In this document: positions 1-64,000 of the stretch, piece by piece
Layout of the letters: every line of letters starts with the position of its first letter
How positions within the stretch are numbered: position 1 is the first letter of the stretch
From: Monosiga brevicollis MX1
Lineage: Eukaryota > Opisthokonta > Choanoflagellata > Craspedida > Salpingoecidae
Assembly (NCBI RefSeq): GCF_000002865.3
Contig: NW_001865090.1
Coordinates: forward strand, 7,126-71,125
Reading direction: 5' to 3'
DNA: 64,000 nucleotides
Notes under the pieces: generated by a model
Told to the model about the DNA's origin: nothing
The model's input: only the letters and a program-made list of their open reading frames with translations
The model's database searches: none
Position numbers and translations under genes: made by a program

Positions 1-93
1 GCTTGTCGTGCTCTAGGCGTAAGGTCATCTGCATTGAAACGGGCATCATTTAGCCCCAGTCCACACAAGTGCCAGTGCGAGCGGTCGCCTTAC

Positions 94-258
94 ATTGTCA
101 TGAAGCAGCTCGGCCTCAAAGCCATCCCGGCCCAGCGGACCCTCCCGCACCACCACCACGCTGCCATGATCAGTGGGCTCGCCGTACCGCCGCGCCGAGA
201 CCCAAAACTTGCCCTCGCCCTGATCCACGTCCACACCCCAATCGTGCTGCACGCACAC
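94..258 (-). CDS. Internal exon of an unidentified gene cut by the left edge
   Basis: A 55-codon minus-strand open segment is bounded by a clean acceptor (cag before 258) and a GTAAGG donor (after 94), in phase 0 at both ends. The peptide (starts VCVQHDWGVDVDQGEGKFWV) is beta-rich and protein-like. A possible upstream exon around 320-375 reads ETWDKIHLSFYLD on the same strand. I do not recognise the family. The rest of the gene lies beyond base 1. It may equally be the tail of a gene whose start lies between here and the HET-domain gene. Confidence 0.5.
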
Positions 259-484
259 CTGCCGTTGCGCACCACAACTCCGTCAGCCCAGCCCAGCCCA
301 GCCCAGCCCGTCAGGCTCCACGCAATCTAGGTAGAAAGACAGGTGTATCTTGTCCCATGTCTCCAGCCCAAGAATAAAAAAGCTCGGACGACTGCACTCT
401 TTCCCCTTGATGCCCACCTCCACCTCCTCACCTCAGACCGCCGTGAAACGCTCGCCGCCATCACTTTGGATCAAGACACGCCAC

Positions 485-487
485 ACA

Positions 488-525
<38 letters not shown>

Positions 526-526
526 T

Positions 527-597
<71 letters not shown>
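485..597. repeat. Compound microsatellite (GA)n-(CA)n
   Basis: About 30 bases of GA repeat (493-520) are followed by about 70 bases of uninterrupted CA repeat (527-596). It lies in the gap between the left-edge gene and the 3' end of the HET-domain gene. The short open frames across it are artefacts of dinucleotide repetition. Nothing else is seen in 260-925 apart from the possible exon near 320-375. Confidence 0.95.
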
Positions 598-598
<1 letters not shown>

Positions 599-929
599 CA
601 GATGTAAGAAAAAAGTAACGGCTAGTAGAGCACGGAACTCAAGGGCAGTGTGGTACAGGAAAACTGGTGCTATGAAGCTTCGTGCAAAGGCTTCCATCTC
701 TACTTTTGGTGAGTGTGGAAGTGAGAGTGAGAGCGAGCATCAGAGCGCGCATCAGAGAGCGTGGGGAGTGATGAGTTAGAATGTGGAGTGCCAGGGCTGT
801 GGAGGTTATCTTCATCTCGAACAAGAATGGTGATGAGATAGGGTTGTCGATGCAAGTCAAATTTGAACAGAACACATGGCAAACACACAATACACATAAC
901 ATGCCCGAGCTCTTCAACGCAAACTCCTC

Positions 930-3836
930 TCAAAGAAGCGCACGAAGCTCTTTCAATGCGGCGGTGGCAGCTTCCTGTTCCGCTGCGTCATCGGCCATAT
1001 CAATGGCATCGACCAAATCTTCGAGAAGGTAGTCCAGCTTTTGCTCGATCATTGGAGAGGCAGTCTTGAGCTCGGGCAACTCGCTAAAATGACGGGCTAG
1101 CGCCTGAGCAAACTTGGCATAGTATCCCAGGTTCTTGGCCATGATGGAGTCATGGACGTAATTGGCGGCCAACATGGCGGTGTAGGTCTGCACCGCGGAC
1201 GGCGTCAAACCTGTCTGGCAAGCGGCAAAACATTCATCGGCATACTTGAGGTCACGGTCGGAAAACGTCACCTTGCCACCTGAAGCTGCCCCTCCGCTGC
1301 TACTAGCCGTGGCAGCTGTAGCACCTGTGCCAAGACCCAGGACGGCCGCTGGGTCCAACCCAGCTGCCCGCAAGGCTGCGATGAGGGCGGCTTGACCCCC
1401 CTCGATCGCAGCTGGGGCCTCCTTTTCCTCGTTGACGGCCACCTCCACGGGCTCTGTCACCAGGGGCAGGGCCCACCACTCCTCTAGAATGCCATCTGCC
1501 TCCTCCACCTTGGGGGCAATCACCTCGGAGAGTCCTCGGCCATCCAAGCTGTTGTCGCACAAGGCCACGTTGAGGCCACCCACCAACTCCAGAGCGTCTG
1601 TCGCTAGATTTTGCAGCATCTGTGCAAACCCCCATGTGCTACCCTTTTGAGCAGCACTGCCAATGCTGACCACGCCCTCGGCACTCCAACCGCCCTCGAC
1701 GCGGTTGGCCCAGACCATGAGGGTGCGTGCGCTGTTGGTGGCCACGTTGTACTTGACCGCAACGAAGAGTGCATTGCCATCTGCTGACTTGACGTGGTCA
1801 CGGATCAAGGCCTGCAGCCTGTCCTGAAATTCACGTTCGTGATTGCCCAATGCCTGACGTCCGCGCAACGAGATGTGCTGATCAATCTCGCCCCCGGTGG
1901 CCAAGTTGATACGGGTCAGGTTGGCCTCGCAAAGGGCATACGCCTGCTGTGCGCTGAGCTGCACGCCCAGCGTGAAGATGGCGAGGTTGGGTGTGTCGGC
2001 AAAAACAGCAGCCGCCGCCTCAGCGGTCAGACCCTGCTTCTCAAAGTGAGTCTTGAGTGCAGCCTCGTCATCGTCCAGCATGATGGCCTCAAAAAAGGCC
2101 AGGGGCGATGCCACGCCCGGGGCGAGCTCGTCAGCTTCACAGCCAAAGAAACCAAAGTTGGCGGCAGCCGTGTTCACAGCGTGCTGGTGCTGGTTGGTAC
2201 CCTGCGCCGTGGCGTTGGCCAGCTCTGGTGTGTCTGGGAGTGACAGGTTGCGCAGCCACGAGTAGGGTGAGCCGTACTCAATCCCGGCGCGGTGAGCCAG
2301 CTCTCGCCAAACCCGGGCCTCGTCGCCGTATTTCATGTCTGGCACGTCAAAGAGCTTGTAAATGGCAAAAAGTAGGTCAGCCGGCATCCAGGCCTGGTAG
2401 CGAACTCCAATGTCAAAAACGAGGTAGCGACGAATCCAGGTGGCATCCACCTCCTCCGTCACGGTCCGGTGAATGGCCAGGTCCCAGAGCTGTGCCGACG
2501 TCTGCACTAAGCGAGTGTAGAGTGCTGAACCAGCCTCGGCATCCGCAGATTCAAAGCATGAACGGGCCGTATCGGAGATGCCCACCAAGTCGTCAACCAG
2601 GCGAGTCATCTCGTGGTACGTCTTGTCCGCCTTGACGCCCTGATTGAGGTTGTTCAGTTTCATGCGACTATAGTTGACCATGCTCCTCAGAAGCGCCACG
2701 CGAAGGGAGGTGCCATTGAGGCGGGCGCCCATGGCTTGCGTTTCAAACAGATCGCTTTCCTCGGGGGCTGTGAGTTTGCCGCGATTCCATTCGGCATAGG
2801 CACGCAAGGCGAGGGCATTCTCAAGGGCGGCAGCCGTGGCGGGGTCTAGGAGGTTGTGCAACGGCCCCACAAGAGCCTGAAAGGTGTTATGAAGGTGCTC
2901 GAAGCGAGACAGCAGTAGCTCACGGATTCGCTGGTCAACGCTGGCGGTGACATCGCCGTGCTCGGCCATCGCCCGCTGCACGGCAACAACGATGGACTGC
3001 TGCTTTTGAAGCCAGGCCCCACGATCAAGCTCGCCATTGTCGACGCCTGTGATGCGATCCGTGGTCGGGCTAAGAAAGAAGCGCGCGTCCTCGTTACTGA
3101 ACCAAGCCGGGAGGATGGCGGCAGCGGTGAGGGCGTGGGGACCACGTGAGCGATGGAGGCGTTCGGACAGCGTCCAGGCACGGGCAAAATAGGAGGAAAA
3201 TTTATAGCTGAGCCCCGCCGCATCGAGGTGATCGTAGCACCACACCAGTACTTCTCGGGCCTCACGATAGTAGAGGCCCGATCGATTGATCTCGCGCATG
3301 GTGGTGGCAGCATCCTGGTATTGGGGCACGCAAGCCCAATCGAGCCAGATGAATTCTATGGCCCCATTTGCAATCGGGGGCCACTTGGCCAGGTACTGGA
3401 TCAGGTTGCGTGGAACGACGCGTTGGCCTTCTTCTCCATCGGCTGCCTCACGCGAAGCGGGCTTGGGTGCGGCCCAGCGCCAGGAAATGGCGGCGGTGCG
3501 ATGGCAGTAGTCCTGCAGAAAGGCGTCCAGGCTCACCTCAACATAGTCGCCGGTGGCGATGCTCTCGTAGCAGCGGACCCAGTCATACTGAACCACGGCG
3601 GAGACACGCAGCAAGCGCATGTTGGCATCGGCAGAGGCACCCACGCCCTTATCAGAGCCAACGGCGGGGCTGGCGACGGCGGCGGCATCAAGAGAGGTTG
3701 CCGCTTCCACCACTGGCTTGCCACCACCGGCAACGGGAGCGGGCGCTTGAGGCTCGATCGACGTGGCAGCGCCAGCTGGTAGACTCGAGCTGGGTGCCCC
3801 ATCTCCACCCTGCTCCTTGGTACACGCCTGCCCCAT
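930..3836 (-). CDS. HET (heterokaryon-incompatibility, TIR-like) domain protein, predicted N-myristoylated
   Basis: A single 968-codon open frame. The start at 3836 is chosen because it gives MGQACTKE, an N-myristoylation signal (Gly2, Thr6) with Cys5 as a possible palmitoylation site; the frame extends further upstream only into simple repeats. Residues about 115-231 carry the HET signature in order: AISWRW (like the LSYxWG block), FIWLDWACVPQ (like LWIDaICINQ), the ReVLVW block, and RAWTLSERLHRSR (like RgWTLQERLLS). HET domains belong to the TIR-like superfamily and are best known from fungal non-self recognition, where they trigger cell death. The remaining 730 residues are Ala-rich, probably helical, with no domain I recognise. 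Inference: a membrane-anchored immune or stress signalling protein. The lack of introns contrasts with most neighbours. The HET call is fairly secure by motif; any enzymatic activity is unknown. Confidence 0.75.
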   Translation of the reverse strand: MGQACTKEQGGDGAPSSSLPAGAATSIEPQAPAPVAGGGKPVVEAATSLDAAAVASPAVGSDKGVGASADANMRLLRVSAVVQYDWVRCYESIATGDYVEVSLDAFLQDYCHRTAAISWRWAAPKPASREAADGEEGQRVVPRNLIQYLAKWPPIANGAIEFIWLDWACVPQYQDAATTMREINRSGLYYREAREVLVWCYDHLDAAGLSYKFSSYFARAWTLSERLHRSRGPHALTAAAILPAWFSNEDARFFLSPTTDRITGVDNGELDRGAWLQKQQSIVVAVQRAMAEHGDVTASVDQRIRELLLSRFEHLHNTFQALVGPLHNLLDPATAAALENALALRAYAEWNRGKLTAPEESDLFETQAMGARLNGTSLRVALLRSMVNYSRMKLNNLNQGVKADKTYHEMTRLVDDLVGISDTARSCFESADAEAGSALYTRLVQTSAQLWDLAIHRTVTEEVDATWIRRYLVFDIGVRYQAWMPADLLFAIYKLFDVPDMKYGDEARVWRELAHRAGIEYGSPYSWLRNLSLPDTPELANATAQGTNQHQHAVNTAAANFGFFGCEADELAPGVASPLAFFEAIMLDDDEAALKTHFEKQGLTAEAAAAVFADTPNLAIFTLGVQLSAQQAYALCEANLTRINLATGGEIDQHISLRGRQALGNHEREFQDRLQALIRDHVKSADGNALFVAVKYNVATNSARTLMVWANRVEGGWSAEGVVSIGSAAQKGSTWGFAQMLQNLATDALELVGGLNVALCDNSLDGRGLSEVIAPKVEEADGILEEWWALPLVTEPVEVAVNEEKEAPAAIEGGQAALIAALRAAGLDPAAVLGLGTGATAATASSSGGAASGGKVTFSDRDLKYADECFAACQTGLTPSAVQTYTAMLAANYVHDSIMAKNLGYYAKFAQALARHFSELPELKTASPMIEQKLDYLLEDLVDAIDMADDAAEQEAATAALKELRALL

Positions 3837-3898
3837 GATGCCCACGCACGACCAAACGGGCGCTGCACAGCAAGAGATCTTGGAAGGAAATCTAGAGA

Positions 3899-4077
3899 TC
3901 ACACACACACACCACGCACACCCACACACACACACAGCTCGAGAGAGGTAAATAAAAATAGGACTTGTGGGCGCGAGAGAGAGAGAGGGGGGGAGAGAGA
4001 GACAGAGAGAGACAGAGAGAGACAGAGAGACCAGAGACAGACAGAGAGAGAGAGACAGAGAGTTTTTGATAGTTTTT

Positions 4078-4112
<35 letters not shown>

Positions 4113-4160
4113 ATGGAGAGAGGGCAGCATAGCTGAACAGAGAGAGAGAGAGAGAAAGAG
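3899..4160. repeat. CA and GA low-complexity tract in the HET gene 5' flank
   Basis: Short CA repeats (3899-3936) and then about 180 bases of almost pure purine GA/GACA repeats lie just upstream of the HET-gene start. They probably form its 5' UTR or promoter. Similar GA/CT tracts precede many genes in this window. Confidence 0.9.
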
Positions 4161-4739
4161 AGACGCGTGTGGGGAATAGCAACAGCAACAGCAACAGCAC
4201 ATCAACGGCACGGGGTCAAAGCAACCAGTAGTTTGGTTTGGCCTACACACACATACTACTCATTGGGATGTATGGGTGATGGGTCCTTGGGAAAAAAGCG
4301 AACCAAGGCGGAGAAGCTCGTTGAGGGCACTCGATTGACTTGTGGATCAGGTACAAGCAAGGAGAAGCAGCGGCAGGATGGCGACAACAGAGCAGGGGAG
4401 GGAAAAGGGGCTAGCCATTCCATTCAGGGTCTGTGCTGCAGCAGCAGCCTAGGCAGGCTCAACCATACCCAAAGTCCTTGCTGTTGACAAACCCAGGAGC
4501 CATATCAGTCGACATGGCATGGTACATCTTCGGACGAGCCAGCGCCGTGCTGTCAACACGGTTACATCCCATCGACGCCCGACAGACTGACTGCCGCCCC
4601 CCTGCGCGACACCTTGACACATGCCATGCGCTGCCCTTTCGATCATGCCACCCACCCATCAAGACAAGTATTATACTTCTTATCCAATCCTTCATGTCAG
4701 AATAACGCTCTCACCAACAGTAAAGTATTTTACTTCAAG
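4161..4739. other. Divergent intergenic region, no gene seen
   Basis: This separates the minus-strand HET gene from the plus-strand UBA-Ubl gene. It holds a few CAGCAA repeats near 4180-4200. No convincing exon or RNA gene is visible; it presumably contains both promoters. Confidence 0.6.
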
Positions 4740-5579
4740 ATGGCGGCCGAGGTGAAACAGTCACTGCTCGCAGAGCTTCTTGCACGATCCGGCAGCACGG
4801 ATGAGATCCAGTGTCGCGCCATTCTCGAGGCGTGCGCCTATGATGTCGAGGTATGTGGAGCTAAAGCAGACGAGGAAAGAACAAAAAAGACCCCGGGGCA
4901 ATGCAAAGTCGGCGGCAGGCCATGTTGTTTTCCTCCACTCGGTTGATGATGTTGTTGTGGTCGGGTTGATGCTTTAGGCTGCCTTGGGGTTGTTTCGAGA
5001 GAACCAGGCCGTGGTGGCAGAGCGTTCAGCTCTTGAGGTGAGGCTTGCTGAGCGCATGGTGAAGATTTTCTCGTCCATGTCACGATCCTACTCAAAGGGT
5101 GATGGTCTGCTTCTGAATTGACATCACGCACACAGGTTGTTGTGGTTTTTGAGGAGCAGCGCCTCACCTATCAATTGCCGCTCGAGGCTCAGGTCGAAGA
5201 GGTTTGCACATACGCGCCCTGCTTCGTCGATGCGCGGTACCATCCTGATTGCAGTTCTACCGCACTTCTTGGGCTTTGTCTTGGCTTGCTCCCAACGACC
5301 ACACTAGTTGATGCTCAAAGTTCAACATGATACAAACATCGTGCCCGCCGAGCAAATGCTGGTTCACCCTGTGCTCGAGGTGGAGCTCGTTCCCGATCAG
5401 CCACTGGAGCCTCTCTTCACCGATCCTGTGGTATGTGCCTTGGGGTTATCCTTCCACTCAAACATGCCATGCCATGCTTTTCTTTTCTTTTTTTTTCTTT
5501 CTTCAACACTTGTGTTCTGATCACTACACCCGAATTGCAGCTAGAACTACAGTTACTGACCCCCAACTCGGCAGCATAA
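4740..5579 (+). CDS. Small UBA-Ubl protein resembling the N-terminal half of FAF1
   Basis: Five exons: 4740-4850, 4978-5037, 5136-5201, 5308-5430 and 5541-5579, all with GT-AG borders and all in phase 0, giving 132 residues. The first half (about residues 5-50) is a UBA-like three-helix segment ending CAYDVEAALGLF, comparable to NNWDLVAAING of FAF1. The second half (about 58-130) has the strand-helix order of a ubiquitin-like domain (VVVVFEEQRLTYQLP, then EELMLKVQ) and ends LQLLTP, like the YVLTP end of the FAF1 Ubl. FAF1 itself is about 650 residues with UAS and UBX domains for p97 binding; these are absent here, since the stop follows the Ubl directly. Likely a ubiquitin-pathway adaptor. 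Family placement rests on short similarity and is moderate. Confidence 0.65.
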
Positions 5580-6083
5580 ACAATCTCCGACTTTTCAACC
5601 TGCACAATCCGGAATTTGAGCCCGTCATCTGCCAATGACTGCTGTGGCCGCCCTCTCTGCTTGGCACCTTTCTTTGCGTGTTCGCCTTCTGTGCTAGAGT
5701 GCTTCTTCTTCTTCTTCTTCTTTTTTGAAACTGATAATTGAACCTTTGATTCCTGGTGGTCTGCGCCGAGAGAACTAGTCGACTGATCAACCAGCACCGC
5801 ATGTGTCTGCGGAGCAAGCACACCATGTCGCTTTACACCCTACGCCACACCTTCAAGCCTGATACACAGAGGCCATCGTCGCATGCAGATTGTTTAGTTG
5901 CGCTTGAGCAGATGGATCAGAGACTTTAGACTCAACAGCACGGTGCCCGCCTAAAGCACGGCACAAAAGAGCAACAATACCAATGAGTGGTCAAGCAGTC
6001 GTGCCCTCAGCGCACCGCAGCGTGCCGCCCCTGAAAGGTTTGGTGGCAATTCGGACGCATAGAGTCCACAGGTGCACCGGTAC
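5580..6083. other. Convergent gap, no gene seen
   Basis: Tail-to-tail space between the UBA-Ubl gene and the BTB-Sec31 gene. It contains a short TTC run (5702-5724). An additional 3' exon of the minus-strand gene near 6000-6040 cannot be excluded, but I see no support for one. Confidence 0.5.
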
Positions 6084-9000
6084 CTATCTGACCTGATCAA
6101 TGTTACCCATGTTGATAACGTGGGAATGCATCTGAAGAGCCTGATCCAGCTGATTGGCAGCCAGATAATGGCTCAGGTGGCTAATACCCTCGACCACGTC
6201 GGGGGCAATGGCACCCTCAGCCACTTGGCGATAGAATGCACCCAGCTTGCCTCGAATGTCATCGCTCTTGCGCTTCTGCTTAGGCTGAAGGCGGCCCAGT
6301 GCGCTTTCAAGGTTGGTCTACCATCGTCAACACAGCGCAAGACGTGTGAGTTGACAAATCAAAGAGTAGGCAGAGCAGACAATCACTAGCCAGCAAGACC
6401 ACACGCAGCATGTTTCCCCTTCACACGCACCTGCATGGGTCGGTAGGCTTCTGGTAGCTCGACGGGTGCGTCATTGGCCTCGGGTGCAGCCCCGGTGGCG
6501 CCCGGCGACGCGCCGTCCCCGCTGATGGCACTGAAAGTCCCCGCAGAGCTGGGCGTGTCCATTGAATAATCTGGCTGCAAAAATGGTGAGCTCACTGCAC
6601 CCGGACCTGGCGCTGCCGCTGGAGCAGCGGCCGGCACGGGCATCGTACTGGACAATGCGGGTCCGGTCGGCTTGCGCCGACGACTGGAGAGGTTCATGGG
6701 TGGGTCGTTCCAGCCTCGCAGCGAGTTGCGTTCTTGTTGGGACACGGGTCCAAGCTTAAGACTCGCCTGACCGTCGACTGGTGGCGCACCACCGTTGGCC
6801 ATAGGGCGTTGAGGTGAGTCGAGCGGCACCTCCTGCATGCCATTGTTTCCGACTTCTGCCATGGCCGATAGACCGGACACCTCATTCACGGCTGGATTGG
6901 GCGTTTCAGGCTCCATAGGGGCGGATAGCGAGACAGCGCTCTCAGGGCGTGAAGGCTCGGGGACCGGGCCGGTGGTCTCCAGGGCAGGTACACTTGAATC
7001 TTCGTGTACGGGCACCACTGGTGCAGGACTTGGGTCCATTGATGCGCTGCTGCCATCCGCAGCCGCATACAGGGGTGGGGCGACGGCAGTGTTCTGAGTC
7101 CTCGGGGCCTCGGCTGTTGTGGCAAAAAAACTGTTGGCAAAGGGAGTTGAGGGTGGTGCGGCAGCTGCCACTCCGGTGGACACGGTCCCCGTAGGCGTGG
7201 ACACGCCAAAGCCTGCACACAAACAAGATACCATACAAGGACGCAAGCGTGTGACGAGAAGTGCATCTGCTCCAATGCCAATCCGAGTGCTAGTCCAGAA
7301 GCTGGACAGCGTGAGGGAAACGGGGAAAGGGCTTACCGCCGTTTGTGGGGGCATTCTCTGGCGTTGCTGTGGGCGGCCCGGAAGCTGCGCCATGCGTGGG
7401 CGAAAACGGGTTGTAGGCGGAGGGAGTCCATGGCATGTTGCCCGTGGTCTGCACGCCAGGGGCGGATGATGCCATGGGCTCGCTGGCGCTTTCACCCCCC
7501 GCCAGAATCGCTGCGGCCGAGTCAGCAGCACGAGAAAAGAAGCTGGATACCGAGGCCAAAGAGCTGCCCGTTGGTGGCTCGGGCGTCGAGGTAGTGGGGG
7601 CGTAGGCCGAACCAAACAAAGGCGGCGCACTGTTATCCAAGGCAACAGCTGCGCCGCCGTCCATGGGCATGCTAGAGGCGGCAGAGTAACCCACGTTGTA
7701 AAAGGTGGGCGGAGCGGACTTGCCCGAAGACTGGACAGTTGGGGGAGCACTCGCGGGCGGGGCCGACAGGAAACCGTTGGTCGTGGCAGGGACCGTTGGT
7801 TGGGCCTGCTCTGCGGCTTGGGCAGCGGCCTGGCGAGCCGCCATCACCGGGGCTGGTGCCGACGCCGAGGAGCTGGCGAAGGAGCGCATTGAGGTGGGGG
7901 AGCCCGCTTCACGTCGAGCCAAGGAAGTGCCAGCAATGTACAACGGAGGTGCACTGTTATCGGTCGCATCCGGAACAGTGACGGGCTCTCCGTTGTCCTC
8001 GTTGATGGTGGGGATGGGACTTGCTTCCGGTGCCACGTTGCTGTCTGCCATGGGCATGGGCTGCTGATACTGATAAGGTGAAGATTGATACTGCTGGTAT
8101 TGTTGTTGTTGTTGTTGTTGTTGGTATTGTTCTTGTTGTTGCTGCTGCTCCTGCTGTTGTTGCTGCTGTCCTGGTTGTGATGAATAGTAAGACGGATGCT
8201 GCTGTGACGCCTCTTGGTGGTACGCGGGGTAATAGTCGACGGTATTCTCTTGATGGGCGACGACTGGTGTGGGGGGCAGAGCTGGGGGTGTAACGCGCTC
8301 ACGCATGTCAAGCTTGTAAAAGTCAGACTCTTCCAGCAGCTCTTTCAGAACGTGAGGATCTGTAGGAAACTCAAAATTGTCCTAGCAAGGGATCAGTCCA
8401 TTGGTGCAGCGATGAGACAGGAAGGAGCAAGACCGTCCCTATCCACGAGCCCTTTGCTGGGAACTGGCGTACCGGGTTTCGCAAAAAGTTGAGGATGAGG
8501 TGGAAGTGGCGCCCGTCGCGATCAATGAAATAGCTGCCATCTTCATCCTAACGTCATCGGGCATGGCTTGTGAGTGATTGTGATGGTGTGTGCCGGATAC
8601 TATCGACCATGCAACCATGGCCTTGTCGCAGGCACTCAACAAGCCACAAGCCGCGCGCCAAGATCAAGGCCAACCTGCTCAAGCTCATAGTTGCCGCTGA
8701 ACATGGCTGACAGGTAAGAATCCGGCACTGAAGTTAGAGTGCTGCGGGCAGTGCTAAATGTTTGGCCACCCACGTCCAGTTTGATCTGAGTGGCCAGAGG
8801 TGAACGGTCACAGAGGAAAGGAGGGTCGATCAGTGAGTCTGCCGTGCTTGAGCCTAGGGTTTGTTATTTGTGTGAGGGCCAAGGCGTATTCGAACCTTTT
8901 GCTTCTGAAACGTGTGGGCATTGGCCATGGCAGCCTTTTCGTCTTCAAAGGCCTGGCGCTCACTCGCCAGCGCCTCACGGGCTGCCTCTAGCTCCTCCTC

Positions 9001-9567
9001 CTGCACGCAACAGATCAGATGCAGCGCGGCAACGCAGCGTCAGTCATAGCCATCTGTGGTTTGTGGATGCCAGACGGCTCGACTCGATCGGAGGCAAGGC
9101 TGGGATAAAAGGCCCTACCGACTCGGCACGGCGGCGGGCAATCTCCGACTCGAGGTCAGCAGCCCGATCATCAAGCTCCTGCTGCAGCTTTTCAAGCTGG
9201 ATTTGAAGTCAAAGGGGGCGGGGCAGGGTGGATAGATATCAGTCGAGACGGGCAGCTGGGGAGTGCTGCTTCGCAACTCGACAAGGGATACAAAGAAGGC
9301 TTGCCCGTGTTGGCAATCGCCGACATTTTCGCTGCTGCTGGAAGGACTGGTTCGGCTCACCGTTTCATGCCGCAGCTGCAAAGCGTTGACGAGGACCTCG
9401 ACTTCGTTCTGGATCGAAGTGGTGGCATTGCTGACCAGGTGTGTGAGGTCTGCCGCCGAGATGCCTTCACGAGCGGTTTCATTCATTGACTGCTGATCGG
9501 CGCCCGAATCTTCGACGCCAGCCTGGTCCGGCTCGGCAACCGGCGCCTCTTCTTCGTGGCTCGCCAT
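6084..9567 (-). CDS. Coiled-coil / BTB-T1 (KCTD-type) / Sec31 C-terminus fusion protein
   Basis: Eight exons (9361-9567, 9119-9196, 8896-9000, 8675-8785, 8473-8547, 7337-8381, 6431-7212, 6084-6317) join in phase to about 878 residues; start MASHEEEAPV. Residues about 50-130 are charged coiled coil. About 131-217 is a BTB/T1 fold of KCTD type: IKLDVGGQTFSTARSTLTS, DGSYFIDRDGRHFHLILNFL, HVLKELLEESDFYKL. The same exon then runs into a Gln-rich stretch (about 250-280) and a long Pro/Ala/Ser region with repeated APPLY/APPLF motifs. GWNDPP near residue 703 is a hallmark of the Sec31 Pro-rich region, and the last about 77 residues (from TNLESALGRLQPKQ) match the helical C-terminal domain of Sec31. 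The Sec31 WD40 and alpha-solenoid halves are absent. In animals the Cul3 adaptor KLHL12, a BTB protein, ubiquitinates Sec31, so the fusion is suggestive. The exact C-terminus is uncertain. Confidence 0.75.
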
Positions 9568-10007
9568 GACGCGCGCGTGCTCACTGCGGCAGATCAAGGC
9601 GGACAAGGATGAGAGGTGGTCCGTCGGACCGAAAAATAAAGCCGAGGCCGCTGACACGATCCCGCCTCAGGCCCTGATCCCACAACCTGCTCTGCAAGCT
9701 AGCAACCTGGTAAATGCTCAACTCAATCCGCTTCCCTGACGACCAGCACCTGGGGCTGCGAGCGGACGGACAGCCTCCATCAACTGTTTGCCACGTCCTC
9801 ACCACAACCCCCCGCGACGACAACGCTGCAATTCCAGCTACTTCCTGCCACCTCAGACGAGCCACAGACCCCTCCCCTCCCCTCCCCGTCTCCTTCGCTC
9901 CGCCGACATACCGACATGCCCCTCCCCCATCCCAACAACGGCCAGCACCGCCCTCACCACTGACTGTCCCCGAGAACGGATTCCGTACCTCTCGATCCAC
10001 TGCCGCT

Positions 10008-10041
<34 letters not shown>

Positions 10042-10812
10042 TATGCCAGAGAAGAGGGGTGCAGCCAGGCAACGGGCAGAGAGAGGTCAAGGCTGGAGAG
10101 GCGAAGATGGGGAGATGCAGCGGTAATTCCAAGCGAACCAGAGATGAGAGCGTTCAAGGACTTGAATGGCAGAGATAATGGCGGTCTTTGGTACAAGGGC
10201 ACAGCGCGTATTGTAGCTCGAGTCTAACGCATATCACACTTTGAGTAAAGATGACAACGAACGCTACCAACTGTCACTCTCCTCTAACCCGACCTCAGCT
10301 GGTCGTCGGCTCGAAAAAGGGCTATTACCCTATCGACAAAAACATCCGCCAAACGCATACAAAAAGTTGGATTTACGGCTTGCAAGCCAAGTGTAGCTGA
10401 CGTTAGACTCGAGGGCAGAGACTTGGACTTTCCTCTGTTGGCGGCTTTCACGTGGGTGACTGACGACCTGATTCGCGCGCGCGCAGAGTGAGTGAGAGGG
10501 AGACTGGCCGCGCTGCTCCGTCTTCCGAGGGAAGAAGCCTTGGCTGGAGGCGGGGTTGTCTGTCTGGTGATTTGAGCCAAATGTGTGCTTGTTCAAGATG
10601 GCGTCGATCGGGACCTTTTGGCTTTTTTTTCTTTATTTGTGGGCAAGGCGGCGCGCGCGCGTGAAAGAAGGAGAGAGAGCGAGCGAGCGATGACCTGGCT
10701 CGGATCATCATGGGACGACGGCAGAGCGCAAACAGCACGATCCATTTCTCATGCGGTCGCGTTCCGGGCTTTGCAGGTCTTGTTCTGTAGCTTTAGCAAC
10801 ACACCAATCAAG
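9568..10812. other. Divergent promoter region with (GA)n
   Basis: About 1.2 kb between two diverging genes. It contains a GA array (about 10008-10040). A minus-strand open frame at 10284-10580 is Ser/Ala/Arg-rich without domain or splice support, and I take it as non-coding. No RNA gene recognised. Confidence 0.6.
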
Positions 10813-12680
10813 ATGAAGCCTCTGATGATCAAGGGTCACACCCGACCTCTGACCAAGGTCTTTTACAACCGCGAAGGTTTGTCATGACCGAACTGGCGTG
10901 TGGCCTTGGACTTTGGAGCTCCTCGCAGGGGCCGCCCAAGCTGCATTGAGCTCCTGATCTATCATGTCGCGATGTATGCAAGCGTGAGTCGGTCCATTTT
11001 TTCATCTCAACACCACTCTCGCCCGGTCTGCAGGTGACCTCTTGTTCTCAACCTCCAAGGACAAGGTCCCCAGCGTCTGGTACTCGCACAATGGTGAGCT
11101 GCTCATCTTTAGCCTTGGCGCGCCCCAACTGCTGATTCTATTGGACTTGCCTGCCACCTTGTAACCTGTCCCATACGCTCATGTGATCTCGTCGCCAATC
11201 ACCAGGCGAGCGTCTGGGTACATTTGCCGGTGAGCACATGCACAACGGTACCGTGTGGACCGGTGATGTCGACTACACGAGCAAGTATCTCGTTACGGGC
11301 TCTGCTGATAACAGCATGAAGCTTTGGGACGTCGAAACCGGTATGCATCCTGCTTCACGTTCAATGGCGTGATCCCATATCCAACAGGACAGGTCATACA
11401 TGGGATCCCGGTGGTCATGAATCATCTGCAGCAATCCTGAATCAAACCGGTGGTGGTCCATCGATGTGCTCATACATGCGTTTGACATGCCTCGTCGTGC
11501 AAATGCACACCATGCCCCCAGGCAACCACCTCTGCACTATCACGGAGAACTCGCCCATCCGTACCGCACACTTTAGCTATGATGGCAAGCGCATTCTTTA
11601 CTCGACCGATAACATTATGGGCCAGCCCTGCTTGGTCAAGACGATTGATGTGTCCCGTATGCTCCAAGAGGGCAGCGCTGCTGAAGCCGTTCTCTCTTTT
11701 GATCACGGCAGCAAGGTCAGTGTCACATGTCTCCTGGTGTTTGCCCACTTTGTGACCCCGCAATGCCAACACGTAACTTTCCTGGGGGCGTCTGCCTCGA
11801 CATTCTGGCCTCGTGAGTCACAGCATATGTCCCGCTGACCGGTTTCTTGTTTGTTGATCGCGGTGCAGGCCACGTGCTCCCAGTGGGGTCTGTGCGACGA
11901 GACCATTGTCACTGCTGATGACAAGGGTTACCTGCGCCGCTTCTCCGCGACGGTAAGCGCGGTCGAACTGTCCATGCACGACGACTCCCACCTGCACGCA
12001 TCAGCTCGCGTCGCCTCTCCAGCTCGGCGTGTGCCCCCCTCATTTCTTCTCGACAACAATGTCATTCACATTTCACATGCATACATAGACTGGCGATATG
12101 ATTGGTGACGCCTTGCAGGCTCACTCGGCCGCCATCTCGGACATGCAATATGGCAAGGATTTGTCCACCCTGATCACCGCGTCCAAGGATGAATCATCCA
12201 AGCTGTATGACGCTGATTCTCTGCAGCTGCTCAAGATTTACGAGGCGGCTCGCCCCATCAACTCTGCTTGCGTCAGCCCCATTCGCGACCACGTCATTCT
12301 CGGTGGTGGTCAGGAGGCTCGTGATGTGACCACTACCCACGGCAAGCAGGGCAAGTTCGATGCCCTCTTTTTCCACATGGTATGTTGAGCGAAGCAAGCA
12401 GACCTTGGGCGTGCGCTGTACTCGTTCACACCCGTGTTGCTCTATGCACTTGTTGTGTCACTGATTTGCTCATCCGACTGATTATGGTTCACCTTGCCTG
12501 GCGCGCCATTTCCCAAAGATCTTTGAGGAGGAGATGGGTTCCATCAAGGGCCATTTCGGTCCCATCAACACGTTGGCCTTCCACCCTGAGGGTACCGGCT
12601 ACACCTCTGGTGGTGAGGATGGTTACATCCGCGTGCATCAGTTTGATGACTCGTACTTTGAGTTTGCTTATGAGACATAA
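10813..12680 (+). CDS. eIF3i: Translation initiation factor eIF3 subunit i (WD-repeat)
   Basis: Seven exons (10813-10876, 11034-11093, 11206-11340, 11522-11715, 11869-11952, 12089-12379, 12519-12680) join to 329 residues, the usual length of eIF3i (about 325). The start [12 protein letters not shown] matches the family's MKPILLQGHER. WD-repeat blocks are clear: [61 protein letters not shown] and the C-terminal [17 protein letters not shown]. It is part of the eIF3 complex in the cytoplasm and scaffolds the b-g-i module on the 40S ribosome. Codon use is strongly biased, as expected for a highly expressed gene. Confidence 0.97.
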
Positions 12681-13402
12681 AGCGGCACAGTCGCCCTGTA
12701 TGGTGCCTCCTCAATCAAGAGGTGTCTTGGGAATGGGATGATGTATCCTCTGCTTCTTCTTCTTCTTCTTCATCGTGCCTCTCCTTTTTCATTTTTGGTT
12801 TGTCCTCGTTTGGGTTTCTCCTTCTGTACTTGTCACCGGGGCATGCGTGCAGTTTGTGCCCTCTTCCTGTTTTGCGTTGCCGTGCCCCCCGATGTCCTCC
12901 TGCCTCCCTGCCCCCTCTTTTTTTACTCTTGCCCTTTCCTTTGTTGTTGTTACCCACGCCCCTTATCCTGTTGAACAAAACAAACGCACAATGACGTGCG
13001 CCGCTTCGCCAAGCGGAGCATTCAGCTGGCTAGGACCTGCTTTTTTGGTGTTACTTTCATGCTTGCTCTAAAATTGACCGCTAGTCTTGATGCCTTCTTG
13101 TACACGTGTCGCTGTGAAGAATCACGTCCTTCTCGCGGCTAGACCGTCAAAGTGGGTGGTTCACAACCCTGCATGTCGACTGCAAAGCTTATCAATGATA
13201 GACTCGGAAGATGGAAAACCGACTCGGAACTCTTGACTCTGGTTGGAATGGATTGACAACGTGCTACAGAAACAAAAATTTAATGAAGAAGAAGAACATC
13301 AACAACAGGGTGGCTTGTAAATAAAGGGAGGGTACTTTACATGTCCACGCTTCATGGCGCTAGACGATCGTCCGCAAAAACATCGCGGAGGTTTACGCCC
13401 GC
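12681..13402. other. Convergent gap after eIF3i
   Basis: 3' flank of eIF3i with T- and C-rich runs (about 12745-12970), then AT-richer spacer (13180-13340). No coding signal seen. Confidence 0.6.
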
Positions 13403-14271
13403 TCACAGACCCAAGAGGGCCGAAGGCATGAGTTCTTGACAACCCGTTTCTCCGGCATCAACGTCACAGGGCACAAAGGCCTCGCAGCGGTCGCGCGATT
13501 CGAGCGGATTGCAGGGCAGCAGGTTAAACGTGTTATTGAGAAGACAGGTCTCGACCTGGAACATGCCCGGCAGGCCTCGCTTGCCCTTGTTGAGCTCAGC
13601 GGTCGTGAGTTGCGAAGCCGTCTCCTGCATGATCCTGCCCCAATCCAAGAAGCACGTGTTTTGATGCCGATTGTGGCGGATCAAAAACAAGCGTCGGACG
13701 AATACATGTGAGCGGCGGCAGCAGACGGTTGTGATGCTGAAGACACGGGGAGGGTGGAGTCACGTACTTGAACCCATTGCCACCGCTGGCCTGCGTGAAG
13801 TAATCACCCATGAGGCATTGGCATGGCTTGATCTTGAGGCAGCGCAGGCGGCCTTCAAAATCATTGCAGTCGAACGCCTGCGGCGGGCAAAGAGGTCAGG
13901 CATGTGACAACGGCGAGTGAATGGGGGAGAATGAGCAGCTGCTGCTGTTGGCCACGTACCGTGAAGCAAGTTTTGCTGCCTTGGTCGTCGCATTCAAAAG
14001 CGCGGTAGCCTCCACGGGTGTCGTTGAGGGGTTGAAAGCTGATGCCTTCGAAATCAGTTTTAAAGGCAAGTCCCGTATTGGATGCTTGGACTCGAAAACA
14101 GCCTGTAAAGTCCGTCTGCATTTTGGCAATCTTACGGAGCAAGTGCTTCTTGTCAACCTCGCTACCCACGACTAAAGAGGGCGGGTTCTGTGCAGGCGGA
14201 CGCGTCACGCCCGAGGCAATGGCTAGGGCAACCAAGGCTGCCAAGATCAAAAGGTTGCCGAGGGGCCACAT
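13403..14271 (-). CDS. Secreted or membrane-tethered Cys-rich protein, family unknown
   Basis: Exon 1 (13960-14271, 104 codons) starts MWPLGN and has a strong hydrophobic signal peptide or anchor (residues about 5-21), then a domain with paired Cys (FTGCFRV, FECDDQGSKTCFT). Exon 2 (13768-13877) continues with AFDCNDFEGRLRCLK and KPCQC. The best in-frame continuation is exon 3 (13403-13736), with further Cys (ETCLLNN, DRCEAFVPCDVDAGETGC), about 251 residues in all. That model needs a 31-nt intron (13737-13767), which is very short; reading straight through instead ends at 13596. N-glycosylation sites NDT and NNT fit an extracellular role. I do not recognise the fold. Confidence 0.55.
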
Positions 14272-15268
14272 CTTGACGCGCCCAGTAAAGTGACACGGCA
14301 CGACAGGGTGACAATAACAAGCGCGGCGCCCTGCTTGAGGGTGGGCACAGCAAAGTCGAGGTCCAAACGGCAGTACAAAAGCCAGCAAAAACGGAGCTGG
14401 ATGCGCAGCGGCCGGGTGTACGTCAAGACCAACGGCTATGGGGGAGATCGGGGAACGTGAAAATGAAGATGTGCTGGAGCTATGCTGCTTCATGGACTTT
14501 GCTACCACCAGGCATGGGCGCAACCGTCAACCCTTGCGACAAGAGCATTGCGATGGCTGTGTCTGCTCAGTGTTGGCTGTGGTGTAGCACGCATGGTCAA
14601 AGTTCTTTCATGGGAGGAGTGGGGAGAAGAGTGATTTGGCGGGGCAACCGCGGCGACCGTTGAGAATGGTAGTTGGTTGATGATGCCCATTGTTTCAACC
14701 AGCAGGAGGGCCGGACAAAACCTCTGTCTCAATCAATCACCCAGCCGCAGCGAATTGTGACGGTCAAGCCCAACCCAGGACCCATTTGCACACACACACA
14801 CACACACACACAATGGCGGATACCCATGAACTGCCCTGTGATGAAGCGATCGCTGCGAAGGGTTGCACGGCACCGCCCCTCATCGCCATGACGATGCCCA
14901 TCGTTCCACAGCAACGCCCCGCCTCTCTCACTCTCTCACTCTCTCTCTCTCTCACATTCAAAATACGCGAAAGAGAAAATGTCAGCAAAAAGGATCTTGC
15001 AGTGACAAGAAAGGCTTGCTTGGTGGCATGATGTAAAGGGGGTCGGACGACATTGCTCGCAGTGTGAGGCTGTGCGCAAGTGGAGGATTACAAGTCACAG
15101 ATGCGCTCTCAAGTTCAAGGGGGTTGAATTAGAACGAGTCAGTCAAAGGTATGTACAAGAAAAAAAAAAGAAAAAAAAGGAAAGGGGAGGGACAGCAGCC
15201 AAACACGAGAGAACCGAGCATCAAGCGCAAAAGAGTATGCATATTGCATTCTGCATGTATGGACAGTC
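14272..15268. other. Intergenic spacer with (CA)n and (CT)n microsatellites
   Basis: Upstream of the secreted protein gene and downstream of the PH-SH2 gene. It has CA repeat (14789-14812), CT repeat (about 14922-14953) and an A-rich run (15157-15182). No gene seen; an open frame at 14690-15031 is mostly repeat. Confidence 0.6.
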
Positions 15269-17570
15269 TCAAGCGACTGAGCCAAGAACATGACCACCCG
15301 TCGCCAGGTTGTCCATGTCTATGGGCGTTCCCAACATGAATTGTGCGTTTGGCAAAAAATGGTGCTGGTAGTACTGAATAAGCTCCTCCTGAACATGGAC
15401 GCGCAGAAGTTGGGTACGCATGAGCTGGGGTGGTGCAATGGGCATCATGTTTCGGGCAGCCAACCAAGCACAGACCCTCGGCACGCACCGGATCGGCAAA
15501 GTAGCGTGCATCGTCGCCGCCTAGCGTGTAGGCGGAGGTCTTGAAAATCTTGTAGTGGCGCACTGAGCTCTTGAGGCGCACGCTTAGCACCTGGGCCAAA
15601 AACAACAGCCAAACGTTGAGATGGGTGAGCCTTTTCACTTGATGAATAGGCCCACGATCCACTGTGATGTTGCCGCAAGAACGAACTAGAGGCGAATCAG
15701 CGTCGCGCTGGCGAACAAGGAAAGACCCGTCCTGGTAGACCAGCAGATTGGCTTGTGACCGTGTCATGCCTATTGCATATGACCGAGGGCATCGTATTGG
15801 TGAGGGTTAGTTCATATGAGCATATCGGACAGCAGAGACATTAAATTAACATGCAAGTGCCTTCACAAGCAAGCACGTACCGCTCACAAAGTACGAGCAT
15901 TGTGCCAATGGATGACTTTTGTTCGAAGTCTGTGTTGCAGTCCCCCGCCCCAGGTCATGGACCCCCTCTCCCGTGAGCGAAGATTGGGGGCATACATGCA
16001 CGAGCTACGTTTGGACACACAAGGCACGGGCCCAGCAAGAAACGAACCGGCGGCGCTTTGGGTGCAGGCTTGGCTTGGCGGTTGATAGCGGGTGGCGGGC
16101 CGGACGTGTCTGTTGGGAGGCGAGCTGCTGGGCGGCTGGTAGGCAAAGGCGTGGCCAGAAGGGCTTCCAAATCCAAAGCAGAGGGCTCATCTTTGGAGGT
16201 CTGAGGTGCGGCAAACCGATCGAGCGGCGGGGCATGCTGGCGAGGTGGCAAACTGCGTCGAGCAAGGCCTTACTTAGCTCAGGTGGTGCGACGAATGAAG
16301 CAAAATGGACCGTGGTATATGACAAGCTGTGCGTACCGCGGTTCAGTGGCTGTACGGGCTTTGCCCCGCTCATCGGGGCGGATGAAATCGTCGTATGGGT
16401 CGTCGTAGCCCTGAGCAGGCATGGTGGGCAGAGCAGGTGGCGGGCAGAACAAGTGGTGAGCATGTGTCAACAGGTCAAGGTGTGCTGGCATCAATGCGAA
16501 AAGGGCCTACGTCAGAGGCATCTGAATCCGACTGTTCTTCGTCGTTGTCGATGTACTGGGAGAGGGCGCGCATCTTTCCGGAGCGAGCAAGGGGATCAAT
16601 CACTCGCTGTGAGGCCCAGGACTTGATGGCGTCTCGAAACCGCTGCTCGTTGAGGGGGGACATGAAAGAAGCCGTGAGGGAGGTCATGGTGGCTCTGGCA
16701 GTGGGTGCTAAACGGGCAGTGGATCAGGACATGGGGCCAGACCTGGGACCAAGCTGGAAGATCATTGTGCGCCAGGGCCTCGAAGACCCACACGCGATCC
16801 TGCTTGCCGCGCTCCAACTACAATCGGTTGACATATGGTTAAGGAGGGGTTTGGGGAGGGGGCCATATCGGTGTCGGCGGAAACCCATGGAGTTGGACGG
16901 TGAGATCTTGGACAAATTTGTTCAAGGCAGGGTGCATTGGGAACATTACAGCAAAGGGGAGCGAGGTGGAAGGCAAATTAGGGAAAGAACAACGCAGGAC
17001 TCACACGCAATTCCAGTGTTTCCGTGTTTGTCGTCAAACTGGTGGCATGCGGCGGCGGCGGTTCGGCACGGTCATGCAGGATTGTGAGGGCTGGCCACAA
17101 GGCGCGGTGGGGAACAAGGGGGCTTGCAACCACTTTATGGCGGCGACACATTGCATTCTGTCGGGGAGAGCGGGCCACCTACGTGTAGTTACGTAGACTA
17201 AAGAGGCCTTTAGGAGCACTCGCTTCGCTGGTCGTGTAGTAGTAGCAGTGTCCTTCATACAACACCACCCAGCGCAGCTTGACTGTGATGGGGTAGGAAG
17301 AAAAGAGGTGTGCGCAGTGAGAGGCAGGGCTGATGAATCAGTTTCAAGCGTGGGACAGACCAAGGGGCCCCGAGGAGGAGTGGGGTGGGGGATCGCAGCA
17401 GGGCACATGGACGTACGGGCTCGGCGATGCTCGCCGCGCTTTCTGAGATAGCCGCAAAGAGCCCCATCGGTGTGTGCAAACTCGGAGGCCCGGCGCTTGG
17501 GAAAGGCTTGCAGTCTGTCGTCGCTCGCGCCGTTTGCTGATAGCAAAGGAGTTGCGGAAGCCTCGGCCAT
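15269..17570 (-). CDS. PH-SH2 adaptor resembling 3BP2 (SH3BP2)
   Basis: Start MAEASATPLL at 17570. The PH domain is assembled from four exons (17417-17570, 17183-17282, 17005-17038, 16743-16817): GALCGYLRKRGEH, LKLRWVVLYEGHCYYYTTS, ASAPKGLFSLRNY, DRVWVFEALAHNDLPAW; its last helix continues in 16511-16642 (RFRDAIKSWASQR). An acidic and tyrosine motif linker (GYDDPYDDFIRP, 16337-16410) and a Pro-rich exon (from 16252 down to about 16048) follow. The SH2 domain is at the C-terminus: HWHNARMTRSQANLL, GSFLVR (FLVR Arg present), LSVRL, HYKI, EELIQYYQHHFLP (exons about 15900, 15687-15769, 15489-15590, 15269-15388). PH, Pro-rich linker, then C-terminal SH2 is the 3BP2 layout, and ASAPKGLFSL resembles ASPQGAFSL of human 3BP2. 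Likely a cytoplasmic phosphotyrosine adaptor at phosphoinositide membranes. The small exon opening the SH2 is the least certain. Confidence 0.8.
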
Positions 17571-17630
17571 GCTTTAAATGCCGGCTGCTGATCTCCCGAG
17601 ACGACCAACGACGAGCACGCGCGTGGCGAG

Positions 17631-17678
<48 letters not shown>

Positions 17679-18924
17679 GAGATGATCCTCGAGGTTGGAG
17701 CCAAAGCACGAGTTGTTTGCAAGACAAGGAGAGAGAGGGAAAAGGAGAGAGAGAGAGAGGGAAAGGAGAGAGGCAGAGAGGGAGCAGGGGGAAGAGGCAG
17801 AGAGGGAGCAGAGAGGGAGCAGAGAGGGAGCAGGGGGGAGCAGGGGGACGAGGCAGAGAGAGGGAAAGAGCAGTGGGGATCACCACAAACGGTAAACTGA
17901 TGTCTTCTCTGTTCTTATATATGACTTTATGTAGTTTTGTTAACACTTGCCGTTTATTTTCATGTAGATTTTGGAGGACTTTGTGTGGCTTTTTTAATCA
18001 AGCAGCGATGCTGAATCATCTCTCCCCTCCAATTTAAAGATGTTAAGGATCGAGCGCCACGTTTCTATTTTATAATACCCCTCCAAAGTTGTTGCTCAGT
18101 GCGATATGTGCATGCATGCATGTAGTGCGGATGCAAGCCCAACCCGACGCGGGGCGACGGTCACCCTTGCAAGGGCTCCGTTGGCCTGGCCGGAGGGTGG
18201 AAGGCGCGATCTGCAGGTGGCGGGCGTGGTGGAGACAGGTGGAGTTGGTGAAAGAGCCACATGTTTCCATATCCAATTGACAGCAATACTGTTCTATCTG
18301 AAATCACCTTGTCTTTGTGCGCAAAGGCGCAAGGGGCTGGTCAAACTGGTGAGCAGCGCGACTGCAGTCGCGGGCGGACAATACAGTACATGAGAAACAG
18401 CGACTTGCAACGAAGCAAGCTTTACCGAGGCTGACCCTTCGTTGCCCGTGGCATGCGATACCACCCGTTCCACACAAGGAGACAAAATATAGGACAGACT
18501 CGGCCCACAAGCAACTCCTGGCTTCACCTCCCCAGAGCTCTTTCCTTCTCGCGCTCCATTCCTTCTTGCCCCATAAATGCGCGCAAGGCCCCTTGATTCA
18601 GGGGTTGATTTCTCTCAGTGGCCACAATACTTGCGAAGAGCGCATCATCCTCTGCTTTCAGCCCTACCCGCGCCAGTCACGCGCCGCCTCTGCAGTGAGC
18701 GAAAGCGCGCATTACGCATCCCAACAAAAGACGAACAATCGCCGGTAAGGCGGCATGAGTGTCTTCCACCTGGTCCCGCCGTCAAGCTGCACCTCCCATG
18801 CGTGATGACACCAAGACACCTCACGCGCTCTCGCTGCCCATTTTGTTATCCTCTGCATCGTTCCGCCATCAACCTCATCTCTCGCACCAACAGATGGGAT
18901 TACGCCTGCCGGATACTTCTAGCC
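17571..18924. other. Divergent promoter region with CG/GA purine array
   Basis: Short (CG)n (about 17630-17646), a GA array (17647-17675) and about 170 bases of GGGAGCAGA-type purine repeats (17705-17875) lie just upstream of the PH-SH2 start. The rest to 18924 is the 5' flank of the sulfatase; no further gene seen. Confidence 0.6.
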
Positions 18925-22408
<3,484 letters not shown>

Positions 22409-22820
22409 ACCAAGAGACAACCGCTTGGATGCCGAATTAGCCTCCAATGACTGGAGCAGAGTGACACCGTCTGCGACGGGTCACCCAGCCATCTCCTTGC
22501 AAGACTACAGCCCAAAGCATGCCCCACGTTCGCTCTTTTTCTCCAGAGTCTCTCGAGCCACCTTTCCCTCCTGAGCACGGGCACCGCCAGGCAAACTCGA
22601 TAGAAATTGATTTCGTTTCCAAATCCCAAAGTCCTTCATGATGCGGTTGATAAACACTTGTTGAATGCTTATTATCAATACATGCAGATCTGAAAGTAAT
22701 TTGGCTTGATTTACCTCCAAGTTCTTGATGAGTTATTGTCGTTGATACAACTGTTATTGCTGTGACACCATTGTTGGTATTTTTTTTTCTCTTTCGCGAA
22801 GATTTTGAGCGCTGAGCAGG
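22409..22820. other. Short intergenic region
   Basis: 3' flank of the sulfatase and 5' flank of the dehydrogenase, AT-richer from 22620. No gene seen. Confidence 0.6.
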
Positions 22821-24318
22821 ATGGCAGCCAAGCGAGTTATTATCACGGGTATGTCATGGCAGCTCGTGGCGCACCAGGAAGGGTAGTTGGCGCACCGAAT
22901 GGTGCATGATTTTGCAACGATCGTGCCTCATGGCAGCAACGGTTTCACCGCGTGCTCTTTTAGGCGGATCCAGTGGCATTGGGGCATCGCTGGCGCGCAT
23001 GCTCGGCCAGCAGGGCTGCCATGTCTTTATCACGGGTCGCAATGCCGCATCCCTTCAAACTGTGGCCGATGAAGTCCTGGCGGCAGGTGCTGCCTCGGCT
23101 CACGTGTCTGTCGGTGATGTGAGCAACGAGGCGGATGTCTCCCGGTATGCTGTGCCCCCTTTTCGCACCAAACGCCGCTGTCCCGCCCCCCGCCCCCACC
23201 AGAGAGCACATGGCTAACCTTGCTCTTTATTCCATGTGGCCCAGCCAGTACCAAGAGGCTGTTGAAAAGATTGGTGGGGTTGATGTTCTCGTGGCCAACG
23301 CCGGTACGTGGCTAGTTGCGCTGCGCGCCACGCTCAAAGCCAGTGGGCTCTGACGGTTTCGTGTTGAAACTGTCTGTTTTGGCGAGATTCTCAGCGTTCA
23401 CATGGTTGAACTTTAGGCTGTGGTGGGGGCAGCTCGCGGGTTGAGGACCTGTCAGTTGAGATGTATGACCGCATGTTCAATGCCAACGTGCGAGGCGTCT
23501 ACCTCTGGCTGCAGCAGGTGGGTCACGGGCTAGGGAAAATCCGTATCGGTCGTGCCTTTAGCCGGGCACTCGTCGCTCACAGATTTCATTTCTTGCATTT
23601 ACCGAGACGTAGGTACTGCCAGCCATGCGGGCACAAAGTGCGGGTCAAGTTGTCATCACGTCCTCTGTCGCTGGATTGCGCGCTTGTCCTCATGGAGCTG
23701 TGTATTCCGCCTCCAAATGGGCCATTACGGTATGGCTGGCTACCTGTAGCATCCCCATTCTTGTTTGAAGTACGCCGTGCTGATGCATCAAAGCTGACGC
23801 GCTGATCTGTGCGTGCTCCTCTTGAAATCTGGACCCGCCGGGAACAACGGGTTTGTGAACTCGGCCTTTCTATAGGGCCTGGCTCTCGCCGTTCGTCGTG
23901 AGCTTGAAGGCTCGGGTGTCAAGGTAGGCTTTTCACGTGGGCTGTGCGATGTGTCACGCACATCACTGAAAAGAAACGCTGGAAAAAAAAAATTTTTTTC
24001 TTTCTCACCACTGTGCTGCCTGGATGGCGCTGCTACTGCAAAATGTGCAGCTGGCAACCATCAACCCGGGAGCAGTTGACACGCCTTGGTGGTCAGAGGT
24101 ATGGACGGCACAGACCTGGCATGGCAAATCACCCCAACCACCGCTTGCCTCACGATCTACTTTGTGCCTTGCTCTATCCGCAGCCAACGCGAGGGGGCAA
24201 GCGTGACAAGCCAGCGCCGACGCGCATGCTCAAGCCAGAAGATGTGGCTGCCTCAATCATGCACATCATCAACCAGCCTGCAACCTCAAACATTGAAATG
24301 CTGTCCCTGGATCCCTAA
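22821..24318 (+). CDS. Short-chain dehydrogenase/reductase (classical SDR)
   Basis: Eight exons (22821-22848, 22964-23144, 23245-23303, 23417-23517, 23613-23729, 23876-23923, 24051-24098, 24184-24318) join in phase to 238 residues, typical of classical SDRs (about 250). The order of motifs is complete: VIITGGSSGIG (nucleotide-binding glycine motif), DVLVANAG, VVITSSVAGL (catalytic Ser), YSASK (catalytic Tyr and Lys) and INPGAVDTP. The charged residue pattern after the glycine motif (TGRNAA) suggests NADP preference. No transmembrane segment or peroxisomal signal is visible, so it is probably cytosolic. The substrate is unknown. Confidence 0.93.
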
Positions 24319-24635
24319 AAACATGCACCCTTTTTCAAAACTTGCGCTGCTCTCCTTGACATTTGAGCTTGACCTGGTGCCAATGACCCCCCTTCCTTGC
24401 CACCATAAATGCATCCAGCCACGATACGCGCGCTCACACGGACAAGGCGGCGAAACACTCGCCCAGGCACGATGGAAGCCAGAGACAAAAGTCGCCATCA
24501 ACAAGAGAGAGAGCGAGAGAGAGAATCGGTTAGAGAGAAAGGAAAGGCATAAGCAGAGAGAGTAAATTGTCATCACTTTTGTATCTCAGCATCAAGAGAG
24601 GAGTTGATGTGATGATGTCGTGAACGATACACGAG

Positions 24636-24639
<4 letters not shown>

Positions 24640-24670
<31 letters not shown>

Positions 24671-24794
24671 GGTGCTGCCTACTACTACCATTGCTGCTGC
24701 TGCTACTACACTACTACCACTGCTGCTGCTACTACTACACTACTACTACTGCTGCTGGTGCTCCTACACTACTACTGCTGCTGCTACTACTACA

Positions 24795-24830
<36 letters not shown>

Positions 24831-24962
24831 GTGCCGGTGCTACCTACTACTACCACTGCTGCTGCTGCTACTACACTACTACCACTGCTGCTGCTACTAC
24901 TACACTACTACTACCACTACCACTGCTGCTACTGCTCCTACACTACTACTGCTGCTGGTGCT
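24640..24962. repeat. Compound CTG/CTA (CTACTG) trinucleotide array with higher-order duplication
   Basis: About 320 bases are built almost wholly from CTG, CTA and CAC triplets. The block starting near 24664 (gccggtgctgcctactac) recurs near 24831, so the array contains an internal duplication with a period of about 165 bases. Two imperfect copies of a GTGCGGCT...GGTGCTGG segment follow (about 24977-25060). It lies upstream of the USP gene and has no splice or start support; the Leu/Thr/Tyr/Ala homopolymer frames are artefacts. Confidence 0.9.
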
Positions 24963-25104
24963 GTGGATGAAGGAACGTGCGGCTAAATTTTAGGTGCTGG
25001 ACACATGCTGTTGGCGGTGAAGAGACGTGCGGCTGGACTTTTGGTGCTGGTTGGTGGTGGAACCCATTCGGCTTTGACATCTTCGGGTGTCGACGAGGGC
25101 CGCC

Positions 25105-27073
25105 ATGTCCCGGGTCGGCTTGGACAACCTGGCTGGTAGCCAGAGCTGTTATGTCAACGCCATGGTTCAGGTACTGCGCGACCGCACACCCATAGAGTCT
25201 TTTGCCACTCACAGCTTCTGTGTTGACACTCTCACTGCACTTGTATTGCACGCAGCTCTTGTATGCCCTGACACCGTTTAGATCGGCCATTGCTGCAGCC
25301 CCACACCGCTGTGGTTCTACCGTGCGGGCCAAGGCATGCGTTCTGTGCGCGCTCCGCGATGTGTTCGAGGGCATGGATGCCGCTGCTGCCTGTCTTGATA
25401 GCGATGAACCGGTCCCGGCGTCCACCAGTCGCCTGCGCCGCGCGCTCGCCATGTCATATGCCCACGTCCATCGCTTTCAGCTCAACACCACCGACGATGC
25501 AGCCGATGCCCTAGACGCGACCTTTGTCCACATTCACCTCGCCGCCACGGGAGACGCTCTTCCCACTAGTAGCCGACAAGACAAACTTCGCCTCTCCCAA
25601 CTACCTGCCTGCGCCCTAGCCAACTGCCCAGCCCACGCTTGCTTTGGCTTCTCCCTTGCTACCAAGGCGTGTATTTGTCCCGACGCTCTCGACCCTCCAG
25701 CCCTTGTCGCGTGATGTGCCTCGCAGCTAACTCTTGTGTCTCCCCGCTTGACCTTGCCCCAGGTGGTTTGCCCGTGCGGCGCACAGTCCAGCCCCACGCC
25801 CTATCATGCCGGAATGCTGACAGTATTGGCTGCCAGCGTCATGGATGAATTTCGGCAGGACCGTACACGGCGCTTTGGAGTGGCACTCAAACGTAGCATG
25901 ATCCAAGATGGTCACTTAGCCTGCGGCTATACGCATTGTACAGCTTCCCCTTCCAGACGCCATCAAGCGACGACACTTCGCGCCGCCCCTCCATTTCTCA
26001 ACCTTGCTCTTACCTGGTCCGAAGCCGCCGCTTCCTCTCAAGACCTGGACCTGCTGCTGAGCAGCATAGACTTTCGTCTCTATCCTAGCGACCTCTTTGA
26101 CCACGTCGAGCTTGGTGGCACAGCTACACAGCCCATCGCCTACGAACTTACGGGCCTGTTGGTCTATGGGAGCTCCCACCACTTGGCCATCGTTCGTGGC
26201 AAACAGGATGTCTGGTGGCTCTGTGATGACCATCGTACCCAACACCTGGGTTTTTGGCCTGAAGTCAAGTCCTTCATCGAGAGCAGGCACTATCAGCCCA
26301 TCCTCCTGACGTACGCCCGAGTCGATAATCTGCCCCCGGACCAGGATGGTGCCATTCGCTCGGAATCCAACCCGCTCCAGCAGAAGGCAAACTTGGCCAT
26401 CAGCGCATCAGCCGATGACCTTGGCCACGTTCTTCGCTTCATGTCGCACAATCCCCAAGAAGCTCCACTCGCTCACGCCAGTCGACCAACCTTTCCCGCC
26501 AACAGCAACCCACGACCAGCAGGGCCTCCCTCATACGCAACACCCCTCACTCAGAGCGCAAATCAACATCACTACCCCCCGCCCATGCCCAACACCACCA
26601 CGTCAGCCATGCCGCTGCCGCCCGAGGGGTATAGTCCCTTGGCTTCAAATCACACCCATGGTTACATCCCGCCCCACGCGCCCGTGCATCACCATCAGTA
26701 CCATGGCCCTGGTCCCGTTCCATCCAGACCCCCTGCGCAGTCGCTCGACCGACCGTTTGATAACGCCCCAGCTGACCACTCGTATCCTCCTCAAGCCCAT
26801 ACTCCGCAGGCCTATCCTCCACAGGCCTATCCCTACAATCCTCCACAGACCCATCCCCACGATCCTCCACAGGCTTATCCCTACAATCCTCCACAAGCTT
26901 ATCCTCCACAAGCCCACCCTTCACAAGCCCATTCTCCACAAGCTTATCCTCCACAAGCCTATCCTCCACAAGCTTATCCTTCACAAGCTTATCCTTCACA
27001 AGCCCATCCTCCACAAGCTTATCCTCCACAAGCTCCGTCGCCGCACGGCCGACCATGGAGCCAGCAGCCATGA
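25105..27073 (+). CDS. USP53/54-type ubiquitin-specific protease with YPPQA-repeat tail
   Basis: Exon 1 (25105-25170) gives the Cys box almost at the N-terminus: LDNLAGSQSCYVNAMVQ, with Cys15 as nucleophile, like NEPGQNSCFLNSAVQ of USP53/54. Exon 2 from 25256 continues LLYALTPF, CVLCALRDVF and HRFQLNTTDDAADALDATFVH, matching the QRFQLGLMDDAAECFE block of that subfamily. A last exon from 25771 (VVCPCGAQSSP, part of the zinc-binding region) carries SSHHLAIV (catalytic His) and VWWLCDDH (Asp). The junction near 25670-25770 is unclear: the phase-0 donor is weak (GTCGCG) or of GC type. From about residue 420 the tail is Pro/Gln/Tyr-rich with YPPQA repeats. Animal USP53/54 were recently shown to cleave K63 chains; that specificity here is inference. 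Confidence 0.78.
26780..27045 (+). repeat. Coding YPPQA / YPYNPPQ repeats
   Basis: About 18 degenerate 15-base units encode (A/T)(Y/H)PPQ-type pentapeptides, with longer YPYNPPQ variants first. Proline/tyrosine-rich low complexity of this kind often acts as a disordered interaction tail. The units differ by single bases, implying repeated slippage or unequal exchange. Confidence 0.9.
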
Positions 27074-27257
27074 CCGGGAACAGTTTCGCTTGCCCACTAT
27101 ACACCAAGTCGCCACACTTGAAACTTCACCATGCAATTCATTTGAAAAGCCACCATGCCGACTCCAAAGCCGAGGCACTCTTCTTTTTAAAACATTTCTT
27201 GTCTTATCACGTCACTTGCTCTTCTTTCTGCACAAACGTGGCCTAGGCATGCATTTC
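27074..27257. other. Very short convergent gap
   Basis: Fewer than 200 bases separate the USP stop from the last predicted ASPM exon on the other strand; overlapping 3' UTRs are likely. Confidence 0.5.
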
Positions 27258-30200
27258 CTATGACCTCAGGCCTTCTCCAACAAAGCTAAGACTTCCTTGC
27301 TCTTCTATGCATGATGGCAAGACCACGGACCATAGCCAAAGTGAGACTGTGATCTAAGCATCAAGACAAATCCGGCAGGGCGCCTGAACAATACCAGCCA
27401 TACCTTGAGTGTGAGCAGCAGGTTGTCATGGGCAGCCGCAGCAGCAGGTGCAACGGGCCCCCGTCGACTCTTTTGAGCTACCTGGGCCTTGCGCTAAGCA
27501 GAACAAAATCAAACCGGATTCAAAGGCAAATGCAAAGATGAGCACAAGCCCGTAGCAATGCAGCCTGAGTTGAATCAACACATAAAGCTGCGAGCGAAAG
27601 CGTTCCCAAGAGCAAACGCACCTCAAGCAAGCGCACAATACCGTTAAAGCGCGCGACAGCGGGGGCATTCTGCTTCAACAAAGCACAACGTGTGGCATCC
27701 TGACAGCAGGAGAGCAAAAGATCGCAGGCAGGAAAGAAAATGCTGTCCTTGTCGCGATACATCTGCAGCAACTCGACAAGTACCACCATGCTCTCTGTGG
27801 TTGTAAAAGTTGCACTTCGTGTTGAGGCATGTTGAAACAAGTGTTGGAAGATGGCCAAAGTGTACTCCAACAGGACCATGTGGGGCTTGCTACGATTGCA
27901 AGCATTGACGAGCTCCATCAAAATACGCACGGCATCATCTTGCTCCACCAATTGCAGGCAACACTCTGGCGAGAGCTTGGTCACGATGCATAGCGTTTTT
28001 ACGGCCTTGAGCACAAATGTCAGCTTTTGATGAGTCAACAAAATTTCAAGGGCACTACGAGCTCGGTTGCCGAGCTTCATGCACTCCTCGGTGTTTGCGG
28101 CGAGATAGCGCACGCGCTTGGCAATTTCCTTGAGCTTGCGGCTCATGGTTTTACGCGTCTGATAAGCACGCCAGCTGGCCTGGATGGAGGTGGCTGCACG
28201 GCTTTGACGAAGGATTTGCAAAGCCTCGCGTCGTTCTCGGAAAGCCCGCTGAATAGTAATGGCAGCCGCTTTTTGCCGAACAAGATGGCGCCGAGCGAGC
28301 CATCCCCGCACTACTGCCTGGGCACGGCACACTAGCTCAGCGTTGCGGGCATAGGCTCGAGCGGCCAACTCAGCACGATACGCACGTCGTGCTAACATGC
28401 CACGCCACACGGCAACCAGTTTGGTGGCAGCTGCAACCTCCTGACGACGGCGACGCATGAGCGCGCGTGCATGCCAGCCACGATAGGCGGCTTGCAGGCA
28501 CACAGCAGCCACACGCTGACGTTCCAGGGTGTCGCGCAACTCTCGCGCATGGCAACGTGCCATGAAGCCACGAACCAGTGCATTGATTTTCGTTGCAGCA
28601 ACATGTTGAACCCTTAGGCGCTGGGTCTGGCGACGAGCCATAAAGCCCCGCACGACGCGCTGAATCGTCAGCGACGCCATCGTCTGCTGCTGGCGCTTCA
28701 CACGCAAGCGCTGGGTCTGACGACGAGCCATAAAGCCCCGCACGACTCGCTGAATCGTCAGCGACGCCATCGTCTGCTGCTGGCGCTTCACACGCAAGCG
28801 CTGGGTCTGGCGACGAGCCATAAAGCCCCGCACGACTCGCTGAATCGTCAGCGACGCCATCGTCTGCTGCTGGCGCTTCACACGCAAGCGCTGGGTCTGA
28901 CGACGAGCCATAAAGCCCCGCACGACGCGCTGAATCGTCAGCGACGCCATCGTCTGCTGCTGGCGCTTCACACGCAAGCGCTGGGTCTGACGACGAGCCA
29001 TAAAGCCCCGCACGACGCGCTGAATCGTCAGCGACGCCATCGTCTGCTGCTGGCGCTCCACACGCAAGCGCTGGGTCTGACGACGAGCCATAAAGCCCCG
29101 CACGACGCGCTGAATCGTCAGCGACGCCATCGTCTGCTGCTTCTGTGCTTCAGCAGCAGTGGCTAAGCGACTGAAGGTACTGCTTGCGAGCCAAAAACAT
29201 ACGAACTTGAGACTGGAGTACGATGGCAGCACGCGCCTGTCGAAGAGCCTGGACTCGTCGTTGAGCCACCACTGCACGATACGCTGACTGAAGCACCACC
29301 ACTGCGCGCGTTTGCTGCTGCCATAACTTTGCACGAGCTTGGCGCGCTCTCTCACGAAAAATCCATTGTTTGAAGGCACGCTGCAAGCAGCATGCGGCTG
29401 TAAACTCCGCCAATTGGGAAGCTCGTGCTGCCTCACGTTGATGCAATACAGACTTCAGCTCGATGATCACGCTATCAAACGCCGAGCGAGCGTGCATCTC
29501 TTGCCTTTTGAGAGCCATGATGGTTTGTCGCGCGTGCCAACCTCGCATCACACGCTGCAAGCACACCGCAGCTTGGTGCATGCCGAGGACGTGCTGGCGA
29601 GCCAAAAACATGCGTACAATGGCCTGAAGTCGCACGGCTGCCTCGTGTTTGTTAGCAAGGCTGGCGCGAGCCAGCGTGCCACGCCAAGCAGCCTGCAGCA
29701 CAACTGCAGAAGTTCGCGCAGTCTGGTACTTGCGCTGGGCGTGATTCATACGCCACCAAGCAGCGATGCGAGTGGCTGCAATTGTGTTCCTGTTAGCTTC
29801 CAGTGCTGCCACCTGCTCTTTTCGACGCCACAGCCACGTACGCACGGCCTGCTGCAGAGTCCTGGCAGCTGCACGCTGCTTCAAAAATGTTTGCCGAGCT
29901 GAACGTCCCAGCAAAATGGCTTTCCAGCGTGACTGCAGTGCCATAGCCGCTGATTCTCGCTGGGCACAAGCCAATGCAAACTGCTGTCGGGACAAGGCAC
30001 CTCGCATGAAGTTTTGAATGTGGAGTACGCCAGTTCGCGTCTTGTGCCAGGCACAAGTGGCCGCACGAGCACGAAGGACGGCTTGAAGGCGTTGGATGCC
30101 ATGCCGTACTGTGGAAAAGCGACGAGCGGCGAGCATGCAGCGAATATTGCTTTGAAGCACGATAGTAGCGGCACGCAACTGCTGAAAGTGTCGGCGCTGA

Positions 30201-33200
30201 ATATGAGCTCGCCACCAAGTGGCAATCTGAGTCGTTGCTTGATGGCGGCGTTGCATCTCCTGGCGCGCGGCCCACCCGAGTACCACAGCTTGGATGCGCG
30301 AAGCGGCTGTGTATTGTCGCTTTTGATGTTCACTAATTGCATGATCACAGGCCTTGGCGTGTGCCGCCTGACGAGCGGCTGTACGGCTGCGAACCAGGGC
30401 GTGCCACCAGCGCTGGATAACAAGCGCTGCACGCGCTTCCACGCTAATGTCGAGCAGACGCTTGGCCAAGTAGGCCACGTAAGCAATGACGACCTTCTCA
30501 TCGGGCAGCGTCCCGCTCAATTCACTGGAGCGCGCAAGAAGAGGCACACCACCCATGGCTTTAATGGCCTGACTGAGCAGCTTGAAATTGTGTCGTTCAT
30601 TGGCCAGCAATTGTTGGCGAGTGCGGCCGCCGAGCGTGTTGGTCCCCGGGCTGTAAGCGGCAGCAAATCCGTGTGCACCTTCTTCCAGGACAGCATGATC
30701 GTTGTCGTAAGTTGTGGCGGCCTCCTGCACCGTCAAGGTCGTTTCAAACTCCACGTCCTCCATGGCCAACAACTCGGGGTGGTAGTGATGAATCAATGCG
30801 CAGAGCACACGCCCATCGGAAAAAGAGCTAGCAAAGTTGCTCACAGGAACCTCATAGCGCAGTGTCACCAGGCGAGCCCACTGCAGAAGAAGAGTCAGGT
30901 GTGGTGAATTGACGTACATCTCTCCCTGTGAGACACGACGCTGCTCATCAAGCTGGCGGTAACTAGGATCACGCTTGAGTTGGGCAATCTCTTGAGTCAA
31001 TCGCTCCGTGTCCACAATGTCGTGAATTTTGAAATGCAGAAGGATGCGCCAAAGCACATTGAGGGTCTGCTCACGATGCCCAGCCACAACTGGGTTGATG
31101 GTAGATTCAAGAAGAAGACAGCCGTGGCGCTGCAAGCAGAAAAGGTGGCAAAATGTTCAGCATAAGAAAAGGTAATGAGAGCTGGGGTGCACCGCGGGAT
31201 GAAGCCTTGGGCCGTACCTTGAGCGTCTCAAAGACGGCTTTGACGTTATGGACCTTCTGGAGACGACTGATGGCTGGCGTGCGTAAGTTGGACATAAGGT
31301 CACTTGTCCCATCGCGCTGTGCAAGCAACAGCTCACACAGGTGGGCCAAGCGCACACCATCACGCAGGTCCTCAGCTAGATTAGTCACCTGTTTGGAACC
31401 AAACCCAGGTCAACCGGCATAACACGTTGTGAGTGAGTCGTAATGGCGGGCTTGGAAGACAAACTCTGAGGGCGTGGGTTTAAGCATTTACCTGAAAATT
31501 GTACTCATCCAGGTACGTCTGGCGAGATTGAACGACATAGCCGAGATAGCTGAGATGCTTGACAACGTCACCCTCTCCTTTGAGCAACTCCCGCGAAAGC
31601 AGGACCAAAAACTCGTTGGTCGCCTTCACTTCGCTTCCCTTGGCAAACATCAAACATTCAGGACCCAGCAGCTGAGCACTCTTGATCTACACAAACCCGA
31701 CATCAATCAAAATCCAAGCAGGTATGACAGCGGAAATGAGTTGATGAGAAGCAAGTGCTCATGAACAGACATGCAATAAATATGCAGCTTTTACATGGCC
31801 ATCTGTGCTTAGCGGCACGTCTGAACGGGACACACAAACAAGCAAGCAAACAAGCAAGCAAGCACAGGTTTGATGGCACAGTGCCAGCTGCATATAACAG
31901 GAGTGGAACACCCATGAATCACCTGATCCAAAAAGAAGATCAGCGCCAGGTAACGCTTGAGCGTGTATTGTTTGAGTTGGGGTTCGAATTCCGCGGTGTA
32001 GGATCCAGGCACCGCGGGATGAGCATGTTGTGCGGCAAGCTCAGGGCTGAAGAGAAGTCGGTTAGCCAAAAAGCTGGCAAGCATACGACGTTGTCCATCA
32101 TCGTCGTCTCGGGCAAAGGGGGCCAGGGAAACGCCGAAGACGGTTTCGATACCAAGTTGCAGATACGAGTTGGAGAAAGAGAGCAGGGCACCAATGATGG
32201 ATTCGCGTAGACCCACATCGGCCCATGGGGCTCGATCCTCACGGATGGCAATGTGTCCCGACTCGATTTCACCGTTGACACGCTGCAGGACGTCTTGCAC
32301 CGGTGCCGAAGTGAAGTGCGCCATGGCTCGACCCTGGTGTTGCAGCCAGCGCCGGCGCCGTTCAGAAGAGGGCAGCAGCTCGTCATCGCCAGCAAAGATA
32401 TGGTTTAACCACCTGGACATCACGTCAAGTAGGCTGGTGAGTGACGGGTGCATACAGCGTTTTTGGGTGTGCAATGAAGGTGTAAAACAGTCAAGATGTG
32501 GCGACCCACCGAGTAAAGCCGGCAGTCTGCTTCGTGGCCCAGTCGTCATCGTGATACATGTTTACAGCGGCAAAAACGTTGTGGGCGGGTTTGGGTTGAT
32601 CGCTCGGTTTTGCAGCACGCTTGAGCGAGAGCGATCGCATGGCCACGCCGACTGCAGGCTTGTCAGCTTCAGTGCTGGCACCAGACTTGAGACGGCGAAT
32701 TGAGGCACGGGATTTAGCCCGCAAGAACGACTTGGCAGCGGGAATGGGGGCCTCGTTTTCTTTGGCCAGCTTTTCCTGCTGATCTTTGTTCTGTGGACGG
32801 CCGGCAGGGTGCATGAGACGAACGGCCGTATCGTAGAAGCATGAGCATGCGTTGCTCACCTTGCGACGAATTTCATTTAGTGCCAGTTTGTTTTTGATTC
32901 GGCCTGTCTGTGGACTGATGCTCAGTCGTGGCTGGGGTGACGAGGTGCGGGGCTTTTGAATTCGAAAGCCCTGCGCGTGCGACTTGGGAACGGGCCGAGC
33001 CTTGTAAGACTTCTTGGGGCTAGGCACAAAAGCAATGCCCGTTGTCTTGATCTGATAGCGACGTCCCTCTACACAAGAGGGGCAAAAATGCGTGGTGCAC
33101 ATGTCAATGAGTGAGAGCGGTCCTCAACAAGGATGCGCGGGTTGGTGTGCAGGGGCTGTCACCACGAGCGACCCGGGGGCCTACCCGAGGAGAGATTAAT

Positions 33201-33842
33201 GACAGCTCGCATGGCCTGGGATGAGGACATGCTGGGCGTCTGCCAGGAGATTTCCACGTCGACGGCATCGCGTGGGCCGATGAAAAAGACTTTCTCGCAC
33301 CCATCATCCCTGTAGCAGTCGTTCGCAGCCCGAGCGTTGAGAACCAAGCATCGAAAAGCGGTGATGATTAAATTACGAGAGGTGTAATCAAGGCCAACGT
33401 ACGCGTTGTTGAGCTCAGGCCAGCTCAAACTAAGACCCTTGTTGGCAGTCATTCGGTCCACGGAGACGGTGACGCCGGCAAAGCTGGGATTTTCAACACG
33501 CAAGACTGCACAAGCCTGCTCCCCCATGTTGACCTGCGAAAAAGGCCGAGGGGGGCATGAGGCGTTCGAACATGGCTGCTGCTTCTGAAGAAGCCCAAAG
33601 CAAATTGAGGATGGAGACAAACAGTGTGTTTCACAGAAGAAAGTATGCATTACCTTGCCAAAGTCGACGGCTTCGGGGCACTGAGTTTCCGTGAGGATCA
33701 AGAGGACGGTGTCGCGAGCTGTGGGCGGTGAGGCCACGACCTGATCTTTGGCCTTTAAGCCTTGTGTTGGTGTCTTGGGCTCAGCACCATTGATGGTGCG
33801 CAAGGGGGACGATGCCCACGTGGCGCGTGGAACCGTCGCCAT
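27258..33842 (-). CDS. ASPM: Abnormal spindle-like protein (ASPM/Asp)
   Basis: Start [12 protein letters not shown] at 33842. The N-terminal exons hold the ASH (ASPM-SPD2-Hydin) domain: PEAVDFGK, then [17 protein letters not shown] and DVEISWQTP. Later exons carry the conserved Asp central block ([64 protein letters not shown]) and the CH domains ([44 protein letters not shown]; second CH from [13 protein letters not shown]). Many IQ motifs follow (from about 30450 down to 28150), including a recent tandem array, and the C-terminal part (27622-28140) is helical. ASPM acts at spindle poles with katanin and calmodulin. Near 29150-29200 the two long frames abut without a credible intron, suggesting a one-base error or unusual splice beside the repeat array. 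The 3' terminal exons (27428-27490, about 27258-27345) are tentative. Confidence 0.9.
28621..29140 (-). repeat. Tandem 90-bp IQ-motif array inside ASPM
   Basis: Six copies of a 90-base unit (boundaries near 28621, 28711, 28801, 28891, 28981, 29071) encode 30-residue IQ units containing [18 protein letters not shown]. Copies differ by only one to three bases, while the other IQ motifs of the gene are highly diverged. This indicates very recent amplification or ongoing homogenisation; assembly collapse is possible. Confidence 0.97.
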
Positions 33843-34279
33843 GGCGCAGGTTCGACTCGAACACGACGACGAGCGATGCCGGCCGACGCTACGTGCGCAT
33901 GAGACGTTGCCGGACGAGCGAGCGAAAATACCATCCAAAGCTCAAAATCGATCCAGAAACTTGTGTTTTCAAATTTTCCCGCCGAAGTATCAAACGCCCT
34001 ATATTTAGAAGACTTGGATACGGAATATAAATGAAGATGAATAAATCGCTCTATTCTTTTAGTAAATTGCGGATCGATGTCAGCAAAAGTGGAAATGTCA
34101 GCTTTTCTGGGGGGTTGGTAGATGCGATTTCTTGGCCACATCGGGGCGGCGATGTGCGGGTGTGGGGGGGGCTGTGTGGCTGTGGTGGTGGAGGCCGATT
34201 AAACGGCAGGGCATGGCAGAGGGCAAGCAAAATTGAAGATTGGTATGCTTCCATTTTCATCTTCTTTTTTTTGTTCGTT
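33843..34279. other. Spacer upstream of ASPM
   Basis: 5' flank of ASPM and 3' flank of ITPA, both minus strand. AT-rich segment 33960-34080. No gene seen. Confidence 0.6.
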
Positions 34280-35224
34280 CTAAGCTGCCAGTTGCTTCTC
34301 GAGCTCGGCCTTGTGAGTGTCAAAGTACGCGCACAAAGCACTCAAGCTGCGACCACGGTGGGAGATGCTGTTCTTGATGGTCTTGTCCATCTCTGCGTAG
34401 GTTTCTTCAAACCCGTCGGGCTGGAAGACGGGATCCCATCCAAAGTCGGTGGGGCCCCGTGCCGGCACAATCTGAAAGGCACAGGAGTAACGGAGCGATT
34501 GACAAGACAGTGAATACAGAGAGGAGCCAAGGTGTCCTGGGGTGCGCAAGCAGACATTTGCATGCACATGCAAAGTTGAGTTTGGAAGTGCCAGTTGGCA
34601 CAATCGTACCTTGCCCTCAGTGCGGCCGACAAAGGTCTGAATCTCAGCACCAGGTCCGGTGGTGAAAGCAAAGATGCATTGGGCATAAGCCGATTTGTCA
34701 GGGTAGGCAGCCAGCAGGTTGTTCAGCCCGACATGCCCCGTCTTGTCGAGAAACCACTTGATGTAAGGGCCGGGCAAACCGTGAAGGGCGTTGAAGCAGA
34801 GCGAGGTGTCCTCCACCATCACGGGACCCTTCACCTATGACATGGTAGTCAAAGGTCAAGACGCGCACGCAGACAAGGAAAGTGTCAGGATCAACTTTTC
34901 GCTAAAACCATTGACGTTGCCGCGTACCTCGGCGGCAGCCAAGCGGCACTTTTCGCGGGAAATATCCTCCGGCTCGCCCTGCAACTCGGGCAAGTCAATC
35001 TTGCGATTGGTCAACTCAAAGGGGAAGCCCTGCCCCAAAATCTGTTGCACCTCCTATGCGCCAAAAAAAAAAAAACACGGCCATCACCGTGAAGCACACT
35101 GGAACCCCGAGCAACCGTTGCATGACACACAGCATCTAGCACGCTGTCTCTCTACCTGCAGCTTCTTGGCATTCCCCGTCACAAAGGTGATGGCAGCCGT
35201 GGTCTTGGCCATCTTGGCAGCCAT
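34280..35224 (-). CDS. ITPA: Inosine triphosphate pyrophosphatase
   Basis: Four exons (35156-35224, 34928-35053, 34610-34834, 34280-34471), all phase 0, give 203 residues against about 194 in human ITPA. Family motifs are intact: [12 protein letters not shown] at the N-terminus, [54 protein letters not shown] and the C-terminal [10 protein letters not shown]. It hydrolyses ITP, dITP and XTP to monophosphates, clearing damaged purines from the cytosolic nucleotide pool. The first Met of MAAKMAK was chosen; the second is equally possible. Confidence 0.96.
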
Positions 35225-35540
35225 GACCCTCCCTCTCGTCTCAAAAATGGCGCCGCTCTCTCTCAAAATGCTGACAAAAGGGGTGACGTTTGTACAATTC
35301 GCTATGCATGTGGCATGAAAAGGCGGCTCTCAACTATACAATTTTTCGCAGGTGAAGGATTCTGACATTAAGGGGCGGGCAGGCAAACATCATTCAAAAA
35401 AAGGAAAAGACAGCTACTACTACAGTCTCTGGTTTGGCTTGATCTTCAGTCACTGGGCGTCTGCTTGCATCGCCAATCCCCTTGAATTTTGATGTTTGAC
35501 TGCATCAATTTGGCGACGCCGCCTCTCTCTCTCTCTCTCT

Positions 35541-35579
<39 letters not shown>

Positions 35580-35906
35580 TCGCCTGTCGTGGTTCATCAG
35601 ATCATCAACACCCCAGCTGAAGTCCTCGGGCAGTGCTGCTTCAAAGCCGGGTGGCGCTTTCCGCCGCCAACCACAGACGGCTTCGTGCCCCGGCAGACCC
35701 GCGTCAAGCAAGGGCGTGTTTTTGACCTCCAATCGCCCTGGTCTTTTTCCCCTCAGAGTAGCAACATGTACGTCCAAACAAGCCGTAGGCACAGGCCCCC
35801 TCACTCGGCACAACGCTTCATGTGCGCCACCCCCTTGGCCCTGCGCTGACTGGATCCTTATCCTGCTCTTCTTCCATGTCGCTGTGCCGTGTTCTGGCAC
35901 CAATAG
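35225..35906. other. Divergent promoter region with (CT)n; possible 5' exon of TMC
   Basis: It lies between ITPA (minus) and TMC (plus). A CT array occupies 35521-35576. A plus-strand open segment at about 35619-35772 (KSSGSAASKPGGAFRRQPQ) has an acceptor-like start and may be an upstream TMC exon, but its phase and start codon are unresolved. Confidence 0.5.
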
Positions 35907-38900
35907 GACAGATTCCGACGAGGAAACCCTGCGACGGGGCCCCTCAACTCGAACCGGTCCCCCAATGACCAGCCTGGTCCCGCACAACGAGCCCACAACC
36001 ATGGAAGGCTCGCCGCTTCCGGGTCCGAAATGTACGTCGACCCCACAGACACTCGCTCAAGCTGCCCGTGCCCCCGCCGCTCTCTTTTTCTTTTCTTTCT
36101 CAACCTCAACGCTCGTCTTTTTCCCAATCTCGCTTGCCGCCTTCAACTCTGGACGCAGCATCGTCGAACCGGGCACAGCCCATCTCAGCTTCAGGTACGC
36201 ATCTGCATGCAGGCTGCGTCAATGCTCTTGGGGTTAGATTAAAGCCTATCCCTGTTGTACCTAGGCAACCTCCTCGAAGTCGAGCAGCCGGCTGAACAAG
36301 GCGTCTATGAACTCAACCTCAATGCGCAAGACCAATTCAACGCCAAGGTAGCCGAATGCTTGCGCGCGCCATCTGTCTCCCATGTGTTTATTGATATTCA
36401 CCGTGCAACTTGTCCATTCACATCACCCACCCGACGGCGACCCGACAGCCACCCGCATCCGAGGTGGCCTCGTCCGCTCGTCCAGCCTTGGCCCACATTG
36501 CTGCAGCGCGACCCAAGCCACCCCAAAACAATATGGGCCTGCATGCTGCCATGCTTGCGACTGCCTTTGATGAAACCATGGCGCGCAAGCGCAATCAAGG
36601 TCGACGCAAACGCAAAAAGAACAAGGGTGCTTCTGGCGATGGCTCAAAGCTCCATGAGCTGCGCCGACGTGAACGTGTGCGCATGATGTACGTGTCAGCT
36701 GCCGACCCTCCCCATAGCCAATCGACCCTGTTTGCTTGCGTATCCTTCCGCGATCGGATCTCATTTGCCACCCCACCCCTGTACGCCGTCCTCTCAGCCA
36801 AGCGATTGTGAACGAAGTGGAGAGACCTGTCCTGAACAACATTCACGACCGCATGCACGAGCTCCAAAATCCCGTGCAATCGGCTGTACGTCTAATGGTC
36901 ATGATCACTTTGCCACACGCTCATTTCCACTCGCATCTCGAAACGGGTTGCACCCGACTCATTTTCTTGCCCACAGGTCCAACACGATGGCACCCTCACC
37001 AAGGTTCAAAAGCAGTTCGAGCCCTTTTTTTTTTTCCTTTACTTTGACTCATCCTTCTTTTGCGCAACGCATTTTTTTTTGGTGCAAGCTTTGTTTGTGG
37101 TTTTTTCCGAATCTTGCTGACTCGAGTCGGACCGCTGCACGGTAGACGCTGGCTCGGCGACAGACCTTTGACGATGACACCCTTCACCGCTCTGCCCGGG
37201 ACCCCATCGCTGCAGGTGTGCCTCGCTTCAAGGCGTCGATAACTTTCTCCATATCACGCCTGCTTGAGTCCCTCTTTTTGTCTTTACACACACACACGCG
37301 CGCGCGCGCACAGAGCGTCTTCGTTTCTGATCAGTGAATCTTAACCAATCTCCTCAGCTCTCGTGGCAGATTACGAGTGGTACTGCCCGGGTCAGTTGCA
37401 TCGCAACGGCGTCAACGAATGCTGTCTCAACTTTCCCAAGCGCGCCCAGGACGTGTTCAACCAGTACAGCAACAACAAGCAACGCTTATACCGTGCCTTT
37501 CGTGCAGTATGTCTCTTCCGCCTGTCTTCTGGCACAGTTTTCCTCGTTCCCCTGGTGCTACTCTGCTCATGACCCATCGTGCACCATGTGGCACAGACGG
37601 GTCGAGATCACGTGGATGAGGCGAGCTCTCGTGAACGTCAGGCCCGCTTCAAACAGCTCAAGCTGGCCGTAAGAAAGCACCCATCGCACATGCTATCATG
37701 GATCGTGGGACCATACTGGACCTCGGGATTCCACTGCGTCTTTTGGTTCGTGTTACAAGAACTCATTTCATGCATGGCCTGATCCTGTTGTCGTCTTTCC
37801 CCATCAGGAGCAATCTCGGCAAGAAATGTACCGCCTTTTGCGCTCCAACCCCGGGACTTGGCAGGTGTGGCCAACACCCGGCATCACTGTGCCTTGTTGT
37901 ATTGGACCAGAGCAATCTCACCCCCTGCTCTCGCCGCTGTTCAACGTCTTGTGCCATGCATCGATGAATTTGAGCACAGAGCATACACATTCGCATCCGG
38001 CTGTGGTGGAATCTCTTCAAAACCGACTCGCGAAATACCGTTGCGCTCTTCAAGCCCTTTGAAGGATGGTTCCGATCCATCGAGAGTCGATTTGGCAATA
38101 CCATCTTTGAATTCTTTTTGCTGGCCCGTTGGACGCTTGGCCTGAACCTGGTTCTCGGTCTGCTCGCCCTTTTTTTCCTCATCATTCCACAAGTCATTGA
38201 CGGCCTGCCACCCATGGTGCGTGCGTTGCCCCACCTTGCCTCTGGTATGCTGTCAGCTGTCTCACCGGCGCTCCAACGATCCCTAGCTGCCATTCTCGGC
38301 CGAGGACATCTTCACTGGCGACAACTACTTTCTCAATACCACGCTCTACATTGGCGCCTACACGGACGAGACTCTCCGCTACTCGGTACGCATCTGCATA
38401 ACTTTTTTCATCTTCATATTGTGTTCTGCCTTTTCCATCATGCTGATCCGGGTCTCGTGTGACCTGCGTTACAACGGCTCTGCTGTGCGCCGTCAACACT
38501 CACCACCATCGGTCTCCAGGGCACACCTTGGCGCATGCCTTTGGTCTACATGCTGATGGTTCTCGGCAGCTACCTCTTCTCAGCCCTGCTCCTGGTCATG
38601 AACATGCGCAATCAACAGGTGGAGTCTGCGTTTGATCTTCAAGAAACCAACGTGTACCAATACAGCTGTACGTTTCGCGTGGCAATCTTTGACTTTTGCT
38701 TTTGAGGCATGATTTATGCATTCGCGACTGGGGCTCATGATTCAATGTCCAAAAAAAATTATCTCTTTAGTGGTGCTCTTCTCGTCGTGGGATCATAACA
38801 TTTCAGTGGTGGAAAGCGCCAAGGGCCAGCGCGAACTCATCCGCACCAAATTTACGGTTCGTCTCGCCCCCCAACCAATCGGACTCGCTTGCTCACAGGA

Positions 38901-41028
38901 TCCAAACCTCGGCTCTGACTGCGCATCACGGCTGGCTCCCCCTTGGTCAGGAAATGCTGTCGGAGCGCCGCCGCGAAGAGGCGCTGGCGCAAAAGTCGGA
39001 AGAGCAAACTGTGGGCCAGATTATCAACTTGTTTCTATCCCGTCTGGGAATATTCACCTTTCTGCTCGGCCTGATCGGAGGCTTTGCTTACCTCCTGGTC
39101 TACATGGCTGATGTATGTGCCCTGCAAGGCTATCCTCGTGGCTGCGATTGCGTGTCGCTGCTGTTGACGATTACTGCCGTTGGCGCGTCATAGTACTATC
39201 GCAACTCGACCAGCTTTTGGGGTCAGCTGGCCACGCCCTTGACGGCCTCTGCCGGAGCATCACTGCTGCCCAATGCGTTTTTCGTACGTATTTGATTGAG
39301 ATCCTCAAGTATGCCGTGCGGATCTCAGTTGCGCGTCTGCCATTTGTATCACGCAGTTTTTGGGTGACTTTGAGTATTATCACCCAGCCATCAAGATGAA
39401 GCTGCTGATTTTTCGGTAGGCATGGTGTCAGCTTGCTTCTGCATTTCTGCTTGGTGTTTGTCTTCTTTCGGGGTGCGCCCAAAAGCTTGTCACATATTTG
39501 AACGGTACTCATGCTCTCACCGCCTGGCTTGTTTCTTGCCTCTCCTACCCCTTGGTAGCTCATATCTAACGCGAATTGCCGCCATTTACTCCATCATTTC
39601 TGCGGCTTTCGAGACATCGACCTCCCGCACATTGTCCAATGGAGATGAATTCACGGTTTGTGCTCTGCTCTCAAGATGAGATGCCCAGGCGGCTTCCAAC
39701 CTCAGCAGACCCTCTCACTTGCTCGGTTCAATTTTGTGTTTGCGCTCTATGCTCTTCGCCTCTTTGATGTTTGATTATGACGGGTTGATAGTGCTGGGAA
39801 ACCAACGTCGGGCGGGAGCTGTATGCCCTGATGCTCGTCAACACAGTTTTCATGGCTGTCAGCACACTTTTGTACGTTTATACCAGAACTACCGTGAGAC
39901 AAGCCCGATCCGAGTGGTGCCACGCCGCAGTCACTTTGCGCCTCGCTGACCACCCTGTTTGGCATGCTCGTATTTATCTCCCTCGTGTGCCTTTTTGGCG
40001 GCGCCTTTGTTCAATGCACGCCAAAACAGCGGTGATGGGGGCCGCTTCCTGTTGACCAAGTTTACAGACAAAGACAAACCCGAGACCACTGGCACCAACG
40101 CTGCACCGTCAAATCAAGAAGAAAAGATGGGATTCGTGACTGCGATGGCGTTTAAAATGCAGTCTGTGACGGGACGACCCACATTCCAGCTGGGCAAGTC
40201 AACAATGGACCTGCTGTATAATCAAGCCCTGGTCTGGATTATGCTATTCTTCTCGCCCTACGGCGCCATCATGGGCTTGCTTTCCACGATGGTGCTCATT
40301 TTGATCAAGGGGTTGCTGCTGTTGGCCCTGCTGGAACCCTGGGCCAAGGACAAGACCTACCGCTTCCGCAGTGGCGACACCTTTTCACTCCAACTTTTGA
40401 TGCTGACTCTCCTCTTGTCCGCCAGCTTGGTGGGCTATGTGATGTTGTGGTTTGAGCCGTCCCCGGATTGTACCCCTTTCCGGGGCACCAGTTCGCCTTG
40501 GGATGTAATGGAAGAATGGATCCATGGCGGTCCCAGTTGGCTAGTCACCTTTGTTAACTTCTTGACCCAGCCTGCCTTCTTGGTGCCTCTTCTCATCGTC
40601 ATGGGGTATGTGCCTGTGCACCTGGGCTGCCTGGGCCTGACCTGTGGCTTGGACGCAACTGTATCCCTTGTCCGGGACGCAAAGCTCTCGAAATTTCAAC
40701 TCATTTCGACCCAACCGCGCTGTGTATGCAGATTCGCCTCTTTCCACTATCACAGTGCTGTGCGCTATCACACGGGCACTGTACTATACATGGATGAGGT
40801 TTTGAAAAATGTACGTTCATCTGTACCCGAATTATGACTGGCCTCATCAAGCGCACGGCTGGGGGGGGCTTGAGTAACGCGTACTCGTCGTGTGATCTGA
40901 TAGGATCAAGACAGCCGCAAGCGCCTCATCAAAAACTGGATGAAGACGATGCACCACATGGCTGTGGTCAACGGGCGCAAGGTTGGACCCAACCGCAACT
41001 CACAACGCAATTCCCAGCGCCACCGCTA
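35907..41028 (+). CDS. Transmembrane channel-like (TMC) protein
   Basis: At least 20 short exons. The N-terminal exons (35907-36031, 36159-36194, 36265-36347, 36449-36687, 36798-36885, 37146-37215, 37358-37506, 37597-37668, 37808-37864) join in phase and encode a charged cytosolic region with a Lys/Arg stretch (RKRNQGRRKRKKNKG). From about 37980 the TMC core begins: FKPFEGWFRSIESRFGN then a membrane helix (LNLVLGLLALFFLIIP), FTGDNYFLNTTLYIGAY, further helices (YMLMVLGSYLFSALLLV, IFTFLLGLIGGFAYLLVYM), VVLFSSWDHNISV, and the diagnostic TMC motif CWETNVGREL near 39795. A long exon (about 40040-40602) holds two more membrane segments, and the last (40903-41028) ends in a basic tail. TMC1/2 are pore subunits of animal mechanotransduction channels; other TMCs have diverse roles. 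The start is uncertain and several middle exons need transcript data. Confidence 0.85.
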
Positions 41029-41343
41029 AGGAACAAAAAGTCTTAAATGAGTCGACTGTACATGTTATTTTGCTTCTCGCCACGAAGAGGAAGAATCCTT
41101 TTGCGCATGCTGCCCATCGCAGCCGCTCTCTATAAAGACGGACCAGTCGGATCCAGGCGAGACGGAGTGCTGGTGCCTTCTGAGATGCGCCGAGCTGGCA
41201 CCCGTCCGTCTAGCGTCCGACATGAGTTGTTGAGCAGCTGGTTCACCTTCAATCCATCCCAAGTACAAAAGGCCTCCACCCCTGACTCTGATCTCCTTTC
41301 CCTCCAACAACCAGCCCCCAACAGACACACTCCATCTCTCTCT

Positions 41344-41405
<62 letters not shown>

Positions 41406-41919
41406 ATAGCACCATGTTCGAATGGTCACACACACTCTCTGATCATAATTTGTTGCGTTGTCGTCATCTCTCCACAAAGTGAGAAAAAGTCATTTCATCC
41501 AAATTTTGGGGCATTGTTATTTTGTTGCTTTATGAAGTAACTTCCAAAGTTAACGAAGTTCCTTTACCGTGTTAAATGTTCAACAACTGTTTTTATAAAC
41601 GATATTGTCGTCAATTGAAGAGTTATCGTAGAAGTATCTCAGCCATTTTCTTTCGTGAATCATCGACTGGAGGTGGAGTCCTTGCGCGATCAAGTGATCG
41701 TCCATCCGCTGTTGCCCTGTCGCCCAGTCGCTCGCGGCCTGGTCTTGTCCATCACACATCGGCGTGTTTGTGTCTGTGTGTCTGTGTGTCTGTGTGTGAA
41801 GGGTCAGGGAAAAAGACCAGACTGCGCTGGCAAGCCGTGGAACGGCCTTCTCACCGCAATCTTGTTTTGGTTTTCCGCAGGGCAGACGTCTCAGAGTTTG
41901 CTTGCTCGACACTGGACGT
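41029..41919. other. Intergenic region with (CT)n upstream of MsrA
   Basis: A pure CT array (about 41348-41403) is followed by an AT-richer stretch (41480-41640). Open frames on both strands at 41576-42270 overlap the MsrA first exon and are shadows. The true MsrA 5' end may lie in here. Confidence 0.6.
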
Positions 41920-43530
41920 ATGCTCGGACCGACGGTGGCAGCGGGCCTGCGTTCCTCTCTTGCGAATCGGCTCGGTACCTGTGCCCGGCAAAGACCCGTG
42001 TTGCCCTGCTTGGTTGCAGCTTCTCTCGCGCTTCGCTGGACGTCAACGCTGCCCAGTGCCAGTGCTGTACTTGCCCCAGAAGCTGGCGTCAACCAAGGCA
42101 TTTGGAGCCCGGCTTTGTCCTTTACGAGTCTGCCTCCAACGCAGCAACGCCGAACCATGTTCTCATTTCGCGAGAAGGCTGAGCGTGTGCCCAAAGAAGA
42201 GGCATTACCGGGCCGTGATGAACCTATGAAAGTCGCCAACGAACACTTCATTCTCAAGAATCCCATCAAGCCACCCTTCCCGGATGGCTTTCAACATCTG
42301 GTTCTCGGCACTGGTTGCTTTTGGGGTTGGTTCGAGTGAGCCCTCTTGATTCCCCGCTTCAACGCTAATCCTCAAAAGTTGAAAAGAAGCGTATTCATCG
42401 CCGTTTGTCTGCTTGTGGCTGTGTGTGCATGCGATGGAAACATGGGCATAGGCACGGAGCGGGTCTTCCACAAGCGCTTGCCGGGCGTGTATACGACAGC
42501 GGTGGGCTACACCGGTGGCGATACGCCCAACCCGACCTACAAGGAGGTTTGCACTGGTCTCACCAACCACAATGAAGTCGTTCTCGTTGTTTGGGACCCG
42601 GCTAAGGTGAGCTGAGCGAGACCGGCAAGGGCGGCTATGCTGTCACCTGCCCCGTAGCCCATGCCACTTCGCCGCCCTTGCCTTATGCTATCTTCATTGA
42701 CCATCCCCCAAATCGTCAGCTGCACTTTGTCGACGTAATGAAGGCCTTCTGGGAGAGTCATGACGTGACCCAGGGCAACGGACAAGGTGGGGATGTCGGC
42801 ACGCAATACCGCTCCGGTCTCTACGTCAATTCGGAGGAGCAGCGCGTGCTAGCTGAAGCAGCCAAGGCTGCCTACCAGGTGACTATCGTTGTTTGCCTCC
42901 TCCCGTGTGTATTTTGAGTGTCACAGAGATGGCGTGTTTGAGTTTTGCTTGACCTCCACGGGCCCTGGGCTGTCGTGCTTCTGGTTGTTCTGGGCAGGCA
43001 AATCATTCTTTTCCTCACTGATGGCACTGGTGGTGACCGCTGTATCGTCGACCTCATAGAAAGCGATTTCTGCCCAAGGCCATGGCTCGATCAAGACAGA
43101 AATTCTCGACGAACCCACGTTCTACTATGCCGAAGATTATCATCAGGTTGTTGCGTCAGCCAGGGCTTGATATGTTGCGTTCTGACGAAGCAGCATCTCA
43201 ACATGACATGCCTGTTTGTCGCCAATGACGGGTATACGTGATCGCAGCAATATTTGGACAAGCCCGGCAATCGCCAGTACTGCGGGGCCCAACCCCTTGG
43301 TACGACTGCTGCGCCTTCGACGGTGTTGCCCTAAACCTGATCACACTCTCTTTCGTCTCGCTTTGAACGCAGAGGTGAACTCCTCACACGTGTATATTTG
43401 TGATGAATTGTTAGGTGTTGAACTGCCGCCTCCTGAGACATGGGACCTTCCTGCTGATCTCAAGGCCTCAATCAAGCCTAACCCCCAAGTTTGGAGCCGC
43501 GTCTTTGACCATTGCGTGTTTGGCCCCTAG
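41920..43530 (+). CDS. MsrA: Peptide methionine sulfoxide reductase A, probably mitochondrial
   Basis: Six exons (41920-42325, 42452-42606, 42720-42878, 43060-43146, 43248-43299, 43415-43530) join in phase to about 324 residues. The catalytic motif GTGCFWGTERVF spans the first junction, followed by [57 protein letters not shown] and [12 protein letters not shown], the canonical MsrA series. The N-terminal about 75 residues are Arg/Ala/Leu/Ser-rich without acids, as in mitochondrial targeting. The C-terminus extends beyond bacterial MsrA by about 45 residues and ends FDHCVFGP, with a Cys that could act in thiol recycling. It reduces Met-S-sulfoxide in proteins using thioredoxin. Confidence 0.94.
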
Positions 43531-44065
43531 AGTGCCCGTGGCCCCTTAGGGATCGTTCGGGCATCACCAGCACACGCTTCAACCTCGTGACGAGAGATTG
43601 TTTGATTTGATCTAATTCATTTGTTGTTGGCTTGATGCTTTCGACTTGCGGGCCGTGCTGACTTGACTTGACAGCAGCATTGACACGTGAATTGAACTTT
43701 CATTTTGAACAATCAACCAAGCATCAACAAATCGACCGTCATGAACTTGTTCGTGTTCTGTTCGGCTGTTCAAGCCATGTGCGCCAGTCGTCTCTGGTAT
43801 GGCTCCTCGTCCCCGCTCAACGAGCCAGCACTAGGACAAAAGATCATAATCATAATGTTGGCTAAATAAAGAAAAATTACCCAAAAATTTTCCAAAACTA
43901 AGCGGAAATGATGCACTGAGGGGTGCACAATTTGTTGTTAATTTCAAAAGTCAAGATGTCTTCTATGTGGCGGGTTCCGAAAACCCAAACAAACCGGAAA
44001 GTACTTGGTTTGAGGGTGTGTTCATTGTTGCACATGCCAAGCACCCGAGGCTCCCGCACTTTCTA
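43531..44065. other. Convergent gap, no gene seen
   Basis: AT-richer spacer between MsrA (plus) and the ataxin-7 gene (minus). It contains CATAAT repeats near 43845-43856. Short open frames have no support. Confidence 0.6.
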
Positions 44066-47000
44066 CTACTCAAACATGGCCAAGTCCTCTGGACTCAGAT
44101 CCGGTAGATCACCAAAAATGTTTGCCAGATCCATCACATCCATATCACCCTCACCTCCGGCAGCGGCAGCAGACGAGCCAGCCGCCGAAGAACCAATCGG
44201 CGCATCCATTGCACCACCTGTCGTGGAGGGAAGCTCAAAGTCCAAAGCCGTCTGCATCAACTCATGCTCCAAGGCCTTCAACTTCGCAACGTCGAGATCA
44301 TCGAATGATACGCTTGGACTGGGATCAGTGGGTGCAAGCGCAGCCGCGCTGGCACCTGACGATTTGGTCTGGGCCTTGGATGGGCGCTTGCGGGCTGTTG
44401 TTGACGATACCGAAGCGGTTGTTGGCGCTGGCACGGGCGGTGTTTGTGCTTTACTCTTTTTGCGAGCCCGGCCTGCCTTGGTCGGTGGCGCCACAACCGA
44501 CAGTTCGACGGGAGCCGTGCTGGTGCGTTTGTTGGCCGTTGTGGATCCTCGTCGGTTAGCTCCAGGTTGTGCACCGCCGCGTTTGGTGGTCCCAGAGCCG
44601 GCAGGTACCGGCCCAGTCGGCGCGATATCACTTCCAGAATACACTGCCGTCGGATCGATATGCGGGCGCTTAGCTTGGGCACCTCCGCCGCCAGTCCCAC
44701 CTCGCTTGTTCCCGCTCGAAGAAGGAGCGGGGGTGACGCTTGCCGAAGCGGCGCGTTTGTTGGTGCTCACTGCCGCTTTGCGAGCCGCTGCATCGGGCGC
44801 CGCAGAGCCGCGCTTAAGTCCACCCGAGGTGGGTCCCGTGCCCTTGGAAGTGGGGGAGTCTGTTGAAGCTCGGCGACTGCCCGCACGCTTAACATTAGCC
44901 CCGCCTCGCTTGATTGCTGATGTTGATCCATGGGAGACTGAAGAACTGGCGGGTAACTTGGTGCTGCCCGTCATGGACCCCCCAAGAGGTGTCTTGGTAC
45001 TCGAGCTTGATGGAGGCAATAGGGGTTGTGCCGAGCCTGAGAGCTGGGCAGGTTTCGCCGGTCCACCGGTCGCCTCCGCTGTCTTACGTTGCAGCAAGTT
45101 GGCGGGCAACGTCGACGGGGTGTCCACGATCCAGGCGCGTGAGCGAAAGCGACTTGGCATCCACGAGGCAGCCGACGTAAGCACGCGGCGTGCCGTCATT
45201 TTCTTGGTCCCATGTGCCGCAGGGAGCCCCCGACCAGGGGCTCGCACGGCCTTGAGATGGTCCTCTAGACTGTCTAATCGACCGTCGCTATGTCGAAGCA
45301 GCGCAGCCTCTACAGGCACATTGGCCATCGAAAGGGTGTGTTGTATTAAGGCACGCATGGCCATGGTGGCGGCTGGCTTGTCCACGTTTTGCAGATCCCT
45401 GACGCTTGCACCGTTCTGGCGCTGCTGAGCCAGAATCTGAGCCCTTGCATATTTGCACGCGCGTGCATATTCACGTGCTAAGAGGGAGTCTGTGGCCAGT
45501 GGCGCACCGGTGCTAGAAGCTGCGACCGCGTCCAAATCCTGGCTTAGACTGCTGCTATGCTCTAGATGCTCTGGTGAGTGAGGCTGAGAGGCAGCTGCTG
45601 TAACCGGTGTTGTCTCCGCAGGAGCACTGGCTTCGGTTTTGACCGGCGAGGAGGCCACCGCACCCCCTGACACGGCGTCCAGGCCCTGGTTTACTGGCGT
45701 GGTCTGGTTGTCAGCCGGGGAGGACGATGCCGTTGCAGAGTCAGTGGCGATGAGAGCGGGCATAGATGCTGAGGTGGTGCTGCCTGTGGTTTCGTCATTC
45801 TGTTCGACGGTCGCAGTATCTCGCTCAAACTGCTCTAAACTATGGCGAAGCCGCTCGCGATCGTGAGCTCGCTTTGCGCGCGGGGCATCGTCAAAAGGCT
45901 TGCCGAGCACCTCCACGTTGGCCAAGCGGGCAGCCATGGCTGCGCGAATGGCCTGCATTGCAGGCGAGCGACGCCGATGTGGACCAAACGGGGCCGGGAG
46001 GCCGGTGAGAGCGCGGTTCAGTCCTTTGGGCAGAGCATGGAGGCGCCGTTTTGTCGAAGGATCCGTGGCCAGAAGGGTGTGTACAGCACGCAGTTCTCGA
46101 TCAAGCTCGTCGCCGCTTGCGAAAACTTGCAGCTTTGATGCTAAAGGCACCTTCGGGTGTTGTTGCTGTGTATTTGAGGGCAAGGGCCATTTGGAGTTGG
46201 CATGGCGTTGGTTCCAACGTTGCACGTTCATTTCACGCAAGAGCGAGTGAGCCTGGGCTAGGCTTGATGGATGAAAAAACTGCATCAGAATGGATGGATA
46301 GGTCAAGGATCGAGAGAGACCATATGTGGGGCGCGCCAGAGGTAGTGGCGCATGCAGGCGTTCCTAAGGAAAACACACAAACAGACGATGCAATTAGGAG
46401 AGGCGATCGAGACGTTGAGTTGGTACGTGTTGGCTATCGCCAACATCAGTCAGGGGCGGCACAGGCGACAACTGGGATGAGCAACTACCTGATAGGTCAT
46501 TGGCACACGCGGGTGTGCGTCGGCGCGTCGGCCAGCCTTGTGGGTCGTTGATGATGCAGCAGGGCTGGCCGTGTGACCCTTGATGGCGCCCACTTCCAAA
46601 TTTGAAGGTTGTGTGGTTGTCTTGCCTTTGTTCTTCTTTGCCTTGACTCCAGCAGATCCAGTCGCGGACAAGTTATCCGTGGCCTTGGAGATGGTCGCGC
46701 CAGTAGAGGTGGAGGCGCCAGGGCCACGAGCTTTGGAGGAAGATGTTTTGGTTGGAGGCAGCTTGCTCGAGCTGCCCTTACCTTTTGCTCCGGGACTTTC
46801 AGCAGTGGCAGACCGCGGGGCCGTGATCGAGCCCGTCTTTGAGCCATTGGCCGACAGAGGTTGTGCTGGAGCAGGTGATCCCGGCGTCATGGGCGTTTTG
46901 GGTGTGGCAGCATTGGTCGACGGCGGTGGGGTTGGCTGGTTAGGGAGCAAAAAAGCCATGGGGTGTGCTTTCTCGTCCAGATACGGATCAAAGGCCGGGA

Positions 47001-49186
47001 AACTCTCAAACTTGGTGGGGGCATCGCGAGCAGCCTTTTCCTGTGGTACAAAAATGTGAGGGAGTCGATAAAACGTTCCTGATACAAACAACGCTTGGGG
47101 GGGGGAGGGGAATTGACAAAGAAGTGGTTGACAAGTGGCCATTCGTTTACAATCACAGACCTTGCATGTGAGTGCGCGGTGACAATGTTTGCCCGTTTTG
47201 GGATCAAGTACGTAGCAGTGCCGATTCGGATCCAGTTTGGCTGTGACAACACATCAGGAAAAAAGAAATGAGATACATCAACAAAATAAGCATCGTAGGC
47301 GAGGCAAGGACATGGACGCAGGGGTTCGCCTTGCACGAGTTTGGACGCGTCAACCTACTCTCGCGCGTGTTCTTTGACTTTTCTGTCTTGGGGGTACCAG
47401 AGCGTTGGCCTTTGGCTGATAATTATGGGTAGGCCAAAGGTAGCACGCGACCACTCGGTGAGTTTGCGAAGGATCAGCGGAGCGGAACTAAGAAACTAAA
47501 AAAAAAGAAAAAAAAAAAAAAAGAAGAAGCAAAAATAAAAAGAAGAAGCACGACTCAGACAATCTTACCTTTGGTGGTTTTGGCTGGCTTATCCGACGTG
47601 TCCACAAATACACCTAGGGGTAGGCAGGAAACAAGCATGAGTGCGTTGCGTTGCGTGGTGAAGATAGCGTACTTGCGAGGATAATCCAAAGAAAGACGAA
47701 CTGTCAAAGTCATTAAAACCGCCCAGGTCGAGCAGCTGATCCAGCTCGGCGTCGGTGATGGCTGCGGCTGCCGAGTTTTCGGTACCAAGGGGATCACTAG
47801 TCGGGTTCTCTGCGGGCAAATCCTGACGGCAGTCACCTGGGCATAGTGCAGAGGCGATATGAGGAGGCTTAGGTTTTGAAACACAACAGGGTTTGCAGCA
47901 AGGAAGGGTAGTCTGGCAAGAGTGTGGCAAAGCAAGCGGACCTAGGGCTTGGTGAGCGGCGAAAGCACGCTCGAGCAGCCGACGGTCACACTTTGGACAG
48001 GTGACAAAGCGAGCTTCCTCTTTGAGGGGGTACTGGCCAAAAAGGTTGCGATCCTCTGGATTGAAGAGGGATGTACCGTGGATGGCCCCGGATCGCGCCG
48101 CAGAACCATCTATAGATACACAGACAGACAGACGCCCATCCGCAGCACATGGGGGTTGGATATGAATCAATGACGCAAGCCCTGGGATGCCGTCATCGAG
48201 AGAAACGTACTTTGATGCCCAGAGCCATTATTCAAATCAGGTGCGCCGACAGCAAAGTTGGTGGTGCCGTGGGAAAGCGCGGAATCGAGACCGAGCTTGG
48301 CACCATCAGCTGTGATGGTATCGCGTAAATGCGGAGGCAATTGCTGCATCAAAGCTTCCTTGCCTAGTCAAGGTCAAACATATTTTTTGATAAGATGCAC
48401 AGGTTGAGCTTGGGGTTAAAGAGAAATTGTGGGGGCCATGGCCGAAGCTGGCCGAAGCTGGCTGAAGCTACCACTCACGTGTCTGCAGGTCAGCAATGGC
48501 CTGAGAATTTTGGGCCTAAACAACAGGAAGGCGGCAAGACAAAGGAGGACAATGAGATTATCTGCTGTTGGTCCAGGGGTTGAAGCTCAACGGCCGCGTC
48601 GTTTCGACACAGGGCAGAGCACGGGGGGTGGGGGCGACTAGCACGTACGAAGGTGGGCGGCGGTGACTGTTTTCTTCGACCCAAGCGACGCCCGTTTCCA
48701 CGTCCTGATTGCAAAGGTTTTTTTTGTGAGCGAGAAAAACGACTTCAAAGGCCAGGATGTTTTGAGGACATTACTGCTTTTGGACGAGAAGCAACCCACC
48801 TTTGCTTTGCTTCGCAGTGGGCAGCAGGGGCGGGGTTTCTACTGGGCAGAGGGGGAGGGGAGGAAGGAAGAGTGGATGAGGGATGAGGGATGAGGGCATT
48901 GGCAACCGATAACTGCTATGGGTGAGGAGAGCTGGCCACACCGATGGGATCGGGCTTAAAGTCCAAGTTGACATCGTCGTCGTGGCCCATGACGCTCGCC
49001 AGCTCGGGCAGCAGGCTATTGATGTCATCATCACCAAGCAAGCCTCCCGGATCATCAAGCTGCGCGTGCATTACATGGTAACATTGCGAAATGAGTCAGC
49101 CAGGGCGAGCGTGAGGCGAGACACTGGCTATGAGGAGCACTCACGGCATCAGTGTCGAGCAAGGACATGTCCAATGGATCAGCCAT
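44066..49186 (-). CDS. Ataxin-7/Sgf73-type SAGA deubiquitinase-module subunit
   Basis: Start MADPLDMSLLDTDA at 49186. Successive exons join in phase through an acidic region (LDDPGGLLGDDDINSLLPEL), then MQQLPPHLRDTI, to the N-terminal zinc finger in the exon at about 47943-48110: RNLFGQYPLKEEARFVTCPKCDRRLLERAFAAHQ, matching HIFGH...VVCNHCSQVVKPQAFQKH of human ataxin-7. After a short acidic exon (ELDQLLDLGGFNDFDSSSFF) two small exons lead into the SCA7 domain (HCYVLDPKTGKHCHRALTCK), comparable to HCGVINPETKKPCTRSLTCK. The rest, including a 2.2-kb last exon (44066 to about 46370), is Ser/Thr/Ala/Pro-rich and disordered, ending in an acidic hydrophobic tail (DLANIFGDLPDLSPEDLAMF) resembling an activation domain. 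Ataxin-7 anchors the H2B deubiquitinase module to SAGA in the nucleus. No polyglutamine tract is present. Confidence 0.82.
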
Positions 49187-50522
49187 ATTGCCTGTCCTTG
49201 AGTAAAGGTACGATAAGGCAACGGAAGCAAGTCACAGCACTAGTTGGGGGCGTTGGAGAGAAACGTCAAGCCGCCACCGCTCTTCAGCTGGATTTTGGCC
49301 TGATAATTCAGGAGGAGATTATGGCAGCCATTCTGTAGGCACGTCCATCGACCAAGCACACAGCCAACAAAGAGCTTTTTTTTTGCGGTTGAGGGGCGCA
49401 AAAAGGGTGGAAAGGAGAGTGCAAATTCTGCTGCACAATCAGTACGTTGGGTCGCCTGGAACGGTGACCGACTAAACTACAAGTTGCGTTACAGCGGAAG
49501 GATGGCGTAGTCTAAGGAGTATTTCAATCAGGTTGGGGTAAGCAGGAGAATGGGGCGTTGTCGTGATGTGGCGGCCTTTGGAGCAGAGAGGGGGGTGAGG
49601 GGTGGGAATGGGCTGGATGCCGCCGGTGGTGCGCGCGCGCGAGCGTGTGTGTGGCTGGACGAGCAAAAAGGTATGACAGGCTGAAGAATTCGCTGCATTA
49701 TTGAGAGCAGGAGCGGCACAGACCTTGGGAGGGCTGCACAAATAACCCGCTTAAGAGGCTGCTTGCTCAATACGTAGCGCGCAGTGTATTGGTTGCATCA
49801 ACCAGAAGCAGAATCCTTGTCGGGCAGGCCAACCCGCGATGCCGTTTTGCAAGCTAGGCGCTGACAATCGCGCAAGTCACACTCCACGGAACGGCAGGAT
49901 CCGATCCGATCGTCCTCAAACCGAGGCCTGCATTTGAGAATCACGGAACCAAGATCAATGTACATGCGTCCCCAAAAAAAAGGCACAGATAGCACTTGGG
50001 ATATGAAGAGAAAGCTCAAGGCCACCGCGAACGAGAACCGAGCCATGCGGCACGGGACAGCAGCGACGGACGAGAGGTCACGAGCGACGAGAGCAACAGG
50101 TGCCGCTGCCAAGGTTCAACGATTTTTTTTTTTTTCTTTCAGAGAGAGAGGTAGAGGTGTGAAGCGTAGTGTGATCAAACTTACACTTGGAATAAAATGC
50201 TGACGTCGAGAACAGCAGTTGTACGATGACTTGGATAACGGTGTTATCTAAGAGGGAGTTGTTTACTTTAGAGGCAGCCGGTGTCGGATTTTTTTTTCTG
50301 TGTGTGTGTGTGTGTGTGTGTGCGCGGGGTGACCCGAGCTGGGGCTGCGCTGGCCACTTGTGCACTTGCGTGTTTGGGTGCTGGGTGGGGAGGGGAATGG
50401 CAGTTGGCAGAGTGCGCGTTGGGTATACGGGTGATGGGGTTTCAGGGTGTGTGGCTGTATGTGGGGTTGCAGAGTTGATCGATGCTTGGTCCTGGGAATT
50501 GTGTGTAGGAGAACGAGGAGAC
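49187..50522. other. Divergent region upstream of ataxin-7 and SMIM20
   Basis: It holds a possible small minus-strand gene (separate entry), a poly-T run (50124-50137) and a (TG)n tract (about 50299-50321) just upstream of SMIM20. Nothing else recognised. Confidence 0.55.
49798..50046 (-). CDS. Possible small secreted Cys-rich protein
   Basis: An intronless 82-codon frame from the second in-frame Met (MARFSFAVALSFLFISQVLS) has a convincing signal peptide, then a basic region with five Cys (KCRP, SCRSVECDLRDCQRLAC). The upstream Met at 50112 would bury the signal. No homology recognised. It could be a chance frame in the intergenic region, but the hydrophobic leader followed by paired Cys is unusual for noise. 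Confidence 0.35.
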   Translation of the reverse strand: MARFSFAVALSFLFISQVLSVPFFWGRMYIDLGSVILKCRPRFEDDRIGSCRSVECDLRDCQRLACKTASRVGLPDKDSASG

Positions 50523-50949
50523 ATGTCGCGAAACGCGTTTGTGGTCTTTGTCGTGGCGGGCGGCACGCTGGCCGCCCTGTATCCGATTGTTTTTGCGCCC
50601 ATGCTCAACCGTGGTGCTAGCTACGGTATGTCTACCCATATGAACTGCTTTGTTGCCATGTGCACCCCTGTGTTCCGTGTGTTTGCATCTGGCCTGGGTG
50701 TCGGAGCCGTTGCGCCCGGTCTTCTGACTCCTTTGCCATCGACATGCGCGTCCCAATCAGCACAACGCCAGGAAGAGTTTTTGCGCCAACAAGGCCTCAG
50801 CAAGCAGGAAATTCAACCCACAGGTACGTTTTGCTGTGCGCGGGAAAATTGCCAGCGCTGCGGCCCAGGGCGAGGTGCTAAGCCGGTTCCCTTGAACTCC
50901 AGGTTTGCCCGTGTGGTCTGATCCCTTTCAGAGCAAATCCAAGAACTGA
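50523..50949 (+). CDS. SMIM20: SMIM20 / MITRAC7 cytochrome oxidase assembly micropeptide
   Basis: Three exons (50523-50625, 50761-50823, 50903-50949) encode 70 residues; human SMIM20 has 67. Similarity runs end to end: MSRN start, one membrane helix (FVVFVVAGGTLAALYPIVF; human has AAFYPIYFRPL), EEFLRQQGLSKQEIQPTG (human INRAGIVQEDVQPPG), and the C-terminal LPVWSDPF (human LKVWSDPF). MITRAC7 stabilises newly made COX1 in the mitochondrial inner membrane during complex IV assembly. Such genes are easily missed because each exon is tiny. Confidence 0.93.
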
Positions 50950-51454
50950 GCAGCATCAACAATCTATCCGCACTCTGCTGCACATTCCTTGCTGCTGCTG
51001 CTGCTGCTGTATTGTCTTCTCGCCTCTTGTCTGTTGGATGCTTTCGCGGCTGTGCCGCCCAAGGTCCCAGCAGTTTCAACTCAATTGCGCTTCCAAATCC
51101 AATCTCGTCGCTTTGTCTCTTGTTTTTTTTTTGGTTCTCCCTTTGCAAGCGACGTGTCAACTAGCCCCACACTCATACCTACTCCCTCCACTGCCCTCCG
51201 GTTCTCGAGCCGTCTTCTGACAGAGAGAAAGAGACAAGCGACCGACCGAAGGTTGGGGGAGGGGGGTAAACCCAGACTGCTCAAGTGGTCGTGACCCACG
51301 AGGCTAAAACAGACCGACAGACGAGAGACAGAGAGAGCTTGAGAGAGAAAGAGAGAGAGAGAGAGATGAGAGAGAAAGAGCTCAAAAGCTTGAGAGAGCG
51401 AAAACTGAAACAGTGTTTGTAATTTTTAATTTTTTTTTTGTTTCGAGTGTTGAT

Positions 51455-51512
<58 letters not shown>

Positions 51513-51814
51513 GACAGACAGACACACAGAGGGTCCACCACGCACACGGGGTGTGTGTGCGTCTGTCTCGTCTGGCGAGGGCTGGAGGGGGGGAAAAGCA
51601 TCTGGGGTGTGGCGAGGCAGGGTGGCTTTGGTGTGGTAGGGGCTTGGCATTTTGATGCTGGTTCGGAGAGTCGTTCTCGGCCGAAGGCTTGGTGTTGATT
51701 GGTTGTGAGATCGTGGCGGGGAGGATCGGGTGCGCTGTTTCCGGGCTTTGGCAGCCAGGTGCCGTTTGCTGAGACCGTGGAGCTTGTGGAAGATATGAAA
51801 AGGCAACATTCGCA
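50950..51814. other. Intergenic region with GA and CA microsatellites
   Basis: Contains (CTG)5 near 50990-51010, GA repeats (about 51328-51366) and a (CA)n array (51455-51508). The minus-strand frames across it are repeat artefacts. It is the 5' flank of the protrudin gene. Confidence 0.7.
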
Positions 51815-54302
51815 ATGAGCCTGACCACGAAGAACCTGGAGCGGCTGCGCCAGCAGCTAGCGGAACAAGATGCGGCGGCAGCTGAAGCGGCAGCCGTGGA
51901 TGACCATGGCAAGCGCAGCAGTCATGCCGCTGGTAGTACTAGCGCTCCTCCACCGCTCGAGGCCAAGCTGGCAGAGTGGAGCCAGGTGACCGTCGAAGCT
52001 CCCACCCCAACCAAGGTGAGGCTGCTTTCTTCCCTCCCGCCCTTGGTTTGGATTCGTCAGTCGGCGGTTTTCATGATCTCACTCAACTCGTCGTTTCGAC
52101 TCGCCTTGCCCCCTCGCCTGCTTTTGGCTTGCATCTGCAGCGAACTGTGGACCTCTCTCGCTGGATGAAGGCTCGCGATGTCTTTCTTACCGTTTGGGCG
52201 CCTTTTGACATTTGCTGGCAACACTACGAAAAATTGGCCCGGTATGCTGTGCCGGACGGCGACTGGATATCTGAGAGCGAGTTGGCGCCGCGTCACGGTT
52301 TCTGCTCGCGCTCACCCACCCCATGACCGCCCGATAGCTGGCAAAATCCCAAACTGTCGTTTGTCGCCACTGTAGTCGTCGTTTTCTTTGCCTTTCTGCC
52401 ACGTGCGTACCGCGCGTCGCCATGCATGGGGTCGCATGGGTCACTGCCACTCCCCTCGTCGCATCTCTGACCGCTCGATTTCCGCGCCGTGGTACACCAC
52501 CAACTTGCCACGATCCTTCCTCTTCTCCTCAAAGGCTTGGTGCCTTTGGTCCTGTGGCTCGTCCTGGTCCTGGTCTCATACTACTGCTGGATGCTCAACT
52601 CGCGGAGCCCCGGCGCGCTCCTATCCAAAGCCTACTGTCGCGGTGCGCGCCCACCCAAGGATGCGTTGTGCTTTGTGAAGGTCATGCGGTTCACCCTTTG
52701 TGCATCACCTGCTCACTCTGCTACAAGCTCATACTCGTTCTTTTCTGCACCTTGTCTCCGCCCCAATTTGTGGCTTGCAGCGCTGGATGCGTTTGCCATC
52801 ATGCGCAAAAAGGTCAAGGAGGTGCGTCGAGCGCATGGGGATGAACGAGGCCGAGTGTTGCACCCCTGCCTCGCCGGCCGCCTTTGTGCATATGACTCAT
52901 GCTCATGCCCCCTTTTGCCGTCTGCAGGAAGACGTGGACGCTCAGCTCAAAGCCTTTCACTTTGTGTGCGTGCAGCGTTGTGACCGAGTTATCGTGCACC
53001 TTCTTGACTGTCCGCCATGACCTCTCACCATTCTTTTCCGGATTGATTTGACAGACTACTCAAGCTGCAGGAGACGGGCGAAGTGCTGATTGATCGCTTA
53101 TATCGCGTCCAATTATTGCTGTCCTGGCGAAGCCCTGAGCATTCTCGTCGGTTCGTCCTTTGGTCAAATGGTTCACGCCCGACCACTGCTGCTGCTTTGT
53201 TCCTCAATCTTCTGCCAATCTGCCCAATTTTAGCTTTTTGCTTGGGTGTCTGGCTTGGGCGATAATGGCCGCCTCGTTCACGGGCTGGTTGCTGCGCGTT
53301 TACGTTGCCTTGCTTCTTACAACCTGGGGCACGCCCTTTGGGCAGCGTCTCCTATTGGCCACCTTCTTCCGTCTGCCCACCCGCGAGCAGCAGACTGCTG
53401 CTTCCAAGACCAGCTACCGGTTTGTTTCAAGCCTTTGAGGCTGTTCGGCCCTGCCAACGTTTGATGCGCAATACAGCAATGTTGTAAAATTGCCGATCCA
53501 CGCTACAATTTCACCACCTCATCGTGCGTGTGCGTGTGTGCGTGTGCCAGCATTGGGGATCTTCAGCCGACGCTCAAGACGCTTGCCGATGACTACCAGA
53601 GCAAGAAGAAGACAGAACAGGAGTGGCTGGTCGTTGATGGCGACGATTTGGAAGAGACGGGGCGAGAGTCACAGCCAGACGAGTCTGTCGATGATGCTTC
53701 GTACGTTGTCCTCTCCTCTGGCACGAGTGACTTACAAACGTGGCATACTCACGCTCGCGTTGCAATGGTGACTTCCCCCTTCCCCGTGTTGCCGCATTGC
53801 AGCGAGACCAGCTTACGTCGACGAAGTGGGGGTGCAGGCAGCTGTCCTGATTGCGGCAGCGCCTATACCTGGCTCCGTCAGCGAGTGCGTGACACTTTGC
53901 TCTAGCCTCAGACGGCACCTGAATGCTTTCTCTCTGCTTCCCGTACATCTTTGCAATAGGCATCACCTGTGCGAGGTGGGGCTCATGAATTATTTATTTT
54001 GTAGGTCTACTGTCGATCCTGCGGCGAACGACGTTGTGCCCGTTGCTGCCAATTCAAGGTCCCGCGTCGTGCGTTGGGTGCAACGGGTACGCCACCTGCA
54101 CGTTTGGCGATGTGTTTTGAAGCTGGCCGGCTTTCTCTCACCCTGCGCGACTTGCTGCAACATGCCACCAGCCCCTGCGGCGCAACGAGAGACCGTACGG
54201 GTGTGTGCCAATTGCTACGCCTCGCTGGCCGAGCAGGTGCAAAACATGGTCCCCGAAGGTTCTGGTGAGGGTGCTGCGCTGTCAGCGGCAGCTGCGCCGT
54301 GA
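51815..54302 (+). CDS. ZFYVE27: Protrudin homologue (reticulon-like membrane protein with FYVE-type finger)
   Basis: Start MSLTTKNLERLRQQ at 51815, an N-terminal coiled-coil/disordered exon to 52015. Several hydrophobic stretches in later exons (LSFVATVVVVFFAFLP; LVPLVLWLVLVLVSYYCW; a later pair around FTGWLLRVYVALLL) form reticulon-like hairpins; SWQNP before the first is a reticulon-type motif. An acidic linker (DGDDLEETGRE) follows. The C-terminal zinc finger is diagnostic: CPDCGSAYTWLRQRVYC, CGERRCARCCQFKVPRRA, then across a phase-1 junction APAAQRETVRVCANC; human protrudin has CCSFKVPKSSMGATAPEAQRETVFVCASC. Protrudin shapes the ER and links it to late endosomes via VAP, Rab7 and kinesin-1. 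Several middle exons are approximate. I did not find a clear FFAT motif. Confidence 0.85.
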
Positions 54303-54615
54303 GTTTCCAGTATGAAGATGATGTTTTAGCTTTACAACTTTAATCAAATCGATTTCTTTTTTGTAAGCACATGCTACCTGCCTTGGACAGGCTGAGGAAA
54401 AGAATCACTTTGTGATCACATGGGGCGAGCTGGGGGAATGGAAAGATGAAACACAAAAGGCACGAACACAAGTCTCGCCGCACAGCGAGGCCTTCCTAGT
54501 GACAAAGACGCCGATCAAGACCTGCACGCTTACAAAGCGCATGCGCAGCGAGTGGGGCACTCGAGCCCATTAGATTGCAGCTGAATCAGGTATCGGGGGA
54601 CACAATGATCACTGC
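54303..54615. other. Convergent gap
   Basis: Spacer between the protrudin stop and the pseudo-glyoxalase stop; no gene seen. Confidence 0.6.
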
Positions 54616-55721
54616 TTAAGCTGTCTGCATCTTGGGGTGCAGACCAAGCTCCAGCATCTTGGCTTGGAGTGAGTCTAGGACATCAATGGGGTTGTCGTGC
54701 TTGCTGCCCTCAAGTTGGGCGTACTGGCGCACGGTCTTCTCACGCAGGCGCATGAAGGGGTTAGTCTTGCGCTCGAGACCCAGGGTGGAAGGAACGTTGG
54801 GGACCTTGCTCTTCTGGTTGTCCTTGGCCTCGGCCAAGCGCATCTCAATGTCCTCGTTCTCGGGCTCAACGCCGACGGCAAAGCGCAGGTTTTCAACAAC
54901 CGAGTCGTAGCCGGGGTAGACTTCAACGTCATCGTCCAGCGAGCCAAGAATGTCGTTCAAGACGCGGAAGAGATCCTTGGCGGTGCCAGACATGCCCTTG
55001 GGCACTGACTTCTTCGAGGGAACGTCGGCAATCTTGCCCTCAATGGCATGAACGTTGATGGCGCCAGCACCACCACACAAAAGAGTGCCACCGGTGAAAA
55101 CGGCCTTTTCGCCCGAGGAAGGGTCTTGAACCTCAAAGATGAGGGAGCCCTCAGTGAAGGAGTGGGCATCCTTGACAATGACGTCAAGGTTGCCAACCTT
55201 GATGTGCTGGCCGTGCTTGGCCTCCTTGTCCATGGCACGCGTGTTGTCGCCACGGCTGCCGTAGATTACGGCGTCAGGGAACTGTGTTTGTTCGGAGGGA
55301 CGCAGCAGGCAGGGAAACAGGTAAGCTCAAGCTCAAGTCGAAGCAATGTCCCCGCAAGCAAAACCGTAGTTCTCTCAACACACACAACAACGGGGTCGGA
55401 ACTTACCAGGCGCTTGACCTCTTCATTGTCACGGGTATGGTCCCATTTGTTGTCAGTGGAGAGGACGGCCACGATCTTGGCGTCCAGGCGGCGGGCGGCC
55501 TTTTCAAGCTGAGCATTCACAAAAAGCAGGACATTTTTAAATGGACAGTGAGTGGGTTTGTCGTTGTCGTGCTGGGCAGCGCGCACGAGAGCGTTGACAC
55601 GACTCGAGCAACGCACCTTGTTGACATCAGCGGCATCGATCACGGCAGCAGTGTTGGACGACTCATCAACCAACAGGTACATGAGCGAGTTGCGGAGAAC
55701 GGGGAGAACCTCGATATGCAT
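54616..55721 (-). CDS. Glyoxalase II (HAGH)-like protein with a degenerate metal site
   Basis: Three exons (55617-55721, 55407-55508, 54616-55281), phase 0, 290 residues. Start MHIEVLPVL aligns with the MKVEVLPAL start of glyoxalase II, and residues can be numbered almost one-to-one with the human enzyme. The metallo-beta-lactamase motif THHHWDH is replaced by STDNKWDH: His54 to Asp and His56 to Lys, with Asp58 and His59 kept. His110 is matched by His109, but the bridging Asp134 is Gly (FTGGTLL) and His173 is Tyr (YPGYDSV). The NPFMRLREKTVRQ segment, whose human counterpart helps bind glutathione, is conserved. Hydrolysis of S-lactoylglutathione is therefore unlikely; a glutathione-thioester sensor or scaffold is possible. 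Strong codon bias and an intact frame argue that it is expressed, not a pseudogene. Confidence 0.88.
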
Positions 55722-56841
55722 GATGACGGTCTTGGGGTTGTGGAAAAAGAAAACTTCTTGGAGCACAAGGGCAAAGTAGTTCAGTAGAGTCTTGTTGGCG
55801 CAAGCTGGTAGTAGGTCTAGTTCAAGTTTCAATGATGTGTGAATCACTGTCTGAGAAAATGCCACATCTGGCCGAGGGGCTCACACATATAGTGGCTGCA
55901 TGGCCGACTGGCCCTGAAAGGGTGGCTGCGGGCTGCACGCATCTGCTTGATGATGCTGGCGATTGCCCGTGCAATTGACAAAGTCAGTGGAGAATGACGT
56001 GGAAAGCTACAGGTCGCGGTAGTAGAAGGCAGGCGAGGCTCCAAGGGGCTAAGTGTGTTGTGGCGGACATTAAGACAAGGGGAAAGCGATGGAAGACGCC
56101 GCGTGCATGGTCTTATGCAAAGCCCCAGGCCGAAGAAGAACGTTAGGAAAAGATGCGCTTGTCGCGCGTCACAATGCCCATAAGCACTCAGTCGCAATCC
56201 AAGGTGTGTGGGTGTGGTGATGGCCCAAGCCATGCATTGACAACAAGCGCCCACAACCATACTCCCCTTGATACTCCATGCGCCACTACCCCTTTTGCTG
56301 GTGCGCTGCTTCCCCTCCCTAGTATCCTCCCCGAGGGCTCCAACCCACGCCCATCACACGTTTTGATCAGCCTTACACATGCCGTACCGTGCTGACAATT
56401 CCATGCTGACAATTCAGAAGAAGAGAAGAAGAAGATGAAGATGAAGAAGAAGAAGATAAAGATCAAGATGAAGATGAAGAGGGAGAAAAAAGAAGAAGAG
56501 GGAGAAGAAGAAGAAGGGGGAGAAGCAGTTGAAGCAGAAGCAGCATCAGAAGCAGAAGCAGCATCAGAAGCAGAAGCAGCATCAGAAGCAGAAGCAGAAG
56601 AAGTTGAAGCAGAGTAAGGGAAGAAGATCTGCAAGGAAGCGCAGGTCAAGAATGAACAGATCTAAAGAAGATGTAGAAGATAGGGGAGAAAAAGAAGTGA
56701 ATGACCATAGTCAAAAGGCTTACAAAGCAAAACTAGCTGGAGAACATGGCGAAGAATAGGAGGAAGTTGAAGACAGTTACTCAAGATTCAATGTCAGATA
56801 AAACGCGCGCGCTGGCAAATCATCAACAAACGACAAGAACG
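55722..56841. other. Divergent region with GAA/GAAGCA purine tract
   Basis: About 200 bases (56409-56616) of GAAGAT, GAAGAA and then GCAGAAGCAGCATCA repeats lie upstream of the TIM-barrel protein gene. They encode Lys/Glu/Gln homopolymers in all plus frames, so I do not call a gene. 55860-56400 shows nothing recognisable. Confidence 0.6.
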
Positions 56842-59639
56842 ATGGGCGGGTGGGGACGCCGCCGGCAGCAGGGCGCGGTGGCGGTGTTGCTGCTCTGGAT
56901 CGCGGTTCGGGGGGCAGTAGAGGGGGCTGAGAGCAGCATGATCCTGTCATCGGTGGGCAATGCTGACAGTCGGTTCAATAATCAGAGCTTTGTGCGGGCC
57001 GCTGGCTACACACACATGGCTGCCAGCAACCTGCAGCTATGTCTATCGTATCGCTGGCTCAGCCCGGCAATCTTTCCCAACGGCTCGGATGCCGAGGCCT
57101 GGCGGGCAAAGTGCGTCAAGACGGCCCAAAAGGAGATCGACGCAGCCCACGCACAGGGGCTCAAAGTCAGTACCTCCAGTCGACCTATAGTTCTCAGGAA
57201 GACCCGTGTAAACCAGTGCATCCCCATGCGCCATCTCGGCTCTCATTCAAGGTTTGGCGTTTGCATGCGGCCTTGCGTTGCATAGACCAATCATGCCATG
57301 GACGTCTTTACCTTTCCTTCAACGCTGATCGCTACGTTTCCAAACATGACGGATGGGCATGGCACCATCGTCCTCTCCCCTATGACCCAGCGTGTGCTGG
57401 CCGGCATGGTGGATGAGATGGTAGCCCTCTTCCCGACCGCGGACAGCTACATGATTCGTGTGGGTGAAAACTACCTGCCCTCCGAACCCTATTTTACCGG
57501 CAACGAAGCGGTCAACTTTAGTGCCCCCTTTGATGTGCAACAAGCCGATTACGTGCTTCTGATCCGCATCCTCAAGGCTGCCTTTGTTGAAAAGCGTGCG
57601 TTTGCCGTGCGCTACAACCTTAGCGCTCTCATCATCGCCACCCCCTATTGACTTCAGTTGCCCTGCTTTTGTGACCTTACGCCCTCTATCTCTCCTGCTG
57701 GACGCCGAATACTTCTTGGTCCCTTGCTTGGTAGACGATCGAGTCTTTGTCGTTCGTACATGGGACACGTCTGGTGCGTCGTCTGATTTTCCTGAGGCGG
57801 GCATCACCGATGGGACAGGCCTCACAGTTTGTTGAGCCATGTATCGGCAGGCTTTGCTCCTTCGTCACCCAAGCGCTTCCACTCCAGTCTAGCGTACTAC
57901 CTGAACGTCACAAACCAAATCACGCCCCATCCCAAACTCATTTTTTCCATCAAGCACGGTACACTCTACCGCGACCAGGTTCCCTCGCTCAAATATAAAG
58001 CCCGCGCGCGTGTCCGTGTCCGTGTGCAAAGCAAAGCTTACTTTCGGTACTTTCCCGTTGCTATGCATGGTAGTCATGCTTGATTTTTGGCCCTACGTGG
58101 CGTTTAATCCCACTTTGGCCCAGGGTGCACATCAACAAATTGTTGAAGTGGAGTGTGCGCGCGAATATGAAGGTGTGTCCATTGTGCGACAAACACTGGC
58201 ACGGATCTTTGGCATTCACTTTTGAGCATTTGCTGTTGAGCAACATAGGTAAAGGAGCATTTCCCAACTACATTGGTCACGGCGTGATAAATCGCTGGGC
58301 TGAGGTGCTTGACGGCCAGGGGCTCAAGGACGTAGTCAACAGCTCGCTCATCACGGGGCTCTGGCTTTGGAGCTCGGGCGGGTACGTCGGGCGCAGCGAA
58401 CATGTTGTTATCCCATGTTTTATTTTTTTGTTCATTTCATGTCCAACTGAACCTCGTGTCAGGGGCTGGGGTGGCGTGCCCAAGGTTGGCGTCCATGAGC
58501 TGTGGCCTTTGATGAATACACTGGTGATCTTACGATGGTGGCGCAACAACACCTCACCCATTCCCGGGTTGAGTGCCGATGAGGCTTTTCTGGCCACCTG
58601 TACGGAGGACTTGGGCATGGCGGCAAAGGGGTGCCCCAGCCTATTGACAGCGGCTGTGGCTTCACAGGAGGCTGTACTCCAAATGCGTTATTGCCAGCCC
58701 TATGATGCTAGCCTTCTAAACCAGTACATGCCCACGAACAACTGGTTCCGCGATGATCGAATGGTGTGCTTTGATTCAGCGCGCGTGTCGTATCGAGACG
58801 GTATTGTGTATTGATGGGCTGGCTGGCATCTTGTCTAGGGTGGCTATGACCAACTCAATGGCTTGACGTACGGAACGGGCCCGATCTTTCCATACTTGTG
58901 CGTGGCGATTCTTTGTGTTGTGAGGCTGCAAGGTTAAGCAAGTTGGTCACGACAAACGTTCGCTCGGGGATGTAGATATGAGCACGAGCTCTTGGAACAA
59001 GCTGTGGCGGAGAAGCAGGCCGCGACAGCAACGTGGGCCCGGATCCAAAGCTTGATTGGCGCGGGCACGGCCAATGTGACCACGTGAGAAGCGGTTGCCG
59101 TGGTATGTGTGTGTGTTTGCATGTCCTTTGCTCAAGGGTGGTTCCGGTGTGCGTGGTATATAGGGGCTGGGCACCCTTTTTCCGTGATTCAGCCAAATAC
59201 GGGGCCTTGCTCTCTCACATCATCGCAGCTGGTTGGACAGTGAGTGACTTCTTTTGAAGGACCTGCGCTGGGCACGCAGGCGATTGATGTGGCTGCACTC
59301 GCTCTGTGAAGGTCCTGGCCTTGGGATTTGCAGGGAACCAGACGGGTCACTTTAATGTCACAGGGCTGACAGCGGCCGTACGTGAGTACGATGCAGCGCG
59401 CAGCGCTTATCAAGAGTTTTTGGACGAGGTAAGACGGGACAGCACGAGCCAGTACTACTGCTAGGCGTCCGAGTCCACGGGCCTCATGCTCACAGTGGGA
59501 TGGTGCGTCGCAGATGGGTTCGGCAGTGGCTTCGCCCATGTATCCGTATTACGAGGACGTGGATGGCCACAACAATAACGTGACGCATGCCCCCGGTCTC
59601 AATGCCAGCGTTGACCTGTTTCGGCGCATCGAGGATTGA
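56842..59639 (+). CDS. Secreted glycoside-hydrolase-like (possible GH67-type TIM barrel) protein
   Basis: Exon 1 (56842-57165) starts MGGWGRRRQQ with a signal peptide (VAVLLLWIAVRGAVEGA), then NADSRFNNQSFVRAAGYTHM and DAAHAQGLK. Exon 2 (from 57286) gives TNHAMDVFTFPSTLIATFPN and FPTADSYMIRVGENYLPS. Later exons carry AYYLNVTNQITPHPKLIFSI, FNPTLAQGAHQQIVEVECAR, EYEGKGAFPNYIGHGVI, GLWLWSSGGGWGG and FRDDRMVCFD; the last ends SVDLFRRIED at 59639. The order (signal peptide, barrel strands ending in acidic residues, conserved EYEGKGA block) recalls alpha-glucuronidase family GH67 (QEYTGQ block), but the match is distant. Probably a polysaccharide-degrading enzyme or relative acting outside the cell. 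Exon limits between 57600 and 59500 are approximate. Confidence 0.6.
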
Positions 59640-59910
59640 TTGAGCGGGACGCAACGGTGACGGCGCGTTTCCAACAAAAAGCAATTGACAAGGGCAACAA
59701 AAAAGCAATTGACAAGGGCGTTGTCTCGTTCTCCAAAGGTGGAGAAAAAGAAGGAACAACCCCCGCCAAGAAAAAACAAAAAAACCAAGACAAAGGTCGA
59801 TTCACTGTGTGAGGAAGGGCGGTTCAACCTCTGGCTGAGCATGTGCAAGTGAGAGAGCATGGAGACCGGAAGGTGCTGGCGCAGCCGAGCGCACGTGTGC
59901 GGGCAAGAAA

Positions 59911-60710
59911 TTATGACTGGGCTTGGTGTTGGCGGCGAATCTCAATTGCGGCCTTGTCGACCTCCAAGAGGCCAATCATGACGCCATCCGGCGAGCGCAA
60001 TGTAGCCAGCTGCAACGAGGCAGAGTGATGGCGGAGCCAGGGGCGAGGGGGTTGGGGGGGGGGGGGGGGGGTTTTTNNNNNNNNNNNNNNNNNNNNNNNN
60101 NNNNNNNNNNNNNNNNNNNNNNNNNNGGGGTAGATGATTGGCGTGTGAGTGATAGCGGGGCAAGGCGTCGAGGTCTGAAGGGGCGTTGGCCTGCTGTTGC
60201 CCCGGTCCGGCAGCAGCAGAAGCAGCGGGCGCATTGCAAGTCGGTGTCGGGGTTGACCCACCTTGTGATCCGTTTCGTAGAGGATGCGGCCATCGAGATG
60301 AGCACCGAGTTCGAGGAGGCTGTACATGGTCGTGTCCAGGTCGGCGACTTCAAAGTTGAGAAAGGGCGAATAGCCGTTGGACAACACAGCCTCTTGCCTT
60401 GGCGTTTGATCAGGCGAGAACCACAAAGCGGTCAAGAAGTACGACATTCAGGCCACCAGCAGCATGCCCCTCCGTTTGCCACCACAGCTCTCCCGGTACA
60501 GCGAGGGGCTGATGCCTTGACTTACCCCATGGGCACCTCACGGAGGACGAGCTGGGTAGCGCCGGCATCGAGCAAGACTTGATTTTCGGAGGAGGCCAGG
60601 ACCGGCAAGTTGAGGCCCGTCTCGAAGAAGCGACGGCTGGTCGGCAAGGATCGCACCAAGACCAGGGCCGAGGCCAGGACCGTCTTCACCGCCGCGGCAC
60701 CGCCGGCCAT
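59911..60710 (-). CDS. VOC-fold (glyoxalase/bleomycin-resistance superfamily) protein
   Basis: Exon 1 (60526-60710) starts MAGGAAAVKTVLASALVLV; RSLPTSRRFFETGLNLPVL and DAGATQLVLREVPMG are a typical first beta-alpha-beta-beta-beta VOC unit. Exon 2 (about 60262-60403) has YSPFLNFEVADLDTTMYSLL and LDGRILYETDHK. The last exon (59911-60012) reads LATLRSPDGVMIGLLEVDKA, the usual VOC end strand. About 143 residues, a single VOC module. Metal ligands are not all evident, so the reaction is unknown. The N gap lies in the intron between exons 2 and 3, so an unseen small exon is possible but not needed for phase. Confidence 0.75.
60077..60126. other. Assembly gap of 50 N
   Basis: Fifty N bases flanked on the left by a G homopolymer (about 60054-60071) and a short T run, and on the right by GGGG. 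The true length is unknown. Confidence 1.
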
Positions 60711-62616
60711 GATGTCCGTCCGTCCGTCCGGTCGGCCGACACGATACGCGAAATCAGTGAGGGATGAGAATGGCCCACACAGTGTCGAAAGCAGTGAGAG
60801 GTGCTGCGAGCCGGGAGGGGGGAAAAGGGGTCGATACACCTCTGTGGGGCTTGGGATGTGTATGTCATGATCGACGATGATGAGCATCCGTATGATGACG
60901 AGCATCCTCACCCAGCTTTTGAATAGCTGTGACGTTCATTTGCGCGTTTAAATCTATTGTGATTTCACATGTGGTTGTGATGCAGCATCCTGAGGTCTAA
61001 TCGTGGGTCGCATCCGTGCAGCATGCAATCATACCCCCCAGCTCACCCACACCCACATTTACCCTACTTGTGTGGGCTCCCTCTGCTTCGCAGGCGCAAT
61101 GCAAAGCCGGACGACGACAATTCTGCATGGTTTCTTCCCACAGCCCCCATTACTCTCTCTCGTGTGATGCCTGCCCCCTGTACACAACTTTAAAAGTACA
61201 CGTAACAATAAGTTGTCGGTGGGATGCGATGGGATGCTTTTCACCTCTTTGTTGGTGTCTTTGTCCTGAGCACGTTGTAGTTTTTTCGACGATTTACCTG
61301 TATCGGAAGGAGTTTAACCCTAACCCTAACCCTAACCAATCGAAGGAAGGAGGCCAATTGTGATCGAGTCTTGATTCTTCGCTTGAAGGAGCAGCCAGCG
61401 AGCAGGCATGGAGACAGGCGAGAAGCGCCGTCTGTCCGTACGTGGCATCGTGCATCAACCTCACATCCCCTTGATCTGAAAGATCATATGAACCTGTTGA
61501 GGTTGCACAAACACAACAACACGAGGCGAAGTGAAGCCCCCAAAACCCACACAGCGAGGTTCTCACACCCACAAACCCACATCACCCACACCCATAAAAC
61601 CCCTCGACGCTGGCAACGACACCTCACGATTCACATCCGGCCTGCATCCTCATTCTTCGAGATTTTTTTTTTTGTTAACCACACCTTCCAAAGGGTGAGA
61701 GGTAGTGGGGCTCCCTCTTGCCTCCGTACACCTCCTCCCCGGTCCCGCGACACACACACACACACAACACACACACACGGGTACAAGACGGCAGCGCCGC
61801 GCGACCAGCGGCTTGATCCATATCCCCCCCGCCTTCCCATATGTGCTCTGTTTTTGCCCTCTCGAGCGCGGTCGTCGAGCAGCCCTTGCCCCATATCATA
61901 ACGTCTCCACCTTGACGCTTTAAACCAGCCCCCTCTCTTTCCACCACCACCACCACCCCTTCACCATCTCAAAACCTTCATTTTTCCCTTAACAGCTACA
62001 CTTGGACCGAGTATACCGTCCATGCCCTTGCTCTCTGCCTGTGCCCCGTACCCCGTGCCCCGTACCCCTCTCTCCGCTTTGGCTCTCTCCCGCTCTCTTT
62101 CGCTTTCTCTCTCTCTCTCGCTCCCTCCCTCTCTTGCTCTCGTTCACTTTTACCATCACACTTTGGGAACTTGAGCGCCTTGCGCCTCCTTGCCGTCTAC
62201 ATTGGTCGCCGACCATTTTTGTCGGCCCTCGAGGCTCGAATCTCTTCGCTTGACCGCAAGCCGCGATTGAGACGTTGTCCCAGTCTTTCACTCGCCAAGG
62301 GGCTCTTTCTCGACGCGTTTTGGCTAAGCGAGCTTGGTGCCTCATCAATCAAACAGCCCGATCCAGAAAGAGCGTAAAGAGCGTATCCCAACTTCTGGCC
62401 TGCGCCACATTAGCGCGCTCGCTCGACCGCCCTCGCCAGGTACGACAGAGCCTTTTGGTTGGCGCGCATCATGTCTTCCTTCCTGCCTTCCTTCCTCCAT
62501 TTCTTGCCGGCGCGACACCATTTCCGTTTCCGAGTCTGATCTTCTGGTTTCAATTCATCGTTCGTACACCTCATTTTCTCGGTTGGTTGTTTTCGCCTGG
62601 TGGGGCTTGCAGCATC
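60711..62616. other. 1.9-kb intergenic region
   Basis: Divergent spacer between the VOC gene and the right-edge gene. It contains a telomere-type tract (separate entry), a CA-rich run (61751-61778) and CT-rich tracts (about 62092-62140). No exon with a recognisable product; an untranslated first exon of the right-edge gene is likely near 62400-62440. Confidence 0.5.
61314..61337. repeat. Interstitial telomere-type repeat (CCCTAA)n
   Basis: Four near-perfect tandem copies of TAACCC (TTAGGG on the other strand), the animal and choanoflagellate telomere unit, lie in the middle of an intergenic region. Confidence 0.9.
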
Positions 62617-64000
62617 ATGGCCAAGCGCGTGGCCTCAGACGCGGGCAGCATGGGTACCCCTATGGCTCAACGTCCCGCGTTGGCCCGATCACCTGAATCA
62701 GAGCTTGACAATCAACGCATCTCCGCAACGGTGTACAATTCTGGCCGGGTCAGCAAGAGCCACAAGAGCCACAAGAGTCAAAAGAGTCACAAGGCTCACA
62801 AAAGCCATAAAGGCCACAAGTCTAGCAGCCGACCCAAAAAGGAGGTTCGAACGCAAACCTGCCAAACCAGCACCACTCTAGAGGACTTGACCCTTCTCGC
62901 CAAAACCGCCGCCGACAAAGAACTCGCGCAAGCACGCCCCAGCGTGACCCTCATCAAGGCGCTCGACCACGACAAGAGCCAGGCAAACAGTCCAAACCAT
63001 GGCCATTTGCCCAGCACAGGCGAGCCATCTGCTGTCGAGCCCAACAATAGGCATCACAGTGTGACAAGCAGCAACGGCCACAGCAATGGCCTCAACAGCC
63101 CGACCAGCCACAACAACACGGCCACCAACAGCACCGCCCACACGCCCAGCTTACCGGTGCCCATTGTTAAGCCACAGGCCGCCAACGCCCCTCACCCCAC
63201 CTTTTCAAATTCGGACATCACCCCATCCCAGCCCCAGCCACGAGCCCCTCAGCCCTCAACTGCAAGTTCGCGGCATCAAGCCGTCGTGGCCGTGTCCAAA
63301 GCCAGCTCTTCTTCGAGCGTTGACAGTGAACGCGATGAACATGCCCACCAGCAGAGCCGCGACTCATCCTCCTCGAGCAGCTTGGCGGAAGGGGAGTCAA
63401 GCCGCCACCCCGTGCATCACTCGTTGACTACCGCTCCAAGCACCAAGGAGCAAAACCCACCCGTCAAGGCGAAAGCAACGCACGCCACGCATGCCTCAGG
63501 TTTCAACCCAACCCCCAGCAAGTCGAATCAAGACGCGGCTCCTACCAGCCAAGCACATGCGCTCTCCCGCGCCCATAGTGGTGGTGCTTCAACGACGAGT
63601 CACGTCATCCACATGCCCTTCCAACAACAGGCTGCCAATCAAGCACAGGCACAGGCCATGCAGGCACAGGCCATGCAGGCACAGGCCATGCAGGCACAGG
63701 CCATGCAGGCACAGGCCATGCAGGTGCAGGCCATGCAGGCGCAGGCCATGCAGGCTCAAGGCCTGGTCAGCCATGCTCCCTCAGCCTATCATGCACCTCA
63801 TCTGATGCAGTCCAACATGATGGGGGGTCAGCACACGCACATGCAACCCATGAACATGCCGTTTGCTGCGGGCATGGCTCCGCATCAGATGCAAATGTAT
63901 TCGGCGTATTCACACCCTCATCACCAACAGCAGCAGCAGCAACAACAGTTTAATACCATGTTTGCCCCCATGCCTGGCATGATGCAGATGCACCACCCTG
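62617..64000 (+). CDS. Long disordered His/Lys/Ser- and Gln/Met-rich protein, cut by the right edge
   Basis: An uninterrupted frame of more than 460 codons from ATG 62617 (MAKRVASDAGSMGTPMAQRP) to the window end. A CAG acceptor-like site lies five bases upstream, so a 5' exon may exist. Residues about 50-70 are KSHKSHKSQKSHKAHKSHK repeats; then a short helical segment (LEDLTLLAKTAADKELAQA), long Ser/Pro/His/Asn-rich stretches, QAQAM repeats and polyglutamine (HPHHQQQQQQQQFN). It looks like a nuclear or condensate-forming regulator, but no folded domain is visible and I do not recognise it. His-Lys repeats may bind metal or drive speckle targeting (inference). Confidence 0.75.
   Translation, partial: MAKRVASDAGSMGTPMAQRPALARSPESELDNQRISATVYNSGRVSKSHKSHKSQKSHKAHKSHKGHKSSSRPKKEVRTQTCQTSTTLEDLTLLAKTAADKELAQARPSVTLIKALDHDKSQANSPNHGHLPSTGEPSAVEPNNRHHSVTSSNGHSNGLNSPTSHNNTATNSTAHTPSLPVPIVKPQAANAPHPTFSNSDITPSQPQPRAPQPSTASSRHQAVVAVSKASSSSSVDSERDEHAHQQSRDSSSSSSLAEGESSRHPVHHSLTTAPSTKEQNPPVKAKATHATHASGFNPTPSKSNQDAAPTSQAHALSRAHSGGASTTSHVIHMPFQQQAANQAQAQAMQAQAMQAQAMQAQAMQAQAMQVQAMQAQAMQAQGLVSHAPSAYHAPHLMQSNMMGGQHTHMQPMNMPFAAGMAPHQMQMYSAYSHPHHQQQQQQQQFNTMFAPMPGMMQMHHP
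63645..63760 (+). repeat. Coding 15-bp repeat (QAQAM)
   Basis: Seven or eight tandem copies of caggcacaggccatg, nearly identical, encode QAQAM units within the right-edge protein. The antisense frame (LHGLCLHGLC) is an artefact. Confidence 0.95.

Follow-up and report, generated by a model that had tools for sequence, protein, structure and literature searches.

Sec31 of the COPII coat and the KCTD-type BTB proteins are among the known systems with which this locus was compared. In yeast Sec31, a peptide with W922-N923 occupies the Sar1-Sec23 site, Sec23 is bound through PPP motifs and basic clusters raise the affinity further, as described in the Sec31 sections of PMC7594496. The C-terminal domain of Sec31 attaches to the Sec31 rod, either in cis or in trans, and losing it is lethal except when the cargo burden is lowered (PMC8016994, passages on this domain). 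SRA1 has both the motif and the domain found in the Sec31 tail, yet the same passages describe it as functionally unrelated. KCTD-type BTB domains occur as pentamers, tetramers or monomers, and the BTB of SHKBP1 is monomeric alone, according to the sections of PMC5664961 that deal with assembly.

The window comprised 64,000 nucleotides of Monosiga brevicollis MX1 (contig NW_001865090.1, positions 7,126 to 71,125), and positions below are counted from its first letter. It contains a gene predicted to join a T1-type BTB head to a Sec31/SRA1-type tail. In its relatives such a BTB assembles into protein rings or brings in ubiquitin ligases, and tails of this sort bridge the two layers of the coat on vesicles that leave the endoplasmic reticulum.

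Gene structure

The gene comprised nine minus-strand exons (9567-5894), separated by introns of 91-164 nt that were all GT...AG, with a product of 894 aa (Table 1). From N- to C-terminus, the protein consists of an acidic start, a charged helical stretch, the BTB_2/T1 domain, a Gln-rich run, a Pro/Ala/Ser-rich linker of ~480 residues, GWNDPP, and a helical domain that extends from about residue 793 to the C-terminus. An earlier, sequence-only reading had placed the gene on the minus strand with its start at 9567, and both points were confirmed. The end that it gave, 6084, was wrong; this position falls within an intron, and the exon at 5950-5894 had been missed. Exon 9 was joined via a donor after 6093 (GTCAGA) and an acceptor before 5950 (CTTTAG), adding AGTVLLSLKSLIHLLKRN and the stop codon. 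Its sequence lines up in register with the tails of other Sec31 proteins, an invariant Lys being among the aligned residues, and its inclusion raised the Sec31-tail profile score from 39.5 bits to the value given below.

Table 1. Exons and sequence features of the BTB-tail gene, in window positions.
Feature	Position	Strand	Description
Exon 1	9361..9567	-	start codon 9567, acidic N-terminus
Exon 2	9119..9196	-	charged helical stretch; coiled coil judged by eye
Exon 3	8896..9000	-	charged helical stretch reaching to BTB
Exon 4	8675..8785	-	BTB/T1 part 1; Pfam BTB_2
Exon 5	8473..8547	-	BTB/T1 part 2
Exon 6	7337..8381	-	1,045 nt; BTB/T1 part 3 (8381-8304), then Gln-rich run
Exon 6, rest			Pro/Ala/Ser-rich linker with two APPL[YF] motifs
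Exon 7	6431..7212	-	linker with further APPLY motif, docking motif, start of helical domain
Motif flank, residues 691-707	6713..6763	-	common to SRA1-like gene, contig 55
GWNDPP motif, residues 707-712	6698..6715	-	Sec31 active-fragment / SRA1 motif
Exon 8	6093..6317	-	Sec31/SRA1-type C-terminal helical domain
Exon 9	5894..5950	-	final domain helix, then the stop codon

A divergent neighbour gene, which we take to be eIF3i-like, starts at about 10813 (+). Long reading frames at 27520-31135 (-) contain many IQ motifs and a CH domain, and are reminiscent of ASPM. In the genome, SH2 gave 114 matches among 142 candidates, a number that together with the short introns points to a choanoflagellate.

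The BTB head

Pfam BTB_2 was reported at residues 131-218 (4e-18), spread over three exons and covering positions 1-88 of the 94 in the profile, as expected from the T1-type BTB that had been read from the sequence. The best relative among solved structures was a Kelch protein (2.8e-17), presumably Plasmodium Kelch13. Further PDB relatives were SHKBP1, KCTD7, BACURD and other KCTD proteins, with Kv channels matching more weakly. Since SHKBP1, with its BTB that is monomeric alone, is among the closest solved BTBs, oligomerisation of the window protein is not assured.

Residues 60-225 matched 59 listed proteins in the protein collection, aligning over much of that region. These included molluscan proteins that combine DUSP with BTB, and proteins that combine BTB with Kelch, one of the latter being named as a dinoflagellate's. 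Neither WNDP nor a significant tail was found in any of these relatives (0/59). The best database match to the head, P0001 (ENA, 564 aa), apparently comprises four tandem T1-type BTB units. Within the Monosiga genome the best rows outside the gene reached 44% over 34 aa and 43%, and no close second copy was present.

The C-terminal tail

The tail scored 50.0 bits (E 1.7e-12) against our own profile built from Sec31 tails, the best of 500 shuffles reaching 3.6 bits. This significant match places the C-terminal domain in the Sec31/SRA1 family, as had been proposed. The corresponding check with Pfam did not bear this out: PF07304 and PF11549 were not reported in the window protein. Searched against the whole genome, both gave zero matches, but likewise none in the control genomes, so that this search carries no information. 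A phmmer search of the PDB with the tail returned designed PPR repeats as top rows, with no single stretch above threshold; these rows were taken as an effect of summed repeats. No relatives by tail region were found among 7,412 candidates of similar length, and weak genome rows were obtained on contig 56 (E 0.068) and contig 39 (E 3.0).

The absence of WD40 repeats was upheld, as Pfam named none in the window protein, and it named neither a propeller nor an alpha-solenoid of the Sec31 kind. The Pro-rich region contains the W-N active-fragment motif, as GWNDPP, and the basic cluster after it resembles that of the organism's own Sec31. W-N-D-P was present in 82 of the 120 listed Sec31 proteins. 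The Sec23-binding motifs PPP, PPAP and PAPP were all missing from the window protein.

A separate Sec31 in the genome

It had been suggested that the WD40 repeats and solenoid of Sec31 are here replaced by coiled coil and a KCTD-type BTB. The genome search instead found a separate, intact Sec31 on contig 17. It comprises a propeller that matches human SEC31A at E 4.3e-31, together with solenoid pieces, a linker, the RWNDPP motif and a C-terminal domain of its own. The window protein is therefore an extra protein, and its candidacy as a replacement was ruled out by this complete Sec31. A recent copy of the Sec31 tail was also considered, and was ruled out by the other intron positions, the 23% identity to the domain of the own Sec31 and another flank.

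Kinship to Sec31 or SRA1

The docking motif is rare in this genome. A W-N-D-P-P DNA pattern gave three coding matches in 39.5 Mb (57 contigs), one each in the window gene, in Sec31 on contig 17 and in a short gene on contig 55 that resembles SRA1; the control, the same pattern read backwards, gave 2 matches in the same 39.5 Mb. The contig 55 gene (about 163,190-164,000) starts MSEPQ and carries RGWNDPP near its start, as does human SRA1. Its 3' part reads N, and Pfam SRA1 gave it 14.7 bits against a cut-off of 23.3 (E 0.026), a weak match.

The 17 residues before WNDPP, SLKLGPVSQQERNSLRG in the window protein and ALTLEAVSQQQRDQLRG in the contig 55 gene, scored 46, with 0/20,000 shuffles as good; this match had been noticed by eye before being tested. 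In this comparison of 86 rows, one of them the window itself, human SRA1 came next after contig 55, at 12; the best Sec31 had 8 and the own Sec31 -17. The motif flank thus matches the SRA1-like gene and not Sec31, so the tail is probably SRA1 kin.

The helical domain did not repeat this pattern. Compared with 35 representative Sec31 tails it scored at best 114, for an urchin; its score was 89 with the own Sec31 and 71 with human SRA1, and 1,000 shuffles reached neither 89 nor 71. A relationship between the helical domain and what can be read of the contig 55 domain was dropped as not above shuffles, its ungapped score being equalled by 291/2,000 shuffles and its profile score of 3.8 bits being listed below four of 1,000. 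Human SRA1 compared with that readable part of the contig 55 domain gave a score reached in 45/2,000 shuffles.

In human SRA1, GWNDPP and a C-terminal domain of this kind occur naturally without a head, and together with the flank match this weakens the link to Sec31 itself. The window protein is not a short SRA1 protein, since motif and domain are present but in 894 aa with a BTB head. We consider it more likely that the tail descends from an SRA1-like gene than from Sec31. What had been read as the C-terminal half of Sec31 is therefore kept as a family assignment by profile, with a flank closer to the SRA1-like gene. For the earlier interpretation as a whole, the BTB with a Sec31-type tail and without WD40 was borne out by profiles, and kinship to Sec31 itself was weakened. 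SRA1 is stated to occur only in mammals, in the passages on SRA1 in PMC8016994, which does not fit the putative SRA1-like gene on contig 55, weak as its domain match is.

One gene or two

The fusion had been thought independent of splicing, because the last BTB block and the Pro-rich region share a 1-kb exon. Exon 8381-7337 does continue in one frame from the BTB end through the Gln-rich run into the Pro-rich linker. However, WNDPP and the helical domain sit in exons 7-9, and the fusion therefore depends on introns 7336-7213 and 6430-6318. As BTB and tail are joined by splicing alone, the locus could be read as two adjacent genes, of which the first, with the BTB and Gln/Pro parts, would end near 7300 and the second, SRA1-like, would start within exon 7. 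The exon 7 frame is open upstream of the acceptor (ORF 7750-6386), and the exon 6 frame, read through, hits a stop at 7290. The start of the contig 55 gene lies 13 residues ahead of VSQQ; in exon 7, a Met precedes the matching block by 13-14 residues. We nevertheless regard two genes as quite unlikely. Intron 7336-7213 is bounded by a good donor and a good acceptor and preserves the reading frame, splice phases match across exons, and APPL[YF] motifs stand on both sides of this intron, two in exon 6 and one in exon 7 (residues 336, 444 and 585, with a variant APPTFY near 415; window 7952-7067, -). At least two such motifs in the exon 6 linker part were reached in 0/20,000 shuffles, and at least one in exon 7 in 0.13%. 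The frame was open in 0.1% (exon 6) and 0.35% (exon 7) of 2,000 shuffles, and the codon-position GC contrast was modest. The earlier observation as a whole, a BTB fused to the C-terminal half of Sec31 without WD40, was partly confirmed, in a single genome.

Proposed role

The reading that we prefer, at a probability of roughly 45%, is that of an oligomeric COPII adaptor with a T1/KCTD-type BTB head and a Sec31/SRA1-type tail, probably SRA1-derived. The protein keeps the W-N peptide, basic cluster and C-terminal domain, and shows neither PPP nor a cage-building part. The domain anatomy, the family of the tail, the separate Sec31, the rarity of the motif and the kinship of its flank were observed; oligomerisation, COPII docking and a regulatory role are inferred. 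The N-terminal helical stretch and BTB would form an oligomerising head, tied by the long Gln/Pro-rich linker to the W-N docking peptide and helical C-terminal domain. The W-N peptide of each tail would insert at the Sec23-Sar1 interface and the helical domain of each would dock on Sec31 rods, so that an oligomeric head might bring several coat units together and modulate, at ER exit sites, how the coat is assembled or turned over. The window protein itself would not be a cage subunit. Weighing against this reading are the absence of relatives with this architecture among the proteins searched, the non-significant Pfam and PDB searches with the tail, the missing Sec23-binding proline motifs and the BTB of SHKBP1, monomeric alone.

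The tail could alternatively do the job of SRA1 elsewhere in the cell, with the BTB serving to oligomerise it. A motif flank that matches the SRA1-like gene and no Sec31 is consistent with this, as are the description of SRA1 as functionally unrelated to Sec31 (PMC8016994, same passages) and an SRA1 literature that, in the parts consulted, deals with receptors, RNA and disease. The W-N-D-P found in most listed Sec31 proteins points the other way, as do the Sec31-like basic cluster and the helical domain, which scored 71 against human SRA1 and up to 114 against animal Sec31 tails. Choanoflagellates are not known to have nuclear receptors, which also argues against it. We hold such a role outside COPII to be improbable.

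Alternatively, in line with the sequence-only reading, the BTB may recruit Cul3, the tail bringing the ligase to COPII and Sec31 or Sec23 being ubiquitinated. KCTD and BACURD proteins are among the solved BTB relatives, and a Cul3-like gene exists in the genome (joined pieces: Cullin-3 6.5e-14, Cullin-1 1.1e-11), so a ligase role is possible. A cullin piece on contig 49 was rejected as Cul3, being nearest to Cullin-1; its other piece gave weak Cullin-4/2 rows alone. The best solved BTB match is a Kelch protein, and we know of no firm Cul3 data for Plasmodium Kelch13, which weighs against Cul3 recruitment. In the binding data of PMC5664961, as given in its relevant sections, five of six measured KCTD-family BTBs bound Cul3 (KCTD5, 10, 13, 17 and SHKBP1), but KCTD16 did not. 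The sequence-only reading was right that KLHL12 with Cul3 acts on Sec31 in animals, by monoubiquitylation (PMC4565863, section on KLHL12). KLHL12 is however a BTB-Kelch protein of another BTB class, and so offers an analogy and not a relative. Cul3 recruitment by the BTB of the window protein is kept as a possible role, and as an adaptor that delivers substrates to Cul3 the protein seems unlikely. More speculative still is a one-chain Cul3-COPII regulator, in which a BTB ring would present multiple peptides that dock on Sec23-Sar1 along with domains that dock on Sec31 rods, with the ligase tethered directly to the coat. If this outside chance were true, the SRA1-type tail would reveal the SRA1 family working in COPII.

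The T1-type BTB architecture is known, and a Sec31/SRA1-type tail on it is not described in the sources searched; no paper on the combination was found in the open-access literature searched. With these tail parts on an oligomerising or ligase-recruiting head, the protein offers a natural hint at the function of such tails on their own. The locus also suggests that, outside animals, COPII may be acted on by BTB proteins in a form other than KLHL12.

Comparison with known systems

Two systems resemble the window protein only in how they would work. TANGO1 and cTAGE5 are multivalent Sec23 binders with disordered tails (PMC7594496 and PMC4565863, sections on these proteins); TANGO1 uses PPP motifs, whereas the window protein is without PPP. 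Cul3-KLHL12 is a ligase adaptor for Sec31, acting on the same coat as proposed here (PMC4565863, same section), but KLHL12 has Kelch repeats and the other BTB class.

With the C-terminal half of Sec31 the window protein shares the W-N-D-P-P peptide, the basic cluster after it, the Pro-rich linker and the helical C-terminal domain. It differs in having a BTB head instead of the propeller and solenoid, in being without the PPP motif, and in its motif flank, unlike that of all 82 Sec31 proteins compared. SRA1 is headless, carries RGWNDPP and has a C-terminal domain that belongs to this family, and thus has motif and domain in common with the window protein, without the BTB head and long linker; the window helical domain scores lower against human SRA1 than against animal Sec31 tails. 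KCTD, BACURD and SHKBP1 have a T1-type BTB as in the window protein, and SHKBP1 also has a different C-terminal domain after the BTB (PMC5664961, section on SHKBP1). Unlike the window protein, none of the 59 listed head relatives has a Sec31/SRA1 tail. In coiled coil-BTB-Kelch proteins, of the Plasmodium Kelch13 kind and in dinoflagellates, a helical stretch stands directly before the T1-type BTB, as here, and a Kelch propeller takes the place that the Sec31/SRA1 tail has in the window protein.
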